The notes beneath the pieces are model-generated. The model worked only from the letters and a program-made list of their open reading frames with translations. It was not told the DNA's origin and searched no databases. A stretch of DNA of 56,812 nt from Prevotella sp. (GTDB lineage Bacteria > Bacteroidota > Bacteroidia > Bacteroidales > Bacteroidaceae). Below are positions 1 through 56,812 of this stretch, one piece after another. Location: positions 1 to 56,812 of the forward strand of contig JAGCPK010000143.1 in NCBI GenBank assembly GCA_017965725.1. The letters are read 5' to 3'. A program made the position numbers and the translations under genes. Position 1 is the first letter of the stretch, and the number at the start of each line of letters is the position of its first letter.

Positions 1-14
1 ACGAGTATTGTGGA

Positions 15-659
15 TTAACTTTTCTTGATGTACCTCATGAGGATATCTACAATCTCATCCTCTGAATGCTGATCGGCATTCAGTACAATGTCGTAATTAC
101 GAGTATCATAGCGTGATGAACCAGTATATTTTTTCACATAGTTCTCACGGCCCTCATCCACCTCATTGATAATCTGCTCAGCCTCCTCACGACTGATGCC
201 ACGCTTCTCAACAAGTCGGCTGATGCGATAATCCTTTTTCGCCTGGATAAGGATGCTCAAATGATTGGGATGGTCGCGAAATACGAAGAAACCGCTACGG
301 CCTGCTATGACACACGATTCTTCAGCAACTATCCCTTTTAGAATTTCTGTTTCAGAGTGGAAAATATCGTCTGTAATCAGAAAGTCGGGTATAGCATCTT
401 TCGACGAAATAACCTGTGGTGCTGCATAACTTGGCATCATCTTCAAACTGCGCTTGAAGTCGGCCCACCAGTTATGTTTCTGACCTTTCAGACGCTCTAT
501 CTCTTCAGTTGTCAACTGATATTTCTCCTTCAATCCTTGAATGAGTGCCTTATGATAGAAGGGCACGCCAAGTTGTTGAGCCAATTTCTCACCAATGGTT
601 CTACCACCTGATCCAAGTTCGCGGTTGATAGTAATTACAAATTTCTCGTCAAGTTTCAT
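15..659 (-). CDS. Cytidylate kinase-like family protein
   Basis: A 214-residue soluble protein that resembles the cytidylate-kinase-like P-loop NTPases common in Bacteroidales. The N-terminus reads ITINRELGSGGRTIGEKLA, which fits the family's glycine-rich nucleotide-binding loop (GSGGRTIG, residues about 16-23). Later segments (VIAGRSGFFVF and the basic RISRLVEKRGIS) match the lid and phosphate-contacting region. The family phosphorylates small molecules, probably nucleotides, but this subgroup is distinct from housekeeping Cmk and its substrate is not known to me. There is no signal peptide. It lies 7 bases downstream of the tyrosine phosphatase gene on the same strand, so the two may share a transcript. 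The start MKLDEKFVITINRE places the nucleotide-binding strand at the N-terminus, as expected. Confidence 0.8.
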   Translation of the reverse strand: MKLDEKFVITINRELGSGGRTIGEKLAQQLGVPFYHKALIQGLKEKYQLTTEEIERLKGQKHNWWADFKRSLKMMPSYAAPQVISSKDAIPDFLITDDIFHSETEILKGIVAEESCVIAGRSGFFVFRDHPNHLSILIQAKKDYRISRLVEKRGISREEAEQIINEVDEGRENYVKKYTGSSRYDTRNYDIVLNADQHSEDEIVDILMRYIKKS

Positions 660-666
660 ATCTTTG

Positions 667-1143
667 TTAGTTTAATTTTTTACAAAGTTCATTGAGCAGA
701 CCTTCACAGGCATCTTCGAGGAGTTCGAGGGCAAATTCGAAGTCGCGAGTGCCACCATAATAGGGATCAGGAACGGTCTTCTGTCCTGGATGGTGACGCA
801 GATAGTCGCTCATGCGGATGATTTTCTTCAAGTCTGCTTGGCTGTTGGCTTGACGGGCCACGTCGTGATAGTTCTCATGATCCATCACAGCGATGAGGTC
901 GAAACGGTCAAAGTCTTTCGAAGAAAACTGACGGGCCCGATGATTGAAGTTATACCCGTGTCGCTGGCCACACTGACGCATACGATAGTCAGGTAACTGT
1001 CCCACATGCCAAGAGCCAATGCCAGCAGAATCGATGAGAAACTCGTCGTCGAGTCCTCGTTCTGTTACCAAATGCTTCATAATGCCGTCTGCAGCAGGAG
1101 AACGGCAAATATTACCTAAGCAGATAAAGAGAATCTTTTTCAT
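667..1143 (-). CDS. Low-molecular-weight protein-tyrosine phosphatase
   Basis: A 158-residue cytoplasmic phosphatase of the LMW-PTP family. The active-site loop CLGNICRS lies close to the N-terminus (MKKILFICLGNICRSPAA), giving the C-x5-R signature that forms the phosphocysteine intermediate. The C-terminal VPDPYYGG supplies the conserved general-acid Asp of the DPYY motif. The family dephosphorylates tyrosine on proteins, often tyrosine kinases of polysaccharide export, but no such kinase is nearby, so the substrate is unknown. The frame is open 123 bases further upstream; I chose the ATG at 1143 because it puts the catalytic loop at the family's usual position, and the upstream extension is the leuS promoter region read backwards. 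Confidence 0.9.
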   Translation of the reverse strand: MKKILFICLGNICRSPAADGIMKHLVTERGLDDEFLIDSAGIGSWHVGQLPDYRMRQCGQRHGYNFNHRARQFSSKDFDRFDLIAVMDHENYHDVARQANSQADLKKIIRMSDYLRHHPGQKTVPDPYYGGTRDFEFALELLEDACEGLLNELCKKLN

Positions 1144-1188
1144 TTTTGTTTGCAAAGGTACGATAAAATGAGGAAAAATCAAAATAAA

Positions 1189-1220
1189 TTTGGTATTTCG
1201 TTCGTTTATTATTAACTTTG
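1189..1220 (+). promoter_or_regulatory. Promoter of leuS (Bacteroidota type)
   Basis: TTTG at 1189-1192 and TAACTTTG at 1213-1220 are separated by exactly 20 bases. This matches the -33 TTTG and -7 TAnnTTTG elements of the Bacteroidota housekeeping sigma factor. It lies 45 bases upstream of the leuS ATG and divergently from the phosphatase gene. Confidence 0.75.
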
Positions 1221-1265
1221 CAGCCCAATTATTAATGTACGGAAACAAAATAATAAAGAGATACA

Positions 1266-4082
1266 ATGGATTACAATTTCAGAGAAATCGAACAAAAATG
1301 GCAGAAGCGATGGGTAGAAAATGGTACTTATCGCGTCGTGGAGGACAAGAAGAAAAAGAAGTTTTATGTGTTGAACATGTTCCCTTATCCCAGTGGAGCA
1401 GGCTTGCACGTGGGTCATCCGCTTGGCTATATCGCCAGTGATATCTATGCCCGCTACAAGCGCCAGCAAGGCTTCAACGTGCTGAACCCGATGGGCTATG
1501 ATGCCTACGGACTCCCCGCAGAGCAGTATGCCATCCAAACAGGTCAGCACCCTGAGAAGACCACCTTCGAGAATATCGACAGATACCGCAGTCAGTTGGA
1601 TAAGATCGGCTTCTGCTTCGACTGGGAGCGCGAAGTTCGCACCTGCGACCCCATTTACTACAAGTGGACACAGTGGGCCTTCCAGCGGATGTTCAAGAGT
1701 TATTACAGCACCTCGTCACACAAGGCTCAGCCAACCATTAAACTGATTGAGCACTTTGAACTGATGGGTACTGAGGGCTGTGGCGCACTCGGCACTGAAG
1801 AACTGCACTTCACCGCTTCCGATTGGGCTGGCTTCTCGGAGAAGAAGAAGCAGGAGGTGCTGATGAACTACCGTATTGCCTATCTGGCTGATACGATGGT
1901 GAACTGGTGTCCGAAACTCGGAACTGTGTTAGCCAATGACGAAGTTGTCGATGGTGTTAGCGTTCGTGGTGGCTATCCTGTGGTGCAGAAGAAGATGCGC
2001 CAGTGGTGTCTCCGTGTGTCTGCTTATGCTCAGCGTCTGCTCGATGGTCTCGAGGAGATTGACTGGACGGACTCGCTGAAGGAGACCCAGCGCAACTGGA
2101 TTGGTCGCTCTGAAGGTACTGAGGTTGAGTTTAATGTGGCTGACAGCGACAAGCACTTCACCATCTTCACCACCCGTGCTGATACGATGTTTGGTGTGAC
2201 CTTTATGGTGCTGGCTCCTGAGAGTGAACTCGTGGCAGAACTGACCACGCCTGAGCAGAAGGCTGAGGTTGAAAAATATCTCGACTACGTGAAGAAGCGT
2301 ACAGAGCGTGATCGTCAGATGGATCACAAGGTGACGGGTGTGTTCTCTGGAAGTTACGCCATCAACCCGTTCAACGACGAGAAAATCCCCATCTGGATTG
2401 CAGAATATGTATTGGCTGGCTATGGTACAGGTGCCATCATGGCTGTGCCTGCTCACGACTCTCGTGACTATGCTTTTGCCAAGCACTTCAACCTGCCCAT
2501 CATCCCATTGATTGAGGGTGCTGATGTCTCTGAGGAGAGTTATGATGCCAAGGAGGGTATCATGTGCAACTCTGCTTCAGCCAAGTTCTCACTGAATGGT
2601 CTCACTGTGAAGGAGGCCATCGCTGCCACAAAGAAATTCGTGACAGAGCAGGGCTTGGGTCGCGTCAAAGTGAACTATCGTTTGCGTGATGCTATCTTCT
2701 CCCGTCAGCGTTATTGGGGTGAGCCGTTCCCCGTGTATTACAAGGACGATATGCCTTATATGATTCCGAAGGAGTGTCTGCCTCTGGAACTGCCAGAGAT
2801 TGACGAGTACAAGCCGACAGAGACAGGTGAGCCCCCATTGGGACGTGCCAAGATGTGGGCTTGGGATACCAAGACAGATAAGGTGGTAAGCAAAGACCTC
2901 ATCGACAACAAGAGCGTCTTCCCCCTCGAACTGAACACGATGCCTGGTTTTGCTGGCTCAAGTGCTTACTATCTCCGCTATATGGATCCCAAGAATGAGA
3001 AGGCTTTGGTTAGTCGTGAGGCTGATGAGTACTGGCGCAATGTTGATCTCTATGTAGGAGGAACAGAGCACGCGACTGGTCACCTGATCTACTCTCGTTT
3101 CTGGAACAAGTTCCTCTATGACTCTGGTTACTCTTGCGAAGACGAGCCTTTCAAGAAACTCGTCAATCAGGGTATGATTCAGGGTCGCTCAAACTTTGTC
3201 TATCGTATTGAGGACGAAGGTGCTGATAAGGGTAAGTTCGTCAGTTTTGGCCTGAAAGACAAATACACCACAACACCTATCCACGTGGATGTGAATATCG
3301 TCTCTGCTGATGTGCTCGACATCGAAGCCTTCAAGGCTTGGCGCCCGGAATACAACAATGCAGAGTTCATCCTCGAAAGTGGCAAGTATGTCTGTGGTTG
3401 GGCAATAGAAAAGATGTCGAAGTCGATGTTCAACGTGGTCAATCCGGATATGATTGTCGAGAAGTATGGTGCTGACACCCTGCGTCTCTACGAGATGTTC
3501 CTAGGACCTGTTGAGCAGAGCAAGCCTTGGGACACCAATGGTATCGACGGCTGCCATCGCTTCTTGCGCAAGTTCTGGAACCTCTATCAGAATGGTTTCG
3601 AGGGTGAGGCAACAGCAGATAATCTGAAGAGCGTTCATAAACTTATCAAGAAGGTCTCGCAGGATATCGAGACTTTCAGTTACAATACCTCTATCTCTGC
3701 CTTTATGATCTGTGTGAACGAACTCTCGCAGCAGAAGTGCAAGAACAAAGAGATGTTGAAGACACTTGTCATTCTCATCGCCCCATTCGCTCCGCATATC
3801 GCTGAGGAACTTTGGGAGATGCTGGGTGAACAGGGTAGTGTCTGCGATTCTAAGTGGCCCACATGGAACGAGGATTACCTCGTAGAGAGCCAAGTAAAAC
3901 TGGGTATCGCCTTCAATGGCAAGGCCCGTTTCGAGATGCAGTTCCCTGCAGATGCCGACAACAAGACCATCGAGGAGGCTGTGCTGGCAGACGAGCGTGC
4001 CCAGAAGTATCTCGAAGGCTTCCAGGTAGCAAAGGTTATCATCGTCCCTAAGCGTATGGTGAACATTGTGCTAAAGAAATAA
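1266..4082 (+). CDS. leuS: Leucyl-tRNA synthetase
   Basis: A class I aminoacyl-tRNA synthetase of 938 residues that charges tRNA-Leu with leucine in the cytoplasm. The HIGH-type signature is HVGH at residues 48-51 (within [15 protein letters not shown]) and the KMSKS loop is at residues 716-720. Between them lies the CP1 editing domain, including [12 protein letters not shown] and [19 protein letters not shown], which hydrolyses mischarged tRNA. The C-terminal part holds the anticodon-binding helical bundle. Length is normal for Bacteroidota LeuS. The start follows a clear promoter. The YitT-type gene begins immediately after the stop codon, so the two are probably co-transcribed. Confidence 0.98.
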
Positions 4083-5030
4083 ATGATGACGATACACCAC
4101 AAAATGATATGGAATGAGGTCAAGGACTATTGCTTTATAGCCCTTGGTCTCGCCATCTATACCATTGCCTTTACCGTTTTCCTGATGCCCTATCAGATTG
4201 TGGCTGGCGGTGTGACGGGTCTTTCGGCTATCATCTACTACGCCACAGGTTTCCATCTGGAGAACACCTATATCATCATCAATGGCATCCTGCTCATCGT
4301 GGCACTGAAAGTCTTGGGGCTTAAGTTTATGGTGAAGACCATCTTTGCCATCTTTACCCTTTACTTCATGCTGATGTTTGCCCAGGAGATCCTTCCCAAA
4401 CAAGACAACGGACTGCCTTTCAAACTGATGGGTGAGGGGCAGGACTTCATGTCGATGCTCATCGGATGCGTGCTGACAGGTATTGCACTGGCCACCGTCT
4501 TTATGAACAATGGTTCAACAGGTGGAACGGATATCATTGCTGCCTCCGTGAACAAGTATCACCCCAATGTCACTTTGGGTAACGTGCTTATCGCTGCCGA
4601 CTTCTGCATCATCGGCTCGTGTATGTTCTTCCCCCAGTTCGGCACCTATCTGGAAAGAGCCCATAAGGTGATGTTCGGTTTCTGTGTGATGGCGATGGAA
4701 AATTATGTGCTTGACTATGTGATGAACGCCAGGCGACAGTCGGTGCAGTTCCTTATCTTCACCAAGAAATGGCAGGAGATAGCCAATGCCATCGGCACGG
4801 AGATGAATCATGGTGTGACGATCCTCGACGGACACGGCTGGTACACTGGTCAGGAAATGAAAGTGCTCTGTATCCTCGCTAAGAAGAACGAGAGTCTCAA
4901 CATCTTCCGTCTCATTAAGATGATCGACCCGCAGGCCTTTGTCTCGCAGAGTGCTGTCATTGGTGTCTATGGTGAGGGCTTCGATGAGATGAGGGTGAAG
5001 GTGAAGGAAAAAGTGAAAAGTGATAAGTGA
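4083..5030 (+). CDS. YitT family membrane protein (DUF161 + DUF2179)
   Basis: A 315-residue inner-membrane protein. About five hydrophobic segments in the first 210 residues (for example YCFIALGLAIYTIAFTVFL and the GG-rich stretch VAGGVTGLSAIIYY) correspond to the DUF161 YitT membrane domain. The soluble C-terminal third, ending around IDPQAFVSQSAVIGVYGEGF, matches DUF2179. The transported or sensed substrate of this family is unknown to me. It starts on the base after the leuS stop codon. The last residues (VKVKEKVKSDK) are encoded by a GTGA-type simple repeat that continues past the stop codon; this tail is probably not part of the conserved fold. Confidence 0.9.
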   Translation: MMTIHHKMIWNEVKDYCFIALGLAIYTIAFTVFLMPYQIVAGGVTGLSAIIYYATGFHLENTYIIINGILLIVALKVLGLKFMVKTIFAIFTLYFMLMFAQEILPKQDNGLPFKLMGEGQDFMSMLIGCVLTGIALATVFMNNGSTGGTDIIAASVNKYHPNVTLGNVLIAADFCIIGSCMFFPQFGTYLERAHKVMFGFCVMAMENYVLDYVMNARRQSVQFLIFTKKWQEIANAIGTEMNHGVTILDGHGWYTGQEMKVLCILAKKNESLNIFRLIKMIDPQAFVSQSAVIGVYGEGFDEMRVKVKEKVKSDK

Positions 5031-5046
5031 TAAGTGATAATATAGG
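4996..5046 (+). repeat. GTGA-type simple repeat at the yitT-type gene end
   Basis: The end of the YitT-type gene and the spacer before the next gene consist of repeated GTGAAG, GTGAAAA and GTGATAA units, with three consecutive GTGATAA copies around 5018-5040. The stop codon lies inside the repeat. Related tracts occur at 35858-35877, 35931-35970 and 40178-40205. Confidence 0.7.
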
Positions 5047-7659
5047 ATGAGAATAGTATTTGCAACGAACAACCAGCATAAACTCTCTGAGATTCGCGAT
5101 ATTCTTGGAGAAACTATCGACGTGCTCTCACTGAAGGATATCGGCTGTGATGTGGATATCCCAGAGACTGGTACGACGCTCGAAGAGAATGCCTTGCAGA
5201 AAGCACAATACATCTATGATCACTATCATATCGACTGCTTCGCAGATGATACAGGCCTTGAGGTGGATGCTCTGGATGGCGCACCTGGGGTCTATTCTGC
5301 CCGCTATGCTGGCGATGGTCATGATTCCGAGGCTAATATGACCAAACTATTGCAGGAATTAGGAGAAAATAACAACCGTAAGGCAAGATTTCGCACGGTT
5401 ATTGCGTTAATACAACATAAAGACGTATGTCCTTGTGGCTGTACGAGCATCAAGGAGGTCCATCAGTTTGAGGGAATCGTCAATGGTGAGATCATCCGAG
5501 AACGTAGGGGAGGGGAGGGCTTCGGCTATGACCCCATCTTCCAGCCCGACGGCTACGACAAGACTTTTGCAGAATTAGGTATGGAAATAAAAAACCACAT
5601 CAGTCATCGTGCCAGAGCCACGCAGAAACTGGCAGAATACCTGTTAAAGATAAAACTGCTTCTTCTTTTTGTCTTTTTACCCTTATATGGTTTTGCTCAG
5701 GTGGGTACCTGGAAGAATTATCTGGCGTATAATCATATCGAACAAATCTGCGCTGCAGGCGATGATATCTTCGTCAGAGCCAGCAATGGTCTCTATCAGT
5801 ACAACCAGAAAGACCAAAGCATCATCACCTACGACAGAACCAACGGCCTTTCTGACACTAACATCAACTTTATAGGCTGGAGTAAACAAGCCAAGCGACT
5901 GATAGCCGTCTATCATAATTCAAATATTGATCTTATAGAAACAAATGGTAATATCACCAATATCTCGTCACTCTATTCGAAGACGATGACAGAAGACAAG
6001 ACCGTCAATAATGTCTATGTCATGGGACAGTTTGCCTATCTCTCCACAGGCTTTGGTATCGTCAAGGTGAATATGCAGAAAGCGGAGATTACAGAAACCT
6101 ATAACTTAGGTAAAAACATTACGGCTGTCAGCATCAAAAACAACACTATTTATGCCAAGATAGATGATGAGAATGTCATCTCGGCTTCAACCTCCAGTAA
6201 TCTGATTAATCCAAGCAGTTGGGTGGCCACAGAAGATTATCCTAATGACACCTTTATCTTCGATCAGAAAGACTGGGAAACCTATTATGACCAGATAGCA
6301 ACACTTAATCCTGGAGGTCCGAAATACAACACTTTCGGGTTTATGAGATTCATCGATGGCAAACTTATTACTAGTGATAATAGCAATAGTAATATAGTAA
6401 ATGCTTCAATACAAATATTAAAAGATAATGAGTGGCAGTCGTTTGAAACAGAAACTGTTCCTGAAAAAATAGGCAGAAGTTTTGTTAATGTTTATTCTGT
6501 GGATGTGGATCCGTTAGATGATACACATTATTTTGCAGGGGCAAGAGCCGGACTCTTTGAATTCAAAAATGGGGAGTTTGTAAAACACTACAATAGCGAA
6601 AACAGTATCATCGAATCATATAACGGAAAAAGTCTGAACCATCAATTGGTAACAGGAGTTAAATATGACCGTTCTGGCGATTTGTGGATACTGAATAGTT
6701 CTGCTCCTACTCAGTCTGTTATCAAATACACTAAAGCAGGTGAGTTCGTGTCATATTATGTTCCACAAGTGATGAAATACGATGGTAATGGATATACTAA
6801 CAAAAGTAATGGTGGTATGTCAAATATCATCATAGACAGCAAAGGCTATATGTGGTTTGTCAACGACAACTGGGCCAGGGCTGCTGCCTACAGATATGAC
6901 ATGGAAAATAATTCCTGTATAGAATACTACAACTTCATAAACCAGGACGGCACAGCCATTAATGATATGTATTCTGTTTCTTGTGTTGCCGAAGATAAAG
7001 ATGGTAATATGTGGATCGGTACAGATGTTGGTCCTTTCTTGCTTGAGAAATCACAAATAGAAGCAAGTAATCCTGTTTATACACAGGTTAAGGTTCCACG
7101 AAACGATGGTACCAATTATGCAGACTATTTACTCAATAAGATATCTATTACCGCTATCACCATCGATGCAGGAAACAGAAAATGGATTGGTACAAATGGC
7201 AATGGGGTATATCTTATAAGTGCAGATAATCTTACACAAATTCAGCATTTCACCACAGACAACAGCAAACTGCTCTCAAACATTGTTTACTCTATCGCCA
7301 TCAATGAGAAAACTGGCGAAGTATTCTTTGGCACAGATAACGGCTTATGTTCATTTATTAGTGATGCAACTAATATCAATACAGAGATGACAAAAGACAA
7401 TGTCTGGGCATATCCAAATCCTGTCACTCCTGACTTTAACGGACTCATAACAGTTGTGGGGCTGACATTCAATGCTGATGTCAAAATACTGTCTTCCAAT
7501 GGTGCCCTGATAGCAGAAGGACGCAGCAATGGTGGTACATTCACCTGGGATGGCAATGACAAGAAAGGCAACAAGGTGGCAGCAGGAGTTTATATGGTCA
7601 TCTCGGCTACCAGTGACGGCAAGAAAGGTACTGTATGTAAAATCGCCATCGTAAGATAG
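5047..7659 (+). CDS. RdgB-type dITP/XTP pyrophosphatase fused in frame to a PorZ-like secreted beta-propeller protein
   Basis: One open frame of 870 codons carries two proteins that are normally separate. Residues 1 to about 200 are an RdgB/HAM1 pyrophosphatase ([15 protein letters not shown] at the start, [36 protein letters not shown]), which removes deaminated purine nucleotides in the cytoplasm. It has a small extra Cys-rich insert (CPCGC) near residue 121. From residue 203 the sequence reads like a signal peptide ([16 protein letters not shown]), followed by GTWKNYLAY, two-component-regulator-type propeller repeats and a C-terminal sorting-like domain ([14 protein letters not shown] through [15 protein letters not shown]). 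That resembles PorZ of type IX secretion and A-LPS anchoring. No ATG, GTG or TTG occurs in frame at the junction; where a start would be expected there is ATA at 5650. Either this is a true fusion, or the porZ part starts at a rare codon, or one base is wrong. Confidence is for the two domain assignments. Confidence 0.8.
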
Positions 7660-7665
7660 GGGAAA

Positions 7666-9126
7666 ATGAAGAATTACAATAGGCAACTGAGAAATTATTG
7701 GAGCATTATCTTTGTATGCTTGTTATGCCCTATATTGCTTTATGCTGCTGTTCTCGTTTTGCCTACGCATGATGATTGGGCATCAACTACAACACCCGAC
7801 TTCACTCCTTTCTTTACCAAAGAACATTTCCTGTTTTATGGCTATCATTGGCGACCTTTCGACACATGGATTGGCTATATAGCAGGACGAAACCCAAGAC
7901 TGCTCTATCCTGCTTTTAACCATTGTCTGGTCGTCTTGGGCCATACATTATGTACATTGTTGCTCTACCGGCTACTCAACATGCTGGGATTTCGTAAAAC
8001 ATCTGTCAACATCACTACGTTCTTCTTTTTCATCACTCCTGCCACCATGGCTACCGTGCTGGCTGTTGATAGTCAGAATCAGGTATTCTCTTTAATATGG
8101 AGCATTGTAGCCTTTATGGCATATACTAAGATAGAAAAACTGAAATACGTAGTTTGGCCATTACTCATCTTTATCGCTACACTCTCTAAAGAAAACGGAC
8201 TGATGTGGGCACTCATCTGTCCGCTATTAGCATATGGCTTCGATATCATCAGTTGGAAGACGCTCAAGAAAGATTTATTCATAGGTATAATCATTATTAT
8301 CTGCTACTTCGTGGCCATAGCCATCCTGCCCAAAGATATCACAATTCACCCTGAATATACACCAGGACCATTAAAGGTTGTGAAGAATTTCATCAAGATG
8401 GGCTTTTCGTCGTTTATTACCGTTGACTATGTCTATCTGCTTCATGCACCTAAGCGCAACCTGCTCCTTGCAGCACTCACACTTATCCTGTCTGCACCTT
8501 TTCTTTGCTATATGTTTCTTCGTAAAGTATCACTCTATAAGCAAAAGAAAACTATCTGCATCATACTCTGTATGCTTATTGCTGTAGCACCTCACCTACT
8601 GACAATCTTCAGTATGATGCACACATACGCTGGACTTCCCTTTGTGGCACTGCTGATAGCAAATACGACTGACGAGTATAAAGATAATATCAAGCCTATC
8701 ATTGCTTCATTCTTGTTGTTCGTTTTATCTGCCATAATGATCGACATCCATTTGTGGCATGAATCGGTAGAATCAGGTTTAACCGGCAAGAGAATGGCAA
8801 AAGAAGCCGTCAGAAAAACTGGCAGACCTGTAAAAAGTGTCTATCTGATAATGATAGAGGAAGATTTCACAAAACTGTCTTCTTTCTGCACTATTCCATA
8901 CGATGCCTTCGGATGGGGCTTGGCTGCACGTTATGAGACGGACTATAAATGGCCTGAATTAATTTGCGATACTATTGTTGAACGCACAGAAGACGTTTAC
9001 GAGAAAGTATCAGCAATGAGCAGACAAGTACTGCAGGAAAACTCCTACGATTGTGTATGGGTTGTTGATCATGAGAATATAGATGTACATGACAATCAGG
9101 CAATACATAGCGTTATTCACCGATAA
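7666..9126 (+). CDS. Polytopic membrane protein resembling a GT-C glycosyltransferase
   Basis: A 486-residue integral membrane protein with roughly ten hydrophobic segments. After the first (IIFVCLLCPILLYAAVLVL) comes a loop with HDDW (D36, D37), which is where GT-C enzymes keep the acidic pair that binds the lipid-phosphate-sugar donor. A soluble C-terminal portion of about 100 residues follows. GT-C proteins transfer sugars from polyprenyl-phosphate donors to surface glycans outside the membrane. The adjoining GtrA-like flippase gene, which overlaps the end of this one, supports a role in modifying a cell-surface polysaccharide. The specific sugar and acceptor cannot be read from the sequence. 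It could be an uncharacterised membrane protein of another type. Confidence 0.6.
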   Translation: MKNYNRQLRNYWSIIFVCLLCPILLYAAVLVLPTHDDWASTTTPDFTPFFTKEHFLFYGYHWRPFDTWIGYIAGRNPRLLYPAFNHCLVVLGHTLCTLLLYRLLNMLGFRKTSVNITTFFFFITPATMATVLAVDSQNQVFSLIWSIVAFMAYTKIEKLKYVVWPLLIFIATLSKENGLMWALICPLLAYGFDIISWKTLKKDLFIGIIIIICYFVAIAILPKDITIHPEYTPGPLKVVKNFIKMGFSSFITVDYVYLLHAPKRNLLLAALTLILSAPFLCYMFLRKVSLYKQKKTICIILCMLIAVAPHLLTIFSMMHTYAGLPFVALLIANTTDEYKDNIKPIIASFLLFVLSAIMIDIHLWHESVESGLTGKRMAKEAVRKTGRPVKSVYLIMIEEDFTKLSSFCTIPYDAFGWGLAARYETDYKWPELICDTIVERTEDVYEKVSAMSRQVLQENSYDCVWVVDHENIDVHDNQAIHSVIHR

Positions 9127-9514
9127 GACATTTATGAAATTTGTCATGGTGGGGGTCGTCAATACTATTGTCGGCACTTCTATCATGTTCATCTTCTATA
9201 ATGTATTTCATCTGGGCTACTGGCTGTCATCTGCCTCTAACTATTTCTTTGGAAGTATTGTCAGTTATCTGCTTAATAAGTATTTCACCTTCCGTTTTCA
9301 CGAAAAGGGATGGTACTCACTTCTACGTTTTACACTCAATATCCTCACGTGTTATCTTATAGCATACGGTATTGCCAAACCCATCATGAAATGGTTACTT
9401 TCGGGGTTCTCTATAACCATACAGGAAAATGTTTCCATGATGTTGGGCATGTGTCTCTTCGTCGTTTTCAATTACTTGGGTCAACGTTTCTTCGCATTCA
9501 AGAAAAGAGTATAA
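9083..9514 (+). CDS. GtrA-like family protein (putative lipid-linked sugar flippase)
   Basis: A small membrane protein of 143 residues with four hydrophobic segments. The opening FMKFVMVGVVNTIVGTSIMF and the second-helix pattern YWLSSASNYFFGSIVSYLLNKYFTF match the GtrA/DPMS family, which helps move polyprenyl-phosphate sugars across the inner membrane. The frame overlaps the end of the preceding membrane-protein gene by 44 bases; ATG 9089, two codons later, is an equally good start. Overlap and matching function suggest translational coupling with the GT-C-like gene. Confidence 0.85.
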   Translation: MYMTIRQYIALFTDKTFMKFVMVGVVNTIVGTSIMFIFYNVFHLGYWLSSASNYFFGSIVSYLLNKYFTFRFHEKGWYSLLRFTLNILTCYLIAYGIAKPIMKWLLSGFSITIQENVSMMLGMCLFVVFNYLGQRFFAFKKRV

Positions 9515-9534
9515 TGATATAGCCCTTATTCGAA

Positions 9535-10980
9535 ATGATTCGTAAAACGATATATCTCATAATCCTGTTGTTGTCTATCACTCTTTCTGCATCAGCACAA
9601 ACAGTGATTACGCCAGACGTAGTTAAGCAAACAGGACTATATACCGTAGAAATCACAACCAATAATGGTGAAGAACCTCAGGCTACCGTGATTGAATCTC
9701 CGTGGAAACCTGATACATACAATATGACATATATTAATAAGGTACCATGCCAGATTGTTATAAGCATCAATGGTAGCACACTCTACGATAGCGGACCATA
9801 CGAAAAGGACACATCTGGAGCCACTATACGTATTAATGGTAATACCACAGCGTTTTACTCTGACCCGCTTAACATGCCTTACAAACTGAAACTTGAGAAG
9901 GCTGCTGACCTGTTATGTCGCAAAAACGGCAATGACTATAGCGACAAACACTGGCGACTGCTCAAGGATGCTGTTTCCATGAACACCATAGTTGGCTTAA
10001 AACTAAGTCAACTCATAGGTATGGAATGGACATCAGCCTATATTCCTTGTAATGTCATTATCAATGGTGACTATCGAGGATGTTATCTTTTGATGGAGAC
10101 AGTAAAGCGTAATAACCACTGTCGCATAACATGTGATAAACAAAAAGGATGTATTATTGAAAGAGATCCATATTGGTGGAAGGAGACAACATACTTTTCT
10201 TCAGGCCGATATGATGGTGAAAGTATGTACAGATGGACATGGAAGTACCCTGATGAAGATGAGTTGGACGAAGAAAGACAACAATACGTACAGCAATATA
10301 TCAATGCTTTGGAACAAAGTCTCTATTCGGGTAATTATGGTGACTACATCGATATACCATCATGGACTAAGTGGATTTTGGCCCACGACATCTTAGGAAC
10401 ACGTGATTCTGGAGGTGCCAACATGTACCTAAAGAAGTATGACGATACAACGGACAGTCGAATGGAGATGCCATGTCTGTGGGATTTTGATTCCAATTAT
10501 GACGTTACCCCTGGTAGTTTTTCACGCTTACATCTCTCGACAAATTCATACTTCAGTACGCTTTTCAACAGCGTCAATACGTCTTTCGCTAAGGAGTACG
10601 TTGAATTATGGAACGGAACAAAAGATAATTTAGTCCATCAACTCTCGCAATTCATCAATGACTATATTACGTCTGATGAAGCCATATCGCTAAATGCATC
10701 AAGAATACTTCACAACAGACGCTGGAACACTACATACGGAACCGTTGAAGATGATGCAAGGTACACACTAAAATGGCTGAATAACCATATAACGCCACTC
10801 GACCAAAACATAAACATGCTGTCGGGTATAAGAACAGAAGAATATTATAGCAATGATATGCATGATAACCTGTTTTATAATCTAAGTGGATTTAAAATAA
10901 ATACTTCGATAAAGCAAGGGGTAGTTATACAAAAAAATACTCATAGTCAACGCGTTTATAAATTTATTATTAACCAATAA
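9535..10980 (+). CDS. Secreted CotH-family protein kinase (first copy)
   Basis: A 481-residue exported protein with a signal peptide (MIRKTIYLIILLLSITLSASAQ). The middle matches the CotH kinase fold: basic PYKLKLEK near residue 117, the recognisable CNVIINGDYRGCYLLMETV at 172-190, and the metal-binding acidic motif LWDFDSNY with D317 and D319. CotH in Bacillus spores phosphorylates coat proteins, and bacterial relatives are secreted atypical kinases; the substrate here is unknown. Its C-terminus ends soon after YNLSGFKI, in a short tail like those of the neighbouring exported proteins. It is followed 13 bases later by a second CotH gene. Confidence 0.8.
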   Translation: MIRKTIYLIILLLSITLSASAQTVITPDVVKQTGLYTVEITTNNGEEPQATVIESPWKPDTYNMTYINKVPCQIVISINGSTLYDSGPYEKDTSGATIRINGNTTAFYSDPLNMPYKLKLEKAADLLCRKNGNDYSDKHWRLLKDAVSMNTIVGLKLSQLIGMEWTSAYIPCNVIINGDYRGCYLLMETVKRNNHCRITCDKQKGCIIERDPYWWKETTYFSSGRYDGESMYRWTWKYPDEDELDEERQQYVQQYINALEQSLYSGNYGDYIDIPSWTKWILAHDILGTRDSGGANMYLKKYDDTTDSRMEMPCLWDFDSNYDVTPGSFSRLHLSTNSYFSTLFNSVNTSFAKEYVELWNGTKDNLVHQLSQFINDYITSDEAISLNASRILHNRRWNTTYGTVEDDARYTLKWLNNHITPLDQNINMLSGIRTEEYYSNDMHDNLFYNLSGFKINTSIKQGVVIQKNTHSQRVYKFIINQ

Positions 10981-10993
10981 ATAATAGCAAATA

Positions 10994-12685
10994 ATGAAAA
11001 AAAATATATTATCTTTTCTCTTGTCTGTTATAGCACTTACCCTGCAAGCACAGATTTATGTAAATGGGCATATTGCTCCTTTTGACAGCAAGACAAACAC
11101 ATGGCTTGCCACCATTGCCGAAAACCAATTTGGCAAGGACAACCAACTGCCAGTCAGTTTACAGGACGGTTGGAATAAGATTGTCATTGACGGAAACGTT
11201 GTCAATAGTCAATACACATTCAAACAAGTAAATGCTAAAAGCCGCTATGAAACAACGGTGACAGATACAAAAGGAAATACAATAAAAGGTAACATACAAT
11301 TTACATTCCTGCCTGTAGTATATTTAGAAGGTCTGTTTGGCTACGATTACCAACGTGGTACGGTTACCATAACTATTCCCAATGAACAAGGTAATGACTA
11401 TGTTCTGTCAGGTAGAATAAAGTGGCGTGGAAAAACGACCAATACTAATGATAAACATAAACGTAATTACAATATAAAACTGGATACAGATACTCAACTG
11501 TTTGATATGCGTAAAGACAACAATTGGATGCTAGATGCTGGTCAGCCCGATGTGTTTCGAATGCGTAACAGAATAGCCATGGATATTTGGAATGATATGG
11601 CCAGCAAACCATATTATGCCGATAAGGAACCTAAGGCACGTAATGGTGTCAGAGGATACATGGTAGAAGTTTTTCTCAATAATGAATACAGAGGTATTTA
11701 TAATCTATCTGAAAAATTGGATCGTAAACAGATGAAACTTAAGAAAGTTGACGAATCTGGTAATATACATGGAGTACTCTATAAGGGAATTACATGGGAT
11801 GACGTTTCTATGAATGACTCTATATATAATTATGATAACTATGCAAACAATTTATTAGGCTACGAAGTAAAATATCCTGAACCATATGAGGATTGTGACA
11901 GCACTGATTGGAAACCACTCGTAGATGCGAATAATAATATTATCATTCTCTGCTACAATGATGAGGAGTTCGAAAAACAAATAGAACAATGGCTTGACGT
12001 ACCAGTCATGATAGATTATAGTATATTCCTAAGTTCTGTCAATGCACTGGATAATAGCGGAAAGAATATGTTTTGGGCTATTTATGATAAAGAAACTTCT
12101 AATCGAATGACACTTGCTCCCTGGGATCTGGATTTAACTTTTGGTCAGCGATGGGGAGGTATTCTTGCGACGGAAAAAAATGATCATACATCCCCAGAAT
12201 ATTTCACTGATGTAGTCATTGCAGGTTTCTTTAATTTCCATCGTACAAATGCACTACATTATAATGATCGTTTGAATGAACGCTATCAAGAACTGCGTCA
12301 GAATGGTAATGTGCTATCAACAGAAAGTCTAATAGAAAGATTCACTAAATATTACAATGCTATCAAAAACAGTGGGGCTGCACAACGAGAGACTGATAAA
12401 TGGAGTGGCGATAGTGACATATGGGGTGAAGAAATCAACTTTGATAAAGAATATGAGTATATCTGCGATTGGATAACAAAACATTTAGAAGCCGTTGACA
12501 AAAAAGGTTTCCCTGTATTATATGATAAGGAATACATGGATAGTATCTTTGCAAGAATAGACAACAAAATTATCATCAATAAGAGTGATAACCATGTTTA
12601 TACACTCAGTGGACAGCGTATTAATTCTACCAACCAACTAAAACATGGAGTATATATTGTAAACAGAAAGAAAGTTATTTACTAA
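10994..12685 (+). CDS. Secreted CotH-family protein kinase (second copy)
   Basis: A 563-residue exported protein with a signal peptide (MKKNILSFLLSVIALTLQAQ). CotH hallmarks are RNYNIKLD near residue 158, VEVFLNNEYRGIYNLSEKLD around 224-243, and APWDLDLTFGQRWGG with D378 and D380 as likely metal ligands. The C-terminal tail HVYTLSGQRI through GVYIVNRKKVIY resembles a short type IX sorting signal. It diverges strongly from the first copy, so this is not a recent duplication. Its stop overlaps by four bases the stop of the opposing phosphatase gene. Confidence 0.85.
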   Translation: MKKNILSFLLSVIALTLQAQIYVNGHIAPFDSKTNTWLATIAENQFGKDNQLPVSLQDGWNKIVIDGNVVNSQYTFKQVNAKSRYETTVTDTKGNTIKGNIQFTFLPVVYLEGLFGYDYQRGTVTITIPNEQGNDYVLSGRIKWRGKTTNTNDKHKRNYNIKLDTDTQLFDMRKDNNWMLDAGQPDVFRMRNRIAMDIWNDMASKPYYADKEPKARNGVRGYMVEVFLNNEYRGIYNLSEKLDRKQMKLKKVDESGNIHGVLYKGITWDDVSMNDSIYNYDNYANNLLGYEVKYPEPYEDCDSTDWKPLVDANNNIIILCYNDEEFEKQIEQWLDVPVMIDYSIFLSSVNALDNSGKNMFWAIYDKETSNRMTLAPWDLDLTFGQRWGGILATEKNDHTSPEYFTDVVIAGFFNFHRTNALHYNDRLNERYQELRQNGNVLSTESLIERFTKYYNAIKNSGAAQRETDKWSGDSDIWGEEINFDKEYEYICDWITKHLEAVDKKGFPVLYDKEYMDSIFARIDNKIIINKSDNHVYTLSGQRINSTNQLKHGVYIVNRKKVIY

Positions 12686-13947
12686 AATAATATCTTTCGT
12701 ATCTGTCCATATCTATCTTTTATCAAATAAATATTTCCTTTTCTGGCGTTTTTCACACGACGACCAGATAAGTCATACACTACACTTTCTTTTGTTATTT
12801 CAATATCATCCTGTATATCCTTAATAGCATTATCTTCTGTTCTTATGGGTTCAAGCATTTCGCTCCGGAAATAATCTATATAAGACTGTTGAACACTCAG
12901 TTTGTTTACAAAGTAATAATTAAATTTATCGCGTAGAGTTTCACCAGGCATCGTATTTATATAATCAAAAACCTTATCTATGCTATCTTTTGTGCTTTTC
13001 GTATTATATACAAAAAACGTCAGTTCATAATCCTTTGCTAAATCACTATATGATACTCCCAGTAAACCCTCTAACAGAAATGAAAGAAAACCTGTACGAT
13101 CTCTTCCCCAAACACAATGCTCATAGATGGTTCGACCTTGACGAAGATTATTTACTATATGCTTAAACCCAAGTCGCCACTTAATGATCCAATTACTATT
13201 TTTCAAATGTGATGGTAGTTCACCACTACCAGAAGTACAATAATAAGTTGAAACATCTCCGGAAGACGGAACACTGCTAAAACCAAAAGCAGAATTATTA
13301 TAGCCTGTATTATAAGTAGCACGTAAATCTAATTCTGCTTCTACACCCAACTCTCGTAGGATATTAATGCCTTCTGCTGTCGCAATATGATTTCCATTCA
13401 GTTCTGTACCTCTGAAAATCTTACCATAGCGTATCTGCATATTATCAGATGTCTTCCAACCTCCTAAGTCACGAACATTATATACTGTATTACAAACATT
13501 TATTTGTCGTAACTGACCACTGGTTCGGATCTTTCCTTGTTGTAATATATCATCACCATTCTTTATATGATACCTATAAACGCGATTAGGTATAAAATTA
13601 TATAGTTCTGTCGTTTTTTCTTTCGCAGATACGCGAAAGATCAGACTATCTTTTAAAGTTTCATCATCGCAGCAATATATTAATAAACTATCAGCAGTTG
13701 TCTGAGGGATATCTAAAACCACTGGATTTGGCCAATCCATCCTATATATTACTCCCTGACGATAATTATCTATCAAACTTTTATCATGAGGTTCATAGAT
13801 TACGTCCTGCATATACTGATGTACAGCATCATTCTCTAAATTTACTTCATAATCACGAGTAGGTATTGTATTCTGGCCATAAGAATAGTAAAATACAAAA
13901 TATGAAATAATAAAAGATATAATTACTTTACTATTCATATTCATCAT
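12682..13947 (-). CDS. Secreted tyrosine/dual-specificity protein phosphatase
   Basis: A 421-residue exported protein. The N-terminus (NSKVIISFIISYFVFYYSYGQ) is a signal peptide. A roughly 120-residue beta-type domain precedes the phosphatase part, which opens with YNVRDLGGW near residue 156, typical of the tyrosine-specific phosphatase family. The catalytic loop HCVWGRDRTG has C278 and R284. The tail VVYDLSGRRV through GNIYLIKDRYGQ resembles the sorting-type tails of neighbouring exported proteins. It converges on the second CotH kinase gene with a four-base overlap. Pairing of exported kinases with an exported phosphatase suggests, but does not show, a reversible extracytoplasmic phosphorylation system. 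Two ATG codons occur at the start (MMNMNS). Confidence 0.85.
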   Translation of the reverse strand: MMNMNSKVIISFIISYFVFYYSYGQNTIPTRDYEVNLENDAVHQYMQDVIYEPHDKSLIDNYRQGVIYRMDWPNPVVLDIPQTTADSLLIYCCDDETLKDSLIFRVSAKEKTTELYNFIPNRVYRYHIKNGDDILQQGKIRTSGQLRQINVCNTVYNVRDLGGWKTSDNMQIRYGKIFRGTELNGNHIATAEGINILRELGVEAELDLRATYNTGYNNSAFGFSSVPSSGDVSTYYCTSGSGELPSHLKNSNWIIKWRLGFKHIVNNLRQGRTIYEHCVWGRDRTGFLSFLLEGLLGVSYSDLAKDYELTFFVYNTKSTKDSIDKVFDYINTMPGETLRDKFNYYFVNKLSVQQSYIDYFRSEMLEPIRTEDNAIKDIQDDIEITKESVVYDLSGRRVKNARKGNIYLIKDRYGQIRKILF

Positions 13948-13977
13948 TAATATTTTTATAAACCAGTAAAATAAAAT

Positions 13978-14970
13978 TTAACTTAACTCCAGCATCCTTT
14001 CTATAGGCTTGACTGCTTTCTTGGCAATCTTAGGATCTATCTCTATATAAGGCCATTCATATTTCAATGCATTATATATCTTAAGTAATGTATTCATCTT
14101 CATATACTGGCACTCATTACAACTGCATTCCAAACCACTCTCACTTATTTCTGGAGGTACAGGGATAAACTCCTTATCAGGACAAGTCCTTTGCATCTCG
14201 TGGAGAATACCAGCCTCTGTGGCCACGATAAACTGCTTTTTATCACTTTGCTGCGCATATTTCAACATTGTAGCCGTACTTCCCTTTATATCTGCCAAAG
14301 CCAAAACAGGACCTTTACATTCCAAATGTGCCATAACGACAGCATTAGGATATTGCTTTTTCAATTCTATAATCTTACTGACAGAGAAACGCTCATGCAC
14401 ATGACAACCACCATTCCAAAGCAACATATTCCTACCTGTCACTTCATTGATATAATTACCAAGATTATAATCAGGTCCAAATATTAATTTAGCATCTTTA
14501 GGTAACTTATCTACAACTTTTTTTGCATTACCTGAAGTTACCACAACATCCGTTAGTGCTTTTACAGCAGCAGTGGTATTCACATAGGATATAACTTTAT
14601 AACCAGGATGTTCTTTCTTATATTTCTTCAGATCTTCAGCCTTACAACTATCAGCCAAAGAACAGCCAGCATTCATATCAGGACATAATACAGTCTTATC
14701 TGGCGACAGTAGTTTACAAGTCTCTGCCATAAAGTGAACACCACACATCACCATTACTTTCGCATCCGTCTCTGCAGCCTTACGGGCTAAAGCCAAGGAA
14801 TCACCCACGAAATCGGCAATATCTTGAATATCACCAATCGTATAATAGTGTGCAAGAATGATAGCATCTTTTTCTTTGCACATTTTTCTTATTTCTGCCT
14901 TCAAGTCAGTACCCTCAGCAACAGGTTCATCAATGAATCCTTGGTTAATCCATTTCTTTTTTAACATCAC
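13978..14970 (-). CDS. nadA: Quinolinate synthase A
   Basis: A 330-residue cytoplasmic enzyme of de novo NAD synthesis, condensing iminoaspartate with dihydroxyacetone phosphate to give quinolinate. The sequence shows ILAHYYTIGDIQDIADFVGDS near the N-terminus, CGVHFMAETCKLLSPDKTVLCPD, WNGGCHVHERFS, AHLECKGPV, and SGLECSCNECQYM, with the cysteines that hold the 4Fe-4S cluster. Length is normal. The partner genes nadB and nadC are not in this window. The start is MMLKKKW; the second Met is equally plausible. Upstream lies the AT-rich spacer with DnaA-box-like sites. Confidence 0.97.
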   Translation of the reverse strand: MMLKKKWINQGFIDEPVAEGTDLKAEIRKMCKEKDAIILAHYYTIGDIQDIADFVGDSLALARKAAETDAKVMVMCGVHFMAETCKLLSPDKTVLCPDMNAGCSLADSCKAEDLKKYKKEHPGYKVISYVNTTAAVKALTDVVVTSGNAKKVVDKLPKDAKLIFGPDYNLGNYINEVTGRNMLLWNGGCHVHERFSVSKIIELKKQYPNAVVMAHLECKGPVLALADIKGSTATMLKYAQQSDKKQFIVATEAGILHEMQRTCPDKEFIPVPPEISESGLECSCNECQYMKMNTLLKIYNALKYEWPYIEIDPKIAKKAVKPIERMLELS

Positions 14971-15071
14971 ATTTATATTTTATACTTCTTTTTTTCTTCT
15001 TAAAAATAGAATAAGTAGTATGATATGCCGTGAATACGTTTGTAACTTCTTACAAATTCTCTTGCATAAAA

Positions 15072-15334
15072 AGTTATTCACCCATCATTCTTTATTATTC
15101 ACTACCTTTGTGGATTTTTTCTCTCTGATAATGAATACCTAAGATACTTTATCCACAATTCTCTATTTTGGTGCAAAATTAATAAGTTTATATTATTTTC
15201 TTGCAAAAATACGTGGAAATCTTAGTTATTTTATAATAATAAATACGTGAATATCGTTAATAGGAAAGAATCATAGTGGAATTGCAAAGTAATTAACTAC
15301 GTTTTCCACATAGTTATTCACACTTTTTTCCACA
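15072..15334 (+). other. AT-rich spacer with a DnaA-box cluster; candidate replication origin or DnaA-regulated site
   Basis: The 426-base gap between nadA and the next gene is very AT-rich and holds several DnaA-box-like 9-mers on one strand. TTATCCACA (15149-15157) and TTATTCACA (15314-15322) fit the TTATNCACA consensus exactly. TTATTCACC (15074), TTATTCACT (15095) and two TTTTCCACA (15302 and 15326) differ by one base. Two related AAATACGTG words occur near 15208 and 15241. Such clustering is typical of oriC. Against it, the genes to the left (1.3-12.7 kb) mostly point towards this spacer, which is not the usual arrangement at an origin, and dnaA is not in the window. Confidence 0.45.
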
Positions 15335-15338
15335 ATAA

Positions 15339-15370
15339 TTTGGAAATTTAATTGTTTAGTATTATTTTTG
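15339..15370 (+). promoter_or_regulatory. Promoter of the beta-barrel protein gene
   Basis: TTTG at 15339-15342 is followed after exactly 20 bases by TATTTTTG at 15363-15370, the Bacteroidota -33/-7 pattern, 26 bases before the ATG. It abuts the last DnaA-box-like site. Confidence 0.7.
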
Positions 15371-15396
15371 CAGTAGAATAATAAATATAATAAGGT

Positions 15397-16041
15397 ATGA
15401 AGAATTTTTTTTTATTATTAGTAATGATGGGAGTTGCAATAACTTCTCAGGCACAGCATAAAGAGGGTGATATAACTATTCAACCTAGAATAGGTGTATC
15501 GTTTTCTAATATAACAGGCGATGATTTATTTTCTGGTGATTCTAAAATGAAGATAAATTTGACCTATGGTTTTGAGGTCGAACATTTCTTTACTGATCAA
15601 CTGAGTGTTGCAGGTGGTTTGTTATTCACTAATCAAGGTTATAAGTTTGATTATTATGAAGGAGTAGAACCAGGTGGTAATTCAGTAAAGAAAACAGGAA
15701 ATTTCAATAATTATTATGCATTAGTACCTATTACAGTCAACTATTATGTTATTGAGGGTTTGGCTGTCAAGGCAGGTATTCAACCGGCTTTCAGAGTAAA
15801 GACTCAATTAAAGGTAGATGATAGAAAGTTGGATATGGATGATGCAATGGATTTTTTGTTCGGAAATCATGAAGTCACTGTTAACAAGTTCGACTTATCT
15901 ATTCCTGTAGGTTTTTCGTACGAGTATAATAAATTTGTTTTTGATGCTCGTTATAACCTCGGACTTACTAAATTATATAAAGGTATAGAACAGTCATCTC
16001 GTAATAGTGTCATCACATTGACACTTGGTTACAAGTTGTAA
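15397..16041 (+). CDS. Outer-membrane beta-barrel protein (porin-like)
   Basis: A 214-residue exported protein with a signal peptide (MKNFFLLLVMMGVAITSQAQ). The mature part alternates polar and hydrophobic residues in short strands with glycine turns (for example ITIQPRIGVSFSNITGD and VAGGLLFTNQGYKF), and ends in an aromatic/hydrophobic strand, VITLTLGYKL, as small outer-membrane barrels do. This fits the outer-membrane beta-barrel family common in Bacteroidota. The function within the family is not determinable here. It has its own promoter and is followed three bases later by an RNA methyltransferase gene. Confidence 0.8.
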   Translation: MKNFFLLLVMMGVAITSQAQHKEGDITIQPRIGVSFSNITGDDLFSGDSKMKINLTYGFEVEHFFTDQLSVAGGLLFTNQGYKFDYYEGVEPGGNSVKKTGNFNNYYALVPITVNYYVIEGLAVKAGIQPAFRVKTQLKVDDRKLDMDDAMDFLFGNHEVTVNKFDLSIPVGFSYEYNKFVFDARYNLGLTKLYKGIEQSSRNSVITLTLGYKL

Positions 16042-16044
16042 GGG

Positions 16045-16575
16045 TTGAAAAAACTTCGTACGATAGAAATGCAGCGTCTGTCTGTTGATGAGTTCAAACA
16101 GGCAGAAAAGTTACCATTGATAGTAGTACTTGACGATGTACGCTCCATGCATAATGTAGGTAGTGTATTCCGTACTGGCGATGCTTTTCGTATTGAAGCC
16201 GTCTATCTCTGTGGTATTACTTCAACGCCTCCAAATGCGGAAATCCATAAGACGGCTTTAGGCGCAGAGGATAGTGTGGAATGGAAATACTTTAATAATG
16301 TGCAAGAGGCGATTATTGCACTCAAAGAGAAAGATTACGAGATATATTCGATAGAACAGGCACACGGTTCTACAATGCTACAGAACTTTAAACCAATAGC
16401 CAGTAAGAAATATGCGGTGGTACTTGGTAATGAAGTAAAGGGTGTGCATCAGGAAGTCATAGATGCTTCTGATGGTTGTCTGGAGATTCCGCAGTTTGGT
16501 ACCAAACACTCGATGAACGTTTCCGTGACTGCAGGCATCATCATCTGGCACTTCGCCAAAAATCTAATACTATAA
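16045..16575 (+). CDS. TrmH/SpoU-family RNA methyltransferase
   Basis: A 176-residue SPOUT-class enzyme that should 2'-O-methylate a tRNA or rRNA ribose. VVLDDVRSMHNVGSVFRTGDAF near the N-terminus holds motif 1 (N and R), YAVVLGNEVKGV is motif 2, and LEIPQFGTKHSMNVSVTAG is motif 3; the bound S-adenosylmethionine sits in the knot they form. The start is TTG at 16045; it gives MKKLRTIEMQRLSVDEFKQAEK, which fits the family's N-terminus, whereas the ATG at 16069 would trim it. The target nucleotide is not evident. It is probably co-transcribed with the TrmO-PrmC gene, which starts 3 bases after the stop codon. Confidence 0.9.
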   Translation: MKKLRTIEMQRLSVDEFKQAEKLPLIVVLDDVRSMHNVGSVFRTGDAFRIEAVYLCGITSTPPNAEIHKTALGAEDSVEWKYFNNVQEAIIALKEKDYEIYSIEQAHGSTMLQNFKPIASKKYAVVLGNEVKGVHQEVIDASDGCLEIPQFGTKHSMNVSVTAGIIIWHFAKNLIL

Positions 16576-16577
16576 TA

Positions 16578-18083
16578 ATGGAGATACGTCCGATAGCCCA
16601 TTTCCGCTCACCGATGAAGTCGAAATTTGGCATTCCACGGCAAAGCGGGCTCGTCAGCGAATTGGCGGGCAGTATTGTCTTTGAACCTGCATACCAGAGG
16701 ATGGAGGCCATTCGAGGACTGGAGGATTTTGACTATCTGTGGCTTATCTGGGAGTTCTCAGCGAATAGTCCATCTGATAGTTTGACGGTACGTCCACCTC
16801 GTTTGGGTGGTAACAAGCGTATGGGGGTCTTTGCTACCCGTTCGCCATTCCGTCCTAATAATCTTGGACTTTCCTGTGTCCGCATCGACAGGATAGAGGA
16901 AGACAAAAAACTTGGACCTGTCATTTATGTAAAGGGGGCAGATCTGATGGACGGCACACCCATCTACGATATCAAGCCATACATTACCTATGCAGACAGT
17001 CATCCTGAGGCACGTAGCGGTTTTGTGGATCAGTCAGCTTGGCAGGAGTTGGAGGTGGAGATTCCTGAGACCATCTCTGTGCGTTTTTCCAATGAAGAAT
17101 TGGTTTCTCTGAGAAAGGTACTTGCCCTCGACCCCCGTCCACACTATCAGGAAGATTCGGAGCGTATCTATGGGATGCCCTATGCTGGTTATGATATAAG
17201 ATTTAAAGTGGCAGGAAAAATTTTGACAGTTATTGACTGCATCCCGTCAGGAATGGATTATGAAACACTCTGGCGCAGACTCACATCACTTTATGAGACC
17301 AACGAGGCAAAGGCTATTGTCCGTTGGGTACTTGACGTGTGTTTTGGACTATCGATGGCTGATATTCTCTGTGGTAAGGTGGGGGAACTATCTATCTCCA
17401 ATCAAACAGAATTGGAAGAAATCATGCAAAGACTCGAAAACGGAGAGCCTGTGCAATATATAATAGGTATAGCGGATTTCTGCGGACGACAGTTTCATGT
17501 AGAGCCGAGTGTCCTCATCCCTCGTCCTGAAACTGGGGAATTATGTCAATGGGTAATTGATGACAATAGACAGTCCTCACCTCGGATCCTCGATGTTGGT
17601 ACGGGCAGTGGATGTATCGCCATCACGCTAGCCTTGGAAATGCCAGAGGCAATAGTTACAGCATGGGATATCTCCGATGAAGCCCTGCGTATTGCCAAAA
17701 ACAATGCTAATTCTCTTGGGGTAAACATTACCTTCGAACAATGTGACATCCTTAACATTTCTCCTGACTCCTGCTATGATCTTATCGTCAGCAATCCACC
17801 TTATATAAATAATAAGGAGAGAGAGGGAATGGCTAAAAATGTCCTCGACCACGAGCCTCATTTAGCACTCTTCGCACCAGATGACAATCCTATCATTTTC
17901 TATCAACGTATTGGTGACTATGCCTGGCAGAATTTGAACCCAGGAGGAAAACTTTATTTTGAACTGAATCCTTTGACAGCAGACCTTGTGAGTGACTATC
18001 TGCAACATTTTGGTTTTAGTGAGATAGAATTACGTCAGGACACATTTGGTAAACAACGATTCCTTAAAGCCATCAAGAGATGA
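16578..18083 (+). CDS. Fused tRNA-Thr A37 methyltransferase (TrmO) and release-factor glutamine methyltransferase (PrmC)
   Basis: A single 501-codon frame. Residues 1 to about 222 are TrmO (MEIRPIAHFRSPM, GLEDFDYLWLIWEFS, GVFATRSPFRPNNLGLS, DIKPYITYAD), which N6-methylates t6A37 of tRNA-Thr. From residue 226 it is PrmC, the enzyme that methylates the GGQ glutamine of peptide release factors: a helical N-terminal domain, IPRPETGELCQWV, the AdoMet site ILDVGTGSGCIAI, and the catalytic SNPPYIN. The ATG at 17253, first codon of the PrmC part, is in frame, so separate translation from an internal start is also possible, but no stop separates the two. I took ATG 16578 rather than earlier in-frame starts because those read out of frame through the TrmH-type gene. 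recX overlaps the end by four bases. Confidence 0.88.
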   Translation: MEIRPIAHFRSPMKSKFGIPRQSGLVSELAGSIVFEPAYQRMEAIRGLEDFDYLWLIWEFSANSPSDSLTVRPPRLGGNKRMGVFATRSPFRPNNLGLSCVRIDRIEEDKKLGPVIYVKGADLMDGTPIYDIKPYITYADSHPEARSGFVDQSAWQELEVEIPETISVRFSNEELVSLRKVLALDPRPHYQEDSERIYGMPYAGYDIRFKVAGKILTVIDCIPSGMDYETLWRRLTSLYETNEAKAIVRWVLDVCFGLSMADILCGKVGELSISNQTELEEIMQRLENGEPVQYIIGIADFCGRQFHVEPSVLIPRPETGELCQWVIDDNRQSSPRILDVGTGSGCIAITLALEMPEAIVTAWDISDEALRIAKNNANSLGVNITFEQCDILNISPDSCYDLIVSNPPYINNKEREGMAKNVLDHEPHLALFAPDDNPIIFYQRIGDYAWQNLNPGGKLYFELNPLTADLVSDYLQHFGFSEIELRQDTFGKQRFLKAIKR

Positions 18084-18550
18084 AAAAGGAAATGACAGAA
18101 CAAGAGGCTTATCTGCGACTGACAGTCCTCTGCGCTCAGGCAGAGCATTGTCAACAGGAAATGCGTGACAAGATGAAACGTTGGGAACTCGATGAGGCAG
18201 TACAAAATCGTGTGATAGCCCGTCTGATGAAGGAACGTTATATTGATGATGAACGCTATACCCGTGCTTTCGTGAAGGATAAGATTCTTTACAACAAATG
18301 GGGGCGCAGGAAGATTCAGCAGGGTCTTTGGATGAAACGTATCGATGATGACATCCAGCAAAGGGTACTTGATGAGGTTGACAATGAAGAATATCTGAAT
18401 GTACTGAAACCTCTATTGAACCAAAAACGCAAGAGTATAAAGGCACAGAGTGACTATGAACTTAACCAAAAACTCGTCCGTTTTGCACTCGGGCGTGGTT
18501 TTACTTTCGACATCATTCGTCAGTGTCTTAATGTCGAAGAGTGTCCGTAA
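18080..18550 (+). CDS. recX: Regulatory protein RecX
   Basis: A 156-residue helical protein that binds RecA filaments and limits their activity. RLMKERYIDDERYTRAFVKDK and the following KWGRRKIQQGLWMKRID match the three-helix repeats of RecX. The ATG overlaps the stop codon of the PrmC part by four bases (ATGA), implying translational coupling. RecA is not in this window. No terminator is obvious before the inositol-phosphate synthase promoter. Confidence 0.9.
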   Translation: MKKEMTEQEAYLRLTVLCAQAEHCQQEMRDKMKRWELDEAVQNRVIARLMKERYIDDERYTRAFVKDKILYNKWGRRKIQQGLWMKRIDDDIQQRVLDEVDNEEYLNVLKPLLNQKRKSIKAQSDYELNQKLVRFALGRGFTFDIIRQCLNVEECP

Positions 18551-18602
18551 AGTATTAATAAATGTTCTTTTAGGTAAAAAGTTAAAAAAAAAACTTATTT
18601 CT

Positions 18603-18634
18603 TTCGCTTTTCTCGGATATTATTAACACCTTTG
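18603..18634 (+). promoter_or_regulatory. Probable promoter of inositol-phosphate synthase
   Basis: CACCTTTG at 18627-18634 is one mismatch from TAnnTTTG, and TTCG at 18603-18606 lies 20 bases upstream in the -33 position. The same TTTCG word occupies the -33 position upstream of the FecCD permease gene. It lies 42 bases before the ATG. Confidence 0.5.
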
Positions 18635-18676
18635 CACGATTTTAGACAGATTATAAACATAACACCATAAAACATC

Positions 18677-20005
18677 ATGAATCAAACAACCGTAAAACAG
18701 GCAAACGGAAAATTGGGTATCCTAGTTGTGGGCTGCGGTGCGGTCTCCACCACTTTTATGACAGGTGTGCTGATGACCCGTAAGGGCCTTACAAAGCCCG
18801 TTGGTTCTATGACACAATACGACAAGATCCGTATTGGCAAAGGAGCCGACAAAAAGTACCTGCACTATAAGGATATCGTACCCATTGCCGATTTGAACGA
18901 CATCGTTTTCGGCTGCTGGGATGTCTATCCACAGAATGCCTATCAGGCAGCCATGTATGCTGAAGTACTGAAAGAGAAGGACATTGAGCCAGTACGCGAC
19001 GAACTGGAGAAGATCGTGCCGATGAAGGCTGCCTTCGACAAGAACTATGCCAAACGTCTCGATGGTGACAACGTGAAGAGCGGACTCACCCGTTGGGAGA
19101 TGGTGGAAGCCCTGCGTGAGGATATCCGCAGTTTCAAGGCTAAGAACAACTGCGAGCGTATCGTAGTGCTCTGGGCTGCCTCAACGGAGATCTACGTTCC
19201 CGTCGATGAAAAGGTACATTATAATCTTTCCGACCTCGAAGCAGCGATGAAGGCAGATGATCGTGAGCATATCGCTCCCTCCATGTGCTATGCCTACGCT
19301 GCTCTGATGGAAGGTGCGCCCTTTATCATGGGAGCCCCTAACACTACCGTTGATTTCCCCGCTATGTGGGAACTGGCTGAGAAGACCAAGATGCCTATCG
19401 CTGGCAAGGACTTTAAGACGGGTCAGACTTTGGTGAAGTCTGGTTTTGCCCCCATCATTGGTACCCGTTGCTTGGGACTCAGCGGCTGGTTCTCTACCAA
19501 TATCCTTGGCAATCGCGACGGTCTGGTGCTTGACGAGCCAGCCAATTTCCGTACCAAGGAGGTGTCGAAACTGTCAACTCTCGAGACCATCCTCAAACCC
19601 GACGTACAGCCAGACCTCTACGGACATGGTAACGATGAGGATACGCAGTACTATCATAAGGTACGTATCAACTACTATCCTCCTCGCAACGACAACAAAG
19701 AAGGTTGGGACAATATTGATATATTCGGTTGGATGGGTTACCCTATGCAGATCAAGATCAACTTCCTCTGTCGTGACTCCATCCTCGCTGCGCCACTCTG
19801 TCTCGACCTCTGCTTGCTCAGCGATCTTGCTGCCCGTGCAGGACGTTATGGCACACAACGCTTCCTCAGTTTCTTCCTGAAGTCGCCTATGCACGACTAT
19901 ACGCAGGGTGAGGAGGCAGTCAACAACCTCTATCAGCAATATACCATGCTGAAGAATGCTATCCGCGAAATGGGTGGCTATGAGGCTGACGAGGAAATCG
20001 ACTAA
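18677..20005 (+). CDS. Inositol-3-phosphate synthase
   Basis: A 442-residue cytoplasmic NAD-dependent enzyme converting glucose-6-phosphate to inositol-3-phosphate. The Rossmann motif GILVVGCGAVSTTFMTG is at residues 13-29; NTTVDFPAMWELAEK, AGKDFKTGQTLVKSGFAP, and the late NFLCRDSILAAPLCLDL match the catalytic region. In Bacteroides, a homologous enzyme starts the pathway to inositol-containing lipids, so inositol lipid synthesis is a reasonable guess, but no other gene of that pathway is next to it. It sits between recX and comF, and the comF start is one base after its stop codon. Confidence 0.93.
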   Translation: MNQTTVKQANGKLGILVVGCGAVSTTFMTGVLMTRKGLTKPVGSMTQYDKIRIGKGADKKYLHYKDIVPIADLNDIVFGCWDVYPQNAYQAAMYAEVLKEKDIEPVRDELEKIVPMKAAFDKNYAKRLDGDNVKSGLTRWEMVEALREDIRSFKAKNNCERIVVLWAASTEIYVPVDEKVHYNLSDLEAAMKADDREHIAPSMCYAYAALMEGAPFIMGAPNTTVDFPAMWELAEKTKMPIAGKDFKTGQTLVKSGFAPIIGTRCLGLSGWFSTNILGNRDGLVLDEPANFRTKEVSKLSTLETILKPDVQPDLYGHGNDEDTQYYHKVRINYYPPRNDNKEGWDNIDIFGWMGYPMQIKINFLCRDSILAAPLCLDLCLLSDLAARAGRYGTQRFLSFFLKSPMHDYTQGEEAVNNLYQQYTMLKNAIREMGGYEADEEID

Positions 20006-20006
20006 T

Positions 20007-20708
20007 ATGCCCCCAATCAGTTTCTGGAGCCGTCTGCTCGATCTCATCTCTCCCCGTGAGTGTGTGGTCTGTAGCAGACGGCTCTCCATTTCTGAGGAAG
20101 TCATCTGTGGCAAGTGCAACCTGCACCTGCCCCGTACAGGCTTCCAACAGGATCCATATGAGAACATTATGGCGAAGATGTTCTGGGGGCAGATTCCCAT
20201 CGAACGTGCTTCAGCCCTTTTCTACTATGAACCACACGCAGAGACCGCTAACATCCTTTACGACCTGAAATACAAGAACCACCCGGAGATAGGAGAGGTG
20301 ATGGGACGTATGATGGCCCACGAATTTCAAATAAATGATTTTTTTGAAGGTATTGACGCAATCATACCCGTTCCCCTTGCCAAGAAACGCCAGCGCCAAC
20401 GTGGGTACAACCAAAGTCAAGAACTAGCCAAGGGCATCAGTGAAATCACTAGTCTTCCAATATATAATAAGGTGGTAAGGCGAAACGCTTTCGAAGGCAG
20501 TCAGACCAGTCTGGGACGTTGGGAGCGTAACGAGAATGTCGAGAAGGTCTTTGAGTTGAGAGATGCCGAAACCATCCAGGGCAAACATCTGTTGATTGTC
20601 GATGATGTGGTCACCACAGGAGCCACCGTCATTGCCTGTGCCAAAGAACTCTGCAAGGCTGAAGGTGTCCGTATCAGTGTCCTCTCCCTCGGCCTCGCCA
20701 AAAACTGA
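20007..20708 (+). CDS. ComF family phosphoribosyltransferase-like protein
   Basis: A 233-residue protein with an N-terminal zinc-finger-like part (CVVCSRRLSISEEVICGKCNLHL, two CxxC pairs) and a C-terminal PRT domain with IIPVPLAKKRQRQRGYNQ and the phosphoribosyl-binding HLLIVDDVVTTGATV. ComF proteins are linked to DNA uptake and recombination, but their biochemical role is uncertain. The start MPPISFWSRLLDLISP at 20007, just after the inositol-phosphate synthase stop, is preferred; the frame is open upstream only because it reads through that gene. Confidence 0.9.
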   Translation: MPPISFWSRLLDLISPRECVVCSRRLSISEEVICGKCNLHLPRTGFQQDPYENIMAKMFWGQIPIERASALFYYEPHAETANILYDLKYKNHPEIGEVMGRMMAHEFQINDFFEGIDAIIPVPLAKKRQRQRGYNQSQELAKGISEITSLPIYNKVVRRNAFEGSQTSLGRWERNENVEKVFELRDAETIQGKHLLIVDDVVTTGATVIACAKELCKAEGVRISVLSLGLAKN

Positions 20709-20765
20709 TTAAAAATTCATAAATCCTTTTCAGGACTTTGGTATTTCTGAAAATTACCAAATTTA

Positions 20766-20797
20766 TTTGGATTTTCGCTTGCTTATTAGTACCTTTG
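20766..20797 (+). promoter_or_regulatory. Promoter of pyrE
   Basis: TTTG at 20766-20769 and TACCTTTG at 20790-20797 have exactly 20 bases between them. This is a near-ideal Bacteroidota promoter, 22 bases before the ATG of pyrE. Confidence 0.8.
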
Positions 20798-20818
20798 CAC
20801 CAAAATATATTATAAGGT

Positions 20819-21451
20819 ATGAATATCAAGAATCAATTGGCCAGAAAACTGATGGACATCAAAGCCATCAAATTGCAGCCCAACGACCCGTTTACTTGGG
20901 CCTCGGGCTGGAAATCCCCCATCTATACCGACAACCGCAAGACATTGTCGTTTACCGACGTACGTTCGTTTGTGAAACTCGAACTCTGTCACGCCATTCA
21001 GGAGAATTTCCCTGAGGCTGAGGCTGTAGCAGGTGTCGCCACAGGTGCCATCGCACAAGGTGCGCTCGTGGCAGATCAGTTGGGATTGCCTTTCTCGTAT
21101 GTCCGTCCGAAGCCGAAGGATCACGGTATGGGCAACCAGATAGAGGGTGAGATTAAGAAAGGTGCGAAAGTCGTGGTGGTAGAGGATCTGATCTCTACTG
21201 GCGGTTCGTCGCTGAAGGCTGTGGCTGCCCTGCGTGAGTACGGTGTGGAGGTGGTCGGTATGGTGGCCTCGTTCACCTACGGCTTCCCTGTGGCAGAACA
21301 GGCTTTTGCAGAGGCTGGTGTGAAACTTATCACGTTAAGCAACTACGAGGCTGTCGTTGAGGAGGCTGCCAAGACTGGTTATATCAAGGAAGAGGAAAAG
21401 GCTGTGCTCGCCGAATGGCGCAAGAGCCCTTCCACTTGGAAACAACAATAG
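20819..21451 (+). CDS. pyrE: Orotate phosphoribosyltransferase
   Basis: A 210-residue enzyme of pyrimidine synthesis, making orotidine-5'-phosphate from orotate and PRPP. FTWASGWKSPIYTDNRK near residue 26 binds orotate, PKDHGMGNQIEG is the flexible loop with a catalytic Lys, and VVVVEDLISTGGSS is the PRPP-binding motif. Its stop codon lies in a short tandem repeat (TAGTGTAGA occurs twice within about 28 bases). It shares a promoter with the SRPBCC gene and probably argH downstream. Confidence 0.97.
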   Translation: MNIKNQLARKLMDIKAIKLQPNDPFTWASGWKSPIYTDNRKTLSFTDVRSFVKLELCHAIQENFPEAEAVAGVATGAIAQGALVADQLGLPFSYVRPKPKDHGMGNQIEGEIKKGAKVVVVEDLISTGGSSLKAVAALREYGVEVVGMVASFTYGFPVAEQAFAEAGVKLITLSNYEAVVEEAAKTGYIKEEEKAVLAEWRKSPSTWKQQ

Positions 21452-21496
21452 TGTAGAACTGATAGTGTAGAGTTTGTAATTTTAAACTCAATAACA

Positions 21497-21928
21497 ATGG
21501 GATTATTTGGAAGCGAAAGCAAGTTCGAGAGTAGTGTGAAGCAGATTCCCTACCCGCAGGAGGCTGTCTATCGGAACATCAGTGACCTGCGTAACCTCGA
21601 GAAGGTACAGGATCGTGTGCCTGAGGATAAAGTCAACGACTTTAAGTACGACGAGGATACCGTCAGCCTGAATATTTCTCCTGTCGGAGAATTGAAACTC
21701 CGCATCTGTGAGCGTGAGGAGCCGAAATGCGTGAAGTTCGAGACGGTACAGTCGCCCGTGCCCTTCAACGTATGGATTCAGGTATTGCCCGTCGATGAGA
21801 ATAACTCGAAGATGAAGGTGACGGTAAAGGCCGAGTTGAATCCGTTTATCAAGGGTATGCTCGAAGGTCCGATGAGGGATGGCGTGGAAAAGATCGCCGA
21901 TGCCCTCGCACAAGTGCAATATACATAA
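21497..21928 (+). CDS. SRPBCC family protein
   Basis: A 143-residue soluble protein with the START/SRPBCC alpha-beta helix-grip pattern: ESSVKQIPYPQEAVYRNISD opening strand and helix, LRICEREEPKCVKFETV in the sheet, and a long C-terminal helix, MRDGVEKIADALAQV. The ligand is unknown. The same order, pyrE then this gene then argH, is familiar in Bacteroidales, which suggests a conserved unit without explaining its function. argH begins seven bases after the stop. Confidence 0.85.
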   Translation: MGLFGSESKFESSVKQIPYPQEAVYRNISDLRNLEKVQDRVPEDKVNDFKYDEDTVSLNISPVGELKLRICEREEPKCVKFETVQSPVPFNVWIQVLPVDENNSKMKVTVKAELNPFIKGMLEGPMRDGVEKIADALAQVQYT

Positions 21929-21935
21929 GAAGCGT

Positions 21936-23267
21936 ATGAAACTCTGGGAAAAGAACTTTGAGATCAACAAGGAAATAGAGCGGTTTACCGTGGGACGCGA
22001 CCGTGAGATGGACCTCTATCTGGCCAAGTACGATGTATTAGGCTCAATGGCTCACATCACCATGCTTGAGAGTATCGGACTGCTTGAGAAGGACGAACTG
22101 ACACATTTGTTGGCGGAACTCAAAAACATCTACCAACTCTGTGAGCGTGGCGAGTTCGTGATTGAGGACGATGTAGAGGATGTCCACTCCCAGGTGGAGA
22201 TGTTGCTCACCCGTAAACTGGGTGATATGGGCAAGAAAATCCACTCTGGTCGTTCACGCAATGATCAGGTGTTGGTAGATCTCAAACTCTTCACCCGTCA
22301 TGAACTGAAGGAGATTGCCGAAGAGGTCAAGATCCTCTTCGACGAACTCATTGCCAAGAGTAATCAGTATAAGGACGTGCTGATGCCAGGCTATACCCAT
22401 CTGCAGATTGCCATGCCTTCGTCGTTCGGACTCTGGTTTGGCGCCTACGCAGAGAGTCTGACAGACGATATGCTCTTTCTGCAGGCCGCCTATAAGATGA
22501 CCAACCGTAACCCCCTCGGTTCCGCTGCCGGCTATGGCTCCTCGTTCCCCCTGAACCGCAAGATGACCACAGAACTGTTAGGTTTCGACTCGATGGATTA
22601 TAACGTGGTTTATGCCCAGATGGGTAGAGGAAAGATGGAGCGTAATGTAGGCTTCGCCATCGCCACCATCGCAGGAACCGTTGCCAAGATGGCCTTCGAC
22701 GCCTGTCTGTTCAACTCACAGAACTTCTCCTTTGTAAAGTTACCTAAGGAGTGTACCACAGGCTCATCAATCATGCCACATAAGAAGAACCCTGACGTGT
22801 TCGAACTGATTCGTGCCAAGTGCAACAAACTACAGAGTCTGCCCCAGCAGGTGACGCTCATCATGAACAACCTGCCCGTAGGCTATTTCCGTGATTTGCA
22901 GATTATCAAGGAGGTCTTCCTTCCTGCCTTTGGAGAACTGAAGGACTGTCTGCAGATGGCAGCATACATTATTAATAAGATAGAGGTGAATAAGCATATC
23001 CTCGACAACCCGATGTACGATCCAATCTTCAGCGTAGAGGAAGTGAATCGTCTCGCTGCCAACGGTATGCCTTTCCGTGATGCCTATAAGAGGGTGGGGC
23101 TCGATATCGAGGCTGGCACCTTCAAGGCTGACAAACATATCTATCATACCCACGAGGGTTCCATTGGTAACCTGTGCAATGACCAGATTCAGGCCCTCAT
23201 GCAGCAGACCTTCGACGGTTTCCATTTCGAACGAATGACGACAGCAGAGAAATCATTGCTAGGATGA
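21936..23267 (+). CDS. argH: Argininosuccinate lyase
   Basis: A 443-residue cytoplasmic enzyme that splits argininosuccinate into arginine and fumarate, the last step of arginine synthesis. The superfamily signature SSIMPHKKNPDVFELIR is at residues about 280-296; earlier, HSGRSRNDQVLVDLKLF and PGYTHLQIAMPS hold further active-site residues. The ATG at 21936 (MKLWEKNFEINKEIE) fits the family N-terminus; the frame extends upstream only through the end of the SRPBCC gene. The stop overlaps the next start (ATGA). Confidence 0.97.
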   Translation: MKLWEKNFEINKEIERFTVGRDREMDLYLAKYDVLGSMAHITMLESIGLLEKDELTHLLAELKNIYQLCERGEFVIEDDVEDVHSQVEMLLTRKLGDMGKKIHSGRSRNDQVLVDLKLFTRHELKEIAEEVKILFDELIAKSNQYKDVLMPGYTHLQIAMPSSFGLWFGAYAESLTDDMLFLQAAYKMTNRNPLGSAAGYGSSFPLNRKMTTELLGFDSMDYNVVYAQMGRGKMERNVGFAIATIAGTVAKMAFDACLFNSQNFSFVKLPKECTTGSSIMPHKKNPDVFELIRAKCNKLQSLPQQVTLIMNNLPVGYFRDLQIIKEVFLPAFGELKDCLQMAAYIINKIEVNKHILDNPMYDPIFSVEEVNRLAANGMPFRDAYKRVGLDIEAGTFKADKHIYHTHEGSIGNLCNDQIQALMQQTFDGFHFERMTTAEKSLLG

Positions 23268-23881
23268 AAGGAGAAAGAAGAAAAAAGATGAAGATATGTG
23301 GCTGTCGCCACGAAGATAAAAGACACATGTCCTCTATCTTCCTCTGTCTTCTTTTATCTTCTTTTATCTTCTTCTCCTGCGAAGCAGAAAGCAATATCTC
23401 CCACAACTACCGTTGTAATTTCATCTTCGACACCTCACTCCATCCCCTGCCGTGTCAGTTGACAGGCATCCTTGGCAATCCAGGACATTTCTGTAAGGTG
23501 GAGAGTGAGTTCATGGGAGGCGTGCGCCATCTGAAGACCACCCGCAACTACGACGGTTCCACAGAGGATGTCATCCTGCGCACTGAGAAAGAGAGTCAGG
23601 TAACACTTGCCCTTGGTGCCAACAACTGCATCATCATCGGTACCTCCAGTTACGAGAATCGTCTGATAGCCTATGATGGTCAGTGTCCTAATTGTCTGGA
23701 AGAATATGGAGGCACTCGTTATCCACTTACCTGGCAGAACAACGGACTCCAACTCCATTGTACCAAGTGTGGACGTTCCTATGATGTGAACAACGGAGTA
23801 GTGACCAGCGACAATGGGGGTAAGCAACTTCTCAATTATTATGCAGCCTTTGACGGCACCCTCCTCCGCGCCTGGAATTGA
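23264..23881 (+). CDS. Lipoprotein with a C-terminal Cys4 (Rieske-like or rubredoxin-like) domain
   Basis: A protein of up to 205 residues. The hydrophobic segment SSIFLCLLLSSFIFFSC ends in a lipobox Cys. The C-terminal half contains CPNC and, 33 residues on, CTKCGRSYDVNNGVV, a paired CxxC arrangement like that of small Bacteroidales proteins named for Rieske or zinc-ribbon folds. No histidine ligands typical of a Rieske centre are visible, so a Zn or rubredoxin-type metal site is likelier. The start is uncertain: 23264 overlaps the argH stop, 23288 and 23327 are also possible. The 5' region is unusual: tandem TTTTATCTTC units encode the signal peptide core, and their complement GAAGATAAAAGA lies at 23311. 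Confidence 0.65.
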   Translation: MKGERRKKMKICGCRHEDKRHMSSIFLCLLLSSFIFFSCEAESNISHNYRCNFIFDTSLHPLPCQLTGILGNPGHFCKVESEFMGGVRHLKTTRNYDGSTEDVILRTEKESQVTLALGANNCIIIGTSSYENRLIAYDGQCPNCLEEYGGTRYPLTWQNNGLQLHCTKCGRSYDVNNGVVTSDNGGKQLLNYYAAFDGTLLRAWN

Positions 23882-23912
23882 AATAGTCTTTTGTGATAGA
23901 GTAAATAAATAT

Positions 23913-23951
23913 GTTTTTTCTTGTTTGTTTCAAGAAAAAACCTTATCTTTG
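23913..23951 (+). promoter_or_regulatory. Promoter and palindromic operator candidate upstream of the first methyltransferase
   Basis: CTTG at 23920-23923 and TATCTTTG at 23944-23951, 20 bases apart, form a promoter. A perfect 11-base inverted repeat, GTTTTTTCTTG (23913-23923) and CAAGAAAAAAC (23931-23941) with a 7-base centre, covers the -33 element and most of the spacer. A dimeric regulator such as the HTH protein encoded at 26957 could bind here; that is inference. Confidence 0.55.
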
Positions 23952-23984
23952 CAAAATGAAAAGCGTAACATAAAATTTACAACT

Positions 23985-24095
23985 ATGAAAGAAAATGGTT
24001 ATAACAAATCTTTGGTTGTTGATACATGGAATGGGATAGATATTTATTCCAAGAATTGCCAGAATGGTTTTGGGATGTTAACTAAGGGAAAGTAG
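23985..24095 (+). CDS. Small open frame (36 residues) before the first methyltransferase gene
   Basis: An ATG-initiated frame of 36 codons lying between the promoter and the TTG start of the methyltransferase, ending five bases before it and in a different frame. The peptide starts MKENGYNKSLVVDTWNGIDI and has no recognisable domain. It may be a small protein, a leader whose translation governs the downstream TTG start, or a chance frame. The ATG follows the -7 element by about 33 bases, which makes it the first start codon of the transcript. Confidence 0.3.
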   Translation: MKENGYNKSLVVDTWNGIDIYSKNCQNGFGMLTKGK

Positions 24096-24100
24096 GGGAT

Positions 24101-25510
24101 TTGCGGGTAGTATCTTTTTTTGCTGGTTGTGGCGGTCTTGATCTTGGCTTTGAGCAGGCAGGATTCCAAGTAGTTTGGGCTAACGAGTTCGACTCTGCTG
24201 TCCGTAATACTTATCTAAGGAATCACCCTCATACAGAGTTCGTATTGGATGATATCACAAGAATAGCGCCCGACACCATTCCCGACAGTGATGGTTTTAT
24301 CGGAGGTCCCCCGTGTCAATCATGGAGTGTTGCAGGCAAGCAACAAGGACTTGATGACAAGCGTGGTAAATTATTCCTTACATATATTCATTTGATAAAA
24401 GTGAAGAAACCAAAGTTCTTTCTTATTGAGAATGTTAAGGGAATGCTTGACGATAAATTTAAGGATATCTTTCAGGAATTTCTTACTCTTTTGAAATCGG
24501 CTGGATATGATGTTAGTTGGCAACTATTGGATGCAGTCAATTATGGAGTACCACAAAACAGAGAACGTGTATTTTTGATAGGATTCAGAAAAGACCTCAA
24601 TATTAGATATAGTTTCCCTATGCCAACAAGTAAGGAACCCATCTCTTTATATCGGGCTATTGGCGACATTAAGGATGAACCAGTTAAATACATGGGAAAT
24701 GACAGTGTTGCTATTAATCCATACCGTCTAAATCATGATGTACTAAATTCGGATTATGGTCCTTTCTATTATAGGGGAAACCGTCGTAGAGGGTGGCTGC
24801 AGCCATCTTTCACCATCCATGCTACAGCAGATAATATTCCTCTTCATCCATCGTCACCTAAGATGATGTTCTTCGGACATGAGAAGTGGGATTTTCAAAG
24901 GGAGAAATTATCTTCTTATCGCAGATTAAGTGTAAGAGAATGTGCTAGAATTCAGACCTTTCCTGATAGTTTCTTTTTTGATTGTAATGACATAAAAGCA
25001 ACTTACAAGATGATTGGGAATGCCGTTCCTCCTCGTCTGGGCAGAATCTTGGCACAGTCTATTATATCTGCATTTGCTGGTGAGTATCAAGTGCAAACAG
25101 AAACGTATCACCTTGAAACGGATAAAGATGCCTGTACCCTTGTCGGTTATTATAAAAATGACAGCCATCATGACCTTATTCTTAGAAATCGGTTGTATTA
25201 CGTACGTTCCGACGGGCGAAAAGGCTCTATTTTCAGAGAAGACTGTGATATGATGCCCAAATACCTTCTGATGTTCCACAATGATAATGCAGAACTGTTA
25301 GAACTTGAATCTGATGAGCCTGCCCTTGCTAATGCGAGTTTCCTTAAAAGTTTGGGGTTTGATTGTCATGGCGATAATTATTTGTGCTTTAAGTTGAAAA
25401 GCAATAAGAATCTCACAATTAAAGGTTTGGGCGGGAGTGTTACACATCCCATCTATGATAAGAACAACTATATTCCATATTTTACCACTTTACGAGAAAT
25501 AATCAAGTAG
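24101..25510 (+). CDS. C5-cytosine DNA methyltransferase, M.HaeIII-like subgroup
   Basis: A 469-residue enzyme that transfers a methyl group from AdoMet to cytosine C5 in a specific DNA site. Motif I is SFFAGCGGLDLGFEQAGF (residues 5-22), motif IV is GGPPCQSW with catalytic C72, motif VI is ENV at 110-112, motif VIII is QNRERVFLIGFR, and motifs IX-X are RRLSVRECARIQTFPDSF and YKMIGNAVPPRLG. The pattern resembles GGCC methyltransferases such as M.HaeIII, from memory rather than alignment. About 125 extra residues follow motif X (ending FTTLREIIK), unusual for this subgroup. The start is TTG; it places motif I at the N-terminus. AT-richer than the flanking core genes. Confidence 0.92.
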   Translation: MRVVSFFAGCGGLDLGFEQAGFQVVWANEFDSAVRNTYLRNHPHTEFVLDDITRIAPDTIPDSDGFIGGPPCQSWSVAGKQQGLDDKRGKLFLTYIHLIKVKKPKFFLIENVKGMLDDKFKDIFQEFLTLLKSAGYDVSWQLLDAVNYGVPQNRERVFLIGFRKDLNIRYSFPMPTSKEPISLYRAIGDIKDEPVKYMGNDSVAINPYRLNHDVLNSDYGPFYYRGNRRRGWLQPSFTIHATADNIPLHPSSPKMMFFGHEKWDFQREKLSSYRRLSVRECARIQTFPDSFFFDCNDIKATYKMIGNAVPPRLGRILAQSIISAFAGEYQVQTETYHLETDKDACTLVGYYKNDSHHDLILRNRLYYVRSDGRKGSIFREDCDMMPKYLLMFHNDNAELLELESDEPALANASFLKSLGFDCHGDNYLCFKLKSNKNLTIKGLGGSVTHPIYDKNNYIPYFTTLREIIK

Positions 25511-25565
25511 AGGAAACATATCTATATTGACAGGATAAAAGCTAAAATAAAAGAAAATAGTTAAT

Positions 25566-25634
25566 TATACAACTTGATATAAATAATTAATCTGTACCTT
25601 TGTACCTAAATAGTTATACCCAATAGTTGTATAG
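25566..25634 (+). promoter_or_regulatory. Promoter of the second methyltransferase, flanked by inverted 9-mers
   Basis: TACCTTTG at 25595-25602 is a good -7 element; a -33 element is less clear (TTG at 25574-25576, 18 bases upstream). TATACAACT at 25566-25574 and its exact complement AGTTGTATA at 25626-25634 bracket the promoter, with a related AGTTATA word between them. These could be operator half-sites. The GTG start follows at 25638. Confidence 0.45.
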
Positions 25635-25637
25635 TAG

Positions 25638-26906
25638 GTGAACCAGTTTACGTTTATCGATCTTTTTTGTGGGATAGGTGGATTTCATCAGGCAATGTCG
25701 GAACTTGGTGGAATTTGTTTATTTGCCTGTGACATTGATGCAGATTGTAGAAAAACTTATGAAAAGAATTATGGAATCAGACCAGATGGGGATATAACAA
25801 AGATTGATGCAAAGGATATCCCGCTTCATGATGTCTTGTGTGCTGGTTTTCCTTGTCAGGCCTTTTCAAAGGCGGGAAGCAGATTAGGATTTAAGGATAA
25901 AACTAAAGGAACTCTCTTTTTCGACATAATGCGTATTTTAGATTATCACCATCCTAAATATGCGTTATTAGAGAATGTCAGGAATCTGGCTAGTCACGAT
26001 CATGGAAATACTTGGAAAGTTATTCATGATGCATTAGATAATGCTGGATATAACGTTATAGATGAGCCTGTCATTTTCAGCCCTCATTATATTGGAGTAC
26101 CTCAGCATAGAGAACGTGTTTTTATAATGTGTGTTAGAAAAGATGTAGGATCTCTTCCACCTTTCTATTTTAATATAAACAAAATCCCCACATGCAGTAT
26201 AGATGATATTCTGCTAAACGATGACGAAATTGATGATTTAGGGCAGTATAAACTTAGGGAGGATCAGATTGAATGGATAGATTTATGGAATGAGTTTATT
26301 CAAAATATCAAGTGTAACAAACTGCCAGGCTTCCCTGTGTGGGCTGACTCTTTATGTTCTCTAGAAGATAATCATCTAGTAAAGGATTGGGATAATCTGC
26401 CTAAATGGGAAAAGAACTTTATTATTAAAAATAACGAACTGTGGAAAAATAATAAGGACTTTATTGCTTATTGGTTGCCAAAAGCCCAAAAGAACAAAAA
26501 CTTTTTTGGAGCAAAAGCAAAACTTGAATGGCAAGCAGGAGAAACTGATAAGCCTAACTTATGGGAACATATCATGCAAATAAGACCCTCTGGGCTCCGC
26601 GTAAAGCCAGGAACCTATTTCCCTGCACTAGTTGCTATTACCCAGACCTCAATTGTAGGGAAAAAGAAAAGATTTCTAACCCCCAGAGAATGCGCTAGAT
26701 TACAAAGTTTTCCTGACACTTTCCAATATGATGATAAAAATGCCCAAGCATATAAGCAATTTGGAAATAGCATTAATGTGGAACTGGTAAAATTCTTCGC
26801 GAGATATATGTTTGGTGACACAGAACACCAATATCAGTATTCTAAAGAAGTTCAGTTTCCTCCTGATAAAAGACAACTAGAATTAAGTTTCTTAGAAGTA
26901 ATATAG
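25638..26906 (+). CDS. C5-cytosine DNA methyltransferase, M.HhaI-like subgroup
   Basis: A 422-residue C5 methyltransferase of a different subgroup from the preceding one. Motif I is FIDLFCGIGGFHQAM (residues 6-20), motif IV is CAGFPCQAFSKAG with catalytic C73, motif VI is ENV at 112-114, motif VIII is GVPQHRERVFIMC, and the end is RFLTPRECARLQSFPDTF and AYKQFGNSINVELV. A large region of about 150 residues between motifs VIII and IX (including LPGFPVWADSLC) must be the target-recognition domain. The start is GTG at 25638; no ATG sits near enough. A strong terminator follows directly. Confidence 0.92.
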   Translation: MNQFTFIDLFCGIGGFHQAMSELGGICLFACDIDADCRKTYEKNYGIRPDGDITKIDAKDIPLHDVLCAGFPCQAFSKAGSRLGFKDKTKGTLFFDIMRILDYHHPKYALLENVRNLASHDHGNTWKVIHDALDNAGYNVIDEPVIFSPHYIGVPQHRERVFIMCVRKDVGSLPPFYFNINKIPTCSIDDILLNDDEIDDLGQYKLREDQIEWIDLWNEFIQNIKCNKLPGFPVWADSLCSLEDNHLVKDWDNLPKWEKNFIIKNNELWKNNKDFIAYWLPKAQKNKNFFGAKAKLEWQAGETDKPNLWEHIMQIRPSGLRVKPGTYFPALVAITQTSIVGKKKRFLTPRECARLQSFPDTFQYDDKNAQAYKQFGNSINVELVKFFARYMFGDTEHQYQYSKEVQFPPDKRQLELSFLEVI

Positions 26907-26908
26907 AC

Positions 26909-26936
26909 AAAGCACTGCGAAAGCAGTGCTTTTTTA
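26909..26936 (+). terminator. Rho-independent terminator after the second methyltransferase gene
   Basis: AGCACTGC, a GAAA tetraloop and GCAGTGCT form a perfect 8-bp stem, followed directly by a run of T. It ends only about 20 bases before the ATG of the HTH regulator, and I see no good promoter in between, so regulator and nuclease expression may depend on read-through. Confidence 0.85.
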
Positions 26937-26956
26937 ATGATACTTATTGTAGGTTT

Positions 26957-27169
26957 ATGGAAAGAATAGAATTAGTCGAATTAGGCAAAATCATTAAGTC
27001 TAAACGTGAATCAAAGGGACTCACGCAACTTGAACTTGCGGAGAAATCCGATGTGGATAGGAATTATATCGGAATGTTGGAGAGAGGTGAACGAAATCCC
27101 TCTTATCTTTCATTATTGAAAATTGCCAAAGGATTAAACATCAAAGTGTATAACTTGATAAAACCATAA
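26957..27169 (+). CDS. XRE-family HTH regulator (putative controller protein of the restriction-modification system)
   Basis: A 70-residue protein that is almost entirely one lambda-repressor-type HTH domain: LGKIIKSKRESKGLTQLELA, DVDRNYIGMLERGERNPSY, LLKIAKGLNIKVYNLI. Size, sequence pattern and position just before a nuclease gene fit a C protein, which delays nuclease expression until the host DNA is methylated. The candidate nuclease starts two bases after its stop codon. The palindrome at 23913-23941 is a possible binding site. I see no clear promoter of its own; it lies just downstream of a terminator. Confidence 0.88.
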   Translation: MERIELVELGKIIKSKRESKGLTQLELAEKSDVDRNYIGMLERGERNPSYLSLLKIAKGLNIKVYNLIKP

Positions 27170-27171
27170 TT

Positions 27172-28080
27172 ATGCTGTACCCTAACACACTAAATGAAAT
27201 TGAAACCAACACCAATCCAGGTGTTGAGTATGAAATTGCACTATTTGCAAAACTAATTACTAGCGACAGTGATGATTACCAAAAAGTAATTGATTCTATA
27301 CATAAACGTAATGACTGCTCGAAAGTTATAGATATAATGAATAAAACAAATTTAAGAATTCTTTATGGAGAATTAGTTAATTTTGGTTTTACATTAGAAG
27401 ACGCATCTTTTGAAACGCAAAACGACAATGTTGGGCCTGCTGATATTGTTTTGACAGTTATTGATAAATATAACATAGAGTTTAAATTGGGATTGTCTAT
27501 CAAGTATGCAAATAAAAATACACTTAATCCTACTGCTCGAAGATTTTTAACCGATTCTCAAATATCAGTATTAAATGAGAAGTTTGAGAATGTCTATATC
27601 CCTAAATACTTAGAAGAAATGAAAAAAAAGTTTGGTAATGTCAATAACTGGAAAAGAAAACGTTCAGTAGTTGCTGATGCGTTTTATGATCTTATGAGAA
27701 ATGCAGTTATTGAAAATTGGCCAAACATATGTGACAAAACCACACTTTTAGCGACAATGTTTCATGCAAATTCCCCTATTCCTTTTTGGGTGATTAACTA
27801 CAATCAAAACGGATACACAGTTGAGACTATACCGGAAACTATTGATGAAAGTAGAGCAAATGACATCAAGGTAGAAAAATATCGTGACTGTTTTGTCGCT
27901 TTCAAATTAGATGGTCGAATAATAGGAAAAGTTCAGGTCAAATGCAATAATGGCTTTATAGAGGATCAATTTAACCATGCAGGTAAAGCCAAGAAAAAGA
28001 CCCCTGATTTCATAATTGATGGCGCTCCTAAAATAAAGGGAAAGCCTTTCGGTTCGTGGGATTTTACTTTAGGTATTTAA
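27172..28080 (+). CDS. Probable type II restriction endonuclease with PD-(D/E)xK motif
   Basis: A 302-residue soluble protein with no signal peptide. GPADIVL (D91) followed by IEFK (E103, K105) and GLSIKYANKN gives a PD-(D/E)xK arrangement; the GLSIKY segment recalls the EIGLSIKHN of HaeIII-family nucleases. The rest is lysine-rich, with TPDFIIDGAPKIKGKPFG near the C-terminus. Location directly after a controller-type regulator and two methyltransferase genes supports a nuclease role. The recognition site cannot be read. The family assignment is from memory and needs a profile search; a different endonuclease fold is possible. Confidence 0.65.
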   Translation: MLYPNTLNEIETNTNPGVEYEIALFAKLITSDSDDYQKVIDSIHKRNDCSKVIDIMNKTNLRILYGELVNFGFTLEDASFETQNDNVGPADIVLTVIDKYNIEFKLGLSIKYANKNTLNPTARRFLTDSQISVLNEKFENVYIPKYLEEMKKKFGNVNNWKRKRSVVADAFYDLMRNAVIENWPNICDKTTLLATMFHANSPIPFWVINYNQNGYTVETIPETIDESRANDIKVEKYRDCFVAFKLDGRIIGKVQVKCNNGFIEDQFNHAGKAKKKTPDFIIDGAPKIKGKPFGSWDFTLGI

Positions 28081-28098
28081 TTATATAACGATATTATT

Positions 28099-29061
28099 AT
28101 GATTAGCGAGATTTTTAATAAAACAAAAGACATTATCATTAATGCGGATATTGATGGTTTCTTATCTGGAATGATATTGCAGAAATACTATGGGTGTAAT
28201 GTGGTTGGTTTCAGCAATAGTTGGGATTGTGTTTGGATTACGCCAGAATATGAATCCTCAAATAGTAATGCCCTATATAAGCCTGTATACATTGACTTAT
28301 ATGTTGTTAACCCTGATGTGATTTGTATTGAACAGCATATAATAGGGTATGACGATGCGCATAATAAGAGGTTATCGTCTTTGGGAACAAAAATAAATCC
28401 AAATCTTATGTGTAATGGACGAACATTTACAGGTGATTATTTTCACAAATATCCCTTTGGAACTGTTCACTTCCTTATTGCTTTACTGGAAAGAGAAGGT
28501 GTTCATGTTCAATTGCCTTCTCTTGATTCCATTACGGGACAAATAGCCAAGAACTATAATCTTACAGTCGGGGATATTTTGCTTCGTGCAGATGATGCAC
28601 TATTCTCATCTTTAGGAAAATATAAGTCTAATACAGAAAAATGGTGGCCTTGGCTTTTTGATTTTTCTGGTAATGCAGATTCTATTAATGCGATGATGAG
28701 ATATGTCTGTGAAGCAAACCCTAATAACAAATTTAAAGTTAAAGATAGGACCGGAGAATATTTCACAAGAGAATTTCAATGTAGTGGTATGGATGGCGAA
28801 TACAAAAATATTACCGATAATAATGGTAACCTCCTTAGTTGTGTTCTTAAATATCGTGATGAAATATGTAATATGATGAATATGTCATTAGATATTCCAC
28901 TTATATACAATATTCATCAAGGTAATGCATCAACGAAAAAATATTTGGATACCAGTGTAGAACTAGATTATCAACATAATCCTGATTTATATTCCTATGC
29001 TTTCATTTATGGACCTAGGTCTCCCAAGGATAATTTCAGTTTTACAATAGATATGCAATAA
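28099..29061 (+). CDS. Unrecognised protein with DHH-phosphoesterase-like motifs, in the restriction-modification cassette
   Basis: A 320-residue soluble protein I cannot assign to a named family. Residues 12-24 read IIINADIDGFLSG, close to the D-x-D-G motif I of DHH phosphoesterases (D17, D19). PVYIDLYV (D66) resembles motif II, and CIEQHIIGYDDAH at 76-88 lies where DHH would be, with EQH (78-80) in its place. TGDYFHKYPFGTVHFLIALLE is a further conserved-looking segment. DHH enzymes such as RecJ and nanoRNases cleave nucleic acids or cyclic nucleotides. The gene follows the putative nuclease by 18 bases on the same strand and is followed by a hairpin, so it looks like the last gene of the cassette. 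Confidence 0.55.
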   Translation: MISEIFNKTKDIIINADIDGFLSGMILQKYYGCNVVGFSNSWDCVWITPEYESSNSNALYKPVYIDLYVVNPDVICIEQHIIGYDDAHNKRLSSLGTKINPNLMCNGRTFTGDYFHKYPFGTVHFLIALLEREGVHVQLPSLDSITGQIAKNYNLTVGDILLRADDALFSSLGKYKSNTEKWWPWLFDFSGNADSINAMMRYVCEANPNNKFKVKDRTGEYFTREFQCSGMDGEYKNITDNNGNLLSCVLKYRDEICNMMNMSLDIPLIYNIHQGNASTKKYLDTSVELDYQHNPDLYSYAFIYGPRSPKDNFSFTIDMQ

Positions 29062-29071
29062 TTATAGGACA

Positions 29072-29104
29072 TACGGGGACTAGTGAAATGAACCAGTCCC
29101 CGTA
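29072..29104 (+). terminator. Hairpin after the defence cassette
   Basis: TACGGGGACT (29072-29081) and AGTCCCCGTA (29095-29104) form a perfect 10-bp stem with a 13-base loop, starting 10 bases after the preceding stop codon. No T run follows, so it may act as an RNA-end-stabilising hairpin or a factor-assisted terminator. Confidence 0.55.
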
Positions 29105-29285
29105 ACGAGATTTATATTCGGGTAATTTGCCAATCATAACTGAATAATAATACGATGCTGAAATTGGAGGATTTCAGCCTGATATTTTTTGATTTCGGGT
29201 TGAAATCTGAGAATAACGGCATTTTTAGGTAGATGCGGATTCTTTTACATTCCTATTTGCATATACATGCACATGCATACGTATA
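29105..29285. other. Gene-free spacer with hairpins and an alternating purine-pyrimidine run
   Basis: No coding frame is convincing here. CTGAAAT/ATTTCAG (29158-29177, 6-base loop) and GATTTC/GAAATC (29191-29207, 5-base loop) form small stems; the first is followed by a T run. From 29258 to 29289 purines and pyrimidines alternate without exception for 32 bases, a pattern that favours left-handed or unpaired DNA under supercoiling. Confidence 0.6.
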
Positions 29286-29425
29286 TATAGTTGCCATACT
29301 TGGAAAAGATGCGGCCCTCGCAACCCTTGTGACCCCTAAGTCGTTTTGACTTGTGTGGGGCGTTTCAGAGGTTAGGGGTCGGAAGGGTTGCGAGGGTCGC
29401 ATCTTTTCCAGGTATTACAACTATA
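29286..29425. repeat. Large imperfect palindrome (54-base arms)
   Basis: Arms 29286-29339 and 29372-29425 are reverse complements at 48 of 54 positions, around a 32-base centre. The left arm contains GGAAAAGATGCGGCCCTCGC and the right arm the matching complement with a few changes. An RNA from this region would fold into a long hairpin. It could be a miniature inverted-repeat element, a REP-type element or a structured RNA; it lies between the defence cassette and the alpha-galactosidase gene and 41 bases past the end of the latter. Confidence 0.75.
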
Positions 29426-29466
29426 GGGGTTTCCATACAAAATGTAACATGGGTGTGTAGGCAACC

Positions 29467-31650
29467 TTACTCGGCTTCTAACAAAAGCACACGACTGCTC
29501 CAGTCAGTTTTCTTCGACCATTCTGGTTCGTTACGATAGGGCATTTCCAGACCGTGGCTCATCAGATAGGCACCACTGAAGGTCTTGCCTTCGATATCCA
29601 GAGGCTTCAGGTCGATACGGTTCAGTTCGTGTACCTTATAATTCTTTTTAGCATCGAGACCTGCCATCTTCACTCGTGGCAGATGTTCGTTCTGGAACGA
29701 TTCCGTCTTCCACCAGAAGAACACGCTCTTGTCCTTGGCTTCGTTGACATACATGAGTGAAGCGAGACCCACTTTGTCGTAAGGAGAAACGAGGCGATAG
29801 AGATCGCCAAACTGCACGATAGGACGAATCTGCTTATACTCAGCAATCGCCTTGCGACAGAGGGCCTTCTCATCGTCCGTCATGTTCTTGGGTTGGATCT
29901 CCATACCGAGGCGTCCGCTCATCGCCACGTCGATACGATATTTCATCGCGGTGGTGCGGAAGACAGTATGATTAGGTGTGGCAGAGATATGCGAAGCCAT
30001 CGCGATAGCGGGGAAGAAATACGAAGTACCCCACTGCATATAGATGCGCTGGAGGGCATCGGTGTTGTCGCTCACCCAGAACTCGTCGAAGTAGGGGAGT
30101 ACACCCCAGTTAGCGCGTCCACCACCAGAGGCACAGGCTTGGATGGTGAGGTCAGGATATTTGGCACGGATCCGCTCACAGGTTTTTTGTAAGCCACGAT
30201 GATACTCGATGTTCAGATGGCTTTGGTCGTTCATCGTCAGATATTGTGAACCGTGATTCAGAATCGGCATATTAGCATCCCACTTGATATAGTCGATTTC
30301 AGGATACTTCGTCATCAGGTCATCGACGATGCTGAACACGAAGTCCTGTACCTTGGGATTGCTCATGTCGAGTACCAATTGTGTACCGCCACGACCCTGC
30401 ACCGCCTCACGCTTCGGGGCCTTGACAATCCAGTCGGGGTGAGCCTCGTAGAGTTCACTCACACTGTTCGTCATCTCAGGCTCAATCCAGATACCGAACT
30501 TGATGCCGTGTTTCTTGGCATCACGCAATAGTCCCTCAATACCTTCAGGCAGTTTGTTTTTATCCACCACCCAGTCGCCCAGACTCGAATTGTCCGTTTT
30601 ACGGGGGTACTTATCGCCAAACCAACCGTCGTCCATCACGAAGAGTTCTCCACCCATCGAGGCAATGTCGCCCATCATCTGGTCCATGCCCTGTTGGTTG
30701 ATGTCGAAATAGACACCCTCCCAGGAGTTCAACAGGATCTTACGCTCCTTGTCGCCATGAGCCAGCATATATTTTCGGCCCCATTTGTGGAAATTCCGGG
30801 AAACGCCAGAGAGTCCCTGCTGTGAGAAACTGAGGGCTACCTTTGGGGTGGTGAAGGTCTCGCCCTTCTTCAGGTGATACTCAGAGTTGTCAGGGTTGAT
30901 GCCTGCAAAGAAATAATGATACTCCGTGTCGTCGGTCTCCACCTTCAACTCATAGTTGCCTGAGTAACAAAGGGCCGCACCAATCACGTCGCCATAGTTC
31001 TCCTGACCCTTGCCGTCGAGGGAGAACATCACCTCAGCATGATCCGTATGCGAGTTGCGCGTACCATCCTTATTCTTGATGACTTTCTCACCAGGCAGAA
31101 CAGGCTCCTCCACCAGACGGGTTTCGTTGGCCCAAGAGCCGTAGAAGTGCGAGAGCCACACATTACTGCGACGGATGGGGAGGGAGATAGAGGCAAACTG
31201 CGTCAGTGTGACAGGCTTTGCCTCGCCGTTGGTGATATCCGTCCATGTCTCAATCATATCCTCGTCGTAGATAGCACGATAATACAGGTTGACGGTGATA
31301 GGATAGACGGGATCCTTCAAGGATATCTGGGTGATGTCACCTTTCTTTTCCATGCCTGTGGTAACGAGTTCCGTTGACATATTTCCGTCGGCATGGCGCA
31401 TGGCCAGCGCTGCCTCAGCAGGGGCATTCTGACCGTAGGCAGGATAAGCGTCCATCCGTCCGTTACGAGGTCCTTGCAGATGAGCCAGGTCGTAGTCGCT
31501 CAGTTTCGTGCCATAATAGACATATTGCGGTTGTTTACCGTTTTCTACATTCAGCACCATCGTGGTGTTTTTGGTCTGAATAGTCACCTGCTCGGCCTGC
31601 ATCATCATCGACACAGCCAACAGCATTCCGAGAATCATTTCTTTCTTCAT
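29467..31650 (-). CDS. Alpha-galactosidase, glycoside hydrolase family 36
   Basis: A 727-residue exported enzyme that hydrolyses alpha-galactosides such as raffinose-type sugars. A signal peptide (MKKEMILGMLLAVSMMMQAE) precedes the N-terminal beta-supersandwich domain. The catalytic barrel has MDDGWFGDKY near 339, IKWDAN with the probable nucleophile D458, and WVSDNTDALQRI with the probable acid/base D528. FGIWIEPEMTN is another GH36 signature. Length is usual for the family. It stands alone, divergent from mntP, with no SusCD pair nearby. Confidence 0.94.
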   Translation of the reverse strand: MKKEMILGMLLAVSMMMQAEQVTIQTKNTTMVLNVENGKQPQYVYYGTKLSDYDLAHLQGPRNGRMDAYPAYGQNAPAEAALAMRHADGNMSTELVTTGMEKKGDITQISLKDPVYPITVNLYYRAIYDEDMIETWTDITNGEAKPVTLTQFASISLPIRRSNVWLSHFYGSWANETRLVEEPVLPGEKVIKNKDGTRNSHTDHAEVMFSLDGKGQENYGDVIGAALCYSGNYELKVETDDTEYHYFFAGINPDNSEYHLKKGETFTTPKVALSFSQQGLSGVSRNFHKWGRKYMLAHGDKERKILLNSWEGVYFDINQQGMDQMMGDIASMGGELFVMDDGWFGDKYPRKTDNSSLGDWVVDKNKLPEGIEGLLRDAKKHGIKFGIWIEPEMTNSVSELYEAHPDWIVKAPKREAVQGRGGTQLVLDMSNPKVQDFVFSIVDDLMTKYPEIDYIKWDANMPILNHGSQYLTMNDQSHLNIEYHRGLQKTCERIRAKYPDLTIQACASGGGRANWGVLPYFDEFWVSDNTDALQRIYMQWGTSYFFPAIAMASHISATPNHTVFRTTAMKYRIDVAMSGRLGMEIQPKNMTDDEKALCRKAIAEYKQIRPIVQFGDLYRLVSPYDKVGLASLMYVNEAKDKSVFFWWKTESFQNEHLPRVKMAGLDAKKNYKVHELNRIDLKPLDIEGKTFSGAYLMSHGLEMPYRNEPEWSKKTDWSSRVLLLEAE

Positions 31651-31735
31651 AATTGCTGATGAGTATTGTTTTTAGTTTCTGGTGCAAAAATACAAAAAAT
31701 GTCAAATATTACACGGTTTTTCACGGATTATTTCT

Positions 31736-31743
31736 TACCTTTG
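31736..31743 (+). promoter_or_regulatory. -7 promoter element upstream of mntP
   Basis: TACCTTTG matches the Bacteroidota -7 consensus, 37 bases before the mntP ATG. The -33 region is not a clear TTTG. On the other strand, a TATTTTTG (31685-31692 region) may serve the alpha-galactosidase gene. Confidence 0.5.
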
Positions 31744-31780
31744 CGTCCAAAATGCAAGAATCCGATAAATAAATACCACC

Positions 31781-32359
31781 ATGAGTCTGCTTGACATCAT
31801 CCTCTTGGCGATAGCCCTTGCGATGGACTGCTTCACCGTTTCTATCGTCTGTGGCGTCATACTTCGAGGTGAGCAGCGCTCATCATTTGTCACTTATCGT
31901 TTGGCCTTTCTTTTCGGCCTCTTTCAGGCACTGATGCCACTCATAGGTTGGCTGGGCATCAGCCATTTCAGCCAATATCTCGAAGCCGTGGATCACTGGA
32001 TTGCCTTTGGTATGTTGGCTTTCATCGGTGGAAAGATGATAAAGGAGAGTTTCGATGATGCGGAAGGAAAGCATTTTGACCCTTGTCGCCTGCGTACACA
32101 GTTGCTCTTAGCCGTTGCTACAAGCATTGATGCATTGGCTGTCGGCATCTCCTTCGCCTGTACGGGTTATGACACTCTTTCTCAACTCACCCAGCCTTTG
32201 CTGATGATTGGCTTGGCTTCCTTTGTCCTTTCTCTCTTGGGCTATTACTTAGGTCGTCGTTTTGGCAGTATCATCACCCGTCGCCTCAAACCCGAACTCT
32301 TCGGCGGCTTCATTCTTATTCTTATTGGTGTGAAGATTCTTCTTACTCACCTGTTATGA
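31781..32359 (+). CDS. mntP: Manganese efflux pump MntP
   Basis: A 192-residue inner-membrane protein with six hydrophobic segments that exports Mn(II). LLAIALAMDCFTVSIVCGV in the first helix and LLAVATSIDALAVGISFA in the fourth carry the conserved aspartates of the two repeated halves, and IGWLGISHF and IAFGMLAFIGGKMIKES match MntP. The C-terminal helix (ELFGGFILILIGVKILLTHL) is typical. In several bacteria mntP is under a manganese riboswitch; I see no yybP-ykoY pattern in the short upstream region here. Confidence 0.93.
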   Translation: MSLLDIILLAIALAMDCFTVSIVCGVILRGEQRSSFVTYRLAFLFGLFQALMPLIGWLGISHFSQYLEAVDHWIAFGMLAFIGGKMIKESFDDAEGKHFDPCRLRTQLLLAVATSIDALAVGISFACTGYDTLSQLTQPLLMIGLASFVLSLLGYYLGRRFGSIITRRLKPELFGGFILILIGVKILLTHLL

Positions 32360-32389
32360 AATGCCTTTGCTACAAAAAAATCCAATAAT

Positions 32390-32423
32390 CTTGCAATGAT
32401 ATCAAAACAATTTGCTATCTTTG
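32390..32423 (+). promoter_or_regulatory. Promoter of the cobalamin riboswitch and btuB operon
   Basis: TATCTTTG at 32416-32423 fits the -7 element; CTTG at 32390-32393 is a plausible -33 element with 22 bases between. The riboswitch begins directly downstream. Confidence 0.6.
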
Positions 32424-32429
32424 CACTCT

Positions 32430-32655
32430 GTAATCGGTTCACCTTCGGGTGATGAAAAGGGAATCGGGTGTAAGTCCCGGACAGTCCCGCTGCTGTGAGT
32501 CGTCCTTCGAGGCGCAAACAAGACGATAGTGAGTACTAATCGTCCGATAGTGAGTACTAATCGTCAGTCACTGAGATTATCGGGAAGACGTTTGCGACCA
32601 GACGACAAGTCAGAAGACCTGCCGACGAAAACGATGCCGTTCACCGGTCTCTGGG
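32430..32655 (+). ncRNA. Cobalamin riboswitch
   Basis: The leader carries the hallmarks of the adenosylcobalamin-class riboswitch: AAGGGAATC, then GTGTAAGTCCCGGACAGTCC and CGCTGCTGTGA (about 32457-32498), and the B12 box AAGTCAGAAGACCTGCC at 32607-32623. It lies between the promoter and btuB, ending about 12 bases before the start codon, so it probably represses translation or transcription of the B12 uptake operon when cobalamin is plentiful. The variable middle part is enlarged by an exact tandem duplication (32524-32565). Confidence 0.93.
32524..32565 (+). repeat. Exact 21-bp tandem duplication inside the cobalamin riboswitch
   Basis: Positions 32524-32544 and 32545-32565 are identical. 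Each unit folds on itself (CGATAGT, loop GAGT, ACT, bulged A, ATCG), so the duplication adds a complete small stem-loop to a peripheral part of the riboswitch, between the core and the B12 box. Confidence 0.9.
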
Positions 32656-32666
32656 GTTAGAAGGTG

Positions 32667-34700
32667 ATGGCGACTCTGAAGAAAGAGATGAAGCGACTTG
32701 GCATATTGACGATGACTTATTTGTTGTCTGCCGTGGCAATGGCACAGAGTAAGTTAGACTCCGTACAACACGTTCGGGAAATCGTTGTTGTGTCAAGACC
32801 TGCCATGCGGGAAGTGGTGCCCAGTCAAAAACTCAATGGTGAGATACTGGAGAAACTCAACACGCATTCTGTGGCCGACGCCTTGCGCTATTTCTCGGGT
32901 ATTCAGTTAAAGGATTATGGCGGTGTGGGTGGCATCAAGACAGTGAACATCCGTTCGATGGGAACGCACCACTTAGGTATCTCATATGACGGTGTGCAGT
33001 TGGGAAATGCACAAAACGGACAGATAGACCTCGGACAGTTCTCGCTCGACAATGTGGAAGAGATAACCCTCTATAACGGACAGAAGAGTGCCATTTTCCA
33101 ACCCGCCAGTGACTTTGGTAATGCAGGTGCAATTTATATCCGTACAAAGACACCTGAGTTTACTGAGTCGGGGTCATACAGGTTAAAGTTCAAGGCGCAG
33201 TATGGGTCGAGTGATATGTTCCGATTCTCAACGCTTTGGGAACAGAAACTATCAGAGACATTGAGTTCGTCGGTGAGTGCTGGTTTCCTGACAGCCAGTG
33301 GAAAGTATAAGTTCCGCTATGAGCGTCGTTATCCGAATGGTCAGACGGCTTGGGATACGACAGCCGTCCGACAGAATGGTGATATCCATGCCGAGCGTAT
33401 CGAGGCAAATCTCTTTGGACGACTGGAACAGGGTGGTTGGCAGGTGAAGGGTTATCTCTATAACTCTGCCCGAGGCATCCCTGGGGCTATCGTCAACAAT
33501 GTATGGCGCAGGGGTGAGCGGCAGCAGGATCTAAATACCTTCGTACAGGCCGACTTTAATAAGAATATCGGAGAGGGTTTTTCCACACGTTGGCTGGCAA
33601 AGTATGCCTACTACAACACCCATTATGTGAATAGAGACTCAACACAGTTGCCAGTGGATAACCGCTACAAACAACAGGAACTCTATTTCTCAACTGCCAA
33701 TGTACTAGAACTGCTTCCCAACTGGAGTGCTTCGCTGAGTTATGACTTCAAATGGAACAAACTCAATGCGGATATCTACAACTTCGCCTATCCCACACGT
33801 ATCAGTAACCTTGTGAGCCTTGCCACTGCCATCGACTACAAACACCTGAAGGCACAAGGTTCCATCCTCGCCACCTTCATCAATGACAAAACCCATCGCA
33901 GGGGCGAGTTCGCCGGAATGAACTCAAGTAGTTCGATTTCGAAACTCACTCCCGCTTTTTTTGTGAATATCTATCCTTTCCGAGGAACCTTCTTCTCCAT
34001 GCGGGCTTATGTCAAGAAGAGTTTCCGCATGCCCACCTTCAACGATCTCTATTATACTGATATGGGCAATGCCAACCTCGTGCCGGAGAGTGCCTTGCAA
34101 TATGATTTAGGTTTTGCGCTTAACAAACATTTCGAAGAGGGTATCGTCCGTCATGCGGAGATGCATTTCGACGCTTATTATAATACGGTACACGATAAGA
34201 TTGTGGCCTACCCGAAGGGACAACAGTTCCGTTGGACAATGCTCAACCTCGGCAAGGTCCATATCAAAGGTATTGACGTAGAGGCTGAGGCGGATTTTCA
34301 GATTGGCAAGGATCTCGTGGCGACGGCCCGTGCCCAATACACCTATCAGGATGCACGCGACGTGACGAACCCCAGTGACTCTTACTACAAGCACCAGATA
34401 CCATATATCCCTTGGCATTCCGGCTCGGCCATCATTGGACTGAGTTATAAAAACTGGGACCTGAATTACTCGTTCATCTATGCTGGTGAACGCTACGACG
34501 AACAGGAGAATATCCTCTATAACCACATGGAGCCCTGGTACACCAGTGACTTGAGCGTGAGGTATCAGTTTACGATGAATAGTTTGCGGTTCATCGCACA
34601 GGCAGAGGTGAACAACGTGTTAGATCAGGACTATGAGGTCATTGTCAACTACCCCATGCCAGGCCGTAACTATGCACTCACTTTAAGCGTGGAGATATGA
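32667..34700 (+). CDS. btuB: TonB-dependent cobalamin receptor BtuB
   Basis: A 677-residue outer-membrane transporter for corrinoids. After the signal peptide (KRLGILTMTYLLSAVAMAQ) comes the plug (LNTHSVADALRYFSGIQLKDYGGVGGIKTVNIRS, in part), then a 22-strand-type barrel rich in aromatic strands, ending RNYALTLSVEI. The cobalamin riboswitch upstream and the BtuG-like gene overlapping its stop codon by four bases identify the substrate. The start is ATG 32667; GTG 32664 and ATG 32688 are alternatives, the last giving the cleanest signal peptide. It needs TonB-ExbBD, which is elsewhere. Confidence 0.92.
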   Translation: MATLKKEMKRLGILTMTYLLSAVAMAQSKLDSVQHVREIVVVSRPAMREVVPSQKLNGEILEKLNTHSVADALRYFSGIQLKDYGGVGGIKTVNIRSMGTHHLGISYDGVQLGNAQNGQIDLGQFSLDNVEEITLYNGQKSAIFQPASDFGNAGAIYIRTKTPEFTESGSYRLKFKAQYGSSDMFRFSTLWEQKLSETLSSSVSAGFLTASGKYKFRYERRYPNGQTAWDTTAVRQNGDIHAERIEANLFGRLEQGGWQVKGYLYNSARGIPGAIVNNVWRRGERQQDLNTFVQADFNKNIGEGFSTRWLAKYAYYNTHYVNRDSTQLPVDNRYKQQELYFSTANVLELLPNWSASLSYDFKWNKLNADIYNFAYPTRISNLVSLATAIDYKHLKAQGSILATFINDKTHRRGEFAGMNSSSSISKLTPAFFVNIYPFRGTFFSMRAYVKKSFRMPTFNDLYYTDMGNANLVPESALQYDLGFALNKHFEEGIVRHAEMHFDAYYNTVHDKIVAYPKGQQFRWTMLNLGKVHIKGIDVEAEADFQIGKDLVATARAQYTYQDARDVTNPSDSYYKHQIPYIPWHSGSAIIGLSYKNWDLNYSFIYAGERYDEQENILYNHMEPWYTSDLSVRYQFTMNSLRFIAQAEVNNVLDQDYEVIVNYPMPGRNYALTLSVEI

Positions 34701-35875
34701 AAAAACTCTTTTACTACATATGGCCCCTGCTGATGCTGAGTTCCTGTCGCGACGACGTGATGGTGGTGCCAATGGAGAATATTGATACGGGTGGTAAGGC
34801 CGTCAAGAGCGAGATCATCGGCATGTATCTGCTCAATGAGGGGAATATGGGTTCGAACAAATCCACCCTCGACTATCTTGACCTCTCGGGCAACGACTCC
34901 ACCGTCCACTATTATCGAAACATCTATTCTGAGCGCAACCCAAGTACTGTGATGATGTTGGGCGATGTGGGCAACGATTGTCAGATATACGGTTCACGCC
35001 TTTGGCTTGTCATCAACTGCTCCAACAAGGTGGAGGTGGCCCGTGCTGAGGATGCCGTCAGAATCGGGAAGGTGGATATCCCTAACTGTCGTTACGTGAC
35101 GTTCAAAGATAGCTACGCCTATGTCTCGTCGTATGTTGGCTCCGTCTATGGCAGTAGCGACAGTCCGTTGGGTAGTGTCTATAAGGTGGATACGCTTTCG
35201 TTGCAGAAAGTGGATTCCTGCGCTGTCGGTTATCAGCCTGAGGAGATGGTTATCATTGGCAACAAACTCTATGTGGCAAACAGTGGTGGTTATCAGGGTA
35301 TGACGGGACAAGGCTACGAGAGTACGGTGAGTGTCGTTGACCTCGAGACGATGCAAGAAAAAGACAAGATAGAGGTGGCTCCAAACCTGCACCATCTGAA
35401 AGTCGATCGATACAACCAACTCTGGGTGACGGCCCGAGGAAATTATATGGATGATAAGTCTAGTATCTATTGGTTGGAACAAGACGTCAATGGTGAGATG
35501 GTGGTAGGCGGTCATCTTGACCAACCCGTTAGCGATTTGTGTATCGTAGGAGATTCGCTCTATTTCTATGGCAGCCAGTGGAGCGAGGTCACAATGACAA
35601 ACACCATCACCTATGGCATCATCAACGTGCGTACCCACCAGATAGTGAGCACTTCCCTTTCTGATTCCCCAGAGATTAGCAATATCCGTATGCCCTACGG
35701 GATTATCGTGAACCCTCTGCATCGTGACTTCTACCTGATGGATGCGAAAAACTATGTCTCCAGTGGTGAGTTGCTGCATTTCCTCCCTGACGGCACCTTC
35801 GACTGGAAGGTAAAGACGGGCGACATTCCTGCCCACGCAGCATGGCATTATAAGATTGAAAAGGTGAAAAAGTGA
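34697..35875 (+). CDS. btuG: BtuG-like surface beta-propeller lipoprotein (B12 capture)
   Basis: A 392-residue lipoprotein: the signal peptide ends LLMLSSC with Cys17 as the lipidation site. The body is a YncE/DUF5074-type propeller with repeats such as YLLNEGNMGSNKSTLDYLDL, PNCRYVTFKDSYAYVSSY, VIIGNKLYVANSGGYQG and PNLHHLKVDRYNQLWVTARG. In Bacteroides, BtuG is a seven-bladed propeller that sits on BtuB and binds B12 very tightly; position in a riboswitch-controlled operon directly after btuB supports orthology. The last residues (IEKVKK) are encoded by a GTGA-type repeat. Confidence 0.85.
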   Translation: MKKLFYYIWPLLMLSSCRDDVMVVPMENIDTGGKAVKSEIIGMYLLNEGNMGSNKSTLDYLDLSGNDSTVHYYRNIYSERNPSTVMMLGDVGNDCQIYGSRLWLVINCSNKVEVARAEDAVRIGKVDIPNCRYVTFKDSYAYVSSYVGSVYGSSDSPLGSVYKVDTLSLQKVDSCAVGYQPEEMVIIGNKLYVANSGGYQGMTGQGYESTVSVVDLETMQEKDKIEVAPNLHHLKVDRYNQLWVTARGNYMDDKSSIYWLEQDVNGEMVVGGHLDQPVSDLCIVGDSLYFYGSQWSEVTMTNTITYGIINVRTHQIVSTSLSDSPEISNIRMPYGIIVNPLHRDFYLMDAKNYVSSGELLHFLPDGTFDWKVKTGDIPAHAAWHYKIEKVKK

Positions 35876-35958
35876 AAAAAGAAGAGAAAATGAACAAGAG
35901 TAAATATATAATGAAAGGAAAAGGGTTGGTGATAAGTGTTTCACTTATTCACCTTTTC
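35858..35958. repeat. Inverted repeat around the start of the third B12-operon gene
   Basis: Positions 35858-35877 (end of btuG) and 35939-35958 (signal peptide of the next gene) are reverse complements at 19 of 20 positions, with both candidate ATG start codons (35890, 35911) in the 61-base loop. The arms consist of GTGAAAA-type repeat units. An RNA hairpin could hide the start region. Confidence 0.65.
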
Positions 35959-37050
35959 ACCTTTTCACCCTTAAACGCTCAGCGGATGGACAACGTGGCT
36001 GAGCATTCGAAGTATATCCAGGCGGTGGATGAATACCGTCCGGCACCAGGACAGTATGTCAACGATGCACCAGCATACGAGGAGGGCGACACGGAGGCTG
36101 ACATGCTCCGCAAATGCAACGAGAACCTTGCAGGGCTCGGTCCTATTGACTCCCACCTTGTGGCCCTTGGTGGCTGGGGAGGCTATATCACCTTCCATTT
36201 CGACCATTCCATTGCCAATATCCCAGGGAAGCGTGACTTTGCCGTCTGGGGCAATGCCTATCAGGAGATGAAAAACCTCGTCTTTGGCGGCATGAACGAG
36301 GCTGGGGTAGTGATGGTGTCAAAGGATGTCAATGGCAATGGTCTGCCCGATGACCCGTGGTATGAGATTAGCGGCAGTTGTGATGTAGATAGTGTCGGAA
36401 AGGTGGATTATGGCTATGAGATTACTTACCAGAGAAACCCGATGGGTGATATCCCATGGACAGATAATCGTAGCAACAGTGGCACCATTGACCGCAACCA
36501 CTATCACACACAGGAATATTATCCTCAGTGGCTACCCGACGGCTTGACCTTCCGAGGCACCCGTTTGCCAGATAATATGTGGAACCTCTCTGACAAGGTG
36601 GATAGCAACTGGAGTCCCTACTATTATGTGCTTATCGGCTTCCGCTACGGCTATGCCGACAACCTGCCCAACTTCACCGATAATGCCGATGCTACCTCTT
36701 TTAATTATGAAGGCTGTGGCATAGATATCGGATGGGCTGTTGATGAGAACCGCCAGCCCGTTGACCTCGACTTCATCGACTTTGTGCGGGTCTATACGGG
36801 TCTTAACCAGAAATGTCCCCAGCCTGAATGGTGGGGCGAGACCTCTACGGAGTTCGCGGGTGCTGAGGATATTCACCTCGAAGCCTCTCTTGAGGCTATT
36901 CAACAGGCTATCGCAGGAATAGAGGATGTGTTGATGGAGTCAGGAGACAAGAGACAGAAGTCAGTAGTCTATGACTTGCTGGGTCGCAAATCCTCGAATC
37001 ACGAGAAGGGTATTCTAATCAAGGACAGAAAGAAATTCTTTTATAAATAA
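35890..37050 (+). CDS. Exported surface protein of unknown function in the B12 operon
   Basis: A 386-residue exported protein; the signal peptide core is LVISVSLIHLFTFSPLNAQ. The mature part has a jelly-roll or lectin-like look, rich in Trp, Gly and Asp (GWGGYITFHFDHSIAN, VWGNAYQEMKNLVFGGMNEAG, and a calcium-loop-like DVNGNGLPDDPW). The tail SVVYDLLGRKSSNHEKGILI resembles type IX sorting tails. I recognise it as a frequent neighbour of btuB/btuG in Bacteroidales but know no demonstrated function; corrinoid or protein binding at the surface is a guess. Start is uncertain: GTG 35872 overlaps the btuG stop, ATG 35890 and ATG 35911 are also in frame. Confidence 0.75.
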   Translation: MNKSKYIMKGKGLVISVSLIHLFTFSPLNAQRMDNVAEHSKYIQAVDEYRPAPGQYVNDAPAYEEGDTEADMLRKCNENLAGLGPIDSHLVALGGWGGYITFHFDHSIANIPGKRDFAVWGNAYQEMKNLVFGGMNEAGVVMVSKDVNGNGLPDDPWYEISGSCDVDSVGKVDYGYEITYQRNPMGDIPWTDNRSNSGTIDRNHYHTQEYYPQWLPDGLTFRGTRLPDNMWNLSDKVDSNWSPYYYVLIGFRYGYADNLPNFTDNADATSFNYEGCGIDIGWAVDENRQPVDLDFIDFVRVYTGLNQKCPQPEWWGETSTEFAGAEDIHLEASLEAIQQAIAGIEDVLMESGDKRQKSVVYDLLGRKSSNHEKGILIKDRKKFFYK

Positions 37051-37077
37051 CATGTTTCACTTAAAACAAAAAGCGTT

Positions 37078-37845
37078 ATGAAAACAAACAAATTATTCGC
37101 ACTCGCAGCCATCGTATGTGGCTTTGCACTGTCATTCACTTCTTGTAGCAAGGAAGACAATCCTGCTCCCGTTCCTGCCAAGCAGACTGTAACCATTGGC
37201 TTCGAAAATGCCACTCTCAATGCAGACGGCTATTGGTGTGGCGACGAGAACGGTGAGAAGGTCGATGTCTTCGGATCTGAGGCTTTCGAGTGCTCTTACA
37301 AGGAAGATTTTGTCAACTTCCCCGTTACCTGGACACCCGCTTGGAGCAGTTGGAGTGGCTTTGCCGTTTCCAGCCGCACCGCTACGACCTATGCTGCTGA
37401 GACGATGGTTCCCGACCAGTTCAACTGTATCGCTGGAGGCGCTCATGGTGGCAAGAACTTCTGCGTGATTTATACATTTGGTGAGTCTATTGAGTTCGGA
37501 ACTGCCGTCACACTGAAGGGCTTCTGGTACACTAACGATGCATGGACCGCTGATGCCATTGTCAATGGCGACGGTATGTCTCCTGGTAAGTTCGAGGCTG
37601 ATGATTGGTTCAAATGTGTTCTCTATCCCACTCCAGCTGAGGGTTTAGGTGGTGCACGTTATGAACTCTACCTTGCAAAGGATGGTGACTATGTGAAGGA
37701 ATGGAAGTATTGTGACCTCAGTGATGTTGACGCCTTCAAGAACATCAAGAGCATTTCTTTTGGCTTCGAAGGTACCAAGGCTAATGACTGGGGTGTAACC
37801 ACACCGACCTATATCTGTATCGACGATATCGTAGTTGAGAAGTAA
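37078..37845 (+). CDS. DUF4465-type lipoprotein, possible BtuH-like B12-binding protein
   Basis: A 255-residue lipoprotein: signal peptide ending CGFALSFTSC with the lipidated Cys near residue 23. The mature part matches the DUF4465 pattern: VTIGFENATLNADGYWCGDE, a Trp-rich stretch (VTWTPAWSSWSGFAVSS), and the C-terminal WGVTTPTYICIDDIVVE. Surface proteins called BtuH in gut Bacteroides bind cobalamin and are encoded in the same kind of operon; I believe they carry this domain but could not check. It follows the preceding gene by 27 bases and precedes btuF by 11. Confidence 0.7.
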   Translation: MKTNKLFALAAIVCGFALSFTSCSKEDNPAPVPAKQTVTIGFENATLNADGYWCGDENGEKVDVFGSEAFECSYKEDFVNFPVTWTPAWSSWSGFAVSSRTATTYAAETMVPDQFNCIAGGAHGGKNFCVIYTFGESIEFGTAVTLKGFWYTNDAWTADAIVNGDGMSPGKFEADDWFKCVLYPTPAEGLGGARYELYLAKDGDYVKEWKYCDLSDVDAFKNIKSISFGFEGTKANDWGVTTPTYICIDDIVVEK

Positions 37846-37856
37846 ATGATTAAACT

Positions 37857-38975
37857 TTGAGATACGTTAAATTATTATTTCTGGTGACATTGTTCTCTGC
37901 CTGCAGGGGAGGTCAGACCTCCTCTGTCCAGGCAGAGGGCGACACCGTTTCTTTCAAGTACGCTACTCAGCTTAGTGTCGTGAGATACGATGGCTATGTG
38001 GTGGCGACACTTAAAAACCCATGGAAAGAGGGAATGACACTCCATCAGTATGTGCTCATTCCTTCTGACCGTGAGGTACCATCGCAAATCCCTGCGGGCA
38101 CCGTTATCCGTACCCCCCTGAAGCGTTCCGTAATGTTCACTACTGTCCACTGCGCCATGCTGATGTCGTTCGACAAACAGGATTGTATTTCGGGCGTGGC
38201 GGATCTGAAGTACATCAAGATACCCTGGATTCAGGATCAGGTCCTTCATGGGGCCATCACAGATGTGGGCGACGGTATGAGTCCCGTGATAGAAAAAATC
38301 ATCGACGAGCATCCTGATGCCCTCTTCCTCTCGCCTTTCGAAAACAGTGGTGGCTATGGCAAACTCGAAGACATCGACATTCCTATCGTGGAGTGTGCGG
38401 AATACATGGAGACCTCCCCGCTGGGTCGCGCCGAATGGTTGCGTTTCTATGGTATGCTCTTCGGTTGTGAAGCAAAGGCCGACAGCCTGTTTAATGTTAT
38501 CGATCAAAACTACAACCAACTGAAACAACTGGCCCAGAAGGCGCAGACAAAACCCACCGTACTTGTTGATAAGGTGACGGGTAGTGTGTGGTATGTGCCA
38601 GGTGGTCAGAGTACTATCGGACAGATGATTCGTGATGCCGGAGGATGTTATCCTTGGGCAGACGATACCCATAGTGGTTCCGTATCACTTCCTTTCGAAG
38701 CCGTTCTCGAGAAGGCTGGCGAGGCTGATATCTGGCTCTTCCGTTATAGTGGTCAGCACGACATCACCTATCAGGAACTGCTCTCCGAACACCACGGCTA
38801 TGGTCAGTTTTCCGCTGTCAAGAACCAACGGGCCTTTGGCTGCGATGTCGAGCGTTCATATTTTTACGAGGAGTCCCCTTTCCGTCCTGACTGGCTCCTC
38901 AACGACCTTATTGGCATTCTCCATCCTGAACTTTCTGATCTTGCCCCGTCGAGGTATTACGTACCTGTAAAATAA
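37857..38975 (+). CDS. btuF: Periplasmic/lipid-anchored cobalamin-binding protein BtuF
   Basis: A 372-residue ABC-transporter binding protein. The signal peptide is of lipoprotein type (LLFLVTLFSAC). Two-lobe features are seen: VMFTTVHCAMLMSFDKQDCISGVAD, IIDEHPDALFLSPFENSGGYG, the long linking helix, and KPTVLVDKVTGSVWYVPGGQSTIGQMIRDAGG. It should pass corrinoids from the periplasm to a BtuC-type permease. The start is TTG 37857; no ATG is available without losing the lipobox, and an ATG at 37846 runs into a stop within five codons. The permease is not adjacent; the nearest candidate is at 54755. Confidence 0.85.
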   Translation: MRYVKLLFLVTLFSACRGGQTSSVQAEGDTVSFKYATQLSVVRYDGYVVATLKNPWKEGMTLHQYVLIPSDREVPSQIPAGTVIRTPLKRSVMFTTVHCAMLMSFDKQDCISGVADLKYIKIPWIQDQVLHGAITDVGDGMSPVIEKIIDEHPDALFLSPFENSGGYGKLEDIDIPIVECAEYMETSPLGRAEWLRFYGMLFGCEAKADSLFNVIDQNYNQLKQLAQKAQTKPTVLVDKVTGSVWYVPGGQSTIGQMIRDAGGCYPWADDTHSGSVSLPFEAVLEKAGEADIWLFRYSGQHDITYQELLSEHHGYGQFSAVKNQRAFGCDVERSYFYEESPFRPDWLLNDLIGILHPELSDLAPSRYYVPVK

Positions 38976-38990
38976 GAAAAACCTTTAAAT

Positions 38991-39021
38991 AATGAGTGAA
39001 TCGTTTGGCTGTTCGCTCATT
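38991..39021. promoter_or_regulatory. Inverted repeat overlapping the RND pump promoter
   Basis: AATGAGTGAA (38991-39000) and TTCGCTCATT (39012-39021) pair with one mismatch around an 11-base centre that contains the -33 TTTG. It is a possible repressor operator, or a weak terminator for the B12 operon. Confidence 0.5.
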
Positions 39022-39035
39022 ATTTTGTATCTTTG
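39004..39035 (+). promoter_or_regulatory. Promoter of the RND efflux operon
   Basis: TTTG at 39004-39007 and TATCTTTG at 39028-39035 are exactly 20 bases apart, an ideal Bacteroidota promoter, 46 bases before the ATG. Confidence 0.75.
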
Positions 39036-39081
39036 TCGCCAAAACAAGCTAAACAGAGTAAAAACCATTTCTTAACAAGAT

Positions 39082-40200
39082 ATGAACGTTCAAAAAATTA
39101 TATGGATACTGCCCATAGCCTGTCTGCTGTTGAATGCTTGCAGTTCTGAAAAAGGGAAAAAGGGACAAGGCAATCAGGTTCAGTACAAGACGTTAACCGT
39201 CCAGCGTAGCGACCAGACTTTAACTTCGGAGTACTCGGCACGGTTGACGGGCCGACAGATTGTGGAGATACGTCCACAGGTATCAGGAAACATAACGCGC
39301 ATCTGTATCAATGAAGGACAACAGGTGACGAGAGGCCAGGCACTGTTCATCATCGACCAGGTGCCTTATCAGGCCGCTTTGGAGGTGGCCAAGGCCAGCG
39401 TAGCCACTGCCCAGGCTAAGATGGAGACGGCTCGGATGGAGTATGAGAGCAGTCAGACCCTCAAATCACAACAGGTGGTCAGCGACTACACCGTACAGAC
39501 ATCATTAAACGCCCTGAACGAGGCGAAGGCTGCTTTGTCACAAGCCAAGGCACAGGAACTGAATGCCCGCAACAACCTGGGCTATACGGTGGTCAAGAGT
39601 CCTGTCAACGGCTCGGCATCAATGATACCATATCACGTTGGTTCTTTAGTTAGCAGTAACATCAGTGAACCGTTGGTCACGGTGGCCGACGACCATGAGA
39701 TGTATGCCTACTTCTCCGTGACAGAGAATCATACCATCGACCTCATCCAACAGTATGGCAGCATCGAACAATTCATCAAACAGGCTCCTGAGGTGGAGTT
39801 GAGGCTGAGTAATGGCAGTACTTATCCGCATAAGGGGCGCATCAATGCTGTCAGTGGTACCGTGGATGCTTCAACGGGTGCCGTTAGTCTGCGTGCCGTT
39901 TTCAATAATCCCCAACACCTGTTGCACAACGGTGGTGCGGCTACCGTCGTCCTGCCCACCAAACGGAAGAACTGCATCGTCATCCCACAGGAGGCTACCT
40001 TCGAACTACAGAACCGTGTGTTCGTCTATCGTGTGATTGACGGTAAGACAAAATCTACGCCTGTCGAGGTGTTCAGACAGAACAACGGCAAGGAATATAT
40101 CGTTGAAAATGGGCTCAACGAGGGTGATGTCATCATTGCCGAGGGTGCCGGACTGCTGAAAGACGGGATAGAAGTAAAAGGTGAGAAAGTAAAAAAGTGA
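39082..40200 (+). CDS. RND efflux periplasmic adaptor subunit (membrane fusion protein)
   Basis: A 372-residue lipoprotein: signal peptide MNVQKIIWILPIACLLLNAC with lipidated Cys20. It has the AcrA-type layout: lipoyl half (RLTGRQIVEIRPQVSGNI), coiled-coil hairpin (ALEVAKASVATAQAKMETAR, then ALNEAKAALSQAKAQELNAR), second lipoyl half (NNLGYTVVKSPVNGSAS) and beta-barrel domain. It links the inner-membrane pump to an outer-membrane channel. The tail EVKGEKVKK comes from a GTGA-type repeat. The permease gene starts 11 bases after the stop. Confidence 0.93.
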   Translation: MNVQKIIWILPIACLLLNACSSEKGKKGQGNQVQYKTLTVQRSDQTLTSEYSARLTGRQIVEIRPQVSGNITRICINEGQQVTRGQALFIIDQVPYQAALEVAKASVATAQAKMETARMEYESSQTLKSQQVVSDYTVQTSLNALNEAKAALSQAKAQELNARNNLGYTVVKSPVNGSASMIPYHVGSLVSSNISEPLVTVADDHEMYAYFSVTENHTIDLIQQYGSIEQFIKQAPEVELRLSNGSTYPHKGRINAVSGTVDASTGAVSLRAVFNNPQHLLHNGGAATVVLPTKRKNCIVIPQEATFELQNRVFVYRVIDGKTKSTPVEVFRQNNGKEYIVENGLNEGDVIIAEGAGLLKDGIEVKGEKVKK

Positions 40201-40211
40201 GAAGGTAGGAA

Positions 40212-43200
40212 ATGAATGTACGGACATTTATAGACAGGCCGATACTGTCGGGCGTTATTTCGGTGCTGATGGTGCTCGTGGGCATCATCGGGTTGAGCCA
40301 ACTTGCACTTGAGCAGTTCCCAGAGATAGCACCTCCCACAGTACGTATCATGGCCAGTTATACTGGTGCCAATGCCGAGACGGTGCAGAAGAGTGTGGTT
40401 GTACCTCTCGAGGAAGCCATCAACGGTGTGGAAGGCATGATGTATATGACTTCGTCAGCCTCGAACAACGGTACAGCCTCCATTGGTATCTTCTTCCGTC
40501 AGGGCACGGATCCGGATATGGCGATGGTGAACGTACAGAACCGTGCCGCTACCGTGCAGGGTCGTCTGCCGAGCGACGTAGTAAAGAGTGGTCTTACCGT
40601 ACGCAAGCGCCAGACTTCCAACATCAAGCAGATGGCTGTCTATTGTCCTGACAGCACTTTCGACCGTGCGTTCTTAGCCAACTATACCAAAATAAATATC
40701 GAACCGCGCCTGAGTCGTATCCCTGGTGTGGGTGAAGTGAACGTGATGGGTGCCGACTACTCCATGCGTATCTGGCTCGATCCAGCGAAGATGGCCCGTT
40801 ATGGTCTGGTACCCGCCGACATCACTCAGGTGCTCAATGAGCAGAACGTGGAGGTGGCTACTGGTACCTTGGGTGCTGAGAGTAGTAACACCTTCCAGTA
40901 TGTGTTAAAATACCGAGGTCGTTATGAAGACGAGCAGGGCTATGAGAATCTCGTCGTCCGCTCACTGCCCGATGGCGATGTACTGCGTATCGGTGATATT
41001 GCCCGAGTGGAACTCGGTTCACAGAACTACAATATCATCGGTGAGACCAATGGTAGTCCGGGTGTGAACATCTCCATCAATCAGGTGGCTGGGTCTAATG
41101 CCAATGAGATCATCAAACAGATTGACCGAGAGGTGGAAGAGATCCGTCATTCGCTGCCGCCGGGCATTATCATTGAGGACATAGAGTCAAAGAAAGATTT
41201 CCTCGATGCTTCCATCGCCAGTGTTGTAGAGACGCTCTTCGAAGCCTTGCTACTGGTAATCTTCGTGGTATGGCTTTTCCTGCAGAGTTGGCGTGCCACC
41301 GTTATCCCCGCCGTTGCTATCATGGTGTCGCTCATCGCCACACTGGCCATTATCTATGCCATCGGCTTCTCATTGAATATGCTGACACTCTTCGCCCTCG
41401 TGCTGGTTATCGGTACGGTGGTAGATGATGCCATCGTGGTGGTTGAGGCCGTTCAGGCAAAACTCGACACCAGCAAGCAGACCACCTATAATGCCACCAT
41501 TGACGCCATGCACGGCATCACGTCAGCACTGGTCACTACGACACTGGTCTTCATGGCCGTCTTTGTGCCTGTCTGTTTCATCGGTGGTGTCACAGGTACG
41601 TTCTACACGCAGTTCGGGCTCACTATGGCTATCGCCGTGGGTATCTCACTCTTCAACGCCCTCACGCTGTCTCCTGCCCTCTGTGCTCTTATCATGAAGC
41701 CTCAGGAAAGGGAGGGGAAGAAAGGTTTCAAAGCACGTTTCAATACAGGCTTTAATGCCCTCCTTAACCGCTACAAGGGGGCTGTGTCCGTTGTGGTGCC
41801 TCGTCGCTGGGTGGCTGTCGCCCTCGTCGTCGTGGCTATCTTCGGTTTAGGGTGGATGATGAAGACCACCAAGACTGGTCTTGTGCCCAATGAGGACATG
41901 GGTACCGTATTTATCAATGTCCAGGCATCACCTGGTAGTAGCCTGCAGCAGACCTATCATATATTAAAAGAGGTGGAGGAGCGTATCAAGGATATACCCC
42001 AGTTGCGTATCTATTCGCTCATTGCCGGCAACAGCAATAGTTTTGAGCAGTCGTCATCCAACGGTAACTTCACGTTGAAACTGAAGAAGTGGGGCGAACG
42101 TAAGGGCAAGGGCGATGATGTGCAGAGCATCGTCGATGAGATTTACCGTCGCACGGCAGATATCGCTAACGCGAAGATTCAGGTGAACACGCAGAACATG
42201 TTGCCGGGCTTCGGACGTATCAACGGCTTTGAACTCCATATTCAAGACAAGCACGGCGGTACTATCGACGAACTGCTCAGTCAGACAAACCGTCTCATTG
42301 CTGCCCTCAACGAGCGGCCCGAGATCAGCCGTGCTTTCACTAACTTCTCGCTGAAGTATCCACAATATCGCATGGAGGTCGATGCGGCTCTCTGTAAGCG
42401 CCATGGTGTGTCGCCCAGCGATGTGCTCGCTGCTCTCAGTGGCTATATTGGCGGTTCCTATGCCTCCAACTTCGTGCGCTTCACCAAACTCTACCGTGTC
42501 ATGGTGCAGGCTTCGCCCGAGTACCGTCTTGATACGGAATCACTCAACAATATTTTCGTTAGAACCAACAGTGGCGAGATGTCACCTATTGGTCAGTATA
42601 TCACACTGACCCGCATCTACGGCTCTGAGACCCTCTCGCGCTTCAACCTCTTCCCGTCTATCCAGGTGGGTGGTACGGCTGCCGACGGCTACAGCAGTGG
42701 TCAGGCTATCAATGCCATCCGTGAGACAGCCGCTGAGGTGTTACCTGAAGGTTATGGTTATGAATTCGGCGGTATGTCGCGTGAGGAGGCCTCGGCGCAG
42801 AACACCACCGCTCTCGTGTTCGTCATCTGTATCGTCTTCATCTATCTTATCCTCTGCGCCCTCTACGAGAGTCTCTTCATTCCCTTGGCCGTCATCCTGA
42901 GCGTGCCCTTCGGACTGGCGGGCTCGTTTATCTTCGCCCATCTCTGGGGACTGGAGAATAATATCTACATGCAGACGGGACTCATCATGCTCATTGGCCT
43001 GCTCTCAAAGACGGCTATTCTGCTCACGGAGTATGCCTCCGCGCGCCGTCGTCAGGGTATGGGTATCGTTGAGGCTGCCCTCGATGCTGCCTCCGTACGT
43101 CTGCGTCCTATCCTCATGACTTCCATGACGATGATCTTCGGTCTGCTCCCATTAGCCCTTGCTACAGGCGTCGGTGCCAACGGTAACCGTTCGCTGGGTG

Positions 43201-43313
43201 TGGGAGCCATCGGTGGCATGCTCATCGGTACGATAGCCCTGCTGTTCATCGTCCCTGTACTCTTCGTCATCTTCCAAAGCATTGAGGAACGTGTGATGCC
43301 CAAGCGAAAATGA
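40212..43313 (+). CDS. RND family multidrug efflux permease (AcrB/HAE1 type)
   Basis: A 1033-residue inner-membrane proton-driven pump. It starts with the typical RTFIDRPILSGVISVLMVLVG helix (in part), has twelve membrane segments in two halves, and in transmembrane helix 4 the proton-relay pair (VLVIGTVVDDAIVVVEAVQA, with two adjacent Asp). Porter-domain signatures include RMASYTGANAETV-like text and ASPGSSLQQTYHIL. Substrates are not deducible. With the adaptor it forms an operon, but no TolC-type outer-membrane factor follows; the next gene is convergent, one base past the stop. The channel must be encoded elsewhere. Confidence 0.95.
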   Translation: MNVRTFIDRPILSGVISVLMVLVGIIGLSQLALEQFPEIAPPTVRIMASYTGANAETVQKSVVVPLEEAINGVEGMMYMTSSASNNGTASIGIFFRQGTDPDMAMVNVQNRAATVQGRLPSDVVKSGLTVRKRQTSNIKQMAVYCPDSTFDRAFLANYTKINIEPRLSRIPGVGEVNVMGADYSMRIWLDPAKMARYGLVPADITQVLNEQNVEVATGTLGAESSNTFQYVLKYRGRYEDEQGYENLVVRSLPDGDVLRIGDIARVELGSQNYNIIGETNGSPGVNISINQVAGSNANEIIKQIDREVEEIRHSLPPGIIIEDIESKKDFLDASIASVVETLFEALLLVIFVVWLFLQSWRATVIPAVAIMVSLIATLAIIYAIGFSLNMLTLFALVLVIGTVVDDAIVVVEAVQAKLDTSKQTTYNATIDAMHGITSALVTTTLVFMAVFVPVCFIGGVTGTFYTQFGLTMAIAVGISLFNALTLSPALCALIMKPQEREGKKGFKARFNTGFNALLNRYKGAVSVVVPRRWVAVALVVVAIFGLGWMMKTTKTGLVPNEDMGTVFINVQASPGSSLQQTYHILKEVEERIKDIPQLRIYSLIAGNSNSFEQSSSNGNFTLKLKKWGERKGKGDDVQSIVDEIYRRTADIANAKIQVNTQNMLPGFGRINGFELHIQDKHGGTIDELLSQTNRLIAALNERPEISRAFTNFSLKYPQYRMEVDAALCKRHGVSPSDVLAALSGYIGGSYASNFVRFTKLYRVMVQASPEYRLDTESLNNIFVRTNSGEMSPIGQYITLTRIYGSETLSRFNLFPSIQVGGTAADGYSSGQAINAIRETAAEVLPEGYGYEFGGMSREEASAQNTTALVFVICIVFIYLILCALYESLFIPLAVILSVPFGLAGSFIFAHLWGLENNIYMQTGLIMLIGLLSKTAILLTEYASARRRQGMGIVEAALDAASVRLRPILMTSMTMIFGLLPLALATGVGANGNRSLGVGAIGGMLIGTIALLFIVPVLFVIFQSIEERVMPKRK

Positions 43314-43314
43314 C

Positions 43315-45987
43315 CTATTGTTTGCGGATGGCGCGTTGCGACTCCGTGTCTTTCCTGTCGTGCTGGATGCGGCGCACTTTCTGACCGCCAAAAGCATAAC
43401 TAACCGTGAAGCCAATGTAGTGGGCATGATGGTTGGTGTGGCTGTACTGAATCATCTGTTTGATTGATGTTATTAGTGTTGCCAATCCACTATAGTTGGT
43501 CTCATCGGTGACATATTGACGGAAGGGGTCGTTGGCTACCAGAGAGAGTCTCAGACGATCGTCTAATAAAGAATAGCGCAGGGCGAAATAGGAATAACCA
43601 TAACTATCGGTCTTGGTCATACCCGTATGGTCAGAGAACCAATGTTGATAACGGGCATTCAGCAAGAGCGTATGCTGGCGATTCAGATACCAGTCGGCAG
43701 TAATAGCCAGCCTTTCTCCCCATCCGTAGTGGTCGAATATGTATTGTTCCGTAGCATTATACATGATCTGTGGCGTTCTAAAATCATGGTAGCAGGCTTC
43801 GCCTTCGGCGGTGAGAAGCAGGCTGGGGCTAACCTGATTCTGATAGCGCAGATAGAGTCCGTATTGATTGCTTCGGCCTTTGTTTTCTGGAATGATAGCC
43901 ACGCGGTTTAATTGGTATTCTTCTGTTTGTTGCCAAGGAACAAGTTGCGTGTTTCTCACCACTACATCACTGGCATGATGATGGTAGGCGCAAGCATAAA
44001 AACCCTTATGGTTGTGATAACTCAGTTCAATATCACTTGTCCGACTGGGCAGTAGTGTTGGATCACCTTGGAAGAATTCATAACCTGTCTTGTAGATACG
44101 GAGATTGTTGAGGTCGTAGAAATTGGGGTGGATACAGTCTGTTCCCCATGTCAGGGCGATTTGCTGGTTCCCCTTTGGCTTGAAAGAAAAACTGAATGAC
44201 GGTAGCCAATAGTTACGGTGCAATATGTCGTCATTAAGTACATAAGGATGAAGAGTTTCGTTGTGATTGATGTGTCCCTTTTCCCCCAGATCAATGTGCT
44301 CATAGCGGAGTCCTGCCTTGATGGAACATCTGTCCCAGTCGCGATGAACCGATACGTATGCCGCCTTTCTCTTTTCCTGATAGTAGAAATGTTCATCACC
44401 GTACATTGCGGAGCCATATTGTATCGGATATTGTAAATCGCCCTGATTCTTGATGCTTGTATAGGAAGCGCCTGCATCAATGGTCATGATGTCGAAAGGC
44501 AGCGATAAATCAAGCCTGCCTGACTGAATGTGGTAGTCAACGTTGTTTCTATATTCATTATATGACTTCCAATCTATTAAGGGATCATTGTACCAGACAT
44601 TAGATTTTGCATTGTCGTCTTTCTTATAGTTATTATAGGTGAGGCTGAGCAATCTGCCCTTTGTGTCGAGATGCCAGTCACAGTAGGCCGTCAGACTCTT
44701 GCTGCTGGTGTTGTCGTTGGGTGAGTGTTCCGCTTCAGAAGGAAAAGAATGGGTAGGATAGTTTGTCACGCCATCGGTCACTTTATCAGGCCATAGCATT
44801 TGCCACGACAATATACCTCCCAATTCCAGATTCTCAGTGGGAAGATAACGGAGGGTTAGGTTGGCCGCCACCTCTTTGTCTGTCTGCTTGGTGTGGGTGT
44901 CTGAAGATATGTTGTACCCACCCATGACGCGATAGTCTGTTAGATTGTCCGTCGTCTGTGAGGTGCGTCCGCCGTGGGCATCGATTGTCATATCAAATTT
45001 CTCCGAGGAGTAACTGACTGAGCCGCTGGCACGTCCGCTCCAGTCTTGGCTGACACCAGCCTGGGTGCTCACATCGCCCCGCCAGCCAAGGGTCTGATCG
45101 CGACGCATCACGATATTGATATAGCCCCCGCCCATCTCCACCATGTCACGCCCTGAGGGGATGGAGACCACTTCTATCCTATCGATGTCTTCCGAGCGCA
45201 TTGTCCAAAGTTTCTGTTGGATGCTTTCGTCGCCCATCTCCGTGAGGCGTCCGTTGAGCATGAAACGGGCTGGCCCCTTACCAAGAATGATGGCGCGTCC
45301 TCCTGCCATACTCACCATCGGCACGCGGTTGAGCAGTTCTTGGGCGTTGAGGCCCCGTGCAAACTCGTCGTTGCTGACGATATACTGTAGCCTGCCTGCC
45401 TCGTTGCGGATGACGGACAGCCGTCCGCTTACGGTGACATCACTCAGGTAGTTGTTCTCCATCTGCATGCGGATGGTGCCGATATCGCCGACAGTCACAT
45501 CCCGCTCGATGGTCTTAAATCCCACATAACTGATCCTTATCCTTATGCGTTCTGCTCCGCAGGGGATGACAAAGTCGCCCGCCTCATTGCTCACGCCGCC
45601 ACCTATATATGTGGAATCGGAAAGGGGAGAGAGAGTGATGTTGGCGTAGGCAACGGGCTGGCGATCTGGCCCCACAAGTCGTCCCCTGAGTTTCGTGCGG
45701 TCTTTCTGGATGCACTCCACCAGGATCTCCCTGCCTTTTACTGTTACCCGGACGGGATAGAAACCGCAGACCTCACGGACGACTTCGGGCAAGGAGTGCC
45801 CTCGTTTGATGGTCTTGGTGACGGTGAAGTCCTCCAGTTCATCATAGACAAAGGATATATCGTAGTGCTTTGATGACTTGTCGAGTTCGATGAGCGCATC
45901 CGAGAGCGAGGTTCCTTTGAAAGTATGCTGAGCCTGCACCATGATGCAGAGACTTAATAATATAATAAGGTATAGTATTCGTCTCAT
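43315..45987 (-). CDS. Outer-membrane beta-barrel receptor with STN and carboxypeptidase-like domains
   Basis: An 890-residue outer-membrane protein. Signal peptide MRRILYLIILLSLCIMVQAQ; then an STN (secretin N) domain (TFKGTSLSDALIELDKSS, LPEVVREVCGFYPVRVTV), a CarboxypepD-reg-like domain (LRGRLVGPDRQPVAYANITL, YVGFKTIERDV), a plug (GLNAQELLNRVPMVSMAGG, SIPSGRDMVEMGGGYINI), and a long barrel of the outer-membrane beta-barrel family. The STN domain and the adjacent anti-sigma and ECF sigma genes indicate a trans-envelope signalling receptor that induces its own operon on ligand binding. The ligand is unknown. Confidence 0.9.
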   Translation of the reverse strand: MRRILYLIILLSLCIMVQAQHTFKGTSLSDALIELDKSSKHYDISFVYDELEDFTVTKTIKRGHSLPEVVREVCGFYPVRVTVKGREILVECIQKDRTKLRGRLVGPDRQPVAYANITLSPLSDSTYIGGGVSNEAGDFVIPCGAERIRIRISYVGFKTIERDVTVGDIGTIRMQMENNYLSDVTVSGRLSVIRNEAGRLQYIVSNDEFARGLNAQELLNRVPMVSMAGGRAIILGKGPARFMLNGRLTEMGDESIQQKLWTMRSEDIDRIEVVSIPSGRDMVEMGGGYINIVMRRDQTLGWRGDVSTQAGVSQDWSGRASGSVSYSSEKFDMTIDAHGGRTSQTTDNLTDYRVMGGYNISSDTHTKQTDKEVAANLTLRYLPTENLELGGILSWQMLWPDKVTDGVTNYPTHSFPSEAEHSPNDNTSSKSLTAYCDWHLDTKGRLLSLTYNNYKKDDNAKSNVWYNDPLIDWKSYNEYRNNVDYHIQSGRLDLSLPFDIMTIDAGASYTSIKNQGDLQYPIQYGSAMYGDEHFYYQEKRKAAYVSVHRDWDRCSIKAGLRYEHIDLGEKGHINHNETLHPYVLNDDILHRNYWLPSFSFSFKPKGNQQIALTWGTDCIHPNFYDLNNLRIYKTGYEFFQGDPTLLPSRTSDIELSYHNHKGFYACAYHHHASDVVVRNTQLVPWQQTEEYQLNRVAIIPENKGRSNQYGLYLRYQNQVSPSLLLTAEGEACYHDFRTPQIMYNATEQYIFDHYGWGERLAITADWYLNRQHTLLLNARYQHWFSDHTGMTKTDSYGYSYFALRYSLLDDRLRLSLVANDPFRQYVTDETNYSGLATLITSIKQMIQYSHTNHHAHYIGFTVSYAFGGQKVRRIQHDRKDTESQRAIRKQ

Positions 45988-45989
45988 GT

Positions 45990-46589
45990 CTATTCAGCGA
46001 TTATCTGGTTGTCGGTCAGTCTGATGCTCACTTTCTCGAAGCCGTTGAGTCGTTCTATCATCGTGTGGAGTGGGGCGGTGGTGTCCCACTTCGTATAGAG
46101 GCGGACGTGACGGGCTTGTTCATTGCGGAATACGACGCTGACTTGATAATGTTTCGACAGTTCTTGGAGTATCTGCTGTAGTTCCGCGTTCTCGAAGGTA
46201 CGGATGGCATCAGACTCGGAGAGTTGAGCGTTGTCTTGTTGGTCTATCCCTTTCTGTTGCTGCGAATCTACCATTTGCACCTCCTGAGTCGGTGATTCAG
46301 AATCCCCTCTAACGGCAAAGTGATAGGCGGCGTATGCGATACCCGACAGCATCAGGATAACGATGAATATGGCGGCTATTCTGAATAGTCTGATATGAAG
46401 AGGGAAGAATTTAGAGCGTGTTGTTTCTTTCGTTGTTTCATTTCTCTTCAGGGCGAATCCTGCCTCAGCATTCACCATCAACTCATAGTATGTCCGCATG
46501 TCGGGGTCGCTCATCATCTGTTGCAACTCCTCGTCCGTGTAGTCTTGCGGATGCTCTGTCATTCTGAGCAGTTGTTCGATATCATTCAT
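45990..46589 (-). CDS. Short FecR-like anti-sigma factor (DUF4974)
   Basis: A 199-residue single-pass membrane protein. The N-terminal cytoplasmic part (MNDIEQLLRMTEHPQDYTDE) is about 75 residues, followed by a membrane helix (IAAIFIVILMLSGIAYAAYHF), a Gln-rich periplasmic linker, and a C-terminal DUF4974/STN-like domain (AIRTFENAELQQILQELSKH, NGFEKVSIRLTDNQII). The usual central FecR domain appears to be missing. By position it should hold the ECF sigma factor inactive until the receptor signals. It overlaps the sigma gene by four bases. Confidence 0.8.
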   Translation of the reverse strand: MNDIEQLLRMTEHPQDYTDEELQQMMSDPDMRTYYELMVNAEAGFALKRNETTKETTRSKFFPLHIRLFRIAAIFIVILMLSGIAYAAYHFAVRGDSESPTQEVQMVDSQQQKGIDQQDNAQLSESDAIRTFENAELQQILQELSKHYQVSVVFRNEQARHVRLYTKWDTTAPLHTMIERLNGFEKVSIRLTDNQIIAE

Positions 46590-47083
46590 CTTCTTGTCGG
46601 ATTATATTTCTCTTTCAGTTTCTTAAGTGCTCCCGCAAGGTGTTTATAGACGACCACCTCACTGATGCCTAATCGTTCTGCAATCTCCCTGTATTTTAGT
46701 CCCTCGTCGAAGCGTAGTTGGAATACGTACCAGGTCTGCTTGGAGAATGTTCTTTCTGCGTAATCAATCATCTCAGCGGCCATCTCCCGTTCATTCGCCA
46801 TTGATGTCTGACTCGGTTCAGAGAGCGATAGTCTGCGTTCTATCCGTTCGTGCAGCGTCATTCTGCGGATGCGGTCTATGCACTGATGGCGAACCGTCAC
46901 CATCAGATAGCCTTCAGGATTCTCTTTTGGCAACACCAGTGAACCGTCTGCAATCTTGGCGAACATATCGCTTACAACATCGCGAGCCTCATCATCGTCT
47001 TTCAGCATCAGCCGTGCTACCGTGAGCATCCGCAGGTAACAGCCATTATAAAGTTGTTCTAATTCTCTCTCTTCAACATTCAT
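46586..47083 (-). CDS. ECF-type RNA polymerase sigma factor
   Basis: A 165-residue sigma-70 family member. Region 2 is LEQLYNGCYLRMLTVARLML through DVFAKIADG, with the LMVTVRHQCIDRIRR helix; region 4 is WYVFQLRFDEGLKYREIAERLGISEVVVYKHLAGALKKLK, a helix-turn-helix that reads the -35 element. This is the first gene of the sigma, anti-sigma, receptor unit. A strong housekeeping-type promoter lies upstream (47124-47155), so basal expression does not need autoregulation. Confidence 0.92.
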   Translation of the reverse strand: MNVEERELEQLYNGCYLRMLTVARLMLKDDDEARDVVSDMFAKIADGSLVLPKENPEGYLMVTVRHQCIDRIRRMTLHERIERRLSLSEPSQTSMANEREMAAEMIDYAERTFSKQTWYVFQLRFDEGLKYREIAERLGISEVVVYKHLAGALKKLKEKYNPTRR

Positions 47084-47123
47084 TCTGTCTGGACAGCGAA
47101 AACAGATTTTGCTTTTCTATTCA

Positions 47124-47155
47124 CAAAGGTACAAATAAAGAACGAAACAACCAAA
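47124..47155 (-). promoter_or_regulatory. Promoter of the ECF sigma operon
   Basis: On the minus strand, TTTG (complement of 47152-47155) is followed after exactly 20 bases by TACCTTTG (complement of 47124-47131), the Bacteroidota consensus. Confidence 0.8.
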
Positions 47156-47214
47156 TATATTCTTATTTACATGTTTCTACTCAAAATGTCGCCTTCACGA
47201 ATATCAAGAACCAT

Positions 47215-47637
47215 TTATTTACATAATGATATTGAACATAAAAAAGCAGTAGGGGTAAATAATCCAGTTCCAATTGGTGGAAATGTTGACTTGACTTCTA
47301 CAATATTGAAATCAATAATGTCCCCATCCTGATAATATTGAAAGGGAAATTCGTCTTTTGGGACAACGACAGTCTTTATATAATTATATATGTCTTTTTC
47401 TCCTTCTGGCATAGTTAAATACCCTATAAAAACATTATTATCAACATTTTCATCTCCTTCATCTCCCTCATGTATTATTATTGTTCCTGAGATACAAGAT
47501 TCCGATTCAATAGAATCCTTTTTTTCACCACTTTCGGGAGAGGAAGAGACCGAACTTACTTCCTCATCACTACTGCAAGCAAAGAACATTCCGAGCGATA
47601 ACAGCACACCTAAAATAAAAAATAGTTTCTTATTCAT
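47215..47637 (-). CDS. Hypothetical lipoprotein
   Basis: A 140-residue lipoprotein: signal peptide MNKKLFFILGVLLSLGMFFAC with Cys21, then a Ser/Glu-rich linker (SSDEEVSSVSSSPESGEKKD). The remainder has a small beta-rich domain (SGTIIIHEGDEGD, DGDIIDFNIVEVK). I do not recognise a family. It is AT-richer than neighbours and stands alone between the ECF operon and a repeat region, so it may be an acquired gene. Its role is unknown. Confidence 0.65.
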   Translation of the reverse strand: MNKKLFFILGVLLSLGMFFACSSDEEVSSVSSSPESGEKKDSIESESCISGTIIIHEGDEGDENVDNNVFIGYLTMPEGEKDIYNYIKTVVVPKDEFPFQYYQDGDIIDFNIVEVKSTFPPIGTGLFTPTAFLCSISLCK

Positions 47638-47789
47638 ACTCGTTTATTTTTAATTAGACATTTACTATGTGAGCACAGCCTGCTTTCAGGATTCTGCTCT
47701 GTCAATATAACGAATAAGAATGGCGTTTTCCTAACCAAAAAACAGAAAAACAATCCCATATATGTTTTGGAGTCATTGCACCCCGTGCA
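47638..47789. other. Gene-free spacer before the 43-bp repeats
   Basis: No convincing gene. Apart from a short inverted word (GAGCA near 47671 and TGCTC near 47695) I see nothing distinctive. Confidence 0.5.
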
Positions 47790-47917
47790 AAAGTCTGTCC
47801 CGAAACTGGGGCATATCATCCCCCACTGGGGTAAAGTCTGAACGGAATCTCAGGGAAAGTTTCACCCAGTGGGGTACGGCTTGCCAGAATCTGGGACACC
47901 ATTTACCCCACCGGGTG
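47790..47917. repeat. Three degenerate 43-bp tandem repeats
   Basis: Units 47790-47832, 47833-47875 and 47876-47917 align end to end with the same length. Shared words are AAAGTCTG or a variant at the start, GGAATCT or GAAACT in the middle, and an ending in ACTGGGGT, AGTGGGGT or ACCGGGTG. Each unit holds complementary G- and C-runs. The array lies 22 bases past the end of the GH13 gene. Confidence 0.75.
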
Positions 47918-47939
47918 TAACTATCTTAGAGTTTTAGGA

Positions 47940-49277
47940 TTAGATACTCCTATCCTCTTTTAGAATAAGATACTGGAACGGTTCGAGTGGGAGGGAGGCG
48001 TCGAGTTGATAAGCCTTTTCAGTGACTATATCTTTTGCCTTACGACCTTTCCAGTTGTCTGGCATCTGAATGGTCTTCGCTTTGTTGCGGACATTGACGA
48101 CGACGAGTAAATTTTCTTTCTTGTCTTTCTTCTCAAAAATAAACACATCCTTGTCTGGCCAGGCCTTAATCGTGCCTTTGCGCAGGGCGGAATGTTCGTT
48201 GTAGAGTTCTATCAGTTTCTTGTATTCCTGATAGATTTCAGGCTTGGCAGTCCAGTCAACGGGGACGTACTTGAAGAAGTTGATAGGCTCAGGATAGCCA
48301 ACCTCTTGTGAGCCGTAGATGAGTGCTCCGCCGTGGGGGAAGATGCTGGCTACGTAGGCCGCCATCGCACCGCGGTCGTTGGTGAACTCCACGCAGGGTG
48401 TGGCCTCGGTAGAGTGGTCGTGGTTGGTGGTGAAGCGCAACTTGACCTTGCCGGCAGGCAGATTGTGGTATTCTAACATGTCGGCATTGATGAGGTCTTG
48501 GGCTGGAGCGCCCTTGAACACCTTCACGAGTCCATCCTTATAGTCCCAGCCATAGTTCATGTCGAAGCCGCCAACGGTGAAGTTGTCGAGGTTCTTGCCC
48601 TCTGCCAGCATCACAATCTTACGTGGAGCAGCAGCCTTGCGTAACTGGACGATGGCATCCTGCCAGAAGTCGGCTGGCACACCGTCGGCCACGTCGCAGC
48701 GGAAGCCGTCGATGCCCACCTCGGCAATCCAGAACTTCATGGCGTCGATCATTGCGGCGCGCATATCCTTGTTGTCATAGTTCAGGTCAGCCACATCGAA
48801 CCAGTCCCAAGGACGCGGATGGATGATGGTGTCAGTTTTCTCGTCGTGGGTGTACCAGTCGGGATGTTCCTTCACCCAAGGATGATCCCATGCTGTATGG
48901 TTAGCCACCCAGTCGAGGATGATACCCATCCCATGCTCATGACAGATCTTTGCCAGATTCTTAAAGTCATCGATGGTACCAAACTCAGGTGCGATGGCCT
49001 TGTAGTCACTGATACAATAGGGTGAGTTCTTGCCTTTCTCGATACCGATGGGATAGATGGGCATCACCCACATCATGTTGACACCCAAATCACGGATACT
49101 GTCGATACGGGCAGCCACGGCATTCAGGGAATTCTTTGGTGCAAACACACGGGGATTTACCTGATACATGGCGATGTCTTCTACTGCTGGCAAGTTAAAT
49201 GCCACTTGTGTCTCTTGTCCTGGCCTGCAGGCTACGACTGCCGCCAGGATGCTGATAGATAGAATCAGTTTTTTCAT
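47940..49277 (-). CDS. Alpha-amylase family (GH13) lipoprotein
   Basis: A 445-residue lipoprotein (signal peptide ending AAVVAC, Cys17) acting on alpha-glucans. GH13 landmarks are ILDWVANHTAWDHPW, GFRCDVAD with nucleophile D195, MLAEGKN with acid/base E226, and TTNHDHS with D287. The C-terminal beta domain follows (ENLLVVVNVRNKAKTIQMPD). It is compact compared with typical amylases. Last gene of a minus-strand run after GH9, GH3 and ndk, 18 bases from ndk, so probably co-transcribed. Confidence 0.92.
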   Translation of the reverse strand: MKKLILSISILAAVVACRPGQETQVAFNLPAVEDIAMYQVNPRVFAPKNSLNAVAARIDSIRDLGVNMMWVMPIYPIGIEKGKNSPYCISDYKAIAPEFGTIDDFKNLAKICHEHGMGIILDWVANHTAWDHPWVKEHPDWYTHDEKTDTIIHPRPWDWFDVADLNYDNKDMRAAMIDAMKFWIAEVGIDGFRCDVADGVPADFWQDAIVQLRKAAAPRKIVMLAEGKNLDNFTVGGFDMNYGWDYKDGLVKVFKGAPAQDLINADMLEYHNLPAGKVKLRFTTNHDHSTEATPCVEFTNDRGAMAAYVASIFPHGGALIYGSQEVGYPEPINFFKYVPVDWTAKPEIYQEYKKLIELYNEHSALRKGTIKAWPDKDVFIFEKKDKKENLLVVVNVRNKAKTIQMPDNWKGRKAKDIVTEKAYQLDASLPLEPFQYLILKEDRSI

Positions 49278-49295
49278 AAATGGTGGTATTTTGTA

Positions 49296-49760
49296 TTATT
49301 TTGCTTCGCCGTCTCCATAGATGAAGCCGAAGGCTCCGCTGGTGTAGTCGAATATCTCCTCGTCGCGGAAGAAACGCTTCAACTCGATCTCTGCATTCGA
49401 CGTGGAGTCGCTGGCATGAACGATGTTCTGTTGGTTACTCATCGAGTAGTCGCCTCGGATGGTGCCTGGCGCAGCCTCACGTCCGTTGGTGGAACCTGTC
49501 ATGGTACGTACCACCTGCACAGCATCCACACCTTCGAGGGCTAAGGCTACTACTGGAGAGGCCTGCATGGAGGCTGCCAGTGAGGGGAAGAAAGGACGAT
49601 CAACGAGATGGGCATAATGCTCACGCAGAATCTCGTCAGAGAGTTGCATCATTTTCATACCTGCCACGCGCAGTCCGCGGCGCTCAAAACGGTTCACAAT
49701 CTCACCAATCAGTTGGCGCTGTACACAACTGGGTTTCAGTAATACAAGAGTCTTTTCCAT
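49296..49760 (-). CDS. ndk: Nucleoside diphosphate kinase
   Basis: A 154-residue cytoplasmic enzyme balancing nucleoside triphosphates. LVLLKPSCVQRQLIGEIVNR near the N-terminus, ASPVVALALEG, GSTNGREAAPGTIRGDYS and NIVHASDS with catalytic H115 are diagnostic. Length is usual. A housekeeping gene sits here between two glycoside hydrolase genes, with gaps of 26 and 18 bases, all on the same strand. Confidence 0.97.
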   Translation of the reverse strand: MEKTLVLLKPSCVQRQLIGEIVNRFERRGLRVAGMKMMQLSDEILREHYAHLVDRPFFPSLAASMQASPVVALALEGVDAVQVVRTMTGSTNGREAAPGTIRGDYSMSNQQNIVHASDSTSNAEIELKRFFRDEEIFDYTSGAFGFIYGDGEAK

Positions 49761-49786
49761 ACTTTTATTGTTTATTTATTAGTTAA

Positions 49787-52255
49787 TCAGATATTCGGAG
49801 TGTCCCAGATCTTAGTCTTCGAGCAGGCGGTGGGGGCGGTCTGGTTGCCGACCTTCAGGATAAAGTCGCCTTCCTCCAGTGTCCATTTGCCATCGGCTCC
49901 TACAAAGGCGAGGTTCTTCGCGGGGAGACGGAAGGTGACGGTCTTCGTTTCACCTGGCTCCAACGAGACCTTTGTGAAGTCGCGCAGACGTTTGTTGTCT
50001 GGTACAACGCTGGCGATGAGGTCGCTACTGTAGAGCAGCACGGCTTCCTTACCGGCACGGCTACCCGTATTCTTCACATCGACGGTGACGGTGAGAATAT
50101 CGTCAGCAGTAAACGAGGTCTTATCGACTTTAAGGTTGCTATATTCGAAGGTGGTGTAACTGAGACCGTAGCCGAAGGGCCACAGGAGAGACACCTTCGC
50201 ATCGTAGTTGTAGGCACCTGCCATCGTACCGACCTCTTCACTCACCTTGTAATCATAGGTGTTGAGTGAGTTGATCTCACGGGGATAAGTGTAGGGCATC
50301 TTGGCGGAGAAGTTCGCATCGCCAGCGAGGAGGTTGGCGAGGGCATCACCCCCGTAGTTGCCTGGGATGAGGATATCCACGACCGCCTTGGCCAACGGCT
50401 CGATATCGGTGATGAGGCGCGGACGCCCTTCATTCAGCACGAGGATGATGGGCTTACCCGTCTTGGCAAGTGCCTTCACGAGGTCACGCTGGTTCGTTGA
50501 GAGCCAGAGATCGGTGAGGTTGCCAGGGGTCTCGGTGTAGGAGTTCTCACCGATGCAGGCGATGATGACATCAGCCTGGGCTGCAGCGGTGACAGCCTTG
50601 TCTATCTGTGGCGCATTCTCGTCATAGTAAGCACCGTTCTCATTATATGTCACGCCCTGTTCGAGGATAATGTTCTCCTTACCATATTTATGACAGAGGG
50701 CCTCGTAGATGGTGTTGTATTTCTCAGAGAGATCTTCTGCTCTTGATCCCTGCCAGGTGTAACTCCAACCACCATGCAGACAGCGCATCTGGTTGGCATT
50801 CGGTCCTGTCAGCAAAATCTTCTTGCCTTTAGCCAATGGTAGGATGCCATCGTTCTTTAACAGCACCTCACTCTCTTCAGCGGCTTGGAGGGCTTTAGCG
50901 GCATGTTCGTCGGAACCGAACTTTTCATAACCCTTACCACCAGTATTGGGCTCATCGAAAAGCCCCAGACGATACTTCGCACGCAGGATACGGCGCACTG
51001 CATCGTCGATACGTGTCATGGGTACCTTACCCTCATTGACGAGTTCCTTCAGCAGGATGCAGAAATCAACACTATAGGGATCCATCGACATATCGATACC
51101 GGCATTGATGGCGATACGGATGGCGTCTTTCTTGTCCTTGGCGACATGTTCGCGAGAGAACAGATTGTTGATGTCGGCCCAGTCGGTCACCAAGAAACCA
51201 TCCCATTGCAGGTCTTCCTTCAACCACTTCGTCAGATACTCGTAACTGGCATGGACGGGAACGCCATTGATGGAACCAGAGTTGACCATCATCGTCAGTG
51301 TCCCAGCGAGGGCAGCAGCCTTGAAGGGCTCGAAGTATTTCTCACGGATCATCTGAGGTGAGAGGTAGGCAGGCGTACGGTCCTTACCCGTCCAAGGGGC
51401 ACCGTAGGCAAAATAGTGCTTCGTGCTGGTGCCTACATGATATTTATCTATATGGTTGTTATCTTCACCCTGATAACCCTTGATCTCTGCCGTCACCATC
51501 TTGCTGTTCACGATGGCATCCTCGCCGAAACTCTCATAGACACGGGGCCAACGCGGATCACGACTCAAATCGACCACAGGATTATACACCCACGGACAGT
51601 TCGCAGCACGACTCTCATAAGCGGTAATCTCTGCCCCTAAACGAGCCACTTCGGTATTAAAGGTGGCGCCGATATTGATAGGTTGGGGGAAGAGCGTACC
51701 GCCTTGGGTGTAGGTGACACCGTGGTTGTGGTCGAGTCCATAGATATCAGGGATACCGATGTGCTTCATCGACTTCTCCTGAATCACGCGGATCCACTTC
51801 TGCCACTGTTCCACACTTGGCGCACGGGTGCCTGGGGCATTCAGGATAGAACCCACCTTCCACTTGGAGATGAGCGTATCGAGCATCGTCTCGTTGAGTT
51901 TCCAGACGCGTTTGGTCTCTCCCTGATAGATATCCACGGGAAAAGCCCCCAACTGGTCGATAATCTGCTGGTCAGTCTTCTTCAGCGTGGCGTCTATCTC
52001 TTGTGAAGACCTGCCATATTGTTGTAACACAGAACGTACTTTCTCACGATCTACCTTGGCATTCTCAACGGTCATCTTGCCTATGATGTCGAGGTTCAGT
52101 TCGAGCATCTGTCCGATTTTCTCGTCAAGGGTCATCTTGGCAAGTGTCTTTTCTATCTTCGCCTCCAGATTTGCATCACGGGGGATGGCGGGTTTCTGTG
52201 CCTGCGCTACTACGGCTGCACAGACCAGCATCATTGTCAATAAACTCTTTCTCAT
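49787..52255 (-). CDS. Beta-glucosidase, glycoside hydrolase family 3
   Basis: An 822-residue exported enzyme (signal peptide [20 protein letters not shown]). The TIM-barrel domain begins [21 protein letters not shown] is the conserved Lys-His region, and [12 protein letters not shown] contains nucleophile D358. The alpha/beta sandwich domain ([22 protein letters not shown]) and a C-terminal fibronectin-type domain ([20 protein letters not shown]) follow, the BglX layout. It should release glucose from beta-glucan oligosaccharides, which fits the GH9 gene 23 bases upstream. Confidence 0.94.
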
Positions 52256-52278
52256 TCTATATACCTTTTTATTATGAT

Positions 52279-54636
52279 CTATCGGATAGCATACAGATAG
52301 CCTAAAAGTGCCATCTTGCCACGCATGGTCTCACGTGGCGTGAACTCACCATTAACCCACATATACCGTTGGTTGAAGTACGACTCCTGACGAGGCCAGC
52401 CACCGTCATTCCAAGAAGGATAGCAACGGTTGAGTAGGATTCGGGCGTCACCGCCATTGTTTGGAGACCAGGTCTCAGTACCGTTGAAAGGTGTCTGCCC
52501 GGGATGGGTGCCTGGGTCTCCGTCGTTACGGCCCGTGGTATAGACATCGGTGATATGACGCTCACCCAAGCCTGTCATCTCAACGATATTGCCGGGGTTA
52601 CGACCTAATGCCCAGCCAGCCTCGGTGTACATAATCTGTTCCAACTGTTTCTTACGTGGTTTGTCAGCGATGTAGTGAGCCAACATCACCAGTTGCAAGT
52701 TCTGCGAGGTCTGCCAACGACTGTCGTTGGCGGCACGGCGCGAAGGTCGTTGGGCAACATGACTGATATTATATTCCTCTGCCTGTGCAATAACGCTGGC
52801 CTTTAAGTTTTGATAGAGGTCAGCATAATGGCGTGGATGAGGACAAGTGAGGTAGGCAGCAGCAGCCCAGAGTTGACAGAAAGGAATGGCTCTGGCATCA
52901 AACTGGTTGGTGACACCGATACCAAAGAAACCCTGTCTGCCTTTGTTGAAGAGTAGCGACAGCCCATCCTTGATCATACTCTCTTCGGCCATAATCTTCT
53001 CCCATTGTTCGTCGCCGGTGAGGTTGTAGAGGAAGGCGGCAGCCAACTGACGGAAGTCGCGTCCGCGCATCTGCATACTGCCGATGTCCTGCATGTCGTC
53101 AAGTTGCAGGTTCTCCTGTTTGCTGGCGAAACGGAAGGCCTTGATAGCCTCATCAGTATAGTACTGCCGTAAGGAGTCGTTTTTCTGCACACGGAACGCC
53201 TCACCCAGTACGGCACAGTTGGCGGCATTGGCCCAGGCAGCCATCGTGGTGCAACCCGCCTGGAACATCACACTCCAGTCGTTGCAGGGATTGGTGACAC
53301 CCTGTGAATAAGCCTCCCCGTCACGGATGGAGAGGAAGAAATCCACCTCATTGCGAGCCTCGTCGATAAGGTCGGGGATACCGTTGCCACTCTCACGGAT
53401 ACCTAAGGCATCTTCCGACAGACGACCATTGGTGAGGAGATAGGGCAGGAGCATGTCGTAGATATTGCTGACATGGGCTAAGTGACGGTCCCAGTCGAAG
53501 GCATCAGAGTGACCACCCTTTACCTCCGTGTTCACAGGGTTGCCCGGCAGACGATGCTGCCAGAAGATAGAGGCTTTGAGAGGTTTGAAGTGAGGCTCAT
53601 CCCATACATCTGTACGCAGTTCGCGCCATCCCGGACTCCACGGGTGGAAGTCTGTCTTATAGACAGTGAATCCTTTGGGATCTGTCTCTGGGATGAACTG
53701 CGGCTGACGGGGAACAGGCCATACATGCTCTGGGTCAATAGGCTCACCAAGACGCATGTAGTAGTACCCCCTGACGGAATAGCGATAAGGTTCGTAATAG
53801 ACTTCGTTGCCAATCTCAAAGTCCATGCTGCAACCCACATCCTCTACTACCAGACGGTAACACCCGGGGTTGACGGCCTTGAAATCGATATTCCACACGT
53901 CGGTACCAATCAGGTTCTTACCACCAGCCTCTTTCTCGGCAGCGGTAGCCTGTTTCCAGAATTTCACCGTTCCTACGTTCTGTTTCTTTTTTGTATTGAC
54001 CTGATAGAGCCATACCTTTCTGCCCTCCCAAGCCTTGTAATCACGCTGTCCACCGTCGCCCAACCACTGGTAGAGGTCTGCGGCATGGACGGCTTCAGCA
54101 GGTGAGTAGCCCAAAATATTGACGTGGATGGCCTCCGATTGTGAGTTAAAGACATCGAAACAGACGGAGACAGTCTCTTTATCTGCGCCAATACCCTTAG
54201 GGATAGTCACCGTGTAGGTACGTCCCTGTTTCATGGACTGCGGCAATTGGAGGAAGATCCAGTGGTCGAGTTCACTCTTCAGGGTATTGTCGGTGTTCAT
54301 CGGCTTCGATTTGCGCCAGACATTCACAGGTCGTGCTGTGGAGAAGGTCTTGTCGTCAACGGAACTGATGCTCCACAGACTGGCCTTTTGTGCCTCGTCC
54401 ACCTTCAGACGTTCACCGAACACCAACAGCGTGTCGTCGCCCTGGGCAAAGGAATGACCAAGATAGGCACTTGTTCCTGTGCCGCTGTCTCTGTAGTGTA
54501 CTTCACCGTCACGGAAATGTACCATGAGATAATCCTTGTCAATCACCTTAAGCCCCAAAAGTTTGGTGGCTGTTGAGGGAATGGCTGTCATCAGCAGTAG
54601 TCCTACTATGACAGCGTAGAATAGTTTCTTTGTCAT
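52279..54636 (-). CDS. Glycoside hydrolase family 9 protein (endoglucanase-like)
   Basis: A 785-residue exported enzyme with a short signal peptide ([20 protein letters not shown]). An Ig-like N-terminal domain (residues about 25-300) is followed by the (alpha/alpha)6 catalytic domain. [20 protein letters not shown] contains the usual paired Asp, [19 protein letters not shown] is a GH9 helix, and [20 protein letters not shown] is the C-terminal substrate region. Substrates are likely beta-1,4-glucans or related polymers. It is the first gene of the run with GH3, ndk and GH13. Confidence 0.88.
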
Positions 54637-54712
54637 TGTGTTGTAATATTTTTAATTATCCGCTACAAAAATACAAAATAAATGGGGCATTCAAAACTTT
54701 TTCCTTAATTAT

Positions 54713-54744
54713 TTCGCTTTTTGGTGTAAGATTTAGTAATTTTG
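54713..54744 (+). promoter_or_regulatory. Promoter of the FecCD permease gene, nearly leaderless
   Basis: TAATTTTG at 54737-54744 is a -7 element; TTCG at 54713-54716, 20 bases upstream, occupies the -33 position as it does before the inositol-phosphate synthase gene. The ATG at 54755 is only ten bases after the -7 element, so the transcript should have almost no leader and cannot hold a riboswitch. Confidence 0.55.
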
Positions 54745-54754
54745 TCACGTCGAA

Positions 54755-55768
54755 ATGAAGAAAGGTACACTATACTGCATCGGATTGGGCGTGCTGATAA
54801 TTATTCTCTTTGCGCTGAATCTGTTGATGGGATCTATCCAGATTCCAGCCTCAGATGTGTTTAGTATCCTGATGGGCGACGAGACACAGAAAGCCTCGTG
54901 GCGGTTTATCATCTTGGAGTCTCGTCTGCCTCAAGCCATCACCGCCATACTCTGTGGCGGGGCATTGGCTGTCAGTGGTCTGATGTTACAGACCGCTTTC
55001 CGCAATCCCCTGGCTGGTCCGAGCATCTTTGGTATCAACAGTGGTGCAGGTCTTGGCGTGGCCCTTGTGATGTTGCTGATGGGTGGTAGCATCTCTGCCG
55101 GTTCAGTGAGTATATCAGGTTTCGTGGCTATCCTCGTGGCGGCATTTATCGGTGCGATGGCGGTGATGGCTGTCATCTTTTTCTTCTCCAGCATCGTCAG
55201 AAACAATGTCATGTTACTCATCATCGGTATCATGATAGGCTATATCTCCAACTCGGCTATCTCGCTGCTGAATTTCTTTGCCACGGATGAGGGCGTAAAG
55301 TCATATATGGTGTGGGGCATGGGTTCTTTCGGTGGGGTGTCGATGAAGACCATGCCTGTTTTTGCCACGATGACGATAGCGGGACTCATCGGTGCGTTAT
55401 TGCTCATTAAGCCTCTGAATGCACTGATGCTGGGCGACCGCTATGCGGAGAACCTCGGCATCAATATCCTGCGCACCCGCAACTGGCTGTTGATAGTAAC
55501 GGGTATTCTCACGGCAGTCACCACCGCTTTCTGCGGACCTGTAGCGTTCATCGGACTGGCTGTACCTCATATCGCTCGTCTGCTGTTGACAACGGACAAT
55601 CATCGTGTGCTTCTTCCCGCCACCATCCTCTGTGGTGCCGTGATAGCATTGGTCTGTAATCTTATTTGTTTCCTCCCTGGCGAGAATGGTGTCATTCCCC
55701 TGAATGCTGTCACACCCATCATGGGCGCGCCAGTCATCATCTACGTCATTGCCAAAGGTAGGAAATAA
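54755..55768 (+). CDS. FecCD-family ABC transporter permease (BtuC-like)
   Basis: A 337-residue inner-membrane permease with about nine hydrophobic segments. SRLPQAITAILCGGALAVSGLMLQTAFRNPLAGPSIFGINSGAG (in part SRLPQAITAILCGGALAVSG) is the family's conserved region, and GPVAFIGLAVPHIARLL near 268 is the coupling motif contacting the ATPase. Such permeases import cobalamin, heme or iron chelates. The convergent CobD-like gene and the btuF gene 16 kb upstream make cobalamin likely, but a ferric-siderophore role is not excluded. No ATPase gene is next to it in the window. Confidence 0.85.
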   Translation: MKKGTLYCIGLGVLIIILFALNLLMGSIQIPASDVFSILMGDETQKASWRFIILESRLPQAITAILCGGALAVSGLMLQTAFRNPLAGPSIFGINSGAGLGVALVMLLMGGSISAGSVSISGFVAILVAAFIGAMAVMAVIFFFSSIVRNNVMLLIIGIMIGYISNSAISLLNFFATDEGVKSYMVWGMGSFGGVSMKTMPVFATMTIAGLIGALLLIKPLNALMLGDRYAENLGINILRTRNWLLIVTGILTAVTTAFCGPVAFIGLAVPHIARLLLTTDNHRVLLPATILCGAVIALVCNLICFLPGENGVIPLNAVTPIMGAPVIIYVIAKGRK

Positions 55769-55771
55769 GAT

Positions 55772-56794
55772 CTATTGTTTTTCTTCGCGATATTCCTTGA
55801 TGGCACTGATCAGGGCATCATTCTCCTCAGGTGTCTGTGCGGCTACACGGAAGCAGTGATCATCGAGGCTATAGAAGTTGGAGGCGTCGCGTATCAGGAT
55901 GCCGTGATGTTCCACGAGCCAGTTCTTCAGTTCAAGACTGGTGGCCCAATCGATGTTTACCAACATATAGTGTGTCTGTGTGTCCATCACCATCAGTCCC
56001 TCTATCTCCGACAGTTCCTTTTTGAGTCGCTGGGCTTCTTCGAGATAATCCTTCAGATTGGGCAGTACCTTCGGGTCGTGTTCTACCAGATACTTGCCTG
56101 CCTCGATAGCCAAGGCATTCACCGTCCAGGGCTGGCGGATGTCGCGCAAGCGTTCTATAATAATAGGTGAAGCCGTCAGATAACCGAGGCGAAGCCCAGG
56201 GATACAGTATTTCTTCGAGAGCGACTGGATGATCATCACATTATAGCAATCGAGCAGTTCCTTCGGTTGGAGCATCGGTTGGAGGGTGTAGTCGGCATAA
56301 CTCTGATCAATAACATGGAGATAGCGCGGATGCTTACGAATGATATGGGTGATGAGCGATTTCAACAGCACATTACCCGTCGGGTTGTCTGGATTACACA
56401 ACCAGTAGATGCGGTCTTCGGGCAGTATATTGAGTTCATCATTACGATCGTAGGAGATGGTATGTCCGAACATTCGACAGGCATCGGCATATTCGTTGTA
56501 GGTGGGCTGGGGAATGACAGAAGCCCAATGACGATAGAGTTGTGCGATGAGGTAGATGGCCTCGTTGGCACCGTTGGTCACCATCACCATGTCGGCAGGA
56601 ATCTCCAGTTTCTTGGCTATCATGGCCTCCAGTTCCCGAGGTTCAGGCTCAGGATAGTTGCCAATGACATCAAGTCGCAAAGCCAGATAATCCTTCAGTT
56701 CCGTCAAGTCTGCCCGTTGGTACATGTTGGAACTGACGTTCATCTTGATCTGATCACCATAGCGGTATGTGTCGTCTCCGTGTCCGTAAGTCAT
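55772..56794 (-). CDS. cobD: Class I/II aminotransferase, probable threonine-phosphate decarboxylase
   Basis: A 340-residue PLP enzyme. MTYGHGDDTYRYG at the start, NYPEPEPRELEAMIA, TNGANEAIYLIAQLY, WLCNPDNPTGN and the PLP-lysine motif SLSKKYCIPGLRLGYL with K194 match the CobD/HisC group. CobD makes aminopropanol phosphate, the linker of cobalamin's lower ligand. The nearby corrinoid permease and B12 uptake operon favour CobD over HisC, consistent with the HGDD start (HGG-like in CobD). A histidinol-phosphate aminotransferase role remains possible. It converges on the permease gene with three bases between stop codons. Confidence 0.75.
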   Translation of the reverse strand: MTYGHGDDTYRYGDQIKMNVSSNMYQRADLTELKDYLALRLDVIGNYPEPEPRELEAMIAKKLEIPADMVMVTNGANEAIYLIAQLYRHWASVIPQPTYNEYADACRMFGHTISYDRNDELNILPEDRIYWLCNPDNPTGNVLLKSLITHIIRKHPRYLHVIDQSYADYTLQPMLQPKELLDCYNVMIIQSLSKKYCIPGLRLGYLTASPIIIERLRDIRQPWTVNALAIEAGKYLVEHDPKVLPNLKDYLEEAQRLKKELSEIEGLMVMDTQTHYMLVNIDWATSLELKNWLVEHHGILIRDASNFYSLDDHCFRVAAQTPEENDALISAIKEYREEKQ

Positions 56795-56812
56795 TCTAAT
56801 TTATAATTTAAC

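Follow-up and report, generated by a model that had tools for sequence, protein, structure and literature searches.

A restriction-modification cassette with a controller-type gene and a DHH-like candidate effector, next to a companion methylase, in Prevotella sp.

The island described here lies in a 56,812-nucleotide stretch of Prevotella sp. DNA (the window, meaning the whole stretch analyzed) and holds five open reading frames (ORFs): M1, M2, C, R, and D. We hold it about as probable as its negation that M2-C-R-D is a C-regulated restriction-modification (R-M) cassette, preceded by the unrelated methylase M1, and that D is a restriction effector of the DHH type. The observations behind this reading are conserved synteny, a shared operator, residue conservation in D, and a profile match of D to NrnA-like proteins. 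In the proposed mechanism, M2 would methylate host sites, C would bind a conserved box and hold back C-R-D expression until the sites are methylated, and R and D would attack DNA without the methyl mark. D would be a DHH-superfamily phosphoesterase acting as a metal-dependent nuclease, with DHHA1 replaced by a C-terminal region specific to it; we infer its nuclease activity, its sequence specificity, and a division of work with R in the window.

Layout and composition of the island

23913..23941, no strand assigned: hairpin before M1, left edge of the island; U-rich on both strands (z -4.04, 1/200 shuffles as stable)
24101..25510, + strand: M1, C5 DNA methyltransferase, HaeIII-like; TTG start, 469 aa; PF00145 E 5.4e-88
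25118..25507, + strand: C-terminal domain of M1, about residues 340-469
25638..26906, + strand: M2, C5 DNA methyltransferase, HhaI-like, cassette methylase; GTG start, 422 aa; PF00145 E 1.6e-78
26909..26932, + strand: hairpin with a U run in the M2-C gap, terminator-like (z -6.36, 0/200 shuffles as stable)
26937..26951, + strand: C-box ATGATACTTATTGTA, putative operator, common to the window and L008-L011
26957..27169, + strand: C, Xre/HTH_3 controller-type regulator; 70 aa; HTH_3 E 2.7e-16
27172..28080, + strand: R, putative restriction endonuclease with a HaeIII-like active-site stretch; 302 aa
28099..29061, + strand: D, DHH-superfamily-like, putative restriction effector or co-effector; 320 aa
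29072..29104, + strand: terminal hairpin after D (z -5.95, 0/200 shuffles as stable)

The preliminary description of this DNA had proposed five genes on one strand, AT-richer than their flanks and closed by a hairpin, and all three features were recovered: the ORFs share the plus strand, G+C content in 500-base windows was 0.29-0.41 inside the island versus about 0.44-0.54 in the flanks, and the terminal hairpin was more stable than every shuffle. Hairpins similar to that between M2 and C were seen by eye at the same junction in four other loci (L008-L011). The dedicated promoters of that description were not borne out, a sigma-70 scan giving 33 sites where 23.4 (sd 5.5) were expected; TAnnTTTG boxes, which we take to be the Bacteroidota-type consensus, are readable before M1 and M2. 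At the island's edges, argH and the next gene were syntenic in the five flanks compared (L162-L166), and these showed no clean empty site, the GH36 gene of the island's other side not being found in them.

The recurring cassette and its controller

The block M2-C-R-D is also present in L008, L009, L010, and L011, which upholds the earlier view of an R-M island with a controller and places D, the fifth gene, with the cassette. The nearest solved structure to M2, a methyltransferase by its PF00145 match, is M.HhaI. Its identity to the corresponding methylases was 73-79% in L008-L011 and L015 and 59-60% in L017 and L022. C, which was 73-81% identical in L008-L011, matched PADLOC Control_protein (5e-13) in addition to HTH_3, and its own putative operator lies directly upstream. 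This C-box is exact in the window, and L008-L011 contain 8 copies of it with no more than one mismatch, before C in 4/4 of these loci and before M2 in 3/4; no site with <=2 mismatches occurred in the 9 other loci scanned. M2-type methylases were also present in 80 viral contigs with neither D nor R alongside, at identities of <=54%, so these contigs are little informative.

The companion methylase M1

By its PF00145 match and its nearest characterized homologue, M1 is a HaeIII-like C5 methyltransferase (M.HaeIII is its nearest solved structure, E 2.7e-88), so that the two methylases do belong to different subgroups. The extra C-terminal region noted previously is also real, since the PF00145 match stops at residue 322 of 469. 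The domain beyond it is common to extended methylases beside HaeIII systems and DUF2357/PDDEXK_7 proteins. HaeIII-like methylases with this domain are a separately recurring kind, standing beside HaeIII systems in genomes G165 and G003; the extended methylase of the G165 system is about 47% identical to M1. A search of viral contigs for M1 found none.

These results bear on the suggestion that all five genes make up one system, with M1 and M2 each guarding one strand of an asymmetric site. Passages of a 2014 review (PMC4081073) describe some Type IIA systems with two methylases, each for one strand. Against this stand the recurrence of M2-C-R-D without M1 in L008-L011 and the fact that M1 has a recurring kind of its own, and we regard the asymmetric-site reading as highly improbable. 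Of the two refuting outcomes named in the preliminary description, independent recurrence of the two methyltransferases in unrelated settings was observed, and loss of the fifth gene from the conserved set was not. M1 is outside the recurring cassette, an unrelated companion methylase in front of it.

The putative endonuclease R

R reached no Pfam family at E<=1, no PADLOC family, and no NCBIfam family. The curated score of RE_HaeIII (PF09556) was not attained, the family being absent from the matches of 7 R members. Profile alignment (hhalign) of R with four HaeIII-type restriction enzymes scored 25.8 (E 0.012) over 31 columns only. What R may have in common with RE_HaeIII is a short active-site-like stretch; R differs in that PF09556 is not reached and in that it travels with M2, with no M.HaeIII homologue, in L008-L011. 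Its earlier assignment as a PD-ExK protein is made plausible by this stretch and weakened by the lack of a Pfam family, and a PD-(D/E)XK enzyme is possible from the sequence. R recurs in 6/75 D loci. A single-sequence search with R in genomes of the order yielded none, a family search in 295 genomes found its own genome only, and PDB profile searches with R and with D returned nothing useful.

One alternative is that restriction in the window's cassette is the work of R only and that D is an accessory, either a DHH protein of weak or no activity that helps R recognize DNA or a nuclease that trims the ends left once R has cut. The HaeIII-like stretch is in line with this, as are the tandem D copies in L008-L010, which a helper subunit might show. 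Moreover, R can serve alone, because in viral contig L139 an R relative is paired with a methylase without D. However, D occurs with an N6/N4 methylase, no R, and no other shared gene in 54/75 loci; in L015, M2 adjoins an intact D with no R; and the R of the window is an outlier of its family, 50% identical to four homologues whose mutual identity is 60-93%. We consider this alternative rather unlikely.

Motifs of D and its likeness to DHH proteins

28147..28155, + strand: motif I of D (DxD, residues 17-19); Asp17 and Asp19 each in 69/73 rows
28294..28338, + strand: D motif II (D66) to motif III (E-Q-H80); D66 and H80 in 73/73 rows
28594..28596, + strand: D166, invariant (73/73 rows), candidate motif IV ligand, a role unsupported by profile alignment

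In a 73-row alignment of D relatives (ORFs under 270 aa left out), D17, D19, D66, H80, and D166 were all present in 69/73 rows; the first four correspond to the acidic and histidine residues of DHH motifs I-III. The invariance of D66, H80, and D166 argues against a merely accessory D. Rows from the clade of the window differ at other positions: residue 79, which is H in 41/73 rows and Q in 32/73, is Q in the window, and D111, found in 55/57 rows outside the clade, is absent in all 16 clade rows, the window included. Both differences favor R as the sole enzyme, and because some DHH positions of D differ there, R may do or share the cutting in this clade. NrnA motif IV aligned to the D stretch before KYP, the site of D111, and not to D166. 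The D tree is a quick-search tree.

The DHH-like character that had been proposed for the fifth gene is corroborated by profile comparison. Aligned with 35 NrnA-type proteins, the D profile scored 38.0 (trimmed) or 40.7 (full), versus at most 24.8 for 150 column shuffles and 45.1 for RecJ against NrnA, a similarity beyond chance; D against RecJ gave no signal (17.6-17.8). Only about 46 columns around motif I are aligned with confidence, motif III is in register at low confidence, and motif II aligned in one alignment only. From its sequence, then, D resembles NrnA-type DHH phosphoesterases and not RecJ. Like the DHH-DHHA1 proteins of this type (PF01368), it has motif I as [PT]DxDG with the following helix and motif III as [DEG][HQ]H. 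It differs from them in falling below Pfam detection, in lacking GGGH, in the other C-terminal half, and in its position beside methylases. The DHHA1 GGGH motif occurred in 0/73 D rows versus 33/35 NrnA rows, and the curated score of PF01368 (DHH) was not reached, with 1/71 D members matching at E 0.022 (alignment A4, 71 rows, L045 and L069 left out). The window protein itself had no Pfam family at E<=1, no PADLOC family, and no NCBIfam family.

Genomic neighborhoods of the D family

A genome scan anchored on D revealed 75 loci with D relatives. By methylase and HTH models trained on the same neighbors that they counted, a methylase lay near D in 64/75 loci (N6/N4 type in 54, C5 type in 10), versus 3/299 distant genes; in the other 11, 5 of them flagged as contig-edge, no methylase was found nearby. 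The usual layout is a methylase convergent on the D stop codon, with a gap of -32 to +5 nt in 44/45 convergent pairs, and often a C-like gene ending at the D start. Pfam, given 48/55 convergent and 36/43 upstream neighbors, identified PF01555 methylases in 44/48 convergent downstream genes and, upstream, PF01555 in 8/36 and HTH_3 in 21/36. A C gene ending at or near the D start was counted in 24 loci by the HTH model, which was trained on these loci and took in a short, un-HTH-like upstream gene of L016; the Pfam count is therefore the more trustworthy. Among 471 unlabeled neighbors, no other cluster was shared by more than 3 loci.

Across many phyla, the D family adjoins DNA methylase genes at the position expected of the nuclease, and for that reason D is a candidate for a restriction enzyme of a new kind. 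In the N6/N4 modules we infer it to be the restriction effector, because its usual partner is a methylase and there is no other candidate nuclease. Alternatively, D could assist the methylase as a phosphodiesterase or a regulator, in methylation-damage repair, nucleotide turnover, or expression control. Among the characterized DHH proteins are phosphodiesterases of oligonucleotides and dinucleotides, and the alignment of D to NrnA instead of RecJ would suit such a role. Yet a C gene ending at or near the D start is a layout used for delaying a toxic nuclease, and partnership with both C5 and N6/N4 methylases speaks against base-specific repair, which leaves this explanation improbable. A Vsr-like mismatch-repair role was rejected, since most D partners are N6/N4 methylases, whose products yield no T:G mismatches.

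Closer to the window, when D was searched as a single sequence against 393 genomes of the order, two remote matches turned up apart from its own. A three-row D profile, run on 395 genomes of the phylum, recovered its own genome only; the family is therefore rare in the phylum.

Comparison with known systems

C-regulated Type II R-M systems include those of the PvuII, BamHI, and Esp1396I type. The cassette shares with them a methylase, a small HTH controller preceded by a conserved box, a gene in the nuclease position directly after C, and a terminator between M2 and C; it differs in that the last gene of the window, like the nuclease-position gene of the N6/N4 modules, is DHH-like. PADLOC lists a DHH protein among candidate defense genes (DHH_CorA, PDLC01149), but the window D matched none of its families, and DHH_CorA was not among the 7 families matched by 71 members. 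Passages of the 2014 review (PMC4081073) name PD-EXK, HNH, GIY-YIG, PLD, and PabI as Type II families and leave other enzymes as unassigned "mysteries" that may have new folds and mechanisms. A DHH catalytic family found no mention in the two restriction reviews drawn on. If true, a DHH-type effector would be one answer to the "mysteries" of those passages (PMC4081073).

Taken in full, the model is one we put forward tentatively, as somewhat less probable than not. Restriction enzymes would gain with D a sixth catalytic family, made up of metal-dependent endonucleases of the DHH superfamily that read their site with a C-terminal region of their own. In archaea and in bacteria from many phyla, D would be the only nuclease, partnered by a controller and an N6/N4 methylase; in Bacteroidota it would have joined a C5 methylase and a second nuclease. 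The matching methylase would serve viruses as a means of escape, and its fusion in candidate-phyla bacteria to a self-cleaving repressor of the LexA type would link the system to DNA damage. The idea of a DHH effector is readily testable, the modules having two or three small genes and predicted ligands that can be mutated; the site of the N-type methylase should be readable by methylome sequencing because this methylase is highly conserved.

Viruses and plasmids

Single-sequence searches of plasmids found neither D nor R, and one of phages found no D; a canonical D (L030) was likewise absent from both. Close relatives of the N-type methylase on plasmids (H32, H33) had no annotated nuclease beside them. 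Pattern scans for D in viral contigs returned none, which was a miss of the method, since D was found in 3 viral contigs reached through the methylase. The D-associated methylase was present in 76 viral contigs (best identity to cellular methylases, median 63%), of which 73 lacked D and 3 carried it, with C or R in none. Viral methylases without D are what borrowed protection by orphan protective methylases would lead one to expect, but phages often carry orphan methylases in any case. A DHH-type effector, if true, would explain this set of viral methylases as counter-defense.

Gene content of the island

The five genes lie on one strand, within a stretch that is AT-richer than its flanks and ends in a strong hairpin, as the preliminary description had it. 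The two C5 methylases that it named were also confirmed, M1 being closest to M.HaeIII and M2 closest to M.HhaI, and its controller gene (C) encodes an HTH_3 regulator. Pfam, PADLOC and NCBIfam each gave no family for the window's putative nuclease (R) or DHH-like protein (D); further comparisons with family members of D and, in Pfam, of R assigned neither protein to a family. An open frame of 36 codons (window positions 23985-24095), possibly a leader peptide, stops 5 bases before the TTG start of M1.

Recurrence of the M2-C-R-D order

A scan of genome contigs with an alignment (A1) of the window D and two remote relatives, found among 393 genomes of the order, recovered 75 loci with D relatives, including the contigs of query rows themselves (L035 and L081). 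The five window proteins were compared with these loci by tblastn. The same order, M2-C-R-D, was found in L008 (Prevotella sp. P5-50), L009, L010 and L011, with identities to the window of 76-80% for M2, 73-81% for C and 49-51% for R; M1 was not found in these four loci by the same comparison. Other loci carried R and D with M2 convergent (L017, L022), M2 and D with C and R absent (L013, L015), or M2, a transposase-like gene and D (L018).

A 15-base box, ATGATACTTATTGTA, occurs exactly ahead of C in the window and, with at most one mismatch, ahead of C in L008-L011, where a second site of the same quality precedes M2 (L009-L011) or R (L008). No site with two or fewer mismatches was present in nine other loci scanned. 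A terminator-like hairpin lies between M2 and C in the window, and was recognised by eye in L008-L011. Given the conserved order, the common box and this hairpin, M2-C-R-D is predicted to be a single regulated unit. D is a single gene in the window and L011, and forms tandem paralogues, two each, in L008-L010; that these belong to separate branches suggests a possible heteromer.

M1 and R

When 237 genomes of the order were searched for the C-terminal domain of M1, 10 matched, its own genome counted. In two Bacteroidales genomes (G165 and G003) it forms the end of a second HaeIII-like methylase, adjoining a complete HaeIII methylase and nuclease, and the full-length M1 match in G165 was 47%. 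Matches in L154, L156 and L161, those given to Pfam, were the C-terminal ends of DUF2357/PDDEXK_7 proteins. Since this domain recurs elsewhere, we take M1 to be a companion methylase, independent of the others. The small domain (window positions 25118-25507; also L153-L161) is common to methylase and DUF2357/PDDEXK_7 nuclease proteins.

Eight R sequences (window, six loci and viral contig L139) share a TQxDxxGPAD plus GxSxK stretch. There, hhalign against four HaeIII-type nucleases aligned 31 columns with a score of 25.8 (E = 0.012); the unrelated sets NrnA, RecJ and A4 (71 rows of D relatives) scored 14-20. R is likely a PD-(D/E)XK enzyme, but outside PF09556, and the window R is an outlier within its family. 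In L139 (7002-8727), an N6/N4 methylase is followed by an overlapping R relative (24% identity), with no D.

D as a putative DHH protein

Across 73 aligned D rows, D66, H80, K117-Y118-P119, D166, N178 and W182 are invariant, and D17, D19, D66, H80 and D166 occur all together in 69. Against 35 NrnA-type proteins, D scored 38.0 (trimmed) and 40.7 (full) by hhalign, compared with 45.1 for RecJ as a yardstick and a maximum of 24.8 in 150 column shuffles. A smaller set of 19 NrnA proteins gave 29.4 for trimmed D (maximum 23.1 in 100 shuffles), and D showed no signal against RecJ (17.6-17.8). The D/NrnA alignment is confident at motif I; at motif III, [DEG][HQ]H of D stands opposite IDHH of NrnA with low confidence, and motif II aligned in a single alignment only. 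The DHHA1 GGGH motif was in none of the 73 rows. On sequence grounds, D likely belongs to the DHH superfamily.

NrnA motif IV (DTGSFRF) aligns onto YDGKHDFRLKYP of D. The C5 clade, the branch that includes the window, lacks D111 of this stretch in all of its 16 rows; of the 57 remaining rows, 55 have it. Because D111 is absent at this position, the active site may be altered in the window's clade.

Neighbours and distribution of D

In 64 of the 75 loci, a methylase gene stood no more than four genes ahead of D or two behind it (N6/N4 type, 54; C5 type, 10), compared with 3 methylases among 299 comparison genes farther from D (≥200 aa), as counted with a model trained on these same neighbours, for which Pfam served as a check. 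Of the 55 convergent downstream genes, 48 were given to Pfam and 44 had PF01555; of the 43 upstream genes, 36 were given to Pfam, with PF01555 identified in 8 and HTH_3 in 21. The D-methylase gap was -32 to +5 nt in 44 of 45 convergent pairs, and the HTH gene ahead of D was mostly a few bases away (24 loci). Among 471 unlabelled neighbours, no further family occurred in more than 3 loci, and those reaching 3 were housekeeping-like. Since C-D-M modules have no other shared gene, D would be the best candidate nuclease at the family level. Identities of D and methylase correlated over 52 pairs (r = 0.72, with 0 of 1,000 permutations as high and genome kinship uncontrolled), with medians of 48% and 66%, respectively.

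A quick tree resolved the C5 clade (16 rows), a clade with N6/N4 (N-type) partners (52 rows) and 5 distant rows. D came from Bacteroidota, Ignavibacteriota, Chlorobiota, Chloroflexota, Planctomycetota, Elusimicrobiota, several candidate phyla and two archaeal bins, the records being mostly metagenome bins, so that individual placements are possibly wrong.

In the window, R and D would probably both take part in attack on unmethylated DNA, with cutting by R, by D or by both. We consider the chances evenly balanced that M2-C-R-D is a restriction cassette with D as a putative DHH-type effector and M1 unrelated, our confidence being held lower because of the motif IV result. No DHH restriction enzyme was recognisable by title or abstract among the matches listed from the full-text literature on DHH and restriction (15 of 230 in one search; REBASE and preprints lie outside it). 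The words DHH and RecJ are absent from the available portions of PMC4081073 and PMC12707154.

Viral contigs and methylase fusions

A scan for N-type methylases found 76 viral contigs (L295-L370), 56 with at least 1,200 nt on each side of the methylase; median best identity to methylases beside D was 63%. D was present in three (L297, L298 and L332, the first two looking like one element) and absent from 73, and R and C were in none of the 76. Orphan protective methylases carried by phages are described in the available portion of PMC12707154. Viral methylases without D would fit D as the threat. Phages often have orphan methylases for other reasons as well.

By Pfam, 17 of the 48 convergent members were N6/N4 methylases with N-terminal LexA DNA-binding and Peptidase_S24 domains. 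The 16 tabulated fusions have a serine motif, G-x-S-M, with an Ala-Gly pair ~33 residues ahead in most. Nothing like this fusion appeared in the literature among the matches listed.

Table. Loci with LexA-S24-methylase fusions convergent with D
L025, L031, L033, L034, L049-L051, L055, L057
L062, L066, L067, L069, L070, L075, L080

In L006/L035, the D gene lies between an N6/N4 methylase and a 1049-aa protein, read as a putative Type IIG/ISP-like restriction enzyme.
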